NCBI RefSeq assembly: GCF_000023325.1
Contig: NC_012785.1
Coordinates: forward strand, 496,001-560,000
Direction of reading: 5' to 3'
Source: Kosmotoga olearia TBF 19.5.1
GTDB taxonomy: Bacteria > Thermotogota > Thermotogae > Petrotogales > Kosmotogaceae
DNA: 64,000 bases
Below the pieces are notes generated by a model. That model made no database searches, was not told the origin of the DNA, and saw only the letters and a program-made list of their open reading frames with translations. Positions 1 through 64,000 of the stretch are shown in pieces; positions within the stretch are counted from its first letter, which is position 1; each line of letters starts with the position of its first letter. The position numbers and the translations under genes are program-made.

Positions 1-1041
1 AACAACATTATCTACAAACCAATCCATTTCAAGAAGTTCTCCATCGCTCAAGACTTCCCCGGCGGGAACCCTGAGGTTTCCTTCTTGATCGTAAATTGGT
101 CCGGTAAACGGATGGAATTTCCCTTCGATGATTGCCTCCTTGAAAACAGAAACAAGGTTCTTCACGCTCTCCGGAACGAGGTCGCTTACAACAATGTCAA
201 CTACACCGTCTGCCATACCGCCCCAGTACTGCTCTGATTTCCATGTTCCATTCATAACATCTCTGACAACCTTTTCATAATAAGGACCCCAGTTCCAGAC
301 GGGTGCACCGAGATACGCTTTTGGAGCAAAAGCTTCCATATCGCTGTTGTAACCAATGGAGTAAGCGCCATAAGACTGTGCTGCCTGTTGAGGAGCAGGA
401 GAATCCTGATGTTGTGCTATGACATCCGCACCAATGTCAAGCAAGGAAATAGCAGCTTCTTTTTCAGTTGCCGGGTCGTACCATGTATTAGACCATACAA
501 CATGAACCTTCGCTTCTGGATTGACGTATTTAACACCAAGGGCAAAAGCGTTTATTCCTCTGATGACTTCAGGTATCGGGTGGGCTGCAACATAACCTAT
601 GATGTTGGACTTTGTCATGATTCCTGCAATCAAACCAGTAAGGAATCTTGGTTCGTACATTCTACCAAAATATGTCGCAACGTTTGGAGCTGTTTTGTAA
701 CCAGAACAATGCATGAAAACTGTTTTCGGGAACATTTTGCTTATCTTGATAACCGGATCCATGTAACCAAAGCTGGTAGCGAAGATTATATCGTACCCTC
801 TTGCTGCGAAGTTTCTCAAAACACTTTCTGATTCAGCACCTTCTGGCACACTTTCAATGAAACTCGTAAAAATTTGATTGCCAAATACTTTTTCGATGTA
901 CTGCCTTCCCTGCTCGTGAGCATAAGTCCAACCTGCATCACCAATAGGCCCAACATAAATAAAAGCAACCTTTAGTTTGGCACTAAAGGCAAGACCAGCA
1001 ATCACGAGTATAAGAAGCGCAAATACAAGAAATTTCTTCAC
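1..1041 (-). CDS. BMP-family ABC transporter substrate-binding protein (PnrA-like), partial
   Basis: Translating the minus strand from a GTG at 1041 gives an open frame of 347 codons that runs off the left edge, so the C-terminus is missing. It starts MKKFLVFALLILVIAGLAFS, a signal peptide, then AKLKVAFIYVGPIGDAGWTY, the N-terminal strand and substrate loop of basic-membrane-protein (BMP/PnrA/Med) nucleoside-binding proteins. Further family features are GYDIIFATSFGYMDP and NIIGYVAAHPIPEVIRGINA. The GTG is preceded by an AAGGGGGG ribosome site. Known relatives are exported binding proteins for purine nucleosides or related ligands feeding an ABC importer. The ATPase and permease genes would lie left of this window. 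The ligand is not determined. Confidence 0.9.
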   Translation of the reverse strand, partial: MKKFLVFALLILVIAGLAFSAKLKVAFIYVGPIGDAGWTYAHEQGRQYIEKVFGNQIFTSFIESVPEGAESESVLRNFAARGYDIIFATSFGYMDPVIKISKMFPKTVFMHCSGYKTAPNVATYFGRMYEPRFLTGLIAGIMTKSNIIGYVAAHPIPEVIRGINAFALGVKYVNPEAKVHVVWSNTWYDPATEKEAAISLLDIGADVIAQHQDSPAPQQAAQSYGAYSIGYNSDMEAFAPKAYLGAPVWNWGPYYEKVVRDVMNGTWKSEQYWGGMADGVVDIVVSDLVPESVKNLVSVFKEAIIEGKFHPFTGPIYDQEGNLRVPAGEVLSDGELLEMDWFVDNVV

Positions 1042-1087
1042 AAAAATCCCCCCTTCTTAGAAGTATAAAAATACGCGGGTTGTTGAT

Positions 1088-1117
1088 ATTATACCGATTC
1101 ATAGCTGATTCAACCAA
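1088..1117 (-). promoter_or_regulatory. Probable sigma-70-type promoter of the BMP gene
   Basis: On the minus strand TTGGTT (1112-1117) and TATAAT (1088-1093) are separated by 18 bp, about 45 bp upstream of the GTG start. The -10 box is perfect and the -35 box is weak. Inferred from sequence only. Confidence 0.5.
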
Positions 1118-1224
1118 ATAAGCAATTCATAGATTTTTTCGTCTAATCGCCACTTTTAATAAGTGAGAGGAATCATCACCTGTTATTTTAAGATATTCTG
1201 GAATATTCACCCTTTATTTTGGCA

Positions 1225-1252
1225 TTGCATCAAACAAGAGATATGCTAGTAT
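1225..1252 (+). promoter_or_regulatory. Possible promoter of the ABC exporter operon
   Basis: TTGCAT (1225-1230) and TAGTAT (1247-1252) with a 16-bp spacer lie about 60 bp upstream of the ATPase start. Both boxes are imperfect, so this is only a candidate. Confidence 0.3.
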
Positions 1253-1308
1253 CAAGCTGGTTGTCTTCAAACCATGTAGTCTAAATATGTATGAAGGGCA
1301 GTGAAATC

Positions 1309-2172
1309 ATGATTGAGGTTAAAGGCTTAAAGAAATACTACGGTAAAAACCGTGGCATTGAGAACGTTTCATTTATGATTAACGATGGTGAGACTTATGG
1401 GTTGATCGGCCCAAACGGCGCTGGAAAGTCAACCACAATACGCATCCTCACCGGTCTTCTCAATGAAGACAGTGGCGAAGCGTATATCGGTGGCTTCAGA
1501 ATCCCGAAGCAAATAAACAAAGTGAAAGCAGCGATCGGTTACATACCGGGCGAGGTGAATTTCTACGGTGACATGAGGGTAAAAGATTTCCTGGAACTCA
1601 ACAGAAATTTCTATAAGAACGTGGATATAGATTACGAAAGGTATATTGTGGACCTTCTTGGGATCGATACAAACAAAAGGTTCAAAGAATTATCGTTGGG
1701 AAACAAAAAGAAGGTCGCCATACTTCAGGCATTCGTTCACAAACCACACTATCTCGTACTCGATGAACCAACGAACGGCCTGGATCCGTTAATCCAGCAG
1801 AAATTCTACAGTTTGCTCGAAGACCACAGAAGAACCGGAGCGGTCGTTCTTTTTTCCTCGCACGTGCTTTCAGAGGTTGAAAAAGTATGCCAAAGATTTG
1901 GAATGATAAAAGAAGGCAAAATGATAAAAGAAGGTGACGTGAATACGCTGAAAGAGTTAACATACAAGGTTGTGGAAATTCGCGGATTCTCCGGAACCAT
2001 TCATGGTTACGAAGGGAAGATAAATAGGAATGGAATCACATTCCACGTTAAAATAGAAGAATTGAAAGACTTTCTGAAACGTGTTACAGAACACGAATTT
2101 GAAGACATAGAGATAAAGAATCCTACGCTTGAGAACATTTTCCTCAAATACTACAAGGAGGAAGTAAAATGA
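1309..2172 (+). CDS. ABC-2 type transporter ATP-binding protein
   Basis: A cytoplasmic ATPase subunit of about 287 residues that powers the permease encoded next. Visible motifs are Walker A GPNGAGKST, an ABC signature LSLGNKKKV, Walker B LVLDEPTNGLD and the switch histidine in FSSHVLSEVEKV. The C-terminal about 70 residues are the usual variable tail of drug/antibiotic-type (CcmA/NatA-like) ATPases. I chose the ATG at 1309 rather than 1291: GAAGGGC lies upstream of it, the protein then begins MIEVKGLKKYYG as is usual, and the earlier ATG has no ribosome site. The next gene overlaps by 4 bp (ATGA), so translation is coupled. Substrate unknown; it could be an antibiotic, a lipid or sodium. Confidence 0.9.
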   Translation: MIEVKGLKKYYGKNRGIENVSFMINDGETYGLIGPNGAGKSTTIRILTGLLNEDSGEAYIGGFRIPKQINKVKAAIGYIPGEVNFYGDMRVKDFLELNRNFYKNVDIDYERYIVDLLGIDTNKRFKELSLGNKKKVAILQAFVHKPHYLVLDEPTNGLDPLIQQKFYSLLEDHRRTGAVVLFSSHVLSEVEKVCQRFGMIKEGKMIKEGDVNTLKELTYKVVEIRGFSGTIHGYEGKINRNGITFHVKIEELKDFLKRVTEHEFEDIEIKNPTLENIFLKYYKEEVK

Positions 2173-2972
2173 ATGTTTTCAAAAAAGATTTTAGGGGCAG
2201 ATTCAGATCTTTTTTCATATGGACAATAATAATCTCGCTCTTCGGATTTTTGTACATACCATTTACAGATAAGCTGCTCGAGGAATCCGAACCCATGCTG
2301 AAGATGCTTGAAAATATTCCTAAGGTTCTTTTGAATATGTTCAACATGGACGTTGCGATGTTTTCGAAACCTGAAGGAATCTTCGGTTCTGAAGGAATGA
2401 GCTTTGTTTACATACTAACCGGCGTCTTTGCTGCTATGATGGCTGGTGCCCTTTTTTCCAGGGAATTTGAAGAAAAGACCATAGAGTACCTTCTGGTAAA
2501 ACCGATATCCCGTCGTCGTATTTTCCTCGAAAAGAGTTTTACCTTAATTACCTTTGTCATCTTACTCTCCGGTCTATTCACCATAACAACCGTTCTGCTC
2601 TTTAGAACTCTTGTTCATACTGCACCATACAACGAACATATTCTCTTTGGTTTTGGGTTGTATGTGCTCTCGATCCAGTTGTTCTTTGCCGCCGTTTCAA
2701 CTCTTGTGTCACTAGCTACCCAAAAATCATCTTTAACCACATCTCTTACATTGGGTATTCTTATTTTCATGTACTTCGGAAACTCCTTGTCATCCGTCAA
2801 CAAAAATCTGGCCTGGATGGGAAAAATCAGTGTCTTTCACTATCTTCCCCTCATAGACACTGTCGTAAAAGAAAAAATATTCGTATCAAACGCACTCGTC
2901 ATAATACTGGTGGCATTGCTCATCTTTTATGGAGCACTTGAGTTTTTCAAACGAAAAGATGTGCTAATTTGA
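2169..2972 (+). CDS. ABC-2 family transporter permease
   Basis: A 267-residue integral membrane protein with about six hydrophobic segments: near residues 15-35, 75-100, 120-145, 160-185, 190-215 and 240-260. The stretch GALFSREFEEKTIEYLLVKPISRRRIF is the cytoplasmic loop typical of ABC-2 permeases (ABC2_membrane_3/NatB-like), where it contacts the ATPase. It overlaps the ATPase gene by 4 bp and a GGAGG (about 2157-2161) in the end of that gene serves as ribosome site. Together the two make a minimal homodimeric-type exporter. No dedicated regulator is adjacent. Substrate cannot be inferred. Confidence 0.85.
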   Translation: MNVFKKDFRGRFRSFFIWTIIISLFGFLYIPFTDKLLEESEPMLKMLENIPKVLLNMFNMDVAMFSKPEGIFGSEGMSFVYILTGVFAAMMAGALFSREFEEKTIEYLLVKPISRRRIFLEKSFTLITFVILLSGLFTITTVLLFRTLVHTAPYNEHILFGFGLYVLSIQLFFAAVSTLVSLATQKSSLTTSLTLGILIFMYFGNSLSSVNKNLAWMGKISVFHYLPLIDTVVKEKIFVSNALVIILVALLIFYGALEFFKRKDVLI

Positions 2973-3105
2973 AAGAACGCGCTTCGCGTCGGACGCTGGA
3001 AATCAGCTCCACTGATTGAAACTAGGGGTTGCCTGATGGCAACTGGTGCCTGGATTTGCTGACGCAAATGGTGCTAGGAGCAACTACGTCACTGACATAA
3101 AAAAC

Positions 3106-3127
3106 GGGACACAGCATGCTGTGTCCC
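3106..3127. repeat. Perfect 22-bp palindrome, dispersed motif
   Basis: GGGACACAGCA followed directly by its exact reverse complement. The half-palindrome with part of the other arm (GGACACAGCATGCTGT) recurs at about 33276-33292 and 33478-33493. It lies about 130 bp after the ABC permease, but no T-run follows, so a simple intrinsic terminator is unlikely. Confidence 0.7.
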
Positions 3128-3182
3128 TACAATAGCTGATCTCGGGTCTCGGTTTCTCGGACTCTCGTGTTTTTGATATAGA

Positions 3183-3200
3183 AAGAACCAATGTGGTATG
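3183..3200 (+). repeat. Solitary CRISPR-repeat fragment
   Basis: AAGAACCAATGTGGTATG is identical to bases 8-25 of the 30-bp CRISPR repeat at 34300-34719. It is followed by the same non-CRISPR sequence (beginning AAT, then a GCCTG-like word) that follows the degenerate last repeat of that array. No second repeat or spacer is present, so this is a stray copy, not an array. Confidence 0.85.
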
Positions 3201-3603
3201 AATAGCCTGCGACCATGAGGCTTGCGACGCTGTCAGCTGATGGAGCGACGCTCGAAGACTGAGGCTCACGACGTTGAAGCAAGAGCGCGTTAGCGTGATT
3301 ACCTTGTCTCGTAGGGAATATCAGATTCTATATCTTGAATTTTTTAATCAGCCTTGCAAACGTCAGCCTCCGCAGGCGTCAACCTTGTGAGCGTCCTGGA
3401 CGAAGTCCAGCACTTCAGCAGCGTAGCTGCTCTCTCGGATCTCGGATTCTCGCCTCTCGTCCTGAAATTAATTATGTGATATAGTTTTACTATCAGCAGT
3501 CAGTCATTACCATTCCTATCTTTAAAGCAAGTTTTAGGTGATTCTTCACAATTATATGTATCAACCAAGAAAACAAAAAAAATTCGGGGTAAGGGTGAAA
3601 TAT

Positions 3604-5163
3604 ATGAAACCAACAATTGCACTGATTCTATCGTTTCTGTGCCTGTTTTCAGGCACTGTTTTGATGTTGAAAACAATAGGTTTTCCAGTCGAAAACAATC
3701 CGCTAACTCTCCTGGTTCTAATCGGTGGAGTGTTTTTTATCTATTTGGTATCACTCATATTTAGGGGCCTCCGCACACTAAAAGAGAAAAAAGCGAACAG
3801 TACGCGCAAAAACACTCACAATTTTGGATTAGTTAATAAGAAAGTAACACCCAACGCTGATGAAATGCCCAGGTTTATTTCTCTCCAGGGTCATTCTGGA
3901 CCTGTATCATCAGTAGCGATAAGCCCTGATGGAAAATACATAGTATCCGGTTCCTGGGATAACACGATAAAGTTATGGAATATCAACGGTGAGTGCCTTA
4001 GAACCTTTGAAGGGCACACCGACTGGGTAAGGACAGTAGCAATAAGTCCTGACGGAAAGTATATTGTATCCGGATCAGAAAATGGAAAGATAAGGATCTG
4101 GAATCTGAAAGGTAACTGCCTCAGGATATTGAGCGGTCATTCCGGGTCTGTACTATCGTTAGCTGTAAGCCCCGATGGGAAATATATTGTATCCGGTTCC
4201 TGGGATAACGCAATAAAGTTATGGAATACTAACGGCGAGTGCCTCAGAACCTTTGAAGGGCACATCGACTGGGTAAGATCGGTAGCAATAAGTCCAGATG
4301 GTAAGTACATTGTCTCCGGATCTGAAGATGGAAAAATAAGGCTCTGGGATCTAAAAGGTAATTGTTTTGGGATATTAAGTGACCATTCGGGACCTGTAAT
4401 GTCGGTAGCTATAAGCCCCAATGGGAAATATATTGTATCCGGCTCCTGGGATAACACAATAAAGTTATGGAATGTCAACGGTGAATGCCTTAAAACCTTT
4501 AAGGGACATACCGATTGGGTAAGATCAGTAACGATAAGTCCAGATGGTAGGTACATTGTCTCCGGATCGGAAAACGGAAAGGTGAGAATCTGGGATACGG
4601 AAGGCAACTGCCTCAAGATATTAAACGGCCATTCCGGACCCATACTGTCGGTAGCTATAAGCCCTGATAAAAGATATATTGTTACAGGTTCCAGAGACAA
4701 AACACTTAAACTATGGAGTCTGGGGAACTATCTTGAAATAAAAAAGCCATTTCTCGTAAGCGAAGAACCCCAGCCTGAAAACAGAATTTTAAATTATGAA
4801 AATAAAAGCGAAAATCAAAATCTGGAAATTGAAAAAGAAGAACAGTATTTTGAGGAAAACGACTCCCCCATACAAAGTGACGATAAAATCTTACTCTATT
4901 TCATGAATCAAATTCAGGAATTAACTGAACTTCAGAAAGCCGAGCTTAGAAAAGTTCTGGTTTTAGAACCCAAAAAAGAATACTCTATTTCGGAAGCTGG
5001 AGTAAATCAACTTGTACTCTTTCAGTTATTGCCCAGAATCTCATATAATCGAATTCCTCTTATAGAACTCATTGAGAAAAATGGCCTCATGATAATTTGG
5101 GGAAATCAGTATTCAGACGAACTATGTGAGAAACTAAAAAGTACAATTATAGGCGGTATGTAA
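3604..5163 (+). CDS. Membrane-anchored seven-bladed WD40 repeat protein
   Basis: About 519 residues from the ATG at 3604, which has AAGGGTGA upstream; an earlier GTG at 3538 lacks a site. Two hydrophobic segments (about residues 3-23 and 34-54) make a membrane anchor. Then come seven WD40 repeats (about 98-378), each with ISPDGKYIVSGS and a terminal LW or IW, enough for a closed seven-blade propeller. The blades alternate between two types: HSGPV...SWDNTIKLWN...GECL and TDWVR...SENGKIRIW...GNCL, showing growth by duplication of a two-blade unit (about 246 bp). A charged Glu/Asn-rich linker (about 385-425) leads to a helical C-terminal domain of about 90 residues that I do not recognise. It is first in an operon with an ATPase and a helicase, so a scaffold or sensor role is inferred. 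Confidence 0.85.
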   Translation: MKPTIALILSFLCLFSGTVLMLKTIGFPVENNPLTLLVLIGGVFFIYLVSLIFRGLRTLKEKKANSTRKNTHNFGLVNKKVTPNADEMPRFISLQGHSGPVSSVAISPDGKYIVSGSWDNTIKLWNINGECLRTFEGHTDWVRTVAISPDGKYIVSGSENGKIRIWNLKGNCLRILSGHSGSVLSLAVSPDGKYIVSGSWDNAIKLWNTNGECLRTFEGHIDWVRSVAISPDGKYIVSGSEDGKIRLWDLKGNCFGILSDHSGPVMSVAISPNGKYIVSGSWDNTIKLWNVNGECLKTFKGHTDWVRSVTISPDGRYIVSGSENGKVRIWDTEGNCLKILNGHSGPILSVAISPDKRYIVTGSRDKTLKLWSLGNYLEIKKPFLVSEEPQPENRILNYENKSENQNLEIEKEEQYFEENDSPIQSDDKILLYFMNQIQELTELQKAELRKVLVLEPKKEYSISEAGVNQLVLFQLLPRISYNRIPLIELIEKNGLMIIWGNQYSDELCEKLKSTIIGGM

Positions 5164-5180
5164 GTTCCTGGAGGGATGTT

Positions 5181-5756
5181 ATGGAAAAAAGCCTTAGGGA
5201 AAAATATACAGAAGCGTTTTCCGGAAACTGGCAATATCTATTAAAATTTGCCCTGAAAATAGCAGAAGCAGGGGGAGAATTTCCACCCAAAACAACCATT
5301 TCATCAATGAGAGGTTGTATGGAATTTCTTTATTCAAAATATATTGAACGGGTACCGGTGGATATAAAACTAATAGCATACGGGCATGGCATTACTCCTG
5401 AAACTCTTAAAAAACATGTCAAAAAAATAGAAAACGCTGCGATTGTTTACCTTAAATCCATTGGAAATAAAATTGATGGCTATGTGGCTCTGTTCAGAAC
5501 GGCTGCGAAACAGATTAAACTTATAACAGGCAAGGAATCCATCGAGGTAAAAACATTCATTAAATATGTACAATACCTGTGTAATTACTGGAGAAGTGAT
5601 AAAACAGAAGAAATAGAAAAATTTTTTACTCGCTACTTCTATTTGACAGGTTTGAAGGCTGAAACCGGAAGAAATGCTGCCTCCGGACTGGACCTTTATA
5701 CTTCTCCACGCGTAAAGGGGACGTACGTAATTCTAAGGTTTGAGGGGGATAATTAA
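5181..5756 (+). CDS. Unrecognised helical protein of the WD40/BrxD-like operon
   Basis: A 191-residue protein with no family I can name. It begins MEKSLREKYTEAFSGNWQYL and is rich in Lys, Ile, Tyr and Phe, mostly helical by composition, with no signal peptide, membrane segment or obvious catalytic motif. A GGAGGG ribosome site lies 8 bases before the ATG. It starts 17 bp after the WD40 gene, and its TAA touches the ATG of the ATPase gene, so it belongs to the same transcription unit. By position it resembles the small accessory or specificity subunits found beside DUF2791 ATPases, but that is inference from context only. Confidence 0.7.
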   Translation: MEKSLREKYTEAFSGNWQYLLKFALKIAEAGGEFPPKTTISSMRGCMEFLYSKYIERVPVDIKLIAYGHGITPETLKKHVKKIENAAIVYLKSIGNKIDGYVALFRTAAKQIKLITGKESIEVKTFIKYVQYLCNYWRSDKTEEIEKFFTRYFYLTGLKAETGRNAASGLDLYTSPRVKGTYVILRFEGDN

Positions 5757-6971
5757 ATGGATTACAGACCTATGTTTGAAGCTATACGAACAGGTGTTTC
5801 CGTTCCAGAGGAATATGCTGCACATTTAATTATCGGAAGAACTTTTGAAAAAGAGATTATAGAAAACGACATAGATTATGTAATTTCATACCAGGCAAGC
5901 AAAATTAGGATCTTCCTTGGAGATTACGGGTTTGGTAAAACGACACTTGCAAAATACGCAATCACCAGGGCGTCAGAAAAAGGTATGGTCTATTCGATGC
6001 TAACCGAAAAAGATTACAAAAGCATCTACAGACAGGATGAATTCTTCAGGTCTATAATGAAAAACCTCAGGATGGTTGGATTTCAAGGGGATCTATTGAG
6101 ATTCATCCTGAACAATTGGGCTGAGCAGTTCCTTAAAGAAAATAAAGATTCACTAGAGACACTGGAAAGAGATCAAATCGTTGCTTATCTGAAAAGCAGC
6201 AATCAGCTATTTGACGGCTTCTTCGCAGATGTTTGCGGCGCATACCTTTATAACTATATTAACGAAAAAAGTAACAACGAACTGTTAGCTTTTATAAGAG
6301 GCGACAAAGTACCCAAACGAACCTTAAGAGATTACGGCATCACACATTTTCTTGAGGATGACGGCTGGAATTTCCTGGACGCTTTTATGAAACTTCTTCT
6401 TACCTTTGGAATCAAAGGACTTCTCTTAGTAATGGACGAACTGGAGAATTTACGTCAAAATCGAAAAGACATTAGAGACAAAATTTACAACCATCTAAGA
6501 GAGCTCCTCGACAAACTTCCTGGTGGAGAAATAAAGGCAATTAACTGTATCTGGCTTGGAACACGAGAATGGTTCGACGATCAGGAGCGCGGCATTAAAT
6601 CATATACCGCACTATATGACAGAATTCAAAAAGAAGTATCCGGAGTTCAGACAAAAGAATCCACATTGGTTGAACTAAAACCAATGAACACTGATGACCT
6701 TAACAAACTCGTTGAAAAAGTCTCTGGAATGTATAAAGAAACCTACAATATCACCTTATCCCAAAAGCAAATCAACACGATCAAGAGTACCGCCACCCAA
6801 CAATTTACAAATATAAATGGGGAAGTATCAGTCGCTCCAAGAAGGGTAATAAAATGGTTAACAGAACTATTAGACGTTTTCAAAGAAGGAAACAAGGACA
6901 TTATTAACGCAATTAATTCTGTTTCTAAAAGTGTAGAGGTTGACGATGATCGTTATTCCTCCATATTCTGA
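5757..6971 (+). CDS. BrxD-like P-loop ATPase (DUF2791 family)
   Basis: A 404-residue cytoplasmic ATPase. Walker A is GDYGFGKT (residues 55-62) and Walker B is GLLLVMDE (221-228). The segment LGTREWFDDQERGIKSYTAL (about 268-287), leading to DRI, matches the sensor region typical of DUF2791 proteins, known as BrxD in type 2 BREX phage-defence loci. The N-terminal AIRTGVSVPEEYAAHLIIGR is also the usual family opening. The C-terminal third is a predicted winged-helix-like region. GAGGGGG precedes the ATG. Directly followed by an Lhr/BrxHI-like helicase, the normal partner of BrxD, but PglZ, PglX and BrxC are absent here. DUF2791 ATPases also occur outside BREX, so the function is not proven. Confidence 0.8.
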   Translation: MDYRPMFEAIRTGVSVPEEYAAHLIIGRTFEKEIIENDIDYVISYQASKIRIFLGDYGFGKTTLAKYAITRASEKGMVYSMLTEKDYKSIYRQDEFFRSIMKNLRMVGFQGDLLRFILNNWAEQFLKENKDSLETLERDQIVAYLKSSNQLFDGFFADVCGAYLYNYINEKSNNELLAFIRGDKVPKRTLRDYGITHFLEDDGWNFLDAFMKLLLTFGIKGLLLVMDELENLRQNRKDIRDKIYNHLRELLDKLPGGEIKAINCIWLGTREWFDDQERGIKSYTALYDRIQKEVSGVQTKESTLVELKPMNTDDLNKLVEKVSGMYKETYNITLSQKQINTIKSTATQQFTNINGEVSVAPRRVIKWLTELLDVFKEGNKDIINAINSVSKSVEVDDDRYSSIF

Positions 6972-6990
6972 ATTTTAAGTGGTGAGTTTG

Positions 6991-15280: not shown

Positions 15281-16123
15281 ATGGATAACGAATGGAGATT
15301 TATACAGACAGGTTTTCAAGATGGTGCCATGAACATGGCTATTGACGAAGCAATACTTATTTTTCACAGCAAGGGTTTGGTTCCGCCAACCCTTCGTTTT
15401 TATGGGTGGTCTCCACCGGCTTTTTCACTGGGTTATTTTCAGAAAGTGGAAAGAGTAGTAGATCTAGAAAAATGCCGTTTAGCCGGTGTGGACTGCGTTC
15501 GCCGGATTACAGGCGGAAGAGCTGTTTTCCATGACAAAGAGCTGACATATAGCGTTATTGCATCCCAGCGATTGCCACAGGTATCTGGCAGAGTCATCGA
15601 ATCCTATCTCAAACTCAGTAAAGGCCTCCTGGAAGGGTTAGCTTTGCTGGGCATCCCGGCAAAAATGGTTGAGAAACCGAGCAAGAAACGGCACACAACA
15701 GCGGCTTGCTTCGATGCGCCTTCCTGGTACGAACTCGTAGTAGATGGGAAAAAACTGGTGGGCAGCGCCCAAACCAGAAAGTTCGGTTGCGTTCTTCAAC
15801 ACGGTGCCATCCTTTTAGATCTCGATGTGGACAAGATGTTTGAGCTCATGGCTTTTTCAAACGAAGCACTTCGCAACCGGCAGAAAGAGATTTTTCAGAA
15901 AAAAGCCTGCACTATCAAAAGTGTCCTGGGCCGTGAAGTTACCTATGACGAGATTTCTCAAGTAATATTAACTGGGTTTAAGAAATCGCTGGGAGTAAAA
16001 CTCGTACCGAGTGAACTCACCGACAAAGAACTAAAATTAGCCTCTAAACTTCGAGAGGAAAAATACTCACGGCTTGATTGGTCTTCGCTAGACTCTATGA
16101 AAATCCCTGACCTCCAAATTTAA
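15281..16123 (+). CDS. lipM: Octanoyltransferase LipM / lipoate-protein ligase A family
   Basis: A 280-residue cytoplasmic acyltransferase. The family motif RRITGGRAVFH (about 74-84) and the lysine-containing DGKKLVGSAQTR (about 155-166) form the acyl site. ACFDAPSWYE places a Cys at residue 143, where LipM-type octanoyltransferases carry their catalytic cysteine; classical ATP-dependent LplA ligases lack it. LipM moves octanoate from acyl-carrier protein to GcvH or E2 domains, the substrate for sulfur insertion by the two preceding radical SAM proteins. It begins 20 bp after them with a GAGAGGGA site. A ligase using free lipoate is the less likely alternative. Confidence 0.8.
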   Translation: MDNEWRFIQTGFQDGAMNMAIDEAILIFHSKGLVPPTLRFYGWSPPAFSLGYFQKVERVVDLEKCRLAGVDCVRRITGGRAVFHDKELTYSVIASQRLPQVSGRVIESYLKLSKGLLEGLALLGIPAKMVEKPSKKRHTTAACFDAPSWYELVVDGKKLVGSAQTRKFGCVLQHGAILLDLDVDKMFELMAFSNEALRNRQKEIFQKKACTIKSVLGREVTYDEISQVILTGFKKSLGVKLVPSELTDKELKLASKLREEKYSRLDWSSLDSMKIPDLQI

Positions 16124-16256
16124 GTTTATAAACTATTCAAAAAATTTAGTAACCAGAAGAATATTCGCTATAATCTCCTATGTTTTGGATTATTGCGAAT
16201 ATCCTGCCAATATTCGTATTTTGGATTGTTGATAATTTTTGATATACATTAGGTTG

Positions 16257-16272
16257 TATATACAGGTATATA
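16257..16272. promoter_or_regulatory. Candidate operator of the mannan locus
   Basis: TATATAC-AG-GTATATA is a perfect inverted repeat 38 bp before the start of the mannosidase gene, inside an AT-rich stretch. GntR/LacI chimeric regulators such as AraR bind dyads of this size, and one such regulator ends this locus. The assignment is inference. Confidence 0.4.
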
Positions 16273-16309
16273 GAAATATAAATAAGTTGAATGAGTTGGG
16301 AGGTTAACC

Positions 16310-18913
16310 ATGGAAAAGAAAAAAATAAGAGTACACGTCTTGAGCCACACCCATTGGGACAGAGAATGGTATGCCGCCTTCGAAACTTTCAGAAAGAGGC
16401 TCTTAAATCTTATAGACTCACTCATTGAGAATCTTCCAGAAAATCCCCATTTCAAGCATTTCATGTTAGATGGGCAAACAATCGTTCTTGAAGACTACCT
16501 TGAGTTGCGTCATCAAAAAAAAGATGAGTTGGTGGAGTTCATTAGGGAAGGAAAAATATCCGTTGGACCCTGGTATATACTCCCGGATGAATTTCTAATA
16601 ACAGGCGAAGCCCTGATACGGAATTTTCTTATCGGAAAAAGTGTCCTCGACAAACTTGGAATTGGCGGAAATGTGATGAAAATAGGATACCTTCCTGACA
16701 TGTTCGGGCATAGCGCCTATACTCCCGTCATATTGAAAGGTTTAGGATTTGAAGGGGCGGTACTCTGGAGAGGTATTGGCGATAAGTCCAGAAAAACAGA
16801 GTTTTTGTGGAAAGCTCCAAATGGTGATGAAATCCTCGTGATCAATTTAATCAGATCCTATTCAAATGGGGCACACTTCGGAAGAGATATTGAACTCATG
16901 AAGAGCGTTTTCAAAAAGGAAATAGAAGAACTCTCAAAACACGCTACCACAGAAAACATATTGATAATGAACGGAACAGATCACGAATTCCCTCTCTTTA
17001 ATCTTCCTGAGAGGTTCCAGGAATGGTCTGAAGAATTTGGAGCCAAAATAATACACTCATCACTTCAGGAATACCTCAAAAGCGTTAAAAGTCAAAAGCC
17101 AGAGCTTAAAACAGTTGAAGGAGAACTAAAAGACCCGAAATACGAACCGGTGCTAAAGGATATAACCTCTACAAGGATATATCTGAAACTCATGAACTTC
17201 GAAGCGCAGTTACTTTACCAGAGGTACCTGGAACCTCTATCCACCCTTTTCTTTAACGAAGAAAACTCCCTGCCCAACGAAATAGAATATGGGTGGAGAC
17301 TTATCCTGAAATCACAACCTCACGACAGTATCTGTGGTTGTAGTATAGACAAAGTCCACAGGGATGTTGATCTCAGGCTTTCCAACGCTCTTGAAATTGG
17401 TCTTGAAACACTTGGCTCATATCTCAAGAAACTTTCTGACGAGGATACTTCTGAAAACGAAAAAAGCCTGATCGTTTACAATCCATACGAAAGAGAAAGA
17501 GTGACAGTCGTAAAAGGTATCGTTGCTCTCGATCCTTCCAAAAATTATGTGGTAGTAGATGAAGAAGGAAACATTTGTGAGACCTCTATCGAGCCCTTGA
17601 ACCCGCTTGAAACCGTGGACCTTTTACACCGCGTTGGTGACAACGACTATATCCAGGGAAGTTCCTTCATTACACAATACATCACTGCGATAAGCCCGAA
17701 CGTGGCCTTTGGAATCAAGCCTGTGAGAATCTCCTTCATGGCACAGCTTCCGGCAATTGGCTTCAAAAAGTTTACTATCAAGGAATCCGAAATAACCAGA
17801 TCAGTTGATGATGTATCAACAAACTTCGAGAATAAGTTCTACTACTTCAAATTGAATGAAGACGGCACATTCCAGGCTTTTGACAAGCAGAACAACACCC
17901 TCTACGAAAAAATGAACTTCTTTGAAGATGTTGCGGATGCTGGAGATGAATACAATTTCTCCCCAATTCCAGATGATAGAGCAATAGCTTCGCCCAAAAA
18001 CGTTCGGATGAAGGGAGTGAAAAACAGAGGATTTTCAAAAGAAATAGATCTTCTCGTTGAATACGAGATTCCTGAAGAACTGACAAACGATAGAAAAGCA
18101 CGCTCCGAAAGAACTGTCACAGTGCCCATAGAAGTCAAATACATCCTCTTCAGAGATGAACCGAGGATAGACGTGAAGCTTTCACTGCAAAACAACGCAA
18201 AAGATCATAAATTAATGGTTGGTTTCCACTTCCCGGAAAAACTGGATCAGGTTGTCAACGATGGTTATTTTGGGCTTGTAAAACATCCAACGAGTGTTGA
18301 ACCTGACGAAAGCGCAACTGAAGAAGTTACTTCAAGGTATGCTATGGAAAGTTTTGTTTCTCTTTTAGGTGAAAAAGGAAAACTGCTGATCACCTCCAGA
18401 GGCTTGCATGAATACGAAACACAGATAACAAACGAGGGACTCGATTTGAAGTTGACACTTCTCAGAGCCGTGGGATGGTTATCAAGAGAAGACCTGTTAA
18501 CAAGAAAAGGACACGCGGGCCCTGGAATCCCAACACCAGAAGCCCAGTGCATAGGCAGGTACAATTACAGATATTCACTAAGGTTCCTTGGTGACGGATC
18601 CTCTGAAGAAATGTTCGATGCCTCTCGAAGATTCCTTCTTGATCCGGTACTGATGGAAACATCAGAAGACACGAAGATACCGACGATATCGTTCTTCGAG
18701 TTAGAAGATGGTATTCATTTAAGTGCCCTTAAGATTTCTCAAAATAAAGATGCCGTGATAGCAAGATTTTTGAATGTTTCCAATGTTCCCAGAAAAATTT
18801 CTTTCAGGAAAGACGTTGAGATTGTAAATTTAGCGGAAGAACCCACGGGCAAAATTATCAGCGAATTCGTTTTGGAATCCGGTAAAGTGTTGACGGTTAA
18901 ATCTTCGAAGTAG
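16310..18913 (+). CDS. GH38 alpha-mannosidase
   Basis: An 867-residue cytoplasmic exo-alpha-mannosidase. The N-terminal HVLSHTHWDREWYAAF carries the zinc ligands typical of GH38 (His and the Asp of HWD). KIGYLPDMFGHSAYTP holds the catalytic-Asp region, and HDSICGCSIDKVHRDVD is another GH38 hallmark (zinc His, SICG). The C-terminal half is the beta-sandwich of the family. No signal peptide, so it cleaves manno-oligosaccharides after uptake. GGGAGG precedes the ATG at 16310. It heads a locus with a sugar ABC transporter and two secreted mannanases, which fits degradation of alpha-mannans or N-glycan-like chains. Confidence 0.92.
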   Translation: MEKKKIRVHVLSHTHWDREWYAAFETFRKRLLNLIDSLIENLPENPHFKHFMLDGQTIVLEDYLELRHQKKDELVEFIREGKISVGPWYILPDEFLITGEALIRNFLIGKSVLDKLGIGGNVMKIGYLPDMFGHSAYTPVILKGLGFEGAVLWRGIGDKSRKTEFLWKAPNGDEILVINLIRSYSNGAHFGRDIELMKSVFKKEIEELSKHATTENILIMNGTDHEFPLFNLPERFQEWSEEFGAKIIHSSLQEYLKSVKSQKPELKTVEGELKDPKYEPVLKDITSTRIYLKLMNFEAQLLYQRYLEPLSTLFFNEENSLPNEIEYGWRLILKSQPHDSICGCSIDKVHRDVDLRLSNALEIGLETLGSYLKKLSDEDTSENEKSLIVYNPYERERVTVVKGIVALDPSKNYVVVDEEGNICETSIEPLNPLETVDLLHRVGDNDYIQGSSFITQYITAISPNVAFGIKPVRISFMAQLPAIGFKKFTIKESEITRSVDDVSTNFENKFYYFKLNEDGTFQAFDKQNNTLYEKMNFFEDVADAGDEYNFSPIPDDRAIASPKNVRMKGVKNRGFSKEIDLLVEYEIPEELTNDRKARSERTVTVPIEVKYILFRDEPRIDVKLSLQNNAKDHKLMVGFHFPEKLDQVVNDGYFGLVKHPTSVEPDESATEEVTSRYAMESFVSLLGEKGKLLITSRGLHEYETQITNEGLDLKLTLLRAVGWLSREDLLTRKGHAGPGIPTPEAQCIGRYNYRYSLRFLGDGSSEEMFDASRRFLLDPVLMETSEDTKIPTISFFELEDGIHLSALKISQNKDAVIARFLNVSNVPRKISFRKDVEIVNLAEEPTGKIISEFVLESGKVLTVKSSK

Positions 18914-18969
18914 GGTGGGGGAGCAGAGCCCCTTAACTAGTAAGAATCTTTCAAAGGGAGGTTGGCATT

Positions 18970-20238
18970 ATGAGAAAGTTTCTGTTTGCGTTGACGGTAG
19001 TGCTGCTGAGCTCTATCGTCCTGGCAGGAACCGTGGAGGTTGTTTTCTGGCACAACATGTCGAACCCTGTCGACAAGAGAGCTATCGATGAAATTGTACA
19101 GAAATTTAACGAAACGCATCCAAACATCAAAGTGAAAGTAGTCCTTGTACCAGGAAGTGAAACAGAGGTCACCAAGCTCATGACGGCAGTAGCAGCGGGA
19201 ACTGGTCCCGATGTTTACTACCTTGATAGGTTTACCGTCGCTCAAAGAGCTCATCAGGGAGTTTTAGAACCTCTTGAGGATTATCTAGAAAGTATTGGGA
19301 TAGACACAACAGAGCTGAGGTCCCAATTCTTCAAGTTCTCCGTAGACGAAGCAAGCTACAATGGAAAGCTCTACGCTCTTCCATGGGATACTGATGTCAG
19401 AGTCCTGTACTACAACAAAAAACTTTTCAGGGAAGCCGGTCTCGACCCTGATAAACCACCGGTAACGATCGATGAACTTGACGAATACGCCGAAAAACTA
19501 ACTATAAAACAAGGCAACAGATATGTTCAGCTAGGATTCGTTCCATGGTTCGGTCAAGGATGGCATTATACCTGGGGTTGGGCCTTCGGTGGAAAGTTTT
19601 ATGATGAAAAAACCCAGAAGCTTACTTTCGCCAACGATCCCAAGATCATAGAGTCCTTCAAGTGGCAGAAAAAATACGCTGACAAGTATGGTATGAAAAA
19701 CCTTGGTGCCTTCTTCTCTATGTTCGGTGCAGAAATAAATCCATTCATAGGTGGAAAGCTTGCCATGGTTGTGGACGGTAATTGGTTCCTTGCACAGATT
19801 AGAAACTTTGCTCCGAAAGACTTTGAATACGGTGTGGCTCCAATACCGTATCCTCCCTATGGCGAACCCAACAGCACCTGGGCTGGTGGCTGGAGTCTTG
19901 TTATCCCCAAAGGAGCAAAACATCCAAAAGAAGCTGCCGAATTTATTCTGTACATGGCTACTGAAGGACAGACCATATACGCAGTTAAGTCCGGACATCT
20001 TCCGACTTACAAAGCCGCACTTCCAAAGTTAATTGAAAGCGATCCTGCACAAGAGGCATTCGCAGAAATCCTCCCGACAGCTCATTGTAGGCCTGTTATT
20101 CCCGTGGGAGCTCTCCTGTGGGACAAACTTACTGAAGCGAGAGAATACATACTCTGGGGAAAGAAACCTGTTGAACAGGCTCTCATGGATGCTCAGATTG
20201 AGGTCCAGGAAGCTCTTGACAAAGCTCTTGGAAAGTAA
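18970..20238 (+). CDS. Sugar ABC transporter substrate-binding protein
   Basis: A 422-residue exported binding protein of the carbohydrate-uptake CUT1 type. The signal peptide is MRKFLFALTVVLLSSIVLAG, with TVEVVFWHNMSNPVDK as mature start. Family features include GTGPDVYYLDRF and the late GAKHPKEAAEFILYMATEG. AAGGGAGG lies before the ATG. It sits between the GH38 gene and two permease genes, so the ligand is probably manno-oligosaccharides. A strong stem-loop right after the stop separates it from the permeases. This is typical where binding-protein mRNA must be more abundant. No ATPase gene is in the locus; a shared MsmK-like ATPase elsewhere is expected. Confidence 0.9.
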   Translation: MRKFLFALTVVLLSSIVLAGTVEVVFWHNMSNPVDKRAIDEIVQKFNETHPNIKVKVVLVPGSETEVTKLMTAVAAGTGPDVYYLDRFTVAQRAHQGVLEPLEDYLESIGIDTTELRSQFFKFSVDEASYNGKLYALPWDTDVRVLYYNKKLFREAGLDPDKPPVTIDELDEYAEKLTIKQGNRYVQLGFVPWFGQGWHYTWGWAFGGKFYDEKTQKLTFANDPKIIESFKWQKKYADKYGMKNLGAFFSMFGAEINPFIGGKLAMVVDGNWFLAQIRNFAPKDFEYGVAPIPYPPYGEPNSTWAGGWSLVIPKGAKHPKEAAEFILYMATEGQTIYAVKSGHLPTYKAALPKLIESDPAQEAFAEILPTAHCRPVIPVGALLWDKLTEAREYILWGKKPVEQALMDAQIEVQEALDKALGK

Positions 20239-20252
20239 TGTTTGAAAATAAA

Positions 20253-20284
20253 GTTGGCTCTCTCTACCGAGAGAGCCAACTTTT
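20253..20284 (+). terminator. Partial terminator / mRNA-stabilising hairpin after the binding-protein gene
   Basis: GTTGGCTCTCTC (20253-20264) pairs perfectly with GAGAGAGCCAAC (20269-20280) around a TACC loop and is followed by TTTT. It lies 14 bp after the stop. The permease genes continue downstream, so partial termination or 3'-end protection is likely. Confidence 0.8.
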
Positions 20285-20412
20285 CTACTTAATTGTAAAA
20301 CGAAGTTTGTGTTTACAGCCAAAAATATGTTTCACCGTCCATGTGACAGTATCATAATATGTTTTCTTACATAACAAACATACCAGCCAGCTCTTGTGTA
20401 AGGAAGGAGGTG

Positions 20413-20458
20413 CAGGCATTCTCCTTTCTTCATTAAATGAGGAAAGTCTGAATGCCGG
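20413..20458 (+). promoter_or_regulatory. Hairpin between ribosome site and start of the permease gene
   Basis: GGAAGGAGG (20402-20410) is an excellent ribosome site but lies about 50 bases from the nearest suitable ATG (20464). Between them GGCATTC (20415-20421) pairs with GAATGCC (20450-20456), CTTTC (20424-20428) with GAAAG (20442-20446), and TCAT (20430-20433) with ATGA (20437-20440). Folding would bring the site to about 11 bases from the ATG. Confidence 0.55.
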
Positions 20459-20463
20459 ACGCA

Positions 20464-21354
20464 ATGAAGATGACCAAAAAAACGAGGAAAAATCTGAAAA
20501 TAGGTCTCCTTTTCGCTTTACCCTGGTTAATAGGATTTGCTGTCTTTACAGTTTATCCTGTAGTTGCTTCTTTTTATTTTAGTTTTACCGAGTACCATGT
20601 GACAACACCCCCTCAATGGATTGGCTTAGAAAATTATCACAAGCTTTTCAACGATATACTCTTCACAAAATCTCTAACCAACACTCTTTACTATGTTGCA
20701 GGGCTTGTTCCATTGGGGCTTCTGGTTGGATTGATCCTGGCAGTTTTACTGGTTCAACCTCTAAAAGAGATCGTTATCTATAGAAGTATGATATATCTCC
20801 CGAGTATAGTTCCCGCTTTCGCCTTTGCAACTGTAGGGCTCTGGTTTTTCAACCCGTACCTCGGGTTTGTAAATTCTTTTCTATCCTTGTTCGGTATAGA
20901 AGGTCCAATGTGGCTTTCTGACGAAAAATGGGCAAAAATAACGATAATACTCCTCTCACAATGGGGAGCGGGAGGAACGGCGCTTATATACATGGCCGCT
21001 CTAAAAGACATACCCAAAGAACTCTATGAAGCCGCTGCACTTGATGGTGCAACGAGATGGCAAATGTTCAGAAAAATAACCCTTCCCCTTATCTCGCCAG
21101 CGACTCTTTTCTACCTAATCACAAGTTCATTGGCTGCATTCCAGATATTTGACCTACCGCAAATAATGACCGGTGGCGGTCCTGCAAATTCCACACTTTC
21201 ATATGTCATGTATCTTTACCGCCATGCTTTCACATACGTCAATATGGGCTACGCGTCAGCTATGGCCTGGTTCCTGTTTCTCTTAGCCCTTCTTGTGACT
21301 TTTATCATATTCAAGACGTCAAAACGCTGGGTGTTTTACTACGGTTCGAAATGA
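20464..21354 (+). CDS. Sugar ABC transporter permease (MalF-like)
   Basis: A membrane permease of about 296 residues with six hydrophobic segments, the first at KIGLLFALPWLIGFAVFTVY. The cytoplasmic EAA loop is EAAALDGATRWQMFRKITLP, which docks on the ATPase. I prefer the ATG at 20464 (MKMTKKTRKN) because the ATG at 20452 lies within the stem of the leader hairpin; 20470 is also possible. It pairs with the following MalG-like permease 18 bp downstream and with the binding protein upstream to import oligosaccharides, probably from mannan. Confidence 0.88.
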   Translation: MKMTKKTRKNLKIGLLFALPWLIGFAVFTVYPVVASFYFSFTEYHVTTPPQWIGLENYHKLFNDILFTKSLTNTLYYVAGLVPLGLLVGLILAVLLVQPLKEIVIYRSMIYLPSIVPAFAFATVGLWFFNPYLGFVNSFLSLFGIEGPMWLSDEKWAKITIILLSQWGAGGTALIYMAALKDIPKELYEAAALDGATRWQMFRKITLPLISPATLFYLITSSLAAFQIFDLPQIMTGGGPANSTLSYVMYLYRHAFTYVNMGYASAMAWFLFLLALLVTFIIFKTSKRWVFYYGSK

Positions 21355-21372
21355 TGATAGGGGGATGACAAT

Positions 21373-22215
21373 ATGAAGTTCGGAAAGAAGACGAAAGAAT
21401 TACTCAGGCTTAATATAATAAGAATTGGCTTACTGCTCGTGACGTTTGTTTATATGCTCCCATTTCTCTGGATGATCACAACGTCATTGAAAGCCGATCA
21501 GGATCTTTTCCTATTCCCACCAAAATGGATTCCAATCCCTCCAGTCTGGTCAAACTACAAAAAAGCTGTCGAATATTTCCCATTTTTCAGATACTTTATG
21601 AACAGCGTAATCATAACCGCTGGATCCGTTGTCGGAGCAATTCTTTCATGCCCATTGGTCGCATACAGCTTTTCAAAAATAAAATGGCCAGGTAGGGATT
21701 TCTTCTTTTATCTGATGCTCAGTACCATGATGCTGCCTTTCGCCGTTACGATGATCCCCACCTTCATCATATTCAAAAAGCTCCATCTCGTAAATACCCT
21801 GTGGCCATTGATCATTCCATCTTTTTTTGGAAGTCCTATGTACATTTTCCTGATAAGGCAATTCTTTAATACCATACCGGATGACTTCATAGATGCCGCT
21901 AGAGTGGATGGTGCCTCAGAATTCCAGATATATTGGAAACTAATGCTGCCCATATCAAAACCAATACTCTTCCTGGTGGGACTGTTCCAGTTTCTTGCTT
22001 CGTGGAACAATTACATCGGACCACTCATATACCTGACCGATGAAGAAAAATATCCCCTTGCTCTGGGACTTCCTCTATTTCTGAGCAGATATGGTACACA
22101 CTGGAACTGGATGATGGCAGCAGCAACACTCGGGTTGATTCCAACAATAATATTCTTCCTGATCGCCCAAAAATATCTTATTGAGGGCATAAAGCTGTCA
22201 GGAATTAAGGGATAA
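21373..22215 (+). CDS. Sugar ABC transporter permease (MalG-like)
   Basis: A 280-residue permease with six membrane segments. The N-terminal LLLVTFVYMLPFLWMITTSL and LKADQDLFLFPPKWIP are typical of MalG-type CUT1 permeases. The EAA loop reads DAARVDGASEFQIYWKLMLP. The C-terminus ends LIEGIKLSGIKG, the normal family ending. A GGGGGATGAC region precedes the ATG. Together with the preceding gene it forms the heterodimeric channel. It is followed after 13 bp by a secreted GH99 enzyme, so import and degradation genes are transcribed together. Confidence 0.9.
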   Translation: MKFGKKTKELLRLNIIRIGLLLVTFVYMLPFLWMITTSLKADQDLFLFPPKWIPIPPVWSNYKKAVEYFPFFRYFMNSVIITAGSVVGAILSCPLVAYSFSKIKWPGRDFFFYLMLSTMMLPFAVTMIPTFIIFKKLHLVNTLWPLIIPSFFGSPMYIFLIRQFFNTIPDDFIDAARVDGASEFQIYWKLMLPISKPILFLVGLFQFLASWNNYIGPLIYLTDEEKYPLALGLPLFLSRYGTHWNWMMAAATLGLIPTIIFFLIAQKYLIEGIKLSGIKG

Positions 22216-22228
22216 AAGGAGGAATATA

Positions 22229-24376
22229 ATGAGAAAATATATTCTCATTCTCGCTTTTTCCATCATTCTGCCCGTTTTTGTCCTCGGGATTGTGACAATA
22301 GAGATTAGAGGGTATACAACATCTGACTGGACACAAATAGAAATGAATTCACCTGTCATAGATGGAGAAGTTATTGAATACAAAGGAATCGGTAACTGTC
22401 AGATAATTCCCTGGGGAATAGCTATTCACAAACCCCAATTTGATGAATCAAAAGCTTCTTTCCACATAAAATTGACCTTCGAAGATTTCATCATAGAGCC
22501 TGAAGTTGTCATAAAAAAGGGAGATATAGGAGAAACCTACGTTGAGATATACGCTTCTCTCGAAAGTGAAACAGTAAAAATAGCCACCCTGAAGAATTCC
22601 GAAAACATAGCAGATGATCCGACCAACAGAAAAGAGTTCAAGATAACACTTAACAAGCTTGGCGAAAACACCAACAATGATAAGAAAACTGAATATGAGA
22701 GAAAAACACCCAGGCTTACGCTGGCATTTTACTACGCATGGTATGGAACTCCTGAAGGTCCTATGGGAAACGGACGATGGCTTCACTGGTATGGAGCGGG
22801 GATGTATTACCAAGGAACCAACCATCCCGAAATTGGCCTCTACGATTCATGGGATGAAGAGATTTTGAGAGCACATATGTCTGAAGCTGTCGAATCCGGC
22901 ATAGATGGTTTCGTTGTTTCCTGGTGGGGTCCCGGCTCCTATGAAACGGATACCATCAAGAAAATGCTAAACATCGCGAAGGAATTAAACAAAAAAGGAA
23001 AAAGATTTTATATAAGCCTTTATTATGAAGGTTACGAAAGATGGGCTACCAGGCAAGAAACTGTAGATGAGCTTTGTTTCGCTCTGGAAGAGTTCGCTAA
23101 AGACGAATATTTTCTCAAAGTGAACGGCAAACCGGTGATCTTCATATACTCAAGGGCTATAAACAGTCTTTCAAAAGAAGATTGGGAATATGTTGTATCA
23201 CAAGTCAGAGAAAAATGTGGTCCTGCACTTTTTATAGCCGACACTCTGGGTGCTAAATTCGCAAAACTCTTTGGCGGCCTGCACACTTACAACGTTTGCG
23301 GAACTTTTCGAAAACTTCCTCAGATGAAACTTGGTCTTAGATTCATGAATTTTCAGGCAAGGAAAAATGGGATAATCCACGTTATGAACATAATGCCAGG
23401 CTATGACGATACTCACGTAAGGGTTCCCGGATTTTCTGTTGATAGAGAAAACGGGAAACTCTATGAAGAATTATGGAAACTTGTTCTCAATCTTGACCCT
23501 GACATGGTAATAATAACAAGCTGGAATGAATGGCATGAAGGTTCAGAAATAGAGCCGAGCCTTGAATACGGACGAAAATATTTGGAAATAACAAAAAAAT
23601 GGTCGGAATTATGGAAAGAGAGAGATCAAACAAAGATAAATAAGGAAGCCTTAACAGGCTTTTTCAAAAAACAGTTCGTTCCGGAAATCAACCTCCTCAG
23701 AGCCAGTATGTACGTAAAACCGGACAACAAAAGGATATACATTGCCAGCGATAACCTGTTAGCAGCTTATGCTTTGAGACTTTTAAACGATCCTCTTGCA
23801 GATACGATAGAAAAAGAACTTGAAAAATACAATAACGGTTATGATGAAAAGCATGAAATCATCATTGGTGTTAAGATACCAGCCATCTTCTACAGAAGGT
23901 ACAACGAATATATAACCAGCGAATTCACCGAGAAATTTGGCTTAATTGACATACTTTATGAAAAACCAGATAAGTCAGTAATCATCAACAGCTGGAAAAA
24001 TTATGCTGATCTGGTTGTTTATAGAGCTTTGAACTTCCTTTTAGATGGGAACGTAAGAGAAGCTGAAAATTTGTTTAAAACACTGATGAAGATGTGCGAT
24101 GGATACGGATTTAAGGATAAAGCCTTCAAATCCTACTACGAAACATATAAAACTGGTTTGATGGTGCTCCTTGCGAAACGTTTGGAAAAAGCTGGTTCAA
24201 AAATTGCAGATGACTACCGTTATGAAATAGAAAAAGCCAAACTGATCCTCACAAAAACGCAGGCTCCCGAAGGCGGTTTTACCGTTGGATATGAAGCGAA
24301 GTCTGGAGAGATAATTCAGGCAGATGATACCAATACCGAAACAACCAGCATTGTGACAATCGCTCTTCTTGAATAA
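22229..24376 (+). CDS. Secreted GH99 endo-alpha-mannosidase/mannanase
   Basis: A 715-residue secreted protein with signal peptide MRKYILILAFSIILPVFVLG. After an N-terminal beta-rich region of about 140 residues comes a GH99 (GH71/99-like) barrel. It opens with LAFYYAWYGTPEGPMGNGRW, continues with GIDGFVVSWWGPG, and has the catalytic-region motif WNEWHEGSEIEPS at about 432-444 with its two Glu residues. GH99 enzymes cut inside alpha-mannan or glucosylated high-mannose chains. The last about 240 residues form a separate helical domain with a QAPEGGFTVGYE segment resembling alpha/alpha-barrel repeats; its role is unknown. AAAGGAGG precedes the start. Confidence 0.87.
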   Translation: MRKYILILAFSIILPVFVLGIVTIEIRGYTTSDWTQIEMNSPVIDGEVIEYKGIGNCQIIPWGIAIHKPQFDESKASFHIKLTFEDFIIEPEVVIKKGDIGETYVEIYASLESETVKIATLKNSENIADDPTNRKEFKITLNKLGENTNNDKKTEYERKTPRLTLAFYYAWYGTPEGPMGNGRWLHWYGAGMYYQGTNHPEIGLYDSWDEEILRAHMSEAVESGIDGFVVSWWGPGSYETDTIKKMLNIAKELNKKGKRFYISLYYEGYERWATRQETVDELCFALEEFAKDEYFLKVNGKPVIFIYSRAINSLSKEDWEYVVSQVREKCGPALFIADTLGAKFAKLFGGLHTYNVCGTFRKLPQMKLGLRFMNFQARKNGIIHVMNIMPGYDDTHVRVPGFSVDRENGKLYEELWKLVLNLDPDMVIITSWNEWHEGSEIEPSLEYGRKYLEITKKWSELWKERDQTKINKEALTGFFKKQFVPEINLLRASMYVKPDNKRIYIASDNLLAAYALRLLNDPLADTIEKELEKYNNGYDEKHEIIIGVKIPAIFYRRYNEYITSEFTEKFGLIDILYEKPDKSVIINSWKNYADLVVYRALNFLLDGNVREAENLFKTLMKMCDGYGFKDKAFKSYYETYKTGLMVLLAKRLEKAGSKIADDYRYEIEKAKLILTKTQAPEGGFTVGYEAKSGEIIQADDTNTETTSIVTIALLE

Positions 24377-24392
24377 GAGGTGAAGTGAAAAT

Positions 24393-26639
24393 ATGAAGAG
24401 TTTTTTTGTATCTTTAATGCTTGTGTTTTCAATCATTTCACCAGCCTCAGTTCTGGATTATGTCGATCCCTTCATAGGGACCGGGGGGCACGGTCACACA
24501 TTTCCTGGGGCAACCGTTCCCTTTGGTATGGTTCAACTTAGCCCGGATACTGATATCAAAGGTTGGGATTGGTGTTCAGGTTATCATTATTCTGATTCCT
24601 CCATAATGGGCTTCAGCCACACACACCTCAGTGGAACAGGCGCAGCAGATTATGGTGAAATCAGAATAATGCCAATCGTTGGAAATTTGAAAACACTCCC
24701 GGGACCAAAAGACGATCCTGACGGAGGCTACCGATCCAGGTTCAGGCACGAAACAGAGATCGCAAAACCCGGATATTATTCAGTGTTTCTAGATGATTAC
24801 GGGATACTCGCAGAACTAACCGCATCCACAAGAGTTGGAGTTCATAGATACACATTTCCGAAAACTGATGAAGCTTACATAATACTGGATCTCTACCACA
24901 GAATCGGTGACATGGCAGAGAAGGCATGGGTGAAAATAGTTGGAAACGATGAGATAGAAGGATACATAACCGGAGGACATTTCTGTGGTGCACGCTCTCC
25001 CCACACTATTTATTTCGTCGCTAAATTTTCGAAACCTTTCGAGGAATTTGGGACGTGGAAAGTTTTCAGGATAGAACCAGGCAATAGGAAAGAAAAGCTA
25101 CGGAGTCGTTCAGACCCCTTCGTAGGAGCTTACGTTAGGTACTCGACTGAAGAAAACGAAAAAATAATCATAAAGGTAGCCGTGTCTTATACCGGTATAG
25201 AAGGTGCAAGAAAAAATCTTTCTGAGGTTCCGGATTGGGATTTTGATCGCGTCAAAAAAGAAGCCTTTGCCGCATGGGTAAAAGAACTCAATAAGATAGA
25301 AGTAGAAGGGAAAATTGGAGACAAAATAAAGTTCTACACAGCACTTTATCATTCGTTCATCGCACCAAATATTTTTTCCGATATAGATGGAAAGTACATA
25401 GGTCCAGATGATAAAGTCCATTCCGCTGATTATCCCCATTACACTGTTTTTTCTCTCTGGGATACCTTCAGAGCTCTTCATCCTTTATTCGTTCTTCTCC
25501 AACCTGAGAGAAATGTGGACATGATAAAAAGTTTGCTTGACATATACGATCAATCTGGCTGGCTTCCAAAATGGTACAAAGCGAACAGATTTACGAACTG
25601 CATGATAGGAACCCATGCAGACTCAGTTATAGCGGATGCCTACGTAAAAGGATTGGAAGGATTTGACCTCCAGAAAGCTTATAAAGCAATGCTAAAAAAC
25701 GCTACCAAAACCTCAAGATGTTTTTATGAAGCCAGAGGAGGCTTGAAATACTACATAAAGAAAGGATATGTCCCTGCAGACAGGGTTGGTGAGGCAACCT
25801 CCAGAACCCTGGAATTTGCATACGATGATTTTTGTATAGCTCAATTTGCCAAAAAGCTCGGAAAACTCAAAGACTATGAAAAATTCATGGAAAGATCAAA
25901 AAACTACAAAAACGTTTTTGACCGTGAAACAGGGTTTATGAGAGGAAGAAAATACAACGGTCGCTGGATGGATGAAAATAACTTTGACCCAGCAAAAGTT
26001 TATAAATACTTCACAGAAGGAAATTCATGGCAATGGACTTTCTTCGTTGTTTCAGATATGTACGGCTTAATAGGCTTAATGGGAGGCAAAGAGGCCTTTT
26101 CCAAAAAGTTAGACAGATTCTTTTCGGAAGACAGCAATGTGGATGGACCACCTGATATAACGGGTCTTATAGGTCAGTACGCCCACGGGAACGAACCTTC
26201 ACATCATGCTGCATACCTTTACGTTTATGCAAACGAACCGTGGAAAACCCAAAAGATGGTCAGATATATAATGGATAACCTCTACCAAACAGGACCTGAA
26301 GGATTGTGCGGTAACGATGACTGTGGTCAAATGTCTGCCTGGTATGTTTTTAGTGCGATGGGATTTTATCCAGTTTGCCCTGGAACACCGTATTACGTCA
26401 TAGGTAGCCCCATTTTTAACAAAGTGGTGGTACACTTGAATAATAAAAGGGATTTCGAAATAGTTGCTAAAAACAACTCTAAAGATAACCTTTACATATC
26501 GCGGGCCATACTTAACGATAAAGAGATAAAGAGAGCCTGGATAAATCACGAGGAAATCATCAAAGGTACGAAACTCGTATTTGAAATGTCTGCAAAACCA
26601 GATTTTTCCTGGGGACTAGAAAATGTACCCATGGAATAA
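24393..26639 (+). CDS. Secreted GH92 alpha-mannosidase
   Basis: A 748-residue calcium-dependent exo-alpha-mannosidase. Signal peptide MKSFFVSLMLVFSIISPAS. The mature protein starts with the GH92 hallmark DYVDPFIGTGGHGHTFPG, then VPFGMVQLSPDTD. Later come FSLWDTFRALHPL, GNEPSHHAAYLY and CGNDDCGQMSAWYVFSAMGF, all diagnostic, with the calcium and catalytic acids in the last two regions. GH92 enzymes trim alpha-1,2/1,3-mannose from N-glycans and yeast mannan. It lies 16 bp after the GH99 gene with AGAGGTGA as ribosome site. Working order inferred: GH99 and GH92 outside, ABC import, GH38 inside. Confidence 0.93.
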   Translation: MKSFFVSLMLVFSIISPASVLDYVDPFIGTGGHGHTFPGATVPFGMVQLSPDTDIKGWDWCSGYHYSDSSIMGFSHTHLSGTGAADYGEIRIMPIVGNLKTLPGPKDDPDGGYRSRFRHETEIAKPGYYSVFLDDYGILAELTASTRVGVHRYTFPKTDEAYIILDLYHRIGDMAEKAWVKIVGNDEIEGYITGGHFCGARSPHTIYFVAKFSKPFEEFGTWKVFRIEPGNRKEKLRSRSDPFVGAYVRYSTEENEKIIIKVAVSYTGIEGARKNLSEVPDWDFDRVKKEAFAAWVKELNKIEVEGKIGDKIKFYTALYHSFIAPNIFSDIDGKYIGPDDKVHSADYPHYTVFSLWDTFRALHPLFVLLQPERNVDMIKSLLDIYDQSGWLPKWYKANRFTNCMIGTHADSVIADAYVKGLEGFDLQKAYKAMLKNATKTSRCFYEARGGLKYYIKKGYVPADRVGEATSRTLEFAYDDFCIAQFAKKLGKLKDYEKFMERSKNYKNVFDRETGFMRGRKYNGRWMDENNFDPAKVYKYFTEGNSWQWTFFVVSDMYGLIGLMGGKEAFSKKLDRFFSEDSNVDGPPDITGLIGQYAHGNEPSHHAAYLYVYANEPWKTQKMVRYIMDNLYQTGPEGLCGNDDCGQMSAWYVFSAMGFYPVCPGTPYYVIGSPIFNKVVVHLNNKRDFEIVAKNNSKDNLYISRAILNDKEIKRAWINHEEIIKGTKLVFEMSAKPDFSWGLENVPME

Positions 26640-26655
26640 TGGAGGGATACTTAAA

Positions 26656-27711
26656 TTGACACCGAAAGCTCCTTATAAACTAATCATCGACTTTCTTAGA
26701 GAAGAACTGAAAACAAAATACTCTCCCGGTGACAAGATCCCATCTGAAAACGAGCTCGCCAAGATGTTCGGAGTGAGCAGGTTAACCGCAAGAAAAGCTG
26801 TTGAAAAGCTAACGGACGAGGGCCTTCTTGTCAGAATACCGGGTATCGGAACTTTTGTCTCTGAGATCTCCAAACTTGCGAAAAACAAAGTAACTTACGT
26901 CGGCGTCGCGATTGGAAATGTTGCTGATGTAAGAGGAGAAGCGATGGTATCAAAAATAGTCAAAACGTTGAGAGACTTCTCTGTCCATGCTATATTCGTA
27001 GACATTGGAAAAAGCTATTCCGAGGATTTTGAAAAAAAGCTTTCCCGTCTTCTGGACGAAAATGTCTCTGGACTTATAATATCACCTATAAAAAATCTTG
27101 AGGAAAGCCATACTTTCAAGAAGTTTATAGAAAAAAAACTACCCATAGTTTTCATAGACAGAACCATATCCGGTTTTGAAGAGATTCCTTTTGTAGAGTC
27201 AAACAACTACCACGGAGGCTATCTACTCGGAGAACACCTTAAAAATGTTCATGACTCAAAAAAAGCAATATTCGTTACCGAAGAAGGGATGGACATTTTC
27301 AGCGTTAAAGAAAGATACAACGGCTTCAAGAATGCTTTTGAAAAACATGTAGATGTTCTTTTTGTAGAGGATATAGAAGATATGCGGGACAAATTCATCA
27401 AAACAATAAAAGAAGGAAAATACGATTCCATATTCTTCTGTCACGATCTTTTAGCATTATCCGGAATAACCTCACTCATGATGAATGGAATAAGGATTCC
27501 GGAAGATATAAGAGTGGTCGGTTTTGACGATAGAATCATATCCAAATACACCTTTCCTCACATTACCACAGTAAGACAAAACTTCAGCGAAATGGGAAAA
27601 GTGGCAGCATTGTTCATGGTAAAGCTCCTAAAGGGAGAAAAGATTCCCAGAGCCGAACACATCCCGGTAAAATTAGTGATAAGAGAATCCTGCGGTTGCT
27701 CTACCAAATGA
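26656..27711 (+). CDS. GntR/LacI chimeric transcriptional regulator of the mannan locus
   Basis: About 352 residues. The N-terminal 70 residues are a GntR winged helix (YSPGDKIPSENELAKMFGVS, then TARKAVEKLTDEGLL and GIGTFVS). Residues from about 85 on form a LacI-type periplasmic-binding-like sensor, with GLIISPI, FCHDLLALSG and VVGFDD. This AraR-like architecture binds a sugar effector and releases DNA. I chose the TTG at 26656, preceded by GGAGGG at 26641-26646, because the ATG at 26623 lies inside the GH92 coding end and lacks a site. Being last in the cluster it probably controls it; the dyad at 16257 is the best operator candidate. Confidence 0.85.
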   Translation: MTPKAPYKLIIDFLREELKTKYSPGDKIPSENELAKMFGVSRLTARKAVEKLTDEGLLVRIPGIGTFVSEISKLAKNKVTYVGVAIGNVADVRGEAMVSKIVKTLRDFSVHAIFVDIGKSYSEDFEKKLSRLLDENVSGLIISPIKNLEESHTFKKFIEKKLPIVFIDRTISGFEEIPFVESNNYHGGYLLGEHLKNVHDSKKAIFVTEEGMDIFSVKERYNGFKNAFEKHVDVLFVEDIEDMRDKFIKTIKEGKYDSIFFCHDLLALSGITSLMMNGIRIPEDIRVVGFDDRIISKYTFPHITTVRQNFSEMGKVAALFMVKLLKGEKIPRAEHIPVKLVIRESCGCSTK

Positions 27712-28064
27712 ATCAGCATTGAGTTTTTTCCAAGGATTATAGTCAAAAATTCAAGTATCATAACATTATAAGAACTTCGTCGCTTTCAAAACCCAAAATC
27801 CTAAATTTTTGATCCACTTTTTTCTATGATCCAGTCTCCAACATCCATTCTCGCTTTTGATTTTTTAATTCCGGTTCTCGGGTCTCGGATCTCGGTTTCT
27901 CAATGTTTTTTTCGTACAACCTACAACGCACAACCCACAACGGTGTTTATCACTGCGCAGCAGTTCGGGTCAACTCCGAAGGAGTTCGTGACAATCCCGA
28001 AGGGATTCGTATCCGCCGTGAAGCGGCTTTCTCGGTCTCTCGGATTCTCTGATCTAGTGGTTTA
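27712..28064. repeat. Intergenic dispersed-repeat mosaic (no gene)
   Basis: Holds, in order, a CTCCAACATCC word shared with 9292, 36504, 36670 and 45827 (inverted), a NTCTCGG heptad run (about 27874-27898), an inverted TTGTNNG heptad run at 27913-27940, a mini-palindrome array (27951-28028) and another CTCGG run up to 28060. It separates two convergent genes; no terminator is obvious. Confidence 0.75.
27951..28028 (+). repeat. Mini-palindrome array, period 21 bp
   Basis: Units at 27951 (actgc-gca-gcagt core), 27972 (aactcc-gaa-ggagtt) and 27993 (aatccc-gaa-gggatt), then a decayed unit at about 28014. The linkers are cgggtc, cgtgac and cgtatc. The start-to-start distance is exactly 21 bp. Confidence 0.85.
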
Positions 28065-29126
28065 TCACACTCCCTTAAAAAGCTTTCTGATTACTTCCTT
28101 AACGGTCGTGATTTTGTTGATTTTATATCCCATAGCTCCGATAAAAGCAAACCCATCTTCAAGGTTCCCTTTTGAAGCATTCAAAAGGGCCTCGGCTATA
28201 CAATATGGAGCATCTTTGACATTACACGTCTTTATACAATGAAACCCACATCTGAATGGCTTTTTCTTTCCCGCTTCAACATCTTCGATGAATTTATTCC
28301 GCACAGCCCTACCGGGTAAACCAACCGGGCTTTTGATAATCACTATGTCCTCTTTTTTAGCGTTCACGATCGTTTCCTTAAACCTGATATCCGCATCGCA
28401 TTCCTCAGTTGCAATAAACGGGGTTCCTACCTGTATTCCAGACGCTCCCAACGAGAACACTCTTTTCACGTCATCAGAGCTGTATATCCCCCCGGCAGCA
28501 ATAACAGGAACCTCCTTACCATACTCCCTTTTAATCTCTTCGGTAAAATCACGTATCTGAGGAATAGTCCTCTCAAGTGAAGACTCAGGATCATCGAGCT
28601 GTTCTGGACGGTATCCTAAATGTCCTCCGGCTTTTGGTCCTTCAACCACAAAAGCATCCGGTATATAGTTATGCCTTTTCAACCATCTCCTGAAAATAAG
28701 TTGAGCAGATCTCAACGAAGATACTATTGGAATCAACCTGGTTTTTGAACCCTCACTTAAAAAAGAAGGCAGATCCAGCGGCAATCCGGCTCCAGAAATT
28801 ATGACATCTATCTTTTCCTTGATCGCCGTAGTCACCATATCCTTATAATTGGTCAATGCAACCATGATATTCACACCAAGAATGCCGTTGGTTTTTTCGC
28901 GAGCATTTCGAATGATCCTTTTTAAGCCTTCTATGCTCGCCTGCTCAAAATTCCTTCTATTACCTCCCACCATCATTCCTATGCCGGCTGTGCCTATAAC
29001 CCCTATCCCGCCTTCATTGGCAACCGCTGAAGCGAGATTGTCAAGTGATATACCAACAGCCATACCACCCTGTATAAGAGGAATTTTTGGCTTCAAACCC
29101 CCAATGTTTAACTTAATAACCTTCAC
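28065..29126 (-). CDS. Nitronate monooxygenase / FabK-like flavoprotein
   Basis: A 353-residue TIM-barrel FMN enzyme. Motifs are IPLIQGGMAVGISLDNLASA at the N-terminus, ANEGGIGVIGTAGI, GVNIMVAL, VISGAGLP, and VVEGPKAGGHLG, which contains the catalytic His region; IAAGGIYSSDDV and GASGIQVGTPFIATEEC bind FMN phosphate. These define the nitropropane dioxygenase family, which includes nitronate monooxygenases and FabK enoyl reductases. The C-terminal CGFHCIKTC Cys cluster is an extra often seen in anaerobe homologues. The GTG start at 29126 has AAAGGAGC very close, so a slightly later start is possible. Physiological substrate unknown. Confidence 0.82.
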   Translation of the reverse strand: MKVIKLNIGGLKPKIPLIQGGMAVGISLDNLASAVANEGGIGVIGTAGIGMMVGGNRRNFEQASIEGLKRIIRNAREKTNGILGVNIMVALTNYKDMVTTAIKEKIDVIISGAGLPLDLPSFLSEGSKTRLIPIVSSLRSAQLIFRRWLKRHNYIPDAFVVEGPKAGGHLGYRPEQLDDPESSLERTIPQIRDFTEEIKREYGKEVPVIAAGGIYSSDDVKRVFSLGASGIQVGTPFIATEECDADIRFKETIVNAKKEDIVIIKSPVGLPGRAVRNKFIEDVEAGKKKPFRCGFHCIKTCNVKDAPYCIAEALLNASKGNLEDGFAFIGAMGYKINKITTVKEVIRKLFKGV

Positions 29127-29282
29127 GCTCCTTTCAAATCAAAACAAAATAAGGATTTCCGATTTCTACATTTTACTTGTTTTACTTTAGGAGAATTCTA
29201 ACATAAAACCATATCCCAAAAAAAAGCCAAAAGTGATTATCAACCCCGAACTACTGACAATCTCACAATCATCAAGCAAAGC

Positions 29283-29318
29283 ATTAACTCTAAAGTTAAT
29301 AACTCACGAGTTAATTAT
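29283..29318. promoter_or_regulatory. 36-bp double-dyad motif, copy 1
   Basis: Starts ATTAACTCTAAAGTTAATAA and continues with ACTCACGAGTTAATTAT. TTAACT and AGTTAA pair around CTAA-like centres, and TAACTCACGAGTTA is a second dyad. The same 36 bp with one mismatch stands at 36380-36415. Both copies lie upstream of minus-strand genes. Confidence 0.6.
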
Positions 29319-29664
29319 GTCGCACCAGTAACTTCAACCACCCGTTATTAGTTATTGATTATCAGTACCTGATTCTCGAACTTTCTACACCATAAACCCA
29401 ATTTTTTGAAAAACAGAGATTGTCACCCTAAGCTTGACTTGTCATCCTAAACTTGATTCAGGATCTCGTATGAAGCGCAAGGAACGTGCGCTGAAGTGCG
29501 GAGCTGCGCTCCGGACGCTCACAAGGTTGACGCTGCAGAGGCTGACGCTTGCAAGGCCGATAAAAACCTGAGATCGAGGCTTCGATATCTCCTAAGAAGT
29601 AAGACTGCTGTGCCAGCTTGCATACCTGGTTTTTACTTCAACGTCGTAAGCCTCAGCCTTCAAG

Positions 29665-29993
29665 CGTCGCTCTACCAGCTGACAGCGTTGCAAGCCTCGG
29701 CTTCGCAGCAGCTATCGGTTCCCGGTTCTCGGTTTCTCGGTTCTCGGATCTTTAATGGTTTCTCTATACCCCAGACCCTATACCCGCTCTTGGTCTTTTC
29801 CGCCTTAGGCGCTTATCAACCACGAAGCGGCTCGGAACAACCACGTAGTGGTTCGAGTCAACTCCAAAGGAGTTCGTAACAACCGCTTGCGGTTCGTGTC
29901 GCTCCATCAGCTGACAACGTCGCTCTACCAGCTGACAGCGTAGCAAGCCTCGGCTTCGCAGCAGCTATCGGTTCCCGGTTCTCGGTTTCTCGG
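29665..29993 (+). repeat. 76-bp direct repeat flanking a mini-palindrome array
   Basis: 29665-29740 and 29918-29993 are almost the same sequence, starting CGTCGCTCTACCAGCTGACA and ending in the TCTCGG heptads. The array at 29818-29900 lies between them. Recombination between the copies would delete the array. Confidence 0.8.
29818..29900 (+). repeat. Mini-palindrome array, four units, period 21 bp
   Basis: Starts at 29818 (decayed aaccacgaagcggct), 29839 (aaccac-gta-gtggtt), 29860 (aactcc-aaa-ggagtt) and 29881 (aaccgc-tt-gcggtt, one base shorter). The linkers are cggaac, cgagtc, cgtaac and cgtgtc. Confidence 0.88.
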
Positions 29994-30134
29994 ATTCTTA
30001 TCAGGAGTTCGTGTCAATCCCAAAGGGATTCGTGTCCGCTGCGAAGCAGCCCTCTCACTCAGTTCTCGTTTTTTTCTGTCCTCATGTTATATTTGAAACG
30101 TAAATAAGTTTTGAAAAAAAGGAGATGTTCGTAC

Positions 30135-31256
30135 ATGGAAGTAGTTTACGACGATGTTGTCTGGTTGGATTTTGACGTTCTCGAAAACTTTATGGTCGAT
30201 GTTTTTAAAGCTCTTGGAGTTCCGGAAGAAGATGCCAAAATAGTCGCAAATGTGCTTATTACGGCTGACAAACAAGGTATCGACTCCCACGGAGTCGGCA
30301 GACTTAAGCCAATTTATGTCGAAAGAATTCAAGCGGGAATCCAGAACCCCATCACAAACTTTGAAATCGTCAGAGAAAGCCCGACAACGGCGGTAGTAGA
30401 TGGGCACAACGGCATGGGACATGTAATAGGCTACAAAGCCATGAAACTGGCCATAGAAAAAGCAAAAAAGTACGGCATGGGAATGGTCGCAGTAAGAAAC
30501 TCTACCCATTATGGTATTGCTGGATACTATGTCCAGATGGCTGTAGATGAAGGCATGATAGGTATCACCGGTACTAATGCGAGGCCATCCATAGCCCCCA
30601 CCTTTGGCGTAGAACCCATGCTTGGGACAAACCCATTGACCTTCGGAATGCCTTCAGACGAAGAATTTCCCTTCATTCTTGACTGTGCCACGAGTGTCTC
30701 TCAGAGAGGAAAAATCGAAGTTTACGCCAGAGCAGGTAAAGAAATTCCTGAAGGCTGGGTAATAGGAGAAGACGGAAAAACCAGAACGGATACCGAACAA
30801 ATCCTTGAAGACCTGAAAAAAGGAAAAGCCGCACTGGTTCCACTCGGTGGAATAGGAGAAGAAACAGCCGGATACAAAGGTTACGGTTACGCCACTGTAG
30901 TTGAAATACTCTCCGCTGCCCTTCAGGGTGGAAACTTTCTCAAAATGCTGACAGGCTTCGATGAACAGGGAAATCGTGTCCCGTATAGAATCGGCCATTT
31001 CTTTATTGCAATCAATATCGAGGCCTTTACCGAATTAGAAAACTTCAAAAAAACAACGGGTGAAATACTGAGAGCTTTGAGAAACTCAAAAAAAGCGCCG
31101 GGGGCTGAAAGAATATACACCGCCGGCGAAAAAGAATACCTGACATGGTTAGAAAGAAAAGATAAAGGTGCTCCACTAAACCACGTTCTCAGAGAACAAC
31201 TCGTTCAATTAAGAGATGAATTCAATTTAGACCAGTATAAATTCCCCTGGGAATGA
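30135..31256 (+). CDS. Malate/L-lactate dehydrogenase family (Ldh2/Mdh2) oxidoreductase
   Basis: About 373 residues from the ATG at 30135, which has AAAGGAGATG upstream. Motifs are QGIDSHGVGRLKP, NSTHYGIAGYYVQMA, and GTNPLTFGMPS, all typical of the NAD(P)-dependent malate/lactate dehydrogenase type 2 family, unrelated to the Rossmann LDH/MDH. The next gene encodes a malic enzyme, so malate is the likely substrate; related enzymes act on lactate, ureidoglycolate or sulfolactate. The two genes are 33 bp apart and probably co-transcribed. Together they would interconvert oxaloacetate, malate and pyruvate with exchange of NAD(P)H. Confidence 0.85.
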   Translation: MEVVYDDVVWLDFDVLENFMVDVFKALGVPEEDAKIVANVLITADKQGIDSHGVGRLKPIYVERIQAGIQNPITNFEIVRESPTTAVVDGHNGMGHVIGYKAMKLAIEKAKKYGMGMVAVRNSTHYGIAGYYVQMAVDEGMIGITGTNARPSIAPTFGVEPMLGTNPLTFGMPSDEEFPFILDCATSVSQRGKIEVYARAGKEIPEGWVIGEDGKTRTDTEQILEDLKKGKAALVPLGGIGEETAGYKGYGYATVVEILSAALQGGNFLKMLTGFDEQGNRVPYRIGHFFIAINIEAFTELENFKKTTGEILRALRNSKKAPGAERIYTAGEKEYLTWLERKDKGAPLNHVLREQLVQLRDEFNLDQYKFPWE

Positions 31257-31289
31257 TTATAAAAACCAGAAACATGCGGAGGGATAAAA

Positions 31290-32444
31290 ATGGATCTCAA
31301 AGAAAAAGCACTTAAACAGCATGAATTATGGCAGGGAAAACTCGAGGTTATTTCCAAAGCGAAAGTAGAAACCTCCGAAGACCTCTCAATCGCCTACACC
31401 CCTGGAGTAGCCGAACCTTGCAGAAAAATAGCAGAAGATCCCGAAAAAGTGTATAAGTATACAATGAAAGGCAACACCGTTGCCGTAGTCACAGACGGAA
31501 CGGCTGTTCTCGGTCTGGGAGACATCGGCCCCGAAGCCGCTTTGCCTGTGATGGAAGGAAAAGCGGTTCTCTTCAAAGAATTTGCCGGCATAGATGCTTT
31601 CCCGATATGCCTGGACACAAAAGATGTGGATGAAATAGTAAAAGCCGTTAAATACATTGCTCCCGGCTTTGGTGGAATAAACCTGGAAGACATTTCCGCT
31701 CCACGATGCTTTGAAATCGAAGAAAGATTGAAAGCCGAATTAAATATCCCGGTTTTCCACGACGATCAGCACGGAACAGCTATAGTCGTGTTAGCCGGAA
31801 TCATAAATTCTCTGAAGATCGTCCAGAAAAAGCCAAATGAAATGAAAGTAGTGATCAACGGGGCTGGCGCTGCCGGAATAGCGATCACAAAACTCCTGAT
31901 AAAATTCGGCTTTAAGCACATAATCCTCTGCGATAAACCCGGAGCCATATATAGGGGAGCCGATTGGACAAATCCTGCCCAGACAAAAATCGCCGAAATC
32001 ACCAACCCGGACAACGTAAAGGGAACTCTGAAAGAAGTAATAAAGGGTGCAGACCTGTTCATAGGGGTTTCAGCACCAAACATTGTCACAGAAGAAATGA
32101 TAGCTTCGATGAACAAAGACGCCATCGTTTTTGCTATGGCCAACCCTGTTCCGGAAATAATGCCGGATAAAGCAAAAGCGGGTGGTGCAAGGATAGTTGG
32201 AACAGGCCGCTCAGATTTCCCAAACCAGGTAAACAACGTCCTCGCATTCCCGGGAATATTCAAGGGGGCTCTAAAATGCCGAAAACAAATAACGGATAAA
32301 ATGAAAATCGCCGCGGCTTACGCCATAGCCGGCATGATACCGGAATCCGAATTAAACGAAGAAAACATACTCCCAAAACCCTTCCAGCCTGGAATAGCAG
32401 ATGCCGTAGCCGAAGCAGTCATAAAAGCAGCGGAAGAGGAATAA
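31290..32444 (+). CDS. Malic enzyme (short, NAD(P)-dependent)
   Basis: A 384-residue oxidative malate decarboxylase of the short MaeB-like class without the phosphotransacetylase domain. Motifs: IAYTPGVAEPCRKIAEDP, VVTDGTAVLGLGDIGPEA, INLEDISAPRCFEIEE, IPVFHDDQHGTAIVVLAGI with metal-binding acids, VVINGAGAAGIAI for nucleotide, and IVGTGRSDFPNQVNN. GGAGGG precedes the start. The likely reaction is malate to pyruvate plus CO2, supplying reducing power. Its pairing with the preceding Mdh2-type gene suggests a malate node. Confidence 0.92.
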   Translation: MDLKEKALKQHELWQGKLEVISKAKVETSEDLSIAYTPGVAEPCRKIAEDPEKVYKYTMKGNTVAVVTDGTAVLGLGDIGPEAALPVMEGKAVLFKEFAGIDAFPICLDTKDVDEIVKAVKYIAPGFGGINLEDISAPRCFEIEERLKAELNIPVFHDDQHGTAIVVLAGIINSLKIVQKKPNEMKVVINGAGAAGIAITKLLIKFGFKHIILCDKPGAIYRGADWTNPAQTKIAEITNPDNVKGTLKEVIKGADLFIGVSAPNIVTEEMIASMNKDAIVFAMANPVPEIMPDKAKAGGARIVGTGRSDFPNQVNNVLAFPGIFKGALKCRKQITDKMKIAAAYAIAGMIPESELNEENILPKPFQPGIADAVAEAVIKAAEEE

Positions 32445-32462
32445 CAACAAGGAGGTTTACAG

Positions 32463-33245
32463 GTGAGGATCAAAGTAATTCTCAAAGAAGCCAAAAACAA
32501 GGCTTTCAAAAGAGATCATTACCATCAGCTCGCTGGCATGATTTACAACATGATAAGAAAATCCAATCCAGAATTCTCCTCATGGCTCCATGAAAAAGGA
32601 TTTATGGATGGAAACAAAAAATTCAAATTTTTCTGCTTCTCGAGGTTAATAGCTCCAAGAAATCACTACGAATACATCGGAGAAAACAAAGAATTAATCC
32701 TATTCAAAACCGATCAAGTATCTCTATACATTTCCTCACCGGTAGAAGAGTTCCTCACAAACCTGATAGAGTTTTTTCTTGCCGAGGATTACGTAAAGCT
32801 TGGGGATCACACGTTGAAAGTAGACAGCGCCAGGGCACTCACTACACCAGATTTTGGAGATAAAACTGTGTTTAAAGCAATCACACCAATAGTATTATCA
32901 AAAAGGGTTGAAGGATATAACACTCCTTTCTACATAAGAGCCTACCAATCCCCCGATGAATTCGATGAATACCTCACAAAAAACGCGAAAGAAAAATGGA
33001 AAATCTTCACTGGTCAAGAAAACGCCGACATATCCCTTCAAGTCGATAGAACATATCTCGAAAAAAAGGGAAAAAGAACCTCGTGCAAAATCAACCTCAG
33101 TCCTAACCAGACAATCATAGGATCAGTAGTCCCTGTAATTGCTATCGGAGATTCCGAGATCATAAGATTCCTATATGATGTTGGCATTGGCCAGAAAAAC
33201 TCCCTGGGAATGGGAATGGTCGAATTAGCAGGATACAAATATTAA
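32463..33245 (+). CDS. cas6: CRISPR endoribonuclease Cas6
   Basis: A 260-residue Cas6 of RAMP type. The N-terminal RIKVILKEAKNKAFKRDHYHQL is the first ferredoxin-like strand and helix, with His residues at about 19-21 that could include the catalytic one. The C-terminal glycine-rich loop VGIGQKNSLGMGMVEL is the defining Cas6 motif. The GTG start at 32463 has AAGGAGG 8 bases upstream. It cuts pre-crRNA within the repeat. The only array in the window starts 1.05 kb downstream on the same strand. No cas1, cas2 or effector genes are adjacent, so interference complexes must come from elsewhere. Confidence 0.9.
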   Translation: MRIKVILKEAKNKAFKRDHYHQLAGMIYNMIRKSNPEFSSWLHEKGFMDGNKKFKFFCFSRLIAPRNHYEYIGENKELILFKTDQVSLYISSPVEEFLTNLIEFFLAEDYVKLGDHTLKVDSARALTTPDFGDKTVFKAITPIVLSKRVEGYNTPFYIRAYQSPDEFDEYLTKNAKEKWKIFTGQENADISLQVDRTYLEKKGKRTSCKINLSPNQTIIGSVVPVIAIGDSEIIRFLYDVGIGQKNSLGMGMVELAGYKY

Positions 33246-34251
33246 ATATCAACGCAATACGTAATCATATAGTAGGGACACAGCATGCTGTATAAAATTC
33301 GAGATCCGAGACCCGAGATCCGAGAAGGCTGCTTCGCAGCGGACACGAATCCCTTTGGGATTGGCACGAACTCCTGCGGAGTTGTTTCGAACCACTTCGT
33401 GGTTGTTATAAACTGCTTCGCAGTTGAAAAAATTGACACTTAAAACGATAACTGAGATCCGAGATTCGGTATTGTAGGACACAGCATGCTGTATAAAATT
33501 CGAGATCCGAGACCCGAGAATCCGAGAAATCAAGAACAGTAGATCCTGAATCAAGTTCAGGATGACAGCTTCTGTTTATAAAGGGAGATGCCGGACACAG
33601 CGTCTGCAAGCCTCAGTCTTCGAACGTCGCTCTACCAGCTGACAGCCTCTGCAAGCGACAAATGTTTTCCATCTGCAAAGCCATTCGTCTCAATCTCAAA
33701 GGGATTCGTACCCGCCTAATTTTCATAGCAATTCTTCCATAGCGTGCTTAATTTTACATTTACATACCCGAACTCATTTCTCGAATTCAGTCACTTGACT
33801 TCACTTTGTAACAGTTCTCTGTAATGTGCTATTTTTCTATTTCACACACGTTAGTTTGCTTTCCTTATTGTCGGATCTCTGTTAAATTATATTACGTTTG
33901 TTACCGCGAGATGTTAAACGCTCGTTTTATACATCGTTAAATCGTACTATTTGCATTTTTATTAGTCGCTTTCAGAGCTTAATATATTTGTTACAGACCT
34001 TCGTCGAATCAACCGACCGGTAAAATTTTAGGTAATTCCTATCATTGATTAACTACCCACGCTATTTAGAAATTCTCTAAAATCCTTAACAGAGATCCGA
34101 CAAATCCTTGGTCATTCGACTGTCAACTCGTTTACATTCACAGGGTTTACTGTACCCCTCTCCGGACAACGAATCTATATCTTATCCCTCCTTACAGATT
34201 AACTTTTTAGAAATAATTATTTCTCTCCCTATCAAAAATTCCCAAATTCCC
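33246..34251. repeat. Intergenic repeats and CRISPR leader region (no gene)
   Basis: 33270-33660 repeats the familiar modules: GGACACAGCATGCTGT, heptads of GATCCGAG type, an array (33327-33425), a GATCCTGAA/TTCAGGATGAC hairpin (about 33541-33566) and an AGCTGACAG block. From about 33720 the sequence becomes AT-rich and unique and carries no frame; this is the long leader upstream of the CRISPR array. Confidence 0.7.
33327..33425 (-). repeat. Mini-palindrome array, five units, period 21 bp
   Basis: Starts at 33327, 33348, 33369, 33390 and 33411. Read on the plus strand: gctgc-ttc-gcagc, aatccc-ttt-gggatt, aactcc-tgc-ggagtt, aaccac-ttc-gtggtt and aactgc-ttc-gcagtt. The linkers are gacacg, ggcacg, gtttcg and gttata. 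Minus-strand loops are therefore gaa, aaa, gca, gaa and gaa. Confidence 0.92.
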
Positions 34252-34281
34252 TTGACTTAACGCATTGCTTTTCCTTATAAT
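34252..34281 (+). promoter_or_regulatory. Promoter of the CRISPR array
   Basis: TTGACT (34252-34257), an 18-bp spacer and a perfect TATAAT (34276-34281). Transcription would start about 34288, some 12 bp before the first repeat, giving pre-crRNA on the plus strand and defining the left side as leader. Confidence 0.75.
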
Positions 34282-34299
34282 TTCCTTGTAATATATACT

Positions 34300-34719
34300 G
34301 TTTGGTAAGAACCAATGTGGTATGGAAACTTTGGCAGCGGGGGTGGGAATTGAACCCACTGACCTAGTTTGGTAAGAACCAATGTGGTATGGAAACGTGT
34401 ATGAGCCTTCATCATTGATGAAACTATTTGTGTTTGGTAAGAACCAATGTGGTATGGAAACTCCTTTTTATTTTACGTAAAACTTTATATTCTGACTGGT
34501 TTGGTAAGAACCAATGTGGTATGGAAACTATTTTCGATGTCCGTAAAAGTACTACCAATAAATAGTTTGGTAAGAACCAATGTGGTATGGAAACAACACA
34601 CTACTCACTCCTCGCACGCCGGACATAAAGTTTGGTAAGAACCAATGTGGTATGGAAACTAATGAACCTGTTGAGCTACCCGGGAAAGCGCCTGGTTTGG
34701 TAAGAACCAATGTGGTATG
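34300..34719 (+). CRISPR. CRISPR array, 7 repeats and 6 spacers
   Basis: The 30-bp repeat begins GTTTGGTAAGAACC and ends AATGTGGTATGGAAAC. Repeats start at 34300, 34367, 34432, 34499, 34565, 34630 and 34695. The first six are identical; the last keeps 25 bp (to 34719) and then diverges, marking the distal end. Spacers are 35-37 bp. The leader and promoter are on the left. The GTATGGAAAC end is shared with Thermotoga-type I-B/III repeats served by Cas6. Spacer 1 (34330-34366) is the reverse complement of a tRNA 3' end. Confidence 0.97.
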
Positions 34720-34969
34720 AATGGCCTGTGGCCATGAGGCTTGCGGACGCTGTCAGCTGATGGAGCGACGTTCGAAGACTGAGGCTTACGACGTTGAAGT
34801 AAAAACCAATTATGCAAGCTGGCATAACAGCCTTACTTCTTAGGAGGTACCGAATCCTCGATCTCAGATTTCATCAGCCTTGCAAGCGTCAGCCTCTGCA
34901 AGCGTCAACCTTGTGAGCGTCCGGAGCGCAGCTCCGCACTTCAGCGCATGATCCTTGCGCAAAAAAATT
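34720..34969. repeat. Dispersed repeat joined to the distal CRISPR end
   Basis: From 34720 the sequence matches 3201-3278 with few changes (up to about 34798), then has a segment shared inverted with 29562-29640 (TATGCAAGCTGGCATAACAG-like word), then a block (34868-34945) matching 3350-3425. No gene. It ends at the stop of the minus-strand ATPase. Confidence 0.8.
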
Positions 34970-36361
34970 CTATTCGAACAACTCTTCCAATGTGTAAAGC
35001 CGTATTGTTTCATCATTTTTTGCCCTCTCCAAAAGTTTGTAGGTAAAACCAGACTTTGAGAACAAAACGTATATTTTTTTCTCAGTATTGAAAAGTTCAC
35101 TTTTTTCAACAAGTTTATTCAAATCAGAAATGTCAACTTTTCGATTCTGCCATTTACATTCGCCAAAAAGCATGCCTTCATTTCCTAGGCCAACAATATC
35201 TATTTCTTCCTGCCTCTTTTTGAAAGGGTTATTCCCCCACCATCTTCCAATCTTTTCAAGCCGTACGGTAAATTCTCCCTTAGCGTTTTTTCTTTTTACA
35301 AAATCCGCGCAAACCCTTTCAAATGTCTTTCCAGTATATTCGCTTAATCCAGGTAATATTTTGCTATTCAAAATATATTCACTCATACCGGTTTCTACGA
35401 GCGTACGATTTGGAAAAATGAAGGTATACCAAAATCTGAACAACTCATCTCGTATAAAGTACAATGATTTTTTTGAGTTTTCTTTTTCTGTTACAGGAAT
35501 TTCTTTCCCAACAATCTCTAATTCCATCAGAATCTTTATGTACTTTCCCGTTTTGTCATTCCGCTGCCCAATTTTGTTGGCAATATCGTTGAGTCTGCTC
35601 GCCCCAAATGCAATAGTCTCTATTATTGCATTGTATAAAGCAGGTTCTCTCAACTCCTGTTTTAGAAGAAACCTCGGCTCTTCATATAAATATGCGGATG
35701 TATCCAGAAAGTTGTTCATTATATTTTGCTTTATAGAAAGAGCCTCATCCCATTTCAACAAATACTGAGGAACTCCCCCGAGTATTCCATAAGTAATGAC
35801 TTTTTCTTCAGCTCCTAGTGAGGGGAAAAAATTGGAAGCTTCAAGATAATTGAATGGTTCTATTTTGAATTGCGCTGTTCGTCTCCCGAAAAGAGGACTT
35901 TTACTTCCAAGCACTTCCTTCTCCATAAAGCCTATTGAAGAACCACACAGAGCAATGAATAACTTTGAATTGGCAAATTCATGATCGATCATTCTCTGAA
36001 GTAAAGAAGGAACTTCCGGGCTTGCGTTTACCATGTACGGAAACTCATCTATTACCAACAACAATTGTTCTTTTCTGGCCCTTTCACCTATAAACCTGAA
36101 AACCTTCTCCCAGGACTCAAATGGTGCTATTGTTTCAGATAGCCCAAAATGCTCGAGCACAAATTTCGAAAAACTATCGAGCATAACCTTCTCATTCACT
36201 TCATCACATACGAAAAAAATACTGTTCTTCCCTTCAGAAAACTTTTTTAACAACGTCGTCTTTCCAACACGACGTCTTCCATAAACAACAACCAATTGAA
36301 AATTCCCCTTTTTCCAGAGTCTATCCAGTTTTTCTAATTCCATCCTTCTACCAATAAACAT
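34970..36361 (-). CDS. Archaeal-type ATPase with DUF234 domain
   Basis: A 463-residue P-loop ATPase. It starts MFIGRRMELEKLDRLWKKG, then Walker A VYGRRRVGKTTLLKKF (about 27-42) and Walker B LLLVIDEFPYM (about 98-108). A winged-helix region follows. The C-terminal about 100 residues (KNAKGEFTVRLEKIGRWWG, then EEIDIVGL, GECKW) look like the DUF234 restriction-endonuclease-like fold, with a D...E-x-K pattern. Such genes are common in archaea and Thermotogota, often multicopy; the role is unknown but a mobile or toxin-like behaviour has been suspected for the group. A 36-bp double-dyad motif lies 18 bp upstream of the start. Confidence 0.85.
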   Translation of the reverse strand: MFIGRRMELEKLDRLWKKGNFQLVVVYGRRRVGKTTLLKKFSEGKNSIFFVCDEVNEKVMLDSFSKFVLEHFGLSETIAPFESWEKVFRFIGERARKEQLLLVIDEFPYMVNASPEVPSLLQRMIDHEFANSKLFIALCGSSIGFMEKEVLGSKSPLFGRRTAQFKIEPFNYLEASNFFPSLGAEEKVITYGILGGVPQYLLKWDEALSIKQNIMNNFLDTSAYLYEEPRFLLKQELREPALYNAIIETIAFGASRLNDIANKIGQRNDKTGKYIKILMELEIVGKEIPVTEKENSKKSLYFIRDELFRFWYTFIFPNRTLVETGMSEYILNSKILPGLSEYTGKTFERVCADFVKRKNAKGEFTVRLEKIGRWWGNNPFKKRQEEIDIVGLGNEGMLFGECKWQNRKVDISDLNKLVEKSELFNTEKKIYVLFSKSGFTYKLLERAKNDETIRLYTLEELFE

Positions 36362-36379
36362 AGAACCACCTCGAATATT

Positions 36380-36415
36380 ATTAACTCTAAAGTTAATAAC
36401 TTACGAGTTAATTAT
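36380..36415. promoter_or_regulatory. 36-bp double-dyad motif, copy 2
   Basis: Identical to 29283-29318 except one base (T for C in the second dyad). It sits directly before the DUF234 ATPase gene, whose start is at 36361. Position and symmetry suggest an operator or the end of a mobile unit. Confidence 0.6.
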
Positions 36416-36698
36416 ACTACACTTTCACCTCAAACGCTAAATTTATTTGATGTTCCTGACTCCCCAGATCCGATTTTTATCTAAAATCCTGTCTCCAACA
36501 TCAAATCTCGCTCTTTTGCATTTTACGCCGCAGGCCCTCCAGCAAGACCGGACTTATTCGCTACACAGCAGCTATCGGATCTCTGACAGAAATTCAGTTG
36601 TTAGTTACTAGTTGTTAGTTCCTGGTTCTTGGATTTTCTATATCCTAAACCCGATTTTTATCTAAACTCTAATCTCCAACATCACCTACTATGTCAAG
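36416..36698. repeat. Intergenic repeat mosaic next to the IS110 element
   Basis: Contains two copies of the CTCCAACATC word with the preceding ATTTTTATCTAAA (about 36475-36513 and 36653-36682), and a heptad run at 36596-36630: agttgtt, agttact, agttgtt, agttcct, ggttctt. The second copy breaks off at about 36682, probably the edge of the IS110 insertion. Confidence 0.65.
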
Positions 36699-37991
36699 TC
36701 AAGGAGACAGACTACCTGAAACTGTTCCCAAATGGCAGTTGGTTTGAGCAACAGAGACAGGCAGGGATAACTTTTCTTTCGTCATTTTTTTAGTCCCCGG
36801 TATGCTATTTCTTGTTGTATAATTTAACCGAGGACTCTTGTTCCCACGTGAGGAAAGGAAGAGTTCCTCATCGTAGGCTTTTAGGTTTCTTAGCATGGCG
36901 AAGGCTATCTTGACGAGGATGTTCGCCAATGCTCTGAGGGCAAGAGATGGTTTCTTGCCCTCTTTATTTGTCTTCTTGTCATAGTAGCCTTTCATCCATG
37001 CTCCGCATTTCTTCGCGTTTATCGCCATCATATGGAGAATGCCTCTGAGTTTCTTGTCACAGTTTTTCCTCATCCTGCACATGCGAAAATTACCACTCTG
37101 GGATACTATTGGCATAGTTCCACAATACTTCTGGAAATCCCTGTAATTTTTGAATTCGTGTGTAAGAAATGCTGTTACCAATGCTACTCCTGTGGCTACT
37201 CCAACACCCGGGAGCGTCAGTATTATGTTGTATTTCGATTTACGTAGTTCTTTCTCCATCTCTTTTGTTATTTTCTTTTTCTCTCTTTTTGCTTCCAGAA
37301 GTTGTGTGGCAACATTTGCGATCATGTCCCTGGTGTATTTCGACATGCCCCAATCAATGGCTTTTTCCCTGAGTTCTTTGACCTTTCTTTTCAATGAGGA
37401 TGTGTAGCGTAGATGATTCGCTTTGAAATGTCTATTTATCTCCTTGTCAGAAATCTTCCTGAGTTCGGTTACATCCGGGCATATGGTGAGCAGGAATATC
37501 CTCCCGTCACAATCTGTCCAAGAATTACCCATCACCCTAGCATATTCAGGGAAATAATTATGCAGTTCGTTTTGAAGTTTGTTCTTAAGCCTCGAGGCCA
37601 TGTCGGTATAGTACCTGTAATGCCTCAACAATTCCCTGAAAAGCATGCCAAGTTCGTCATGTGTTGCCTTAATACAATATTCCGGGTGTTCTTTGTAGGT
37701 AAGGGCAATACACCTGGCATCCGTTGAATCAGTCTTCACACCATTTGAATGATAGCCTCTGGCTTCCTTTGACCTTTTCGGTGGCAGGAGATAAACCTCT
37801 TTCCCTCTGGATAGCAAGAAATCTCCCAAGCGATTAAAACTCTCTTCAATGACGAAAACAGCGTCTTTTGATACCCTTTTCAACAGTTTCTCATATCCCG
37901 CTATACCATCTTTGATCTTAAAAACCTTATCCTGTTCGATAGAATAGCAGGTGTGAAAATTCCACGACCAGTCAATTCCCACAATATCCAT
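36699..37991 (-). CDS. IS110-family transposase
   Basis: About 430 residues from the ATG at 37991, which has GGAGG upstream; a longer start at 38012 is less likely. The N-terminal DIVGIDWSWNFHTCYSIEQ is the RuvC-like DEDD domain, with further acidic residues in VFVIEES and DSTDARCIA. The C-terminal transposase_20 domain holds ILTLPGVGVATGVALVTAF and the Ser-containing MPIVSQSGNF region. IS110 enzymes act as RNA-guided recombinases using a bridge RNA from the element's noncoding end. The frame is intact, so the element may be active. Confidence 0.92.
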   Translation of the reverse strand: MDIVGIDWSWNFHTCYSIEQDKVFKIKDGIAGYEKLLKRVSKDAVFVIEESFNRLGDFLLSRGKEVYLLPPKRSKEARGYHSNGVKTDSTDARCIALTYKEHPEYCIKATHDELGMLFRELLRHYRYYTDMASRLKNKLQNELHNYFPEYARVMGNSWTDCDGRIFLLTICPDVTELRKISDKEINRHFKANHLRYTSSLKRKVKELREKAIDWGMSKYTRDMIANVATQLLEAKREKKKITKEMEKELRKSKYNIILTLPGVGVATGVALVTAFLTHEFKNYRDFQKYCGTMPIVSQSGNFRMCRMRKNCDKKLRGILHMMAINAKKCGAWMKGYYDKKTNKEGKKPSLALRALANILVKIAFAMLRNLKAYDEELFLSSRGNKSPRLNYTTRNSIPGTKKMTKEKLSLPVSVAQTNCHLGTVSGSLSP

Positions 37992-38185
37992 ACTGATTCC
38001 TCCAAAAAACATTGTGCAGTCAATGAGTACAGGTTAATCGATGTAGCGTTCCTGGGTTTCCCCGGATATCCTACTATTGATCCTCTAGTACTCCCAGGAT
38101 GGAAGAGGGAGTGTGAGAAGCAGTCGCTCTTATGGCGGATCGGTTCTCTGTTCCTCTCTTCCTCCTGACTGCCTCCTTTATTTTA
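37992..38185 (-). ncRNA. Candidate IS110 bridge-RNA region (5' noncoding end)
   Basis: About 190 bp without a frame lie upstream of the transposase and stop where the dispersed TCTCGG repeat begins (about 38190). This is the place and size of the bridge RNA in IS110 elements. It can form hairpins, for example around CTGGGAGTACTAGAGGATC and the nearby GGATATCCGGGG. The exact element ends are not visible because IS110 lacks inverted repeats. Confidence 0.5.
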
Positions 38186-38221
38186 CTCCTACATCGGTTC
38201 TCGGACTCTCGGTTCTCGTCT

Positions 38222-38775
38222 TTAAAAACGTCCCCCACCAGATTCCGAAAAGAATTTCACGAGTTCTTCGAAGGTGTGTTCTTGTAGCAACAGGCTAACG
38301 CGTTTCCAGGCGGTAAAACTGTACTTCTGATAGGAATAGAAATCAAGTTTTGAAGGCTCCACGGTTTCGATATCAGCAAGTTCTTTTATATTAGCTCCCA
38401 TCCATTCACAAGTTACAATGCACACCAATCCCTCTTCTACCCAGTAAGGAAATCCATATTTTCTAAAGGCAATGTGAGATAATTCGTGAGCAATAGATCT
38501 TATAGGATCGTAATTAAGAGACAGGGGCTGCATGAAAATCGTATCGTCTCTAACACCCGCCAGAACCCAGTACGGTAAACCAGATAAACGGCAGAACTCA
38601 CCGGTACTATCGGCAACTATTACCGTATAAACAGTTTCAGTGGCTTTCTCACCAGTCAAGCACTCAAGCCGGTAACGATAATCTTCAAGTCCATTGTCGT
38701 ACCAGGAAACGGTGGTGACCCGATAACCCAGGCCAACCACCGATATAACTAACACAACAAGTACAAAGACCTTTT

Positions 38776-38779
<4 letters not shown>
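38222..38779 (-). CDS. Secreted metallopeptidase-like protein of the A2M operon
   Basis: A 185-residue exported protein. Signal peptide MKKVFVLVVLVISVVGLG. The zinc motif is HELSH at residues 98-102, followed by WVEEGL with Glu at 115-116, the H-E-x-x-H...E spacing of gluzincins (peptidase MA-like). It is small for a peptidase, so this is a minimal catalytic core or an inactive relative. It overlaps the upstream alpha-2-macroglobulin gene by 4 bp, so the two are translated together. A peptidase beside a peptidase trap is unusual; a maturation or clearance role would be speculation. Confidence 0.7.
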
Positions 38780-44543
<5,764 letters not shown>

Positions 44544-45716
44544 TCAAAACGGCTCCAAATTGAACGTTACAACCTTAGGCAGGTCCTGCCCTCTATAATC
44601 TTCAAAAACCTGTACCCTACCGGCTTCTATCATTTCTTTGAAGCTGGTAAATCCGGATATTATCGAGGAGAGACAGCTTACATCACACTCTATATCAGGG
44701 GATTTTGTTGATCTTGATATTCTCAAGAAACCTCCCTCTGCCTTGATTTCAAAGTTTCCGGTGTTCTCTTCAGAGAATTTGTCGTTGACTGAAACAATTA
44801 GTGGTTCCAGTTCAAAATCAACAGACAATCCATCCAGCTTTTCCACGGAGACTATCCTTATCATTCCTGCATTGCCAATTTTTTCTTCTGAAGGTTGATC
44901 GGAGAGATAAGGCCAGAGAAGAAAATCTTCCGGAAGGACCATCCTGAGTTTTGTAACTTGCAGAGATAATCTCTTCAGATAATTCAGCATTGTTTCTTTG
45001 GTTTCGTTGTCGTTGTAAATGAAGTCTTTCACGGTTACAATAGATTCAAACATTGCTTCACCACTTGAAAGGTAGAGTGCCATCATTCCAACTATTTTGC
45101 CATCTCTTTCAAACTTCACGACACCATTAGCTGCCTCGTTGTTGGAAAGCTCAAGATGCCTTTTCCAGTGAGGGTCATCCCTCAAAGCCAGGTTGTATTC
45201 CCTCCTCGCATGCTCGTTGTAAAACTCTTTACAGACTTCATCTGGAAATTTCAGATACTCCGCGGTAATTGAAGGATTTTCCTTTGCTATTAATGAGCCT
45301 GGACTAAGAAGAACAAGCTTCTTCCTGAAGAACAACTCCCAGCCATATTTTCGGTAAAAACTGACATTGAAAGGATGTAGCATGGAGACGACCATGCCTT
45401 TATCGCGCATCGTTTCAATAGACTTTTCAAGCATAAAACGAATTGTTCCCTTCCCTCTGTAATCAGGCCTTGAACAGATCTTGCTGATTCCTCCCATAGA
45501 AACCATCGAGTTTCGGAATCGCATCTGATAAGGATAGAGCAAATGTGCCGCAACGAGTTTTTTAGAGTCATATACGCCAAACATCTCAACCCCGCTAACC
45601 AGGGCTGTTCTTATGTACTTTCTAAGGAATTCATGTTTTGATTTTTCCACTACAAAAGAAAACTTAGCTATTTCCATTAAGGCTTCTACATCTTCACTTT
45701 TCCGGTATTCATACAT
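44544..45716 (-). CDS. Eis-like GNAT acetyltransferase, copy 1
   Basis: A 390-residue acetyltransferase of the Eis type: N-terminal GNAT domain with the acetyl-CoA loop RPDYRGKGTIRFM (about 84-96), a second degenerate GNAT domain, and an SCP2-like C-terminal part. FYRKYGWELFFRK is the usual Eis-family segment. Eis relatives acetylate aminoglycosides or other amines; the substrate here is unknown. It is nearly identical to the gene at 48438-49610 from about residue 83 onward, but only partly similar over residues 8-80. That pattern suggests gene conversion after duplication. The 45 bp upstream are also the same in both copies. Confidence 0.85.
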   Translation of the reverse strand: MYEYRKSEDVEALMEIAKFSFVVEKSKHEFLRKYIRTALVSGVEMFGVYDSKKLVAAHLLYPYQMRFRNSMVSMGGISKICSRPDYRGKGTIRFMLEKSIETMRDKGMVVSMLHPFNVSFYRKYGWELFFRKKLVLLSPGSLIAKENPSITAEYLKFPDEVCKEFYNEHARREYNLALRDDPHWKRHLELSNNEAANGVVKFERDGKIVGMMALYLSSGEAMFESIVTVKDFIYNDNETKETMLNYLKRLSLQVTKLRMVLPEDFLLWPYLSDQPSEEKIGNAGMIRIVSVEKLDGLSVDFELEPLIVSVNDKFSEENTGNFEIKAEGGFLRISRSTKSPDIECDVSCLSSIISGFTSFKEMIEAGRVQVFEDYRGQDLPKVVTFNLEPF

Positions 45717-45868
45717 TTTATTCCTCCTCGAAAATCGTTGTGGGTTGTGCGTTGTAGGTTGTACGTAAAAAACGAGATCCGAGATCCCGAGATCCGGGAT
45801 TAAAAATCAAAAGCGAGAATGGATGTTGGAGATTAGAGTTTAGATAAAGATCGGGTCAAAGAGTGTGT
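45717..45868. repeat. Heptad and dispersed repeats between genes
   Basis: ttgtggg, ttgtgcg, ttgtagg and ttgtacg run as four perfect heptads at 45738-45765. GATCCGAG-type heptads follow, then an inverted copy of the CTCGCTTTTGATTTTT...CTCCAACATCC word at about 45805-45835. No gene. Confidence 0.75.
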
Positions 45869-47116
45869 TCAAACCACGGCAAAACCTCTTACATCTTCTT
45901 CCAACCTTGCCGGAAATACTCCAATGCCCGGGATTTCAACTTTGTCCCCATTTTGTACCGGTTTCTCCGGTAGATAAAAGACAACCTCGGAAAAAGTAAA
46001 GCTTTTCTCTATTCTCTTGACCATACTCTTTTGCTTTAGAAAAACTGGAACTCCCTTGAATTGCGTGGCAAAGAAATACTTGTTTATAATATAGTCTTCT
46101 TTCCATAGAATGTTCATAGGATCCATACCCATCAAAGGAAAAATCCCTTTCAACGTTATCCTGTATCCCGCTGAATTTTCAAAATTTCTGAATTCTTCAT
46201 CTATATATTTTCTGTGTTTATCTAAGATATACCCGGCATTTTCCAAAACTTCTGATGGAACTGAATCTTCTGAAAAGTTATTAAAGGATAATCCGGAAAG
46301 TTTTTTCAGGAAATCGTAGATGTACTCTCCCGATTCCATATAATCCTTTTGCCAGCCTGCCTGAAACCTGTCAAGTAGGAATGCAAGGCACATCCCCGGC
46401 GCGTAGCAGCTCAATCTAAAACTTGAGAGAGAAGCTGGAAATTCAGACATCCCGTTCGCTTGATAAGCGATAGCGTACTTCAAAGGAATAGAACCAAAGT
46501 CACTGTAAGCTTTTGTTTCCACATATACAGCGACTCCTTCTACACTTTCTTGTGCTAACTCGTAATTCAACGCATCACCTATAAGTTTTCTTCTAAATTC
46601 CCTGATTGCTATAAAAGACGATAGCCTTTCTTCAAACTCTCTCTTCTCATCTGCAAATGTTGCCCTCAGTAGCTCTCTTCTCTCAAGAAACCTCACTGCA
46701 AGGTTCATTGGGGTAAAGGGATAATCGAGAACCTGGAGATCATTTGCCCAGCGTTTTTCTCCAACAGATTTTTGATATCCGTGAAAACCCTCATGAAAAA
46801 TTAAAGAGAGAAACCTCTCGAAAGAGACAGTAGGTGATATGGTTGTAAGATCCCATATGGCGACCTGCTGCCCTTCAAGATCTTTAGCGGTGTTTCCATA
46901 GAACCTTTCATCTTTTTTTCCAATAAGAATTCCGTCGCTTTCCTCAAAACCTGCAGGCTTTCCTGGATAACCAACCAAAAATATCTTCTCATCGTTATAC
47001 AACGCTACCGGCAGCTTCGGATAATCAAACCAGTACTTTTTCCTAATACCCTCATCTTCTATTATTTTATTTATCCGCTTTAAGGTTTCAATAATCTTTT
47101 CTTCATTATTTATCAT
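45869..47116 (-). CDS. HExxH protein, putative zinc peptidase A
   Basis: A 415-residue protein without a signal peptide. FLSLIFHEGFHGYQKSVGEKRW contains HEGFH, an HExxH zinc motif, at about residues 109-113, followed by helical sequence with several acidic residues (FLERRELLRATFADEKREFEE) that could give the third ligand. I do not recognise the family. It overlaps the start of the neighbouring HExxH gene by 4 bp. The pair is enclosed by two copies of an acetyltransferase gene. The proteins share the helix-HExxH layout but little other sequence, so ancient duplication is possible. Confidence 0.65.
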   Translation of the reverse strand: MINNEEKIIETLKRINKIIEDEGIRKKYWFDYPKLPVALYNDEKIFLVGYPGKPAGFEESDGILIGKKDERFYGNTAKDLEGQQVAIWDLTTISPTVSFERFLSLIFHEGFHGYQKSVGEKRWANDLQVLDYPFTPMNLAVRFLERRELLRATFADEKREFEERLSSFIAIREFRRKLIGDALNYELAQESVEGVAVYVETKAYSDFGSIPLKYAIAYQANGMSEFPASLSSFRLSCYAPGMCLAFLLDRFQAGWQKDYMESGEYIYDFLKKLSGLSFNNFSEDSVPSEVLENAGYILDKHRKYIDEEFRNFENSAGYRITLKGIFPLMGMDPMNILWKEDYIINKYFFATQFKGVPVFLKQKSMVKRIEKSFTFSEVVFYLPEKPVQNGDKVEIPGIGVFPARLEEDVRGFAVV

Positions 47117-48384
47117 AACAACACCTCCTTAATTTCCTCTGGAAAAATCCTACCTTCTTCTGTATCAGCAAATAATTTGAAAAATTCCTGGCTCCCTTTT
47201 TTGAGACAATCAGCAATCGCTTTATTCCCGTACTTTTTATCTATGATGTAACTCATATAATGCCCAAGTGCATAAAAGGGGCCGTTTGACCTCAAGCCGC
47301 GATTCAAAAACTTTTCTAGTTCATTGTATTTCTTCTGCTGAAAAATCGTATTGTACAAATCCTTGAAAAGTTCCACGCCTGCCTGAACATCGGATATATC
47401 TTCTACTGGAAAATCTCCCTTCTGAACATATGTTGCGGACCCCTCAAGAAATACGTAAGTAATCGCTTTATAAAGGGCATCCTTTCCTTTGTCCTTCAGA
47501 GGTTTTTCCAGCATTCTAAATTCTTTTCCTTTATTTCCTGGATAGAGGATAGCCTGAATTCTGTGAAAGGTTTCGTGTATTATTATGTCCAACAAAAAAT
47601 CATAGTTGTCCTTGATATGCTCAATGTTGATACCGCCATATTTTCCGGTAGCCCAACCTCTTATGGCCCACCCAACACTAAAAACAAAACGTTCCTGAAA
47701 TTCGAAATCTTCAGGAACATATTTTTCTATTCTCGCAGAAATACGTGCCTCTATATTGTCTTTGTTTTCCTCCAACTCGTTGAGAACCCTTTCGTAATCG
47801 TCCCTATTGCAGGCAATATCGGCAAAATCAAAGAAATTCCAGGGATTTAGCTGTTTCCAAATTTCATAGATAGATTCTTTGTTCGCTGCGAAGAATAGAA
47901 AATTAGCCAAAAATTCCGTTGTAAATTCAGGGCCTGGAACATAACCAAGGGAATTTCTGTGCTTAATCATCTCTGTAAAGATTTCCCCACCAGCGATTTC
48001 TCTGGCTTCCTCCAGGGTTGGATTTTCTTTAGCAAAATATTCTAATACTTCCCGAACCGCGTGTAGATCCAGAATGATTTTTATTCTCCCGCTGGATTTC
48101 ACATCTTTCGGAACGTAATTCCTGCCTAAAAAATCTACGGGGAATCCAGTGCCGGCTACTATTTTTCTTTGTTCATCTCTTATCTGTGAAAGATAAGAAA
48201 GAAGGTCAAGAAATTTATCAGGCGTATCCGGTATGGGTATTTGCTCCGGATTTTCAATGGGATCTGGAATAACTCCGTAAAACCCTCCGCCAAGTTCAGC
48301 CTGCTTTTGTTGAATCCGAAAAAGTTTCTTTATGCTTTCGAGCGTATCAAGTTGCTTAATCAAACCAGAAAAATCATTGGTCAC
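47113..48384 (-). CDS. HExxH protein, putative zinc peptidase B
   Basis: About 423 residues from a GTG at 48384 with AAGGGGGG upstream; the ATG at 48420 would add 12 residues and has no site. The zinc motif is IIHETFHRIQAIL (HETFH). Downstream FLEGSATYVQKGDF has a Glu that could be the third ligand, as in GEGxA-type gluzincins. No signal peptide, so probably cytoplasmic. Family not recognised. It forms an overlapping two-gene unit with the next HExxH gene, and with the flanking acetyltransferases a four-gene cassette. Confidence 0.65.
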   Translation of the reverse strand: MTNDFSGLIKQLDTLESIKKLFRIQQKQAELGGGFYGVIPDPIENPEQIPIPDTPDKFLDLLSYLSQIRDEQRKIVAGTGFPVDFLGRNYVPKDVKSSGRIKIILDLHAVREVLEYFAKENPTLEEAREIAGGEIFTEMIKHRNSLGYVPGPEFTTEFLANFLFFAANKESIYEIWKQLNPWNFFDFADIACNRDDYERVLNELEENKDNIEARISARIEKYVPEDFEFQERFVFSVGWAIRGWATGKYGGINIEHIKDNYDFLLDIIIHETFHRIQAILYPGNKGKEFRMLEKPLKDKGKDALYKAITYVFLEGSATYVQKGDFPVEDISDVQAGVELFKDLYNTIFQQKKYNELEKFLNRGLRSNGPFYALGHYMSYIIDKKYGNKAIADCLKKGSQEFFKLFADTEEGRIFPEEIKEVLL

Positions 48385-48437
48385 TGAATTCCCCCCCTTT
48401 TCAACTACAACAAAAATCATATTGAATCTCTCTCATA

Positions 48438-49610
48438 TCAAAATGGCTCCAAATTGAACGTTGTAACTTTAGGCATGTCCTGCCCTCTATAACCTTCAAA
48501 AACCTGTACCCTACCGGCTTCTATCATTTCTTTGAAATTGGTAAACCCGGATATTACCGAAGAGAGACAACTTATATCACATTCTATATCGGGAGACTTT
48601 GTTGTTCTTGATATTCTCAAGAAACCTCCCTCTGCCTTGATTTCAAAGTTTCCGGTGTTCTCTTCAGAGAATTTGTCGTTGACTGAAACAATTAGTGGTT
48701 CCAGTTCAAAATCAACAGACAATCCATCCAGCTTTTCCACGGAGACTATCCTTATCATTCCTGCATTGCCAATTTTTTCTTCTGAAGGTTGATCGGAGAG
48801 ATAAGGCCAGAGAAGAAAATCTTCCGGAAGGACCATCCTGAGTTTTGTAACTTGCAGAGATAATCTCTTCAGATAATTCAGCATTGTTTCTTTGGTTTCG
48901 TTGTCGTTGTAAATGAAGTCTTTCACGGTTACAATAGATTCAAACATTGCCTCGCCACTTGAAAGGTAGAGTGCCATCATTCCGACTATTTTGCCATCTC
49001 TTTCGAACTTCACGACGCCATTAGCTGCTTCATTGTTGGAAAGCTCAAGATGCCTTTTCCAGTGATGGTCATCCCTCAAAGCCAGGTTGTATTCTTTCCT
49101 CGCGTGCTCGTTGTAAAACTCTTTACAGACTTCATCTGGAAATTTCAGATACTCCGCGGTAATTGAAGGATTTTCCTTTGCTATTAATGAGCCTGGACTA
49201 AGAAGAACAAGCTTCTTCCTGAAGAACAACTCCCAGCCATATTTTCGGTAAAAACTGACATTGAATGGATACAACATGGATACAACCATACCTTTAGCGC
49301 GCATCGTTTCAATAGATTTTTCAAGCATAAAACGAATTGTTCCCTTCCCTCTGTAATCAGGCCTTGAACAGACCAAACCGATTCCTCCCATAGGAATCAT
49401 TGAGTTTCGGAAACGTATTTGAAAAGGATATAGCAAATAAGCTGCAACAAGCTTATTAGAATCATAGACGCCGTATATCTCTGTTCCGCTGGACAAACCA
49501 GTGTCTATAAATCTCTTAATAAGCTCTTGCTCTGTTCTTTTTACCGCGAAGGAAAAAAATGCCATTTCCATCAGGGCTTCCACATCATCACTTTTCCGGT
49601 ATTCGTACAT
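48438..49610 (-). CDS. Eis-like GNAT acetyltransferase, copy 2
   Basis: A 390-residue paralogue of the gene at 44544-45716. It keeps the acetyl-CoA loop RPDYRGKGTIRFM and the full C-terminal region almost unchanged. The first about 80 residues differ at many positions (for example FSFAVKRTEQELIKRFIDTG here). A GAGGGATAAA segment precedes the ATG. The same 45-bp upstream sequence, including four TTGTNNG heptads (49632-49659), is found at both loci. The two enzymes could differ in substrate because the N-terminal GNAT domain is where they diverge. Confidence 0.85.
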   Translation of the reverse strand: MYEYRKSDDVEALMEMAFFSFAVKRTEQELIKRFIDTGLSSGTEIYGVYDSNKLVAAYLLYPFQIRFRNSMIPMGGIGLVCSRPDYRGKGTIRFMLEKSIETMRAKGMVVSMLYPFNVSFYRKYGWELFFRKKLVLLSPGSLIAKENPSITAEYLKFPDEVCKEFYNEHARKEYNLALRDDHHWKRHLELSNNEAANGVVKFERDGKIVGMMALYLSSGEAMFESIVTVKDFIYNDNETKETMLNYLKRLSLQVTKLRMVLPEDFLLWPYLSDQPSEEKIGNAGMIRIVSVEKLDGLSVDFELEPLIVSVNDKFSEENTGNFEIKAEGGFLRISRTTKSPDIECDISCLSSVISGFTNFKEMIEAGRVQVFEGYRGQDMPKVTTFNLEPF

Positions 49611-50276
49611 TTTATCCCTCCTCGAAAATCGTTGTGGGTTGTGCGTTGTAGGTTGTACGTTTCCAAATCCTTACCTTAAACCTGATCTTCAAAATACTTA
49701 GCCGCACGGAGTTGCGCAGAGCCGTAGTGAAGCCACGCATGGCCTGGGCACAACAGCCCAGCATAGCAGCTATGAAGCAGCATGCAGCCTCTCAAGCGTC
49801 GTTCCGTCAACTGACAGCGTTGCAAACCTCAACCTCGTGAGCGTCAGCCTCAGCAAGCCTCCAGAGCGTAGCTTCATGCGTCTAAATCTTTTTCCAACTC
49901 CAGAGGAGTTCGCACCCCCAGCGCAGCTGGGCATACCCCCGGCGTTAGCCGGGCTTACCTGGCAGAAAGGCCACCCATACCACTTTGGTTCTTTCGATGC
50001 GCGAAGAGCATGCGCGCCATGCTGACTGCGTCAGGACTAGCACACTTTGTGTGGACTTGCGCTCCTTCGTCGCGGCTGTGCGGCTCTTCGAGCCGGACTA
50101 AAGCATGTTCTAATCCGCCGCAGGCGCGTGTCAACTGCGAAGCAGTTCGTACCAACTCCGAAGGAGTTCGAAACACTGGCGAAGCCAGTCGTAACCACGC
50201 GAAGCGTGCTTACCAGCTGACAGTCTCGGTAAGCGCCAGGAGCGTAGCTCCACGCATCAATCACTTTCGTTAATTC
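49611..50276. repeat. Intergenic repeat mosaic (no gene)
   Basis: Heptads at 49632-49659, an inverted AGCTGACAG-type block (about 49790-49870), mini-palindromes near 49905-49960 (cccagc-gca-gctggg; cccggc-gtta-gccggg), a unique part, a second array (50133-50208) and an AGCTGACAG tail to 50260. The tail is shared with 53060-53122, downstream of the intact MFS gene, so it belongs to the duplicated segment. Confidence 0.75.
50133..50208 (+). repeat. Mini-palindrome array, four units, period 21 bp
   Basis: Starts at 50133 (aactgc-gaa-gcagtt), 50154 (aactcc-gaa-ggagtt), 50175 (actggc-gaa-gccagt) and 50196 (cacgc-gaa-gcgtg). A cgcc-gca-ggcg unit precedes at about 50116. All loops are GAA or GCA. 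The linkers are cgtgtc, cgtacc, cgaaac, cgtaac and cttacc. Confidence 0.92.
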
Positions 50277-51532
50277 TCAAGCATAACTTGCTTCTCCACT
50301 TATTACATTAAGTTTTCCTGTTACAACGAAGGCAACAGACACCGCAAGGCTTAAAGATAACGCCGTCAACACAAGATAGTGTGCTGGTACATGATCAACC
50401 AGGAATCCATACGTTGCTGTTCCTAGTGGTAAGACGAGTCGCGACATCACTGCAAGCACTGAAAATACTCGTGAACGAACTTTTGTGGGAATCGCCTTCT
50501 GGAAAAAAACCCTTATCGGTGTACCCACAAAGGCGTTCAATAACCCTGTTGCTATTAAAGGAAGGGCAATGGCAACGAAATACAACCATGTAACCCCTCC
50601 AAAGAATTTCACTCCCCAGGGGAAGATCAAAATATTAAAGATATATACTGGTACCATTTGACCAAATAGTCCGAACTTAAAAAGCCTACCAGGATTTCGT
50701 TTCGCAAAAAATGAGGCAATCAACAGATTACCGATGAGATTCCCAATAATCCAGCATGAGTTTAGGATACCATATTGTTGACTGTTAAATCTGACAACTG
50801 TTCTCGCAAAATAAGGAAATACAACTATAAATGAGGGAATAAAAAGAAAATCGACTATCATGAGAAATATCATTACCGTAAACACATCTGACCTTACTTT
50901 CAAAAACGCAAACCCATCTTTGAGATCCTCAAAGAACTGCTCAACGGACATTTTCTTTCTTTCTGTTGTCTGCTTATACTGGATGAAGATCTCGCTGATC
51001 CCGGATACTACAAATGACGTAGCATTCAATATAAGAACAACGCCTATCCCAAGTGGATAAAGAACGCCTCCCATTGCTGGGCCTACGATATAACTTAAAT
51101 TGTTTATAGCACCGAGTATTGAATTTGCTCTCGTAAGTGCTCTTTAGGAACAATGTCCGGAAGCATTGCACTGGTAGCCGGACCAAAGAAGGTATCCATG
51201 ATTGCCATCGCAAATTGCGAAATGTAAATAACAGGAAGTGTGAGCATATTCCTGTACGCCAAAAAAGCGAGAAAAAATATCAGTGCTCCGCGGGCAAAAT
51301 CCATATAAATCATGATAGCCTTTCTGTTAAATCTATCGCCAACCACACCGGCTATTGGTGCCAGAATAATCACTGGAAGCATCGACATAATCAAGAATGT
51401 CCCCATCATCGTTCCGGAACCTGTGATATCAAGAATATAAAGCGAAAGAGCGAGTGACTGTATCCCACTTCCTATTAAAGACACAAGTCTACCCATTGCA
51501 TACAGCCAGAAATTTCTTAAACTACTTTTCAC
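50277..51532 (-). pseudogene. MFS transporter disrupted by a one-base deletion
   Basis: Two frames (51104-51532 and 50277-51074) together match the intact MFS protein at 53123-54379 over its whole length. The N-terminal part reads SLRNFWLYAMGRLVSLIGSG and breaks after PDIVPKEHL. Aligning the DNA, the intact gene has GAAAATCTTACAAGAGC where this copy has GAGCACTTACGAGAGC, one base short near 51137-51145, and the correct reading (LTRANSILG) resumes in the other frame. The downstream frame starts again at GGVLYPLGIGVVL. A functional full-length exporter is unlikely, unless ribosomes shift. Confidence 0.88.
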
Positions 51533-52058
51533 ACTATCACTCCTTTACAAAAAAACCGTTGTAGGTTGTACGTTGTAGGTTGTGCGTAAAAATCGAGAAC
51601 CGAGAACCGAGAGTCCGAGAAGGCTGCTTCGCAGCGGACACGAATCCTTTTGGGATTGATCCGAACTCTTTCAGAGTTGTCACGAACTCCTTCGGAGTTG
51701 ACCCGAACTGCTGCGCAGTTGATGTGCGCCTGCGGCGGAAAGCAGCTACGCTGCTGAAGTGCTTGACTACGTCTTGAAAGCTTCAGACACTGTCATTCGT
51801 TAGAAGTCAACGGATACCTGTCATTCTGGAGATGTTTAATCCAGAATCTTAATCCGCCACTGTCATTCTGGAAATCTTCTATCCAGAATCTGTGCCTCTT
51901 AACTACGAGATCCTGAATCAAGTTCAGGATGACCGACCTTATTTTCGAAACGTGTTTAATGATTTTCGTTCTTTTGGTTCTATCCGCCGAAGGCGCTTGT
52001 CAACCGCGAAGAAGTTTTCACCCACTCCGGAGGAGTGCTTGCCCCTGACGAAGTCAGG
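51533..52058. repeat. Intergenic repeat mosaic left of the group II intron
   Basis: Heptads ttgtagg, ttgtacg, ttgtagg, ttgtgcg (51559-51586), GAACCGAG heptads (about 51597-51620), a five-unit array (51622-51726), three hairpins of the CATTCTGG/CCAGAATC and CATCCTGAA/TTCAGGAT type (about 51813-51935), and palindromes at 52002, 52023 and 52044 forming the left half of the array split by the intron. Confidence 0.8.
51622..51737 (-). repeat. Mini-palindrome array, six units, period 21 bp
   Basis: Starts at 51622, 51643, 51664, 51685, 51706 and about 51727. Plus-strand units: gctgc-ttc-gcagc, aatcct-ttt-gggatt, aactct-ttc-agagtt, aactcc-ttc-ggagtt, aactgc-tgc-gcagtt, cgcc-tgc-ggcg. The linkers are gacacg, gatccg, gtcacg, gacccg, gatgtg. 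Minus-strand loops are gaa, aaa, gaa, gaa, gca, gca. Confidence 0.92.
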
Positions 52059-52825
52059 ATCGAGTAGGAGGGGGGAATCCCCCCGTCCTCTCACAGAACC
52101 GTGCGTACGGGCCAACGTACACGGCTCATGGATTGAGTATCGGATTCTCCGACGGTGGTTAAGTGCCATCATACTACCTCCGCATGGCCTTCAGAATAAG
52201 TCGCATATAACAGAATCGGTTTCTTCTTCCACACAGGCATCGGTTTTCTACCCCTTTCGAGGAATATGCCCAACCCTATAATGGATTACTTGCCTGCCCC
52301 AGCCATTTCAGACCACCGTCGGCATTTCAGCCTCCGTTACGGGCTCCTGTTATATTCGCTTCCCTTTGTGCCATTTCCTCAACCCTTCCCCCCTTCGCAA
52401 GTAACAGACCCTTTCGGTTCCTGTTACCCCCATCGCTCAAGGCGATAGTCCCTTCTCCTTTCAGAGAGGTTCAACACTACTACGGGTTCATCTGCCATCC
52501 TCCTCCGCTTCACCGGTCCTTGGCTCTCCCCTTGTTCCGGCTTACCCATCTTGGGACGAGTGAGGACTTCCCCGGGTAAGACATACAGCTTTCATCCGAA
52601 TCCTGCCATCCCAACCTGTAGAGTTGGAGCTCGGGCTTACCCATTCACGGCAAGGTTACCCACTCTACCGGCCAACACTGGTTCACTTTCGTTCAGTTCC
52701 GGATTTTGCCTTAGGCTTCCTTCAGATTCACCGTTACCAGTGACACCCTTGCCCTCAGCTAATGCTTATTTCGCTCCCCGCATTCGGGACTTTCACCCTA
52801 TAGTTGTATGTCATGCCGGGCACAC
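52059..52825 (-). mobile_element. ORF-less group II intron (767 nt)
   Basis: Read on the minus strand it begins GTGTGCCCGGCATG and has GGGTGAAAGTCCC shortly after, the conserved start of domain I. Domain V is at 52095-52127 (GAGCCGTG ... CACGGTTC with a CG bulge). Domain VI follows (GGGGGG-att-CCCCCC, then TCCTACTC with a bulged A), and the end is CGAT, an AY terminus. No reverse-transcriptase frame is present; apparent frames across it are accidental, so splicing or mobility would need a maturase in trans. It lies between linker and palindrome of a 21-bp array, and its removal restores the period exactly, confirming both ends. CTTACC (complement of 52575-52580) is a candidate EBS1 for the exon AGTAAG. 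Confidence 0.9.
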
Positions 52826-53122
52826 CTTACTCCCGGCATAGCCGGGCTTACCCACGCGCAGCGTGCTTACCAGCCGCATAGCGGACCTCTCGGTTCTCGG
52901 ACTCTCGGACTCTCGATTCTTACCAGGAGTTCGTGACAACCGCTTGCGGTTCGTGTCTCTTAACCAACTAACTGCGTCTGCAAACCTCTTGTTTTTCCCC
53001 ACTCCAAAGGAGTGCTTACCCCCAGCGTAGTTGGGCTTACCCACGCGAAGCGTGCTTACCAGCTGACAGCCTCGGCAAACCTTCGGGGCGTAGCTCCGCG
53101 CATCAATCAGCTTTATTGATTC
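52826..53122. repeat. Repeat mosaic right of the group II intron
   Basis: Resumes the split array with linker cttact (52826-52831), cccggc-ata-gccggg (52832-52846), cttacc and cacgc-gca-gcgtg (52853-52865). Then come CTCGG heptads (about 52884-52918), more units near 52925-52955 and 53003-53055 (cactcc-aaa-ggagtg, cccagc-gta-gttggg, cacgc-gaa-gcgtg), and an AGCTGACAG tail also found after the broken MFS gene. Confidence 0.82.
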
Positions 53123-54379
53123 TCAAGCGCAACTTGTCTCTTTTCGCAAAATGTTCAGCTTTCCAGCCATAAGGAAAGGAATAGTCGCTATAACAGTCAT
53201 AATCAGTGCTATTAAGACAAGGTAGTGGACCGGCATATGGTCAACCAAAAATCCGTACAATGCCGTTCCTAAAGGCACGATAAGCTGTGACATTACCGAA
53301 AGCACCGAGAAGACACGCGAACGTACATCCGTAGGGATTGTCTTCTGGAAAAAAACGCTCAAAGGTGTATTTACAAACGCATTTAACATTCCTGTTGACA
53401 TGAAAACAATGGCAAGCGTCCCGAGATACAGCCACGTAGCTCCTCCGAAAAATTTTGCACCCCACGGAAACATCAGAATATTGATGATAAAAAATGTGAT
53501 AATTTGACCAAAAAGTCCAATATCAAAAAGTTTTCCAGGTTTACTTTTTGAAAGGAACGAAGCAATCAATAGATTCCCTATAAGGCTACCCACAACTCCG
53601 CTTGACCTGAAAATACCAAACTGCTGACTACTGAAGCCCATCACTGTCCTCACAAAGTACGGAATTGCAATTACAAGTACAGGTGTCAGGAGAAAATTTG
53701 TTATCATAGCAAACAGCATTACCGTGGATATGTCCGACCTTTCTTTCAAAAAGGCAAAACCACCTTTGAGATCTTCAAAGAATTGTCCAGCAGACATTTT
53801 CTTTTTTTCCGTCGTTTGTCTGTAATGAATAAATATTTCGCTGATTCCGGATACTATAAACGACGCAGCATTTATTATGAACACTATTCCTATTCCCAAC
53901 GGATAGAGAACCCCACCCATTGCAGGACCTACGATATAGCTAATACTGTTTATTGCTCCTAGTATCGAATTAGCTCTTGTAAGATTTTCCTCGGGCACAA
54001 TATCTGGAAGCATTGCACTGGTAGCCGGATCAAAGAAAGTATCCATGATGGACATTATAAGTTGTGAAATATATATAATACTGAGAGACAATGTGCCTCT
54101 GTACGCCATAAAAGCCAAAAGGAATATCAAAACACCACGAGCGAAATCCATATAGACCATGATGGCCTTCCTGTTAAACCTGTCACCAATAACACCAGCG
54201 ATGGGTGCAAATACGACCCTTGGAATCATCGACATTACCAGGAATGTACCCATCATCGTTCCGGAACCCGTGAGATCAAGAACATAAAGTGAAAGTGCGA
54301 GCGACTGTATCCCGCTTCCTATTAACGATACAAGCCTACCCATTGCATACAACCAAAAATTTCTCAAAGGATTTTTCAC
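53123..54379 (-). CDS. MFS transporter (intact paralogue)
   Basis: A 418-residue membrane exporter with about 12 hydrophobic segments. The N-terminal FWLYAMGRLVSLIGSGIQSLALSLYVLDLTGSG and IAGVIGDRFNRKAIMVYMDF (the loop 2-3 motif GD-x2-NRK) are typical of the MFS_3/enterobactin-exporter-like and macrolide-efflux-like group. TRANSILGAINSISYIVGPAMGGVLY matches the family mid-region. A GGGGTGATGG site precedes the ATG. A second copy of this gene at 50277-51532 has a frameshift, so this is the working copy. Substrate unknown; drug or siderophore export are usual for the group. Confidence 0.88.
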   Translation of the reverse strand: MKNPLRNFWLYAMGRLVSLIGSGIQSLALSLYVLDLTGSGTMMGTFLVMSMIPRVVFAPIAGVIGDRFNRKAIMVYMDFARGVLIFLLAFMAYRGTLSLSIIYISQLIMSIMDTFFDPATSAMLPDIVPEENLTRANSILGAINSISYIVGPAMGGVLYPLGIGIVFIINAASFIVSGISEIFIHYRQTTEKKKMSAGQFFEDLKGGFAFLKERSDISTVMLFAMITNFLLTPVLVIAIPYFVRTVMGFSSQQFGIFRSSGVVGSLIGNLLIASFLSKSKPGKLFDIGLFGQIITFFIINILMFPWGAKFFGGATWLYLGTLAIVFMSTGMLNAFVNTPLSVFFQKTIPTDVRSRVFSVLSVMSQLIVPLGTALYGFLVDHMPVHYLVLIALIMTVIATIPFLMAGKLNILRKETSCA

Positions 54380-54630
54380 ACCATCACCCCTCGAAAAACA
54401 TTTCTATTATGTGTTTGAATATTATCACATTTATTGTTATGTTTTCAAGTGGGTATTCAAAATTTTTGAACTTTATCAGTGAATAATTATAATTTTTATT
54501 CTCAAAATTAGATAAATGAGTAGACACAAAAACTTGCGGAAGTTGTCTTTTTTAAAGGAGTACATAAATTCGAGGTAATTTTAGAAACAACCTGAACAAA
54601 GCAAAGGATCGAAATTATATCAATCTTAAT
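54380..54630. other. AT-rich intergenic DNA before the insertion sequence
   Basis: About 250 bp with no frame and none of the dispersed repeats. It should hold the promoter of the MFS gene. Its last 9 bp, AATCTTAAT (54622-54630), are the left target duplication of the insertion sequence. Confidence 0.55.
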
Positions 54631-55700
54631 TAGGGTGTCTCAAAAATCAGTAACAGCCAATAATATCAGCCACCTTTCTGTGAGGACGGCTGTTCAAGAT
54701 ATTGAACATAACACAAAGATTGTATGCCAATATGGCCAAACCCAATACCGCATCATAATTCCTGTTTCTCACATACCAAATGTATTCCAGATTGAAATAT
54801 TCTTGTAGAATGTTAATCGTTCTCTCTATCTCCCAACGGTTTTTATACTTCTCCGCATATATTTGCCTCAATTGAATGCCCAGCCAACGAGCCTGACACT
54901 GTTTTTCCAGTGATACACCTTTCCTTTTGTTTGTGTCTATTACTGGTATCATGCTACTACAATCGAATATATAACGGTATATCTGTTGCGAATCATATGC
55001 GCTGTCTGCGAGGAAATACTTATATCCCTGGCCAGAATCTATTTGTGCCTTTGCCACCGTCGAATCGTGTACAGCTGCTGGCGTTGTCATCCAATCTTGA
55101 ATCAATAGGTTCTGTGCATCCAAACTCATATGTACCTTTCTTCCGTATTCCCAGCCTTTTGTCGTCTTTGTCCAACTGGATTGGGGGTCTTTGTATTTCC
55201 CTGTCCTTCTTCGTCTTTGTGCTGTATGGGTTTTACAAGTCTTGGTCACGAAAGGAATCCACCACCAACTCAATCCTTTCAAGTCCTTCTATATCCAAAA
55301 AGAGGTTTACAACATCTTTGTTTATCCTGTGAAGAGGCAATTCTCTTACTCTCCTGGATATAGTCTGGAATGGTGGTATGTTTTTCAAGTCCAAGAGTTC
55401 CATGTATTTGGGATTCTTTTCTAAAAAGTTCTTTGCCCCACGATATGAGACATCGCATAGCTTCAATAAAATGGAAAGTTTCAAGATGCTCTTGTCAGAA
55501 TAAGCCTTTCTTCTACCTCTGCCTTGTTTGTTAACGAAGTTAGAAGGCAAAAGCTTGTCTAACTGCTCAATAATCTTTACAATATCGCTTTTTGTGAGTT
55601 CTTGTGGTACCATTTATTTGGGCCTCCTTTCTTGTTTTGGGCTATTTCAATGGTACCACCATTGGAACTTGGGAGGCCCGCTTTTTTTCGTGACACCCTA
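54631..55700 (-). mobile_element. DDE insertion sequence with 9-bp target duplication
   Basis: 1070 bp. Terminal inverted repeats begin TAGGGTGTC on both sides (54631-54639 and, inverted, 55692-55700), with looser similarity further in. AATCTTAAT flanks it directly on left (54622-54630) and right (55701-55709), a clean target duplication that shows recent insertion. A 9-bp duplication is known for IS903-like members of the IS5 family and some IS4-like groups. It contains one transposase gene broken into two frames. Confidence 0.92.
54647..55613 (-). pseudogene. DDE transposase in two frames (frameshift)
   Basis: The N-terminal frame (55233-55613) holds KLSILLKLCDVSYRGAKNFL and ends shortly after IELVVDSF, which includes the first catalytic Asp. 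The C-terminal frame (54647-55282) carries YKYFLADSAYDSQQIY (second Asp) and RWEIERTINILQEYF (catalytic Glu). The sense of the protein passes from one frame to the other at GATTCCTTTCGTGACC, where one base must be skipped. That is either a one-base insertion or, less likely, a programmed +1 shift. The rest of the protein appears normal for IS4/IS5-type enzymes. Confidence 0.85.
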
Positions 55701-55926
55701 AATCTTAATATTAAACATTTTTACATATTTATCTGTAATATCTCGTGCACGCATTTATTTTTTTAAACTATTGTCGGCGTTACCAATATTTCATGATTCG
55801 CGACACGTTTTTTCTTATAAAAGAACCTAACCTGAAAAAATAAAGAAAACTTTTCTGTGTTAAAGTGAAGATGAAAAAACAAAAAGATATAAGTACCATA
55901 TCCCAACCAAAAGGGAGGTAAAAAGC
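55701..55926. other. Intergenic region before gldA
   Basis: 226 bp of AT-rich sequence after the right target duplication. No frame and no dispersed repeat. AAAAGGGAGG at about 55910-55919 is the ribosome site of the dehydrogenase. Confidence 0.5.
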
Positions 55927-57021
55927 ATGATCAGTACGACTATTTTTCCGGGTCGCTACGTTCAGGGTAGCGGTGCTTTGGAAAGATTAGGATCGGAAAT
56001 GGTACGATTTGGCAAGAAGGGATTCGTAATCTGTGATTCTTTCGTTTTAGAAAATCTTTTGCCTGACTTCAGGCAGAGTATGGAACAGTCTCTGGAAGTA
56101 GTTGTAGAAAAATTCGGCGGTGAATGCTCTGATGAAGAAATAAGCAGGCTGGCTGACCTGGCCAAAGGTGCCGGTTGCGAACTCATCGTTGGTATAGGTG
56201 GAGGCAAAACGCTCGATACGGCCAAAGCAGTTGCCTACGAACTAAAGCTCCCTGTCGTCATCGTTCCAACCCTTGCTTCAACAGACGCACCTTGTAGCGC
56301 TCTTTCAGTGATATATACACCCAACGGAGAATTCAAAAGATATCTGATTCTGCCTAAAAACCCCGATCTTGTATTGGTAGACACCAAAATAATTGCTCAA
56401 GCACCAGCCAGATTCCTGGTTTCAGGTATGGGTGATGCACTGGCTACCTGGTTCGAAGCTGAATCGTGCATGAAAAAGTACGCCAAAAACATGACCGGTA
56501 ACGTAGGTTCTATGACCGCTTACGCTCTGGCAAAGCTCTGCTATGAGACCCTGCTTGAATACGGTGTTGCTGCAAAATCATCTTGTGAAGCCAACGCCGT
56601 AACACCCGCTTTAGAACACATCGTAGAAGCAAACACACTGCTGAGTGGCTTGGGTTTTGAAAGCGGCGGCTTGGCTGCAGCACACGCTATCCACAATGGT
56701 CTTACGGTATTAGAGCAAACTCACAAATATTATCACGGTGAAAAAGTTGCATTTGGTACCCTCACGTCCCTGTTCCTTACAGATAAACCAAGAGAAATCA
56801 TTGATGAGGTCTATTCTTTCTGTGAATCCGTAGGCTTGCCCACCACACTTGCAGACATTGGGCTCGACGGTGTTTCAGACGAGGAACTCATGAAAGTAGC
56901 GGAAGCGGCATGTGCCGAAGGGGAAACCATACACAACGAACCCATTCCTGTCACTCCTGAAGCTGTTTATTCTGCTATCAAAACCGCAGACGCTGAAGGT
57001 AAAAGGAGAAAAGCGGTTTGA
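55927..57021 (+). CDS. gldA: Glycerol dehydrogenase
   Basis: A 364-residue NAD-dependent, zinc-dependent dehydrogenase of the iron-containing ADH fold. Motifs are FPGRYVQGSGALERLGSEM, IVGIGGGKTLDTAKAVAYE (NAD loop), PTLASTDAPCSALSVIYTPNGEF, SGMGDALATWFEAESC (metal Asp), and the late AAAHAIHNGLT and YYHGEKVAFGT with the metal His residues. The length fits the family. It converts glycerol to dihydroxyacetone, or the reverse. AAAGGGAGG precedes the ATG. It stands alone, with a small winged-helix gene about 100 bp downstream. Confidence 0.92.
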   Translation: MISTTIFPGRYVQGSGALERLGSEMVRFGKKGFVICDSFVLENLLPDFRQSMEQSLEVVVEKFGGECSDEEISRLADLAKGAGCELIVGIGGGKTLDTAKAVAYELKLPVVIVPTLASTDAPCSALSVIYTPNGEFKRYLILPKNPDLVLVDTKIIAQAPARFLVSGMGDALATWFEAESCMKKYAKNMTGNVGSMTAYALAKLCYETLLEYGVAAKSSCEANAVTPALEHIVEANTLLSGLGFESGGLAAAHAIHNGLTVLEQTHKYYHGEKVAFGTLTSLFLTDKPREIIDEVYSFCESVGLPTTLADIGLDGVSDEELMKVAEAACAEGETIHNEPIPVTPEAVYSAIKTADAEGKRRKAV

Positions 57022-57124
57022 TTGAAGTAGGTTTACTCACAGGTGGTCAAATAAATAAAGATATGTTCCCTGGATAACGAAGAGTCAATTTTAAATTTTA
57101 TTTTACGGCTTAATTTGGAGTGAA

Positions 57125-57424
57125 ATGATGAAAGCTTTACCTTGGGAAATCTTAGAGGAAGAAGATTGGAAGATTTTAAAAGATCTCTACTCTACGGCAC
57201 CGGATTGTGCCAAATTTTTGTCAAGACGCCTTCGTTTAGATCTCGGAGAAACTATGAGAAGGCTTCGGACGCTTGAAAGCAAAGGCTTCTTGGAAAGGGT
57301 TGAAGGACGATTTCTCAAAAAAAAGGGCCTTCGAAAACCCAAACACATGAATCACACTTACTACGAATTGACGCGCCCAGCAAGGCTTTATTTACGCAAA
57401 ATACTTTTTGAAGAGCAAAAATAA
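57125..57424 (+). CDS. Small winged-helix protein (DUF2250-like)
   Basis: A 99-residue basic protein. ILKDLYSTAPDCAKFLSRRL, then LGETMRRLRTLESKGFLERV, fits a helix-turn-helix followed by a wing (KHMNHTYYELT), ending in a basic helix (RPARLYLRKILF). The layout resembles archaeal-like DUF2250 proteins, often small regulators. GGAGTG stands before tandem ATG codons at 57125 and 57128. Target genes unknown; the neighbour gldA is a candidate by proximity only. Confidence 0.7.
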   Translation: MMKALPWEILEEEDWKILKDLYSTAPDCAKFLSRRLRLDLGETMRRLRTLESKGFLERVEGRFLKKKGLRKPKHMNHTYYELTRPARLYLRKILFEEQK

Positions 57425-57467
57425 AATGTACATAGGAACCCTAAACAAGAAGTCCATTTGCTTGTCT

Positions 57468-57496
57468 ATTACATTTATTGAGAAATTTCTTATAAT
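57468..57496 (+). promoter_or_regulatory. Possible promoter of the 60-residue winged-helix gene
   Basis: ATTACA (57468-57473), a 17-bp spacer and a perfect TATAAT (57491-57496), about 50 bp upstream of the ATG. The -35 box is poor. Confidence 0.4.
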
Positions 57497-57542
57497 AAAC
57501 TATGAGGTTATACATTATCTTGATTAAAGGAGGTGTAAAAGG

Positions 57543-57725
57543 ATGGAAGACAAGAAAGAAGTGGTGTTTGAGGCATTGAAAAAAGCAGGAAAACCATTAA
57601 GACCTGGAGATATTGCAAAGATGACAGGTATCGATAGCAAGGAAGTATCGAAGGTTATAAAAGAGCTAAAAAGCGAAGGTAAGGTTGAATCGCCAAAAAG
57701 GTGTTATTACGCACCAAAGGATTAA
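57543..57725 (+). CDS. 60-residue MarR-like winged-helix protein
   Basis: KEVVFEALKKAGKPLRPGDI, then AKMTGIDSKEVSKVIKELKS and GKVESPKRCYYAPKD, make a complete single winged helix with recognition helix SKEVSKVIKELK and wing SPKRCYYA. A very strong AAAGGAGGTG lies 9 bases before the ATG. Such tiny wHTH proteins occur in Thermotogota and archaea as stand-alone DNA-binding proteins. No ligand domain. A pronounced hairpin follows about 50 bp after the stop. Confidence 0.75.
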   Translation: MEDKKEVVFEALKKAGKPLRPGDIAKMTGIDSKEVSKVIKELKSEGKVESPKRCYYAPKD

Positions 57726-57777
57726 AAAGATACGTTTGTTCAAAGAATAGAAAAAACCATATCTTAAAGAGAATACA

Positions 57778-57820
57778 TTAACCCGAGGTGGATCTGTTTC
57801 TTATGATCCTTTCGGGTTAA
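57778..57820. terminator. Long hairpin between two genes
   Basis: TTAACCCGA (57778-57786) pairs with TCGGGTTAA (57812-57820), and GGATC (57790-57794) with GATCC (57805-57809). No T-run follows on the plus strand, so it may be a terminator of weak type, an RNA-stability element or a protein-binding dyad. Confidence 0.5.
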
Positions 57821-57965
57821 CGTATTGCTTTATACAACAAAAATCTGTGCCCTCGAAAAGTTTGAGTTATTCTCAAAATCAAACAAAATTGCTCAATTCT
57901 CCGTCAAATCTCTTGTGAAGAAGCTTGATGGCATGAACAGTCTTCGTAATAGAAGGAGGTTATAC

Positions 57966-58940
57966 ATGAAGCATTTATACGCGAAAGTAGTTATCGTCTT
58001 TCTCGTTGTGGTTTTATCTGTATCAAGTTTCTGCGGAATTTTCGATGAAGCCGACCTGCTACCTGGAACTCACTCGATCTTTTTTAATTACAGTGGACAT
58101 CAACGGCATTTCTACATCCACATACCGGAAAAGAAGAGGTATGAAAAATACCCGGTTGTTATTATGCTGCATGGAGGTGTTAGTAATTCCAAATTCTCCA
58201 TGAAACGTTTTGGTTGGATGGAACTTTCAGATAAGGAAGGTTTTATAGCTATTTTCCCAGATGCCTTGCCTCCTATTGGTGGGTCATCTCCCGACAATAC
58301 CATTTTTAGGCCGCAATCCTGGTGGGAAGGGTTGAATATCGATCCACGAAAGCTGGTTTTTAACGATTCAGTGGATGATGTCGGGTTTATAGCCACAATT
58401 ATACAGGAGCTAAAATCAGAAGATTTAATCGATGAAAAGCGCGTTTTCCTCACCGGATATTCTAATGGAGCTACAATGGCCATGTTTCTCGGGCTTAAAC
58501 TTTCAAATGTTATAGCAGCGGTCGCACCTGTTTGCGGTTTATATGTTCCTAAAGATCAACAAAAGATTTCATCACCAATTTCGGTGATGGTCATCATTGG
58601 TATGGACGACCCTTTCAATCCTTATTATGGGGGACTTATTCTACCGCCATGGTCTATAAAAATAGTCAAGAAACCACCTGTTGAAACCACTATCATGAAG
58701 TGGGTAAACTTACTGGGGCTTCCTGAACAGCCAGTTGAGCAATATGAAAATGAAGATGAGAAGTTCGTACTATACTCCAATGGTGAAACCGATTTTTATT
58801 TTCATGTATTCAAGAAATTAGGACACTTCTGGCCTCAGGCTGATTTAGACTATCCTTTGTGGTATTTCGGCGGAAGATATGATGAAATAAATGCCACAGA
58901 GATGATCTGGGAGTTTTTCAAGAAGCATCCAAAACGATGA
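57966..58940 (+). CDS. Secreted esterase, LpqC / PHB-depolymerase-like
   Basis: About 324 residues from the ATG at 57966, preceded by AAGGAGG; an upstream in-frame start at 57825 lies within noncoding sequence. Signal peptide KHLYAKVVIVFLVVVLSVSS. An alpha/beta-hydrolase fold: oxyanion region PVVIMLHGGVSNS, nucleophile FLTGYSNGATMAMFLG (Ser of GYSNG), acid in VIIGMDDPFNP, and His in FKKLGHFWPQ. This matches the polyhydroxybutyrate depolymerase-like/feruloyl-esterase-like family. The natural substrate is unknown; deacetylation of plant or microbial polysaccharides is common in the group. Confidence 0.82.
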   Translation: MKHLYAKVVIVFLVVVLSVSSFCGIFDEADLLPGTHSIFFNYSGHQRHFYIHIPEKKRYEKYPVVIMLHGGVSNSKFSMKRFGWMELSDKEGFIAIFPDALPPIGGSSPDNTIFRPQSWWEGLNIDPRKLVFNDSVDDVGFIATIIQELKSEDLIDEKRVFLTGYSNGATMAMFLGLKLSNVIAAVAPVCGLYVPKDQQKISSPISVMVIIGMDDPFNPYYGGLILPPWSIKIVKKPPVETTIMKWVNLLGLPEQPVEQYENEDEKFVLYSNGETDFYFHVFKKLGHFWPQADLDYPLWYFGGRYDEINATEMIWEFFKKHPKR

Positions 58941-58965
58941 TTTTTTTCAGATCTGCTTTCTATTA

Positions 58966-59658
58966 CTACTCCAGTGCTTTTTTCAGGGCAGCTCTTGCCA
59001 GGATTCTTGTGGAATCCAGAGTTGGTAGGGGAGATTCTTCCGGTATCACCAGCAAAGGTATCTCTGTACAGCCAAGCACAACGGCATCGCAACCCTGGTC
59101 CTTCAATTTACCGATTACTTCGTTAAAGTACGCTCGAGATTCAGGATAAAAGCGACCATAAACAAGCTCGTTGAAAATAATTTCATTGATTCGTTCCCTA
59201 TTTTTTGTCTCAGGGATTCTGTACCCAATACCCGCAGCATCAAGTTTTGCAGGATAAACGGGAGACTCCATCAAAAAGCGTGTGCCCAAAATTCCAAGGC
59301 ATTTATAGTTCTTTCGTTTTGCTTCAGCAGCAACTTCTTCAGCAATATGAAGCCATGGAATCGGAGATTTCTCGACAACAAGATCAAATGCATGATGAAT
59401 TGTATTGTCAGGACATATAGCAAAATCAGCCCCGGTTTTGGCCACTTTATGTGCTGAAGCCACCATCAAATCAGCCACTCTTTGCCAGTCACCTGCTTCA
59501 ATGTATTGCATATACTCCTCAAAAGAGAAGGTATGCATAGTAATCTCGGGGTGAGCGTATTTTCTTCCTATTAAGTTTTCACCTTCTATGCAGATTGTGC
59601 GGTAACAAAGAGCTGCTCCCTCAGCACTGCATGCAACTATTCCAATGTGTTTAGCCAT
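58966..59658 (-). CDS. Aspartate/glutamate racemase family protein
   Basis: About 230 residues from an ATG at 59658 with GGGGTGG upstream; a longer start at 59694 would add residues without similarity. KHIGIVACSAEGAALCYRTI opens the fold. The first active-site segment is ICPDNTIHHAF (Cys two residues before DNT) and the second is VVLGCTEIPLLV with the catalytic Cys. The DNT variant is common in a subgroup of clostridial and Thermotogota homologues, where a one-cysteine or altered mechanism is presumed. It converges on the esterase gene and lies just downstream of folC, murE and murF, so it could supply D-amino acids for the cell wall. Confidence 0.82.
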   Translation of the reverse strand: MAKHIGIVACSAEGAALCYRTICIEGENLIGRKYAHPEITMHTFSFEEYMQYIEAGDWQRVADLMVASAHKVAKTGADFAICPDNTIHHAFDLVVEKSPIPWLHIAEEVAAEAKRKNYKCLGILGTRFLMESPVYPAKLDAAGIGYRIPETKNRERINEIIFNELVYGRFYPESRAYFNEVIGKLKDQGCDAVVLGCTEIPLLVIPEESPLPTLDSTRILARAALKKALE

Positions 59659-59707
59659 ACTTCCACCCCTAAAGGTTAATTGGTGAAGCACCAATAAAGC
59701 ATACTCA

Positions 59708-60994
59708 TCATAATAAAAACTTTCTCGCCTCTCCTACAGTATACAGAGAACCGGTAACACAAACTATATCATTTTCCTTTGCTTCACTTAAAGCTAATTC
59801 TAGCGCAGTTTCCACATCTTCAACAACACTGATGTTTTTGTTAAATTTAACTACAATCTCACGCAAATCATGAGATGTAGTAGCTCTCGGGGTTTTTGGA
59901 GATGTAGCCACCACTTTATATGCCAGTGGAGCAAGTTCTTTTACGATTTTTTCTACTTCTTTGTCCTTCATAATCCCGATTACCAATATCAGCTTATCCT
60001 TCTTTTCAAGAACCTCCATAAGAGCTTCTTTTAGTCTTTTTGCAGCCAGATGATTGTGAGCACCATCTAAAACCACCATGGGTGCATCCTGTACTATTTC
60101 AAATCTGCCAGGCCAGAATGTGTTTTCCAAACCTTTTCTGATACTTTCATCACTGATCTCAATATCATAAAATCTAAGAATCTCTATCGCACCAACGGCA
60201 CAACTGGCATTTATCAGCTGGTATTTTCCTAATAGTGGTATCTTTAAGTTGTCGGACTCAGAAAAGATTCCCTTTACATTGAATCTTTGCCATTTGAGAT
60301 CTGAATTCACGAATTCGTACTTTATATCCCTTCCTATCTGATAAATCCTTGCCCTCTTTTCCTCACCTATTTTCTTAATAACATCGAGCGCTTCCCCTTC
60401 TGCTGCTGTAACCACGAACCCATTTTCTTTGATAATCCCGGCATCTTCTTTCGCGATAGAGGTTATATCGTTTCCCAGAATATCCATATGGTCATAGTCA
60501 CTATTTGTTATGACAGAAACCAGAGGCTTAACTACATTTGTAGCGTCATTCTCTCCACCCAATCCTACTTCTAAAACAGCAAAGTCTACTTTTTGCTGTT
60601 TAAAATAAACAAAAGCCATCGCAGTCACAACTTCAAAAAAAGTAGGAGACCCGAATTTAGAATTGGCTACCTCTGTAATATGTGGTCTGATTTTATTCAA
60701 AATCTCTACCACAACCTCTTCTTTTATTTGAAGTCCATTTATGGTCATTCTTTCAGTAAAATCAATCAAATGCGGTGAAATATATGTTCCTACTCTATAT
60801 CCTGCTTCTTTCAGTATAGAACTTATAAAGGCAACGGTAGAACCTTTGCCATTTGTACCCGCAACATGAACAACATTGAGGGAATCCTGCGGATTCCCCA
60901 AAAGTTCAAGAAGCATTTTTATTCTTCTAACTCCTGGCTTAATGCCAAATCTTCTCAAACTATATAGATAATCTAAAGCTTCTTTATAATCCAT
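59708..60994 (-). CDS. folC: Folylpolyglutamate / dihydrofolate synthase
   Basis: A 428-residue Mur-ligase-superfamily enzyme. The P-loop is VAGTNGKGSTVAFISSI, followed by GTYISPHLIDFTERM. AVLEVGLGGENDATNVV and VITNSDYDHMDILGNDI are FolC signatures, and LDGAHNHLAAKRL is the C-terminal folate-family motif. It adds glutamate to folates. Its start overlaps the end of murE by 11 bp, so the three ligase genes are one operon (murF-murE-folC). FolC next to mur genes is found in other Thermotogota and Firmicutes as well. Confidence 0.92.
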   Translation of the reverse strand: MDYKEALDYLYSLRRFGIKPGVRRIKMLLELLGNPQDSLNVVHVAGTNGKGSTVAFISSILKEAGYRVGTYISPHLIDFTERMTINGLQIKEEVVVEILNKIRPHITEVANSKFGSPTFFEVVTAMAFVYFKQQKVDFAVLEVGLGGENDATNVVKPLVSVITNSDYDHMDILGNDITSIAKEDAGIIKENGFVVTAAEGEALDVIKKIGEEKRARIYQIGRDIKYEFVNSDLKWQRFNVKGIFSESDNLKIPLLGKYQLINASCAVGAIEILRFYDIEISDESIRKGLENTFWPGRFEIVQDAPMVVLDGAHNHLAAKRLKEALMEVLEKKDKLILVIGIMKDKEVEKIVKELAPLAYKVVATSPKTPRATTSHDLREIVVKFNKNISVVEDVETALELALSEAKENDIVCVTGSLYTVGEARKFLL

Positions 60995-62450
60995 TTTTCA
61001 GTATCCTCTCCGCCACTTTTCTATCATTAAAGGGAATTTTTCTGTCTTTGATAATTTGATACTCTTCATGCCCTTTTCCTGCAATAAGCACCAAATCTCC
61101 CTCTTTTGCCATTTCCAATGCTTGTGTTATTGCCTCAAAGCGATCTTCGATAACCAGATATTGGAAAGAATTATCGACTTTCTTGATTCCAGATTCAATA
61201 TCACTTATAATTTCTGACGGCTCTTCATTTCTTGAGTTGTCAGAGGTAAGAATTGCGATATCACTCATTCTTGCTGCCACCACACCCATTAAGGGCCGCC
61301 TGTCCTTATCATCTCCACAACCAAATACAACTATTATTCTTCCTTCAGAAAGTCCTCTTGCGGTTTCAAGAGCTTTTTGAAGTGCATCAGGAGTATGGGC
61401 ATAGTCAACAATCACATCAAAAGATTGCCCACAGTCAATTCGTTCAAACCTTCCCGGAACACTTGCATGAGCGATAGCTTCTCTAATTTCATTAAGGTTC
61501 AGTCCTTCACTTATTCCCACCCCAACAGCAGCAAGGGCGTTATACACGTTGTATCTACCTGGTAATCGGAGGTAGAATACCGTTTCTCCTAAAGGGGTGA
61601 TAACATTAAATCTTGACCCTGTTTTCGAGACTTTTATATCAAAAGCTCTTATGTCTGCATTTTTATCATTTATTCCATAAGTCAGAATTTCTGTCCTTGT
61701 GTTTTTTATAATATGCTCCGCGTAAGGATCATCGATATTTATAACTGCTCTTCTTCCCGTCCGGCTTAAAAGCCTGAAGAACTTTATCTCTGCTTCCAAA
61801 TAGTTCTCCATTGTTTTATGAAAATCCATGTGATCTCTACTTATGTTGGTAAATACGCCTATATCAAATTCACAACCAGTTACCCTGTCCAGCACCGTGG
61901 CGTGGGTAGATACCTCCATAACCACGTATTCAAACTCTTTGTTTACCAGTTCGTTTAACATTGCCTGAAGCTCCAGGCTTTGTGGAGTGGTCGTACTTGC
62001 CGGCAATGTCCTGTTCCCTAAGTCGTACTCAATTGTTCCAAATAGAGCTACCTTCTTTCCCGCCTTTTTTAATACATCCCTTACCAGATAAGTGGTGGTT
62101 GTCTTGCCATTAGTACCGGCAATTCCTACTACCTGCAGTTTTTTTGACGGATATCCATAAAACCTGTTCGCCAAGACCGCTAGAGCATATCTTGTGTTAG
62201 GAACTTTAATAACAGTGACATCTTTAGCTGTTTTAACGTCTTTCTCAACCACCACTACCCGGGAACCTCTCTTTATTGCCTCGGGGATGAATTTGTGTCC
62301 ATCAAAATTAAAACCCGGAATACAAACAAATAAAAAACCTTCTTCCACTTTTCTCGAATCACATTCAATGCCGCGAATTACTAAGTCCTGCCTACCTTCA
62401 ACCCTTTTTTCTTTCAAATCTTTTATCAGTTCTCTTAGAACCATCTCCAT
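60984..62450 (-). CDS. murE: UDP-MurNAc-tripeptide synthetase
   Basis: A 488-residue cytoplasmic ligase adding the third amino acid of the peptidoglycan stem. P-loop VVGIAGTNGKTTTTYLVRDV, then VMEVSTHATVLDRV, FTNISRDHMDFH, VIVDYAHTPDALQKAL and late VLIAGKGHEEYQ. The amino-acid-recognition loop reads TSDNSRNEEP: it resembles the DNPR motif of diaminopimelate enzymes but has Ser in place of Pro. In Thermotoga relatives the enzyme uses lysine isomers, so specificity cannot be fixed here. It starts 14 bp after murF. Confidence 0.93.
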   Translation of the reverse strand: MEMVLRELIKDLKEKRVEGRQDLVIRGIECDSRKVEEGFLFVCIPGFNFDGHKFIPEAIKRGSRVVVVEKDVKTAKDVTVIKVPNTRYALAVLANRFYGYPSKKLQVVGIAGTNGKTTTTYLVRDVLKKAGKKVALFGTIEYDLGNRTLPASTTTPQSLELQAMLNELVNKEFEYVVMEVSTHATVLDRVTGCEFDIGVFTNISRDHMDFHKTMENYLEAEIKFFRLLSRTGRRAVINIDDPYAEHIIKNTRTEILTYGINDKNADIRAFDIKVSKTGSRFNVITPLGETVFYLRLPGRYNVYNALAAVGVGISEGLNLNEIREAIAHASVPGRFERIDCGQSFDVIVDYAHTPDALQKALETARGLSEGRIIVVFGCGDDKDRRPLMGVVAARMSDIAILTSDNSRNEEPSEIISDIESGIKKVDNSFQYLVIEDRFEAITQALEMAKEGDLVLIAGKGHEEYQIIKDRKIPFNDRKVAERILKNGL

Positions 62451-62464
62451 GTTTTGGTCCTCCC

Positions 62465-63871
62465 CTAGAAGACTCCAAGCCTTTTTCTCAATCTCTCCAC
62501 TATTTCTTCCATCTTCATTCCACGCGAGCCTTTGATCAAAACAATATCACCCGGTCTCAGGATTCTCAAAAGACGATCTGACGCTTCCACATTATTGACA
62601 GAAACAAATATATTTTCCCTGGGCATACCTTCATCTTCAGCTCCATGAGCCATATATTGCGCAAGATCTCCTACGGTTATCAACATGTCAAATCCACAAT
62701 CCGCACATATCTTACCTATCTGATAATGGAATTCTGGAGCTTTTTCCCCCAATTCCAGCATTTCACCCAGAATTGCTATCTTATTAGTATAAGAATTCAT
62801 CTTTCCAACAGCAACCAGAGCTTCTTGCATTGATTGAGGATTAGCGTTATAACAATCATTAATAATCCTTACACTTTCTTCATTCGAAGTCGCTCTATCT
62901 ATAAGAGGAATTTCGATTAATTCCATTCGCAGAGAGGGAAATTTAAAGTCTTTCAGAATATCTATCACTTTCTCTAAACTCAAACCAAAAACCACATGGG
63001 AAACAGCGATTGCTGCTAATCCATTGTAAACATTACAATAGGAAATAGTATTTAGTTTAACTCTGTAATTATTGTTTAGGGTAAATTCGAGAAACGTATC
63101 CCCAACTCTTATATTAGAAGCTGAAAATTCGGATTTATTTTCTACTCCAAAAGTAACTATCCGCTTTGTTCTAGATATCTCCTTCATTTTTAATACGTAT
63201 GGATCATCGGCATTCAAAACCGCTACCCCATCCTCAGGCAAAGATTCCACAAGTTCTGATTTCTCCTGATATACCCCTTCCCTTGTTTTCAAAAACTGCA
63301 GGTGAGTATCACCAATATTAGTAACGACACCAACTGAAGGTTTAGCTATCTCACAAAGCCTTTTTATACCTCCCAATAAATTTGTTTCCATTTCTAGAAC
63401 AGCCAGCTGCGTATGCCTGTCCATTTCCAACAAGGTCAATGGTACTCCCACAAAGTTATTGTAGCTTCCCTTTGCCTTTACAGTTTTGAACTCCCTGGTT
63501 AAGATATACCCTAGCATTTCTTTTGTGGTTGTTTTGCCATTAGAACCAGTAACCGCTATAACAGGGATGTCGAACTCTTCTCTATAAATCTTAGCTATGT
63601 CTCCAAGAGTTTTAAGTGTATCTCTCACCTTTATAATTATATTTTTGCTTTCAACCTCTCTTGACACAATTGCGCCTATCGCTCCTTTTTTGAAGGCTTC
63701 GTCTATAAAATAATGCCCATCAAATCTTTCCCCCTCCAGCGCAACAAATAAATCCCCTTTGTGTATTGTTCGAGTGTCGGTGGAAATGCCAAAAATCTCA
63801 ACATCAGGAGTTCCCGAGAGTAAAGTCCCACCTGTAGCTTCAATAATTTTAGACAAAGATATCGGTTCCAT
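62465..63871 (-). CDS. murF: UDP-MurNAc-tripeptide-D-Ala-D-Ala ligase
   Basis: A 468-residue Mur ligase. P-loop VIAVTGSNGKTTTKEMLGYI, then NNFVGVPLTLLEMDR and AVLEMETNLLGGIKRL (MurF signature), VVTNIGDTHLQFL, and IINDCYNANPQSMQEAL, which is diagnostic for MurF. The final segment GDIVLIKGSRGMKMEEIVE is also typical. It attaches D-Ala-D-Ala to the UDP-MurNAc-tripeptide. GGAGGTAAC precedes the ATG. First visible gene of the murF-murE-folC run. Confidence 0.95.
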   Translation of the reverse strand: MEPISLSKIIEATGGTLLSGTPDVEIFGISTDTRTIHKGDLFVALEGERFDGHYFIDEAFKKGAIGAIVSREVESKNIIIKVRDTLKTLGDIAKIYREEFDIPVIAVTGSNGKTTTKEMLGYILTREFKTVKAKGSYNNFVGVPLTLLEMDRHTQLAVLEMETNLLGGIKRLCEIAKPSVGVVTNIGDTHLQFLKTREGVYQEKSELVESLPEDGVAVLNADDPYVLKMKEISRTKRIVTFGVENKSEFSASNIRVGDTFLEFTLNNNYRVKLNTISYCNVYNGLAAIAVSHVVFGLSLEKVIDILKDFKFPSLRMELIEIPLIDRATSNEESVRIINDCYNANPQSMQEALVAVGKMNSYTNKIAILGEMLELGEKAPEFHYQIGKICADCGFDMLITVGDLAQYMAHGAEDEGMPRENIFVSVNNVEASDRLLRILRPGDIVLIKGSRGMKMEEIVERLRKRLGVF

Positions 63872-64000
63872 GAAAGTTACCTCCGAAAAAACATGAAGAT
63901 AGAAAGCTTTTGTTCACAGTTCCCTGGTATTTTCTAATTCAATAATATTACCTATGACAACATCTAATTTATATGTGATATTTTTCACAATTTAATTATG
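63872..64000. other. Upstream region of murF at the window edge
   Basis: 129 bp of AT-rich DNA with the ribosome site GGAGGTAAC (complement of about 63875-63883). Weak promoter-like words exist on the minus strand but none is convincing. Confidence 0.4.

Follow-up and report, generated by a model that had tools for sequence, protein, structure and literature searches.

Spacer 1 of a short CRISPR array in Kosmotoga olearia TBF 19.5.1 reads, on the minus strand, like the 3' end of a tRNA gene, which raises the question of where this spacer was taken from and whether it is directed against the host itself. The array (array A) lies at positions 34300–34724 of the window, i.e., the whole analysed stretch of 64,000 nucleotides, corresponding to positions 530300–530724 of a genome that consists of a single contig of 2,302,126 bases. 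The original prediction, made from the sequence of this stretch, had proposed either an att site of an integrating element or self-targeting of a host tRNA.

Array A and its leader-proximal spacer

The 30-nt repeat of array A is GTTTGGTAAGAACCAATGTGGTATGGAAAC; six perfect copies are seen at 34300–34659, followed by a degenerate seventh copy at the right end. The features of the locus, in window coordinates, are as follows.

32463–33245, plus strand: cas6, a stand-alone gene about 1 kb from array A
34000–34299, plus strand: AT-rich CRISPR leader, with 86% identity to the array B leader across 300 bp
34300–34329, plus strand: repeat 1 of array A, GTTTGGTAAGAACCAATGTGGTATGGAAAC
34330–34366, minus strand: spacer 1, a tRNA 3' end (part of the variable region, T-arm, 3' acceptor strand, G73, CCA, and AA)
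34367–34659, plus strand: repeats 2–6 and spacers 2–5, the latter without likeness to tRNA in the HMM scan
34660–34694, plus strand: spacer 6, with a weak D-arm-like score on the reverse complement
34695–34724, plus strand: degenerate terminal repeat 7 of array A

Spacer 1 is flanked by CRISPR repeats and, at 37 nt, has a normal length (range 32–41). The 300 bp to the left of array A match the sequence upstream of array B (genome 439134–442253, minus strand; leader from position 442254 upward) at 258 of 300 positions. This identity, together with the degenerate repeat at the right end, places the leader on the left, so that spacer 1 was probably the last to be added to array A, as originally predicted. 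Its predicted crRNA would be read from the plus strand, antisense to the tRNA, and would be expected to carry the 5' tag AUGGAAAC.

Several further elements surround the array. Two 49-nt inverted repeats (33608–33656 and 34739–34787, 92% complementary) bracket the leader and array A; they may be either a mobile unit or an intergenic repeat of the dispersed kind. The sequence past the last repeat (34725–34965) recurs within array B between repeats 39 and 40; array B may thus consist of two arrays joined together. Directly adjoining array A is a gene for an archaeal-type ATPase of the ATPase_2/DUF234 kind (34970–36361), followed by an IS110-family transposase (36699–38012).

Likeness of spacer 1 to a tRNA 3' end

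The minus strand of spacer 1, TAGGTCA-GTGGG-TTCAATT-CCCAC-CCCCGCT-G-CCA-AA (TAGGTCAGTGGGTTCAATTCCCACCCCCGCTGCCAAA), shows a T-stem of five perfect base pairs closing a TTCAATT loop, and then seven bases of the acceptor, G, and CCA. The original reading of the reverse complement as a T-arm followed by CCCCGCT, a discriminator G, and CCA is exact. A strict motif for tRNA 3' ends (perfect 5-bp stem, TTCRANN loop, 7 nt, N, CCA) is found in spacer 1 only among the 132 spacers of the three arrays of this genome; 660,000 shuffled spacers, scanned on both strands, give no match. Spacer 1 also ranks first with HMMs built from the host's own class I and class II tRNAs, scoring 16.5 and 18.8 bits, respectively, while the best of 5,280 shuffled control strands reaches 8.8. 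By both controls, spacer 1 is a piece of a tRNA beyond chance, and its identity as a real, correctly read tRNA 3' end with an encoded CCA is confirmed. Base 48 of this tRNA would be A, C being usual at this position. Spacer 6 was considered as a possible tRNA 5' end; its reverse complement scores 5.5 bits, two of the 5,280 shuffled strands score higher, and this candidate was not accepted.

Matches in the host, its relatives, and viruses

The genome of K. olearia contains 46 identified tRNAs, and none of them has the 3' end of spacer 1; the closest is tRNA-Ser(GGA), with 26 of 37 matching positions, 11 mismatches, and a longest run of 10. The 30-mer core of spacer 1 is absent, at up to three mismatches, from 60 genomes of relatives. 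Neither the T-arm followed by CCCCGCTG nor any tRNA-like 3' end with the acceptor strand of spacer 1 and a discriminator G is found in the 102 other Thermotogota genomes searched, and an exact 25-mer of spacer 1 has no match in the genomes of 84,980 species (one genome each). Self-targeting of a host tRNA, one of the two proposals, is not supported by the comparison with the 46 host tRNAs, which include no copy of the protospacer; since no host tRNA is close enough to spacer 1, the host would be spared. The other proposal, that spacer 1 marks an att site at which an element integrates in this host, finds no support either, because an att copy must equal the host tRNA end and no host tRNA end equals spacer 1; the searches of the relatives and of the other Thermotogota genomes, in which no identical tRNA 3' end beside an integrated element was seen, speak against an att site in the phylum too. 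The expected tRNA gene with this acceptor end is thus lacking in the host, while mobile elements provide near relatives of it only.

These relatives are viral tRNA genes. The full protospacer has no exact match in the viral contigs, phages, plasmids, or genomes searched, which cover few viruses of the host's habitat, and the plasmid search gave nothing convincing. However, the T-arm with CCCCGCTG matches 17 viral contigs, and the 24-mer GTGGGTTCAATTCCCACCCCCGCT, which does not include the discriminator, occurs exactly in five, in all of them at the 3' end of tRNA-Met(CAU). The best match is the tRNA-Met(CAU) of contig L091 from IMG/VR (32 of 37 positions, including CCAAA), and phage tRNA-Met records rank top in the INPHARED search. 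Erwinia phage Hena2 also carries such a tRNA-Met(CAU) gene. In the five viral contigs the T-arm and the 3' acceptor strand are identical to those of spacer 1, whereas position 73 is A (T in Hena2) instead of G, and the variable region differs as well. G73 argues against tRNA-Met as the source, which may have been tRNA-Ser, tRNA-Trp, or another tRNA with G73. The tRNA-Ser(UGA) genes of three viral contigs (L249, L251, L254; at least 14 tRNAs per contig, in clusters of 14–26) share with spacer 1 the T-stem GTGGG/CCCAC, the T-arm pattern with CCCCGCTG, the acceptor strand CCCCGCT, and G73; they match it at 28–29 of 37 positions and differ in having a G1-U72 pair, no encoded CCA, and another variable region.

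No instance of CCCCGCTGCCA after the T-arm was seen in the viral contigs. The pattern of AGCGGGG at the 5' and CCCCGCTGCCA at the 3' side retrieved one genuine tRNA among the matches listed, of the Pyl type with a CUA anticodon (25 of 37 positions); in the genome collection, no tRNA is called among the matches listed for it. This CUA-anticodon tRNA, called as tRNA-Pyl and with the acceptor AGCGGGG/CCCCGCT and G73, is located at positions 1953–2028 of a 369-kb viral contig (L097).

A second spacer shows a similar relationship. Array C (genome 719736–725197; 84 repeats within three mismatches of GTTTATAGAATACCTATGAGGAATTGAAAC) adjoins the type I-B cas operon, and its spacer 13 (C13; genome 720554–720589) is AGGTGTAGTTTTGTCAT-GCAGGCGTGGCGGAATTGG, in which GCAGGCGTGGCGGAATTGG corresponds to nucleotides 1–19 of a tRNA-Leu and is preceded by 17 upstream bases. 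GCAGGCGTGGCGGAATTGG is found exactly in four viral contigs, all with a tRNA-Leu-like sequence at this place, two of which are called as tRNA-Leu by ARAGORN. The host tRNA-Leu genes match C13 at best at 17 of these 19 positions, and at 3–6 of the other 17 bases; the acceptor of the C13 tRNA-Leu is seen in viral tRNA-Leu genes and in no host tRNA-Leu. Taken alone, the HMM score of C13 is weak (6.8 bits, exceeded by one of 5,280 shuffled strands); the case is therefore carried by the exact viral matches, which suggest that C13 is a second tRNA-derived spacer, from the 5' end of a foreign tRNA-Leu.

Within array B (L041) and within array C (L233), other spacers are related to one another. In array C, spacers 31/76 and 35/58 form pairs with a one-base difference, the latter pair being also of unequal length, as would be expected if one site had been taken up from different variants of a phage. 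Spacers 15/82 of array C overlap by 26 nt on opposite strands, and spacers 15/16 of array B by 16 nt on the same strand, which suggests clustered sampling of one phage region. In array B, spacers 26 and 27 are exact duplicates, and the block 32–34 is duplicated as 35–37. A gene near array B (L041, 11358–12308, minus strand) encodes a SIR2-like domain akin to the SIR2 part of short Argonaute systems, and is a possible defence gene.

Origin and acquisition of spacer 1

In our assessment, spacer 1 is probably an ordinary spacer from the 3' end of a tRNA gene on a foreign replicon, most likely a phage; the phage origin is deduced from near relatives, not from an exact protospacer. Like ordinary phage-derived spacers, it has a leader-proximal place, a normal length, no host target, and a foreign-type sequence; it differs from them in that its protospacer lies in a tRNA gene rather than in a protein gene. 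In a 60-kb phage genome with five tRNA genes, roughly 1% of the possible protospacers would lie in tRNA genes, by our own estimate; hence, it is unremarkable that two of about 128 different spacers are pieces of tRNAs.

Another source, which we regard as unlikely, is an attP or att copy on an element whose integration target is a tRNA gene in a different host, the element having later entered this strain. Among bacterial and archaeal att sites, tRNA 3' ends are the most frequent (PMC6563490), and spacer 1 covers exactly this region, from the T-arm to CCA; however, an att copy should equal the chromosomal tRNA end of its host, and, besides the lack of such an end in K. olearia, the end is present in no Thermotogota genome searched and the 25-mer in none of the 84,980 species genomes. 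C13, moreover, spans a tRNA 5' end together with 17 bases upstream of it, the side on which att sites do not usually lie (PMC6563490). Compared with an element from another host, tRNA genes carried by phages offer the simpler origin. Lower still is the probability that spacer 1 stems from chromosomal tRNA DNA of another cell, obtained by natural transformation or cell contact. Archaeal spacers against chromosomal genes of other species have reportedly been found in Haloferax mating studies, but the 25-mer is in no sequenced bacterial or archaeal species genome searched, and both tRNA spacers match viral tRNA types.

The remaining alternatives can be given hardly any weight. That the crRNA targets or regulates a host tRNA would agree with its antisense orientation and with the type III effector genes of the host, but is contradicted by the sequence, the best host tRNA having 11 mismatches in 37 positions. 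Equally improbable is a chance resemblance of hairpin-bearing non-tRNA phage DNA to a tRNA end: as free RNA, the 37-mer indeed prefers a hairpin, CAGUGGG/CCCGCUG, over the T-arm, but this does not affect the DNA evidence, as the motif is absent from all shuffled spacers, the HMM score is far above the controls, and every exact match of the 24-mer is a tRNA gene.

The acquisition machinery of the host agrees with a DNA source. The single Cas1 of the genome (Cas1b-like, 329-aa frame) sits in the I-B operon with Cas4 and is not fused to a reverse transcriptase; acquisition from DNA is therefore expected. No reverse transcriptase gene is fused to or lies beside cas1, which speaks against acquisition of spacer 1 from RNA via RT-Cas1. 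Six reverse transcriptase genes are located far off (genome 1393820, 1415243, 158231, 1110413, 1321139, and 1521383), five of them in open frames of 462–467 aa, and are possibly group II introns. A type III-C-like Cmr module adjoins the I-B operon, and further genes with Cas10 domains are found at 640 kb and 1,345 kb.

With a phage source, the probable course of events would be as follows. A phage carrying a tRNA gene would have entered the cell, a piece of its DNA at the tRNA 3' end would have been taken, and the host Cas1 with Cas4 (Cas2 presumably being in the same operon) would have inserted it beside the leader. The array A transcript would be cut by Cas6, the product of the nearby stand-alone gene, and the crRNA, antisense to the tRNA, would guide DNA and/or RNA interference against the phage, probably through the type I-B or the Cmr-type III complexes. 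A more specific role, in which the host repeatedly retains spacers against tRNAs carried by phages and its type III complexes, guided by the antisense crRNA, find or destroy the phage tRNA itself, denying the phage its translation supplement, seems to us highly unlikely.

A literature search of partial coverage turned up no report of spacers directed at phage tRNAs. The results remove a suspected case of self-targeting of a host tRNA. They also indicate that K. olearia, a thermophile, was probably attacked by tRNA-carrying phages absent from the collections searched, and the two tRNA-derived spacers may serve as bait sequences for finding such phages.

Follow-up and report, generated by a model that had tools for sequence, protein, structure and literature searches.

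The complete genome of Kosmotoga olearia TBF 19.5.1 was found to carry, at positions 52059-52825 on the minus strand of the window (the whole 64,000-nt stretch analysed, positions 496,001 to 560,000 of NC_012785.1), a 767-nt intron that very probably represents a non-autonomous group IIC element, deprived of its maturase ORF, dependent on a maturase supplied in trans and landing in arrays of mini-hairpins through recognition of both the hairpin and the sequence paired with EBS1. The group IIC class, the existence of 11 copies, the role of the array linker as IBS1 and the mismatch between the EBS1 of the window copy and its own site had escaped the original prediction, which described an ORF-less group II intron at an array junction.

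The coordinates and the parts foreseen for this intron were all found. Read on the minus strand, the element begins at 52825 with GTGTGCCCGG, which opens with the 5' splice-site consensus GTGTG (52821-52825, of the form GUGYG and invariant across all 11 copies), and it finishes at 52059 with CTCGAT, hence with an AY end. The covariance-model search, in which an absence of matches would have counted against the prediction, gave matches above the gathering scores: RF02001 (group-II-D1D4-3) scored 104.2 bits (E 3e-20; gathering score 32) over the ribozyme core at 52581-52743, and RF00029 (Intron_gpII, D5/D6) scored 45.0 bits (gathering score 40) over 52129-52059, its last base coinciding with the 3' base originally predicted. 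Domain V was placed at 52096-52127 by the RF00029 alignment and folds with a 2-nt bulge, while domain VI (52061-52093) has its bulged A at 52065, the 7th nucleotide from the intron 3' end, unpaired in the predicted fold. The segment containing domains V and VI folds well below its shuffles (z = -4.3, with z = -3.2 for the domain VI segment); domain IV folded weakly as a single sequence (z = -1.7) and gave 4 compensatory pairs of 47 with RNAalifold, so that its structure is at most tentative. An ORF search of the element disclosed no maturase-sized ORF. Full-length homologues of 97-99% identity are present in the genome, and chance alignment or a coding origin of the element was ruled out by the Rfam matches and the comparison of the copies.

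The intron has an MFS-type gene on either side, on the same strand. An MFS-type gene at window 50277-51532 is split in two (265 and 142 aa), apparently by a frameshift; over 921 nt this stretch shows 74% identity to the flank that holds the MFS gene beyond the intron array, which makes a tandem duplication likely.

The genome consists of one 2,302,126-bp contig, and the search for sister introns in other arrays, recommended with the original prediction, brought the family to 11 copies in total. Six of these, located at six different sites, have no ORF: the window copy, c2, c3, c4 and c5 (767 or 768 nt), and D1, which is 632 nt long owing to additional deletions. The remaining five, F1-F5, are about 2.0 kb in length (F3 has a damaged 3' end) and each encodes an intact 423-aa RT/maturase with a YADD motif. 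The dN/dS of the maturase was 0.03-0.09 between diverged copies, and 0.27 for the pair F2/F3, which has only two differences. The IEP of F1-F5 matches TIGR04416, RVT_1 and GIIM only and has no endonuclease domain; against solved structures it scored 298 bits with the GsI-IIC RT, 271 with the 7uim-series maturase, 172 with the 6me0 maturase and 145 with LtrA. Domain content (RT and maturase, no endonuclease domain) and best PDB matches (GsI-IIC RT and the 7uim-series maturase) point to group IIC as the class of this protein.

Both ends of the maturase ORF are kept in the ORF-less copies, which indicates that these descend from an ORF-bearing intron. In the window copy the start remnant (52156-52172), with its ATG at intron nt 654, aligns at a position identical to that in the ORF-bearing copies, and the end remnant CCGTCGGAGAATCCGATACTCAATCCATGA (52126-52155), comprising the last 9 codons and the stop, overlaps domain V and has the same end as the intact ORF of F1-F5. 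About 40 fixed differences in domain IV set the ORF-less copies apart from F1-F5, the remainder of the intron being nearly identical; judging from these common differences, the ORF was probably lost once, long ago. Among the sisters c2 is the closest to the window copy (99% identity).

A helper in trans had been anticipated for the intron, and this part of the prediction held, since five intact 423-aa maturases are encoded in the same genome, so that the ORF-less copies coexist with a related intact IEP. The helper is carried by sister introns and is not the free-standing LtrA-type gene that had been proposed for a search: the sole other RT in the genome (1521383-1521907) has an internal stop. 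This RT is near the third of three D5/D6-like matches to a second group II intron type, at genome 82018-82087(-), 87979-88048(-) and 1522404-1522473(+) (L044, L045 and L046), which scored 39.1 bits, just below the cut-off. At genome 1376512-1376606 (L032:3013-3107) there is also a fragment corresponding to the intron's initial 95 nt, diverged to 77% identity.

All 11 copies are inserted in a single register, in which the 5' exon displays a hairpin of 5-6 bp followed by a 6-nt linker, the stem ending at -7 and never nearer the junction. At the window site a stem scan identified the 5'-exon hairpin CCCGGCTATGCCGGG (52832-52846; 6-bp stem, 3-nt loop), and the 5' exon ends with the linker AGTAAG (52826-52831), of which the last 5 nt, GTAAG, are assigned to IBS1 from sequence and pairing. 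The 3'-exon hairpin CCTGACTTCGTCAGG (52044-52058) begins at +1, and the chain continues with CACTCCTCCGGAGTG (52023-52037), 21 bp further on. Deletion of the intron joins the palindromes 52044-52058 and 52832-52846 by the linker CTTACT at the 21-bp spacing, in agreement with the original prediction. The stem is perfect at 9 of the 11 copies, D1 and F2 keeping 5/6 pairs with one mismatch each, and in most copies the 3' exon opens with the next hairpin. Elsewhere in the window, only 0.70% of positions have a perfect stem of 5 bp or more that ends 6 nt upstream of them, so that the register is not due to chance; perfect stems on both sides were present in 5/11 copies versus 0.04% of background positions.

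Insertion 3' of DNA stem-loops is a known habit of group IIC introns, and the exact position of the junction is thus explained by target recognition. These introns are reported to insert after terminators or at attC sites (PMC4424553), and the structure of the E. rectale intron comprises a DNA stem, whose consensus length is about 12 bp, a spacer, IBS1 and IBS3 (PMC10190682). The K. olearia copies likewise lie 3' of a DNA stem-loop with an IBS1 and, tentatively, an IBS3. They fall outside the terminator/attC subtype as judged from the absence of a T-tract and from array membership, the linkers (GTAAG, TCACG, TCTCG etc.) having no T-tract and lying within tandem arrays. Thus, the register follows the IIC rule of hairpin plus IBS1 with a shorter, non-terminator hairpin, and with stems of 5-6 bp versus about 12 bp in the E. 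rectale targets it cannot be taken for granted that shape is recognized in the same way. The arrays are intergenic, and it could be argued that they are simply tolerated DNA, insertions elsewhere having been lost by selection with no hairpin recognition involved; this is highly improbable given one register and one linker orientation in 11/11 copies, the excess of 5' stems over the background and the known use of DNA stem-loops by IIC introns (PMC4424553, PMC10190682).

The arrays of the window consist of 15-nt palindromes that recur every 21 bp, separated by linkers of 6 nt, and occur at several places between 3396 and 53035, with 24 hairpin pairs at spacing 21; a single hairpin-pair pattern, applied across the genome, detected 61 array places and none in a reversed control. 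Two linker dialects were distinguished, GTAAG followed by C and TCNCG followed by A. Imperfect palindromic repeats of the TCATTCTGG...CCAGAAT type adjoin the arrays at window 51818-51891 and about 51900-51932, and resemble the dispersed repeats targeted by introns in related genomes.

The view that the array existed before the intron gains support from intron-free arrays with the same hairpin order, these being paralogues and not orthologous sites (among the 100 relatives searched, the kinship list shows no congener). The array at window 9176-9267 (plus strand) is 82.6% identical over 92 nt to the joined intron flanks, its hairpins succeeding one another in matching order through the junction, and a neighbouring intron-free segment at 53000-53035 (plus strand) was recognized from the direct repeats D2/D3 and the hairpin chain. 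At genome 160090/160091 (minus strand, upstream of F1) an array runs through the junction without an intron: the side that ends at the junction is 89.6% identical to the 163-nt 5' flank of the window copy, and the roughly 120 nt that follow are 87.6% identical to the 3' flank of c5.

Abundant and similar arrays, flanks that have common array segments at 80-95% identity, and mosaic sites indicating recombination between intron copies would all be expected if recombination or gene conversion had spread the intron passively from array to array, with no retrohoming and with the ORF-less form carried along in array duplication. This explanation is considered unlikely: the intron-adjacent 5' exon hairpins and linkers mostly differ by copy, although exchange of arrays would carry them, and EBS1 suits the local linker in most copies. 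In addition, a near-perfect palindrome of 38 nt, in which the final 31 nt of the intron are combined with their complement, is located in a hairpin array at genome 1355117-1355154 (L033:3118-3155) with the exact intron 3' junction, and this footprint resembles an RT-primed insertion. It is perhaps the snap-back product of an insertion of this type that was aborted.

Comparison of the copies correlated the EBS1 sequence (intron nt 177-181) with the linker at the insertion site. EBS1 is CUUAC in c4, c5, F4 and F5, found at GTAAG or GTGAG with C at +1, and CGUGA or CGAGA in c2, c3 and F1-F3, found at TCACG, TTACG, TCGCG and TCTCG. The pairing sum over the 11 copies was 47.5 of 55 versus 34.2 with shuffled sites (p 0.0013, changing to 0.0003 when the window copy is left out and to 0.017 when near-identical copies are dropped), in a test that contains few independent events and ignores the relatedness of the copies. 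Nucleotide 187 (G or U) pairs with C or A at +1 in 8/11 copies and is tentatively assigned to EBS3, which in the E. rectale IIC intron is situated in the D1d coordination loop (PMC10190682); pairing of this column with +1 was unsupported in the copies of related genomes (Mesotoga-type). Sites 178, 180, 181 and 187 occur in all four combinations with the type of domain IV. As the EBS types are found in both ORF-bearing and ORF-less copies in this way, recombination (or recurrent change) is indicated, and the common EBS alleles could in part derive from recurrent mutation.

The window copy departs from this agreement. Its EBS1, CGUGA (52645-52649), located by the intron alignment and the pairing test, suits UCACG linkers but is confronted with GUAAG where it is inserted, while the U at 52639, a tentative EBS3 proposed because it co-varies with the +1 nucleotide in K. 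olearia copies, suits A at +1 and faces C. Consequently 2.5 of 5 pairs are formed at EBS1 and the putative EBS3 is also mismatched; other weak EBS1 pairings were those of D1 (3.0) and c3 (3.5). Most likely, the window copy is an off-dialect insertion, with hairpin recognition outweighing IBS1 pairing, or has since been altered by gene conversion; poorly matched insertions have been described in Thermosynechococcus elongatus as well (PMC2882425). Because its EBS1 suits the other array dialect, this copy probably splices poorly. That it is a dead relic, catalytically complete and blocked in splicing by the mismatch of EBS1 and EBS3 with the exons, is compatible with the main explanation and about evenly balanced: c2 (99% identical) forms 5 of 5 pairs at its own TCACG site with A at +1, which sets off the poor pairing of the window copy, but the ribozyme ends and domains V and VI are all intact, and the short EBS1 pairings of IIC introns are buttressed by the maturase (PMC10190682), so that weak splicing may remain.

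The preferred reading, a non-autonomous intron mobilised in trans, can be formulated as follows. The maturase ORF would have been deleted from domain IV of a parent intron family that survives as five intact autonomous copies, and the F1-F5 maturase most likely binds the ORF-less RNA and aids its splicing out of array transcripts. The RNP would read the short hairpin by its shape and, through EBS1-IBS1 pairing, the last 5 nt or so of the 6-nt linker, reverse-splice 3' of the array hairpin and be copied by target-primed reverse transcription, the insertion thereby falling exactly between the linker and the following hairpin. The two main EBS types fit the two array dialects, and recombination would have shuffled them between autonomous and ORF-less copies. 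A broader idea, for which we have limited confidence, is that tandem mini-hairpin arrays have become, for this IIC lineage, landing sites that can be used again and again, the short hairpins giving the register and the linker a two-dialect address, with an EBS1/EBS3 module that recombines between autonomous and non-autonomous copies and with wrong-dialect hops, such as the window copy, acting as intermediates of retargeting.

Taken singly, IIC introns, trans-assisted ORF-less introns and divergence of the EBS are already known, and ORF-less introns have been described as rare in bacteria (PMC4424553). No paper naming group II introns in K. olearia was found, nor, in the literature searched, the combination of these features with mini-hairpin arrays and common EBS types. 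Here, the members of one IIC family within a single complete genome include autonomous and non-autonomous as well as matched and mismatched copies, with a target that is recurrent and mostly empty.

Two further genomes from the same family, G009 and G012, contain related introns with a core about 82% identical and an IEP 64-65% identical. These introns too are inserted past palindromic intergenic repeats without a T-tract, with an EBS1 fitting the repeat tail (CAGAU with ATCTG; GAGAU mostly with ATCTC or its one-mismatch version), but the palindromes are single and dispersed, with stems of about 8 bp, and nearly all copies have the ORF, in some cases broken. In G012, six copies stand past one repeat type, for which 98 matches were counted. 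In G009, introns abut another copy at L114 (G009:C1:813525-819379) and L108 (G009:C1:1435184-1437183), one starting at the base after the end of the other, which suggests insertion beside an existing intron. A scan of genome contigs with a single IEP gave no match, and an IEP profile scan found 14 distant relatives, mostly Bacillota; a simple 5'-end pattern placed the intron start in 1 of these 14, and in one distant relative (L128) the intron lies past a hairpin and T-tract.

The closest precedent is TeI3/TeI4 of T. elongatus (Mohr et al. 2010, PMC2882425), also from a thermophilic host, where one family includes ORF-bearing and ORF-less copies with a common ORF deletion leaving both ORF ends, and where families with diverged EBS fit different sites, some insertions being poorly matched. 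Unlike the K. olearia introns, these belong to group IIB, select sites by EBS1/2/3 pairing and have no hairpin-array target described; moreover, each EBS family is a clade in TeI3/TeI4, whereas the K. olearia EBS types cut across the split between ORF-bearing and ORF-less copies. The terminator/attC IIC introns (B.h.I1, E. rectale; PMC4424553, PMC10190682) share the IIC-type IEP without endonuclease domain, the insertion a few nucleotides past a DNA hairpin and the short EBS1-IBS1 pairing. The K. olearia introns differ from them in using tandem mini-hairpins, whose stems measure 5-6 bp, loops 3 nt and linkers 6 nt, with no T-tract and with two linker dialects, and in that 6/11 copies have no ORF. 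Target stems of this size depart from the one in the E. rectale structure, which has about 12 bp (PMC10190682), and the K. olearia system makes testable the weight of hairpin shape versus EBS1 pairing in IIC insertion, as well as the change of intron target specificity.

Follow-up and report, generated by a model that had tools for sequence, protein, structure and literature searches.

An intron inside a mini-hairpin array

The window is the whole 64,000-nucleotide stretch analysed here, bases 496001-560000 of a Kosmotoga genome that consists of a single contig of 2,302,126 bp. On its minus strand, from 52059 to 52825, lies an intron assigned to group IIC, which is 767 nt long, carries no ORF and reads 5′ GUGUGCCCGG ... 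CUACUCGAU 3′; its ends were set by aligning the 11 copies found in the genome, the window copy included. The intron interrupts an array of mini-hairpins that we place in class A. Read along the minus strand, the mini-hairpin CCCGGCTATGCCGGG (52832..52846), the hairpin element of the IIC target, stands directly 5′ of the array linker AGTAAG (52826..52831), which carries IBS1 and ends the 5′ exon. The 3′ exon opens with a further mini-hairpin, CCTGACTTCGTCAGG (52044..52058), identified by array detection, whose first C is IBS3, and after the linker GGCAAG comes the last hairpin of the interrupted array, CACTCCTCCGGAGTG (52023..52037). The intron-bearing array is itself flanked by two similar membrane-transporter-like genes (50277-51532 and 53123-54379), the first of which is split into two ORFs, and at 54647-55613 two overlapping minus-strand ORFs resemble a transposase split across two frames.

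Judged from its sequence, the window intron is group IIC by RNA family, ends, protein class and form of target. Its Rfam match to RF02001 (group-II-D1D4-3) scores 104.2 bits against a gathering threshold of 32, and domains V and VI (52059..52129, minus strand) match RF00029 at 45 bits (gathering 40, E 1.3e-05), so that covariance models identify it as group IIC catalytic RNA. Copies with intact ends read 5′ GUGUG ... CUACUCGAU 3′, which fits the group IIC pattern of 5′ GUGYG and 3′ AY. The window copy is without an ORF, and the protein class is taken from an ORF-containing sibling (L001), whose product matches Pfam RVT_1 and GIIM only, has TIGR04416 as its best NCBIfam match and the GsI-IIC RT as its best PDB match, followed by the E.r. 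IIC maturase; it is a group II RT/maturase of class C type, without an endonuclease domain. As to the target, insertion behind a DNA stem-loop, as is typical of group IIC, is seen throughout: 11 of 11 introns stand directly behind a mini-hairpin plus 6-7 nt, and 10 of 11 lie at array junctions.

For known group IIC introns the insertion points lie behind terminators or attC sites (Robart 2007 and Quiroga 2008, as cited in PMC4424553). With these introns and with the E.r. IIC RNP (PMC10190682) the Kosmotoga introns share the domain I family, the 5′ GUGYG end, an RT/maturase without an endonuclease domain and a target composed of a hairpin, a short IBS1 and IBS3. They differ from them in that the Kosmotoga hairpins are host-specific dispersed array units with no T-run directly behind, and in that EBS1 and EBS3 vary among the copies of one genome, tracking linker class.

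EBS1 and EBS3 across copies and bodies

In the E.r. IIC structure the loop that ends D1d contains EBS1, and the coordination loop contains EBS3 (PMC10190682); because their positions match that structure we take nt 177-181 and nt 214 of the Kosmotoga intron as EBS1 and EBS3, respectively. In the window copy EBS1 is CGUGA (52645..52649, minus strand), in a terminal hairpin loop after CCUUGC, and this site covaries with IBS1 across copies and species; EBS3 is G (52612, minus strand), which pairs with C, the first base of the 3′ exon.

The siblings carry several such sets. CUUAC with G is found in L001, L002, L003 and L008, whose 5′ exons end in GGTAAG or GGTGAG and whose 3′ exons start with C, and it is in these four siblings that an earlier proposal from the sequence-only reading, that the intron has an EBS1 complementary to GGTAAG-like linkers, holds good, with CUUAC at the true EBS1 and sites ending GTAAG or GTGAG. 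CGUGA with U is found in L006, CGAGA with U in L004, L007, L009 and L010, and CGUGU with U in L011; the exons of the CGUGA, CGAGA and CGUGU copies mostly end in CG and continue with A. The correspondence of EBS3 G to a 3′ exon C, and of U to A, fits all ten copies that have an intact 3′ end. EBS1 leaves one position unpaired in L004, L007 and L011, wobble counted. Short EBS1-IBS1 and EBS3-IBS3 recognition of the group IIC kind is present, the window copy being mismatched at EBS1.

Watson-Crick pairs between EBS1 and IBS1 number 45 of 55 in the 11 genome copies, where shuffling gives 30.8 on average and 15 of 20000 shuffles do as well, 71 of 85 against 36.0 in Kosmotoga plus two relatives (0 of 20000), and 151 of 275 against 85.1 in 55 distinct pairs from a GTDB panel (0 of 20000); the shuffle counts are not strict probabilities, since the copies are related and their independence is overstated, and the text rule used to pick EBS1 in the panel does not work for every intron, an error that should do no more than lower the panel score. 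Among the relatives, EBS1 GAGAU is found with exon ATCTC and CAGAU with ATCTG. Some 5′ exons of the relative G009 are ATCAC or ATCCC rather than ATCTC, and the EBS3 rule is weaker in relatives, IBS3 in G009 often being C or another base though EBS3 is C. Most high-scoring RF02001 matches in the order's second family have no GTGYGCCCGGCATG 5′ end and were left out of the comparison.

The 11 copies fall into two diverged bodies, one with an ORF (L001, L002, L004, L009 and L010) and one without (six copies). All four combinations of EBS1 class and body occur (2, 2, 3 and 4 copies), and in a four-gamete test nt 178, 187 and 214 fail against dozens of body sites. Since the EBS types are found on both ORF-plus and ORF-less bodies, the targeting module was probably exchanged between bodies by recombination, as far as this small sample allows; several EBS positions change together, which makes recombination a simpler account than repeated independent change. 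The introns occupy differing positions within their arrays and therefore look like separate insertions rather than array duplicates. One ORF-containing copy, L009 (locus L019), breaks off at its 3′ end within domain VI, where unrelated sequence that resembles an inserted element takes over.

The window copy is mixed, with the EBS1 of class B and the EBS3 and exons of class A. Its combination of CGUGA and G is unlike every sibling set. Against GTAAG of its own exon, CGUGA forms two Watson-Crick pairs and one wobble (3 of 5), while EBS3 G fits the 3′ exon C. From L006, a class B copy, it differs at 8 of 767 positions, EBS3 among them. Such a copy may be an intron like L006 but with an altered EBS3, inserted off-target, which is the reading we favour, or a gene-conversion mosaic. 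A class A intron that originally matched its site and later had its EBS1 loop replaced by gene conversion would account for the class A EBS3 and exons on both sides beside a class B EBS1, and we regard this as a possible but rather doubtful history, given that the copy is nearly identical to L006 and the conversion tract would need to span almost everything except EBS3.

Hairpin arrays as insertion sites

Arrays of this kind are a dispersed feature of the genome. They account for roughly 0.7% of the DNA sampled, in which 54 arrays were detected, compared with 8 after shuffling, and examples in the window lie at 9184-9261, 33328-33427 and 51623-51739, among others. Approximately 83 hairpin-6nt-hairpin junctions were counted in 464 kb sampled (20% of the genome, window included), of which 54 have a linker ending in CG followed by A, 13 a linker ending in AG or TG followed by C, and 3 the linker GGTAAG. 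The description of GGTAAG as the "universal" or commonest linker does not survive this census: it is commonest only within the minority array class that hosts the window intron.

The hairpins recur in a set order, in which GCCGC-type hairpins come after CCGAGAA-type leader repeats and are followed either by the class B series (AATCCC, AACTCC, AACCAC, AACCGC) or by the class A series (CACGC, CCCGGC, CCCAGC, CCTGAC, CACTCC), the arrays finishing in a stretch of A residues. In this genome a pattern of two class B hairpins has 42 occurrences and a class A pattern 12. The class B pattern also occurs 2-4 times each in the relatives G004 and G006 (loci L209, L211 and L212), in which an RF02001 search found no intron; the arrays therefore occur without the intron as well. 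In two relatives most intron copies stand behind another hairpin repeat. One of these is G009, where the introns are mostly behind other dispersed hairpin repeats, one of them with 61 near-matches in that genome. Two loci of G009 (L057 and L061) hold head-to-tail tandem introns, with no base between the end of the first and the start of the second (TACTCGAT followed by GTGCGCC).

We are highly confident that a group IIC intron has reached a total of 11 copies by reverse-splicing into dispersed mini-hairpin arrays, with EBS1/EBS3 sets that match the array classes and were probably recombined, and with the motif CTTACC, considered in the next section, playing a structural part. On the model of the homologous E.r. 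IIC complex, whose structure is solved, the intron RNP would dock on the DNA hairpin, EBS1 (nt 177-181) would pair with the 4-5 bases at the end of the 6-nt linker behind it, and EBS3 (nt 214) with the first base of the next hairpin, so that the intron would insert between linker and hairpin. Each array class is matched by its own sets, CUUAC and G for GTAAG before C, and CGUGA or CGAGA and U for CACG or CTCG before A. These sets recur on RT-gene-bearing and RT-gene-less bodies, between which recombination probably exchanged them. The introns are presumably active, and the ORF-less copies would be mobilised in trans by the five that contain an ORF.

The idea that the introns are "tuned" to mini-hairpin arrays, put forward by the sequence-only reading, is thus supported in that every copy follows a hairpin with its 6-7 nt linker and the variation of EBS1 and EBS3 follows that of the linker and of the base that opens the next hairpin; the route it proposed, by way of CTTACC, is not. 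An account in which hairpin shape alone targets the arrays, any hairpin serving and the EBS1/EBS3 matches being by-products of related copies in related arrays, draws on the position of all 11 copies behind hairpins, on the insertion of the window copy despite weak EBS1 pairing and on the known use of a DNA stem-loop by IIC introns (PMC10190682; PMC4424553). We consider it improbable, however, because EBS1 varies in step with the exon across genera having different repeats and because 10 of the 11 copies share a single array orientation, that with linkers ending in G. The remaining copy, L010, lies in the opposite orientation in a CCGAGAA-type leader, and the reverse strand there, TCTCG, fits its EBS1 CGAGA.

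Targeting by EBS1 and EBS3 together with the hairpin invites comparison with the TeI3/TeI4 introns of Thermosynechococcus elongatus, which belong to group IIB1 and for which EBS divergence and ORF-less copies are known (Mohr 2010, PMC2882425). Both systems belong to thermophiles, comprise many copies with EBS divergence into target families, have ORF-less beside ORF-containing copies and use repeated non-essential DNA. Unlike the Kosmotoga introns, TeI3/TeI4 are IIB1, have one clade per EBS family and do not target hairpin arrays (PMC2882425), whereas the Kosmotoga EBS sets recur on both body types. A literature search with partial coverage of subscription papers found neither these arrays nor any Kosmotoga or Mesotoga introns described, and no account of IIC introns with several EBS1/EBS3 sets matched to hairpin-array linker classes and shared across bodies.

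That living in arrays benefits the intron, as a "safe harbour", may reasonably be supposed. The more general proposition, that IIC introns use the high-copy dispersed hairpin repeats of their host as a renewable habitat, with EBS1/EBS3 retuned for each repeat class, the EBS module recombined between ORF-plus and ORF-less introns and the population tracking linker diversity, is in our judgement evenly poised between true and false. The genome offers a natural experiment in retargeting a hairpin-recognising ribozyme, in that one intron, almost unchanged, occurs with four or more EBS1 versions beside the sites they have chosen, and the sequence rules of IIC target choice should therefore be testable beyond the usual terminator and attC sites.

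The CTTACC motif at the base of domain I

CTTACC has a single occurrence in the 767-nt intron, where base composition predicts about 0.06; it stands before CGGGGAAG on the minus strand at 52580-52575 (intron nt 246-251). The sequence-only reading correctly saw that it is complementary to the 5′ exon AGTAAG at 5 of 6 letters, and took it to lie where EBS1 is expected. The domain I fold that it proposed as a check puts EBS1 elsewhere, at nt 177-181, where CGUGA fits its own exon at only 3 of 5 positions. CTTACC belongs instead to the basal stem of domain I, on the 3′ side of an internal loop: nt 246-250, CUUAC, form the loop strand opposite CAUG, and the final C is the first base of CCGGG, one strand of the closing stem (52575..52580, minus strand). 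In the unconstrained MFE fold CCCGG (nt 6-10) pairs with CCGGG just 3′ of CTTAC, bases 3′ of CATG pair with bases 5′ of CTTAC, and EBS1 is exposed at a terminal loop.

The motif is common to introns with unrelated exons. CTTACCCGGGG is identical in 10 of 10 sibling introns that keep the region (L011 is without it), whose 5′ exons end in GGTAAG (three copies) and in GGTGAG, AGTAAG, GTCGCG, GTCACG, GTTACG, GTCTCG and TTCTCG (one copy each). The region is also kept in nearly every intron copy of the relatives G009 and G012, next to exons ATCTC, ATCAC, ATCCC and GATCTG, and in two further relatives beside TTTTAT-like exons. Scanning GTDB genomes with a pattern that constrained nothing but the two stem strands yielded a broad panel. 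All introns compared together contain 69 distinct group IIC stems, drawn from many bacteria, of which 60 have CTTAC and 6 CTTAT. For the inner stem flanking CTTAC, 400 of 414 cells are paired, where shuffling gives 260.5 on average and 285 at most, and compensatory changes of many types occur; mean pairing with the exon across the panel is 1.7 of 5 for the CTTAC motif against 3.1 of 5 for the true EBS1. Conserved against changing exons and flanked by a covarying stem, CTTAC is one strand of an internal loop in the basal part of domain I, and as RNA structure explains its conservation, the rarity of the 6-mer lends no support to a role in exon pairing.

On these comparisons CTTACC as an EBS1 that pairs with the array linker GGTAAG is refuted, and we give it next to no credence in spite of its complementarity, at five or six letters, to the window exon AGTAAG and the exons of L001, L003 and L008, because it stays CTTAC while exons shift through TCACG, TCTCG, ATCTC, ATCTG and TTTTT, and lies between covarying stems within the domain I base; the match in those three siblings arises because a second CUUAC stands at their true EBS1 position. 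A rare exon-complementary 6-mer can evidently become fixed for structural reasons. Another candidate EBS1, GUUGGG near nt 210-215, taken from the Rfam alignment, was rejected, as this stretch holds EBS3 and is invariant with respect to the 5′ exon.
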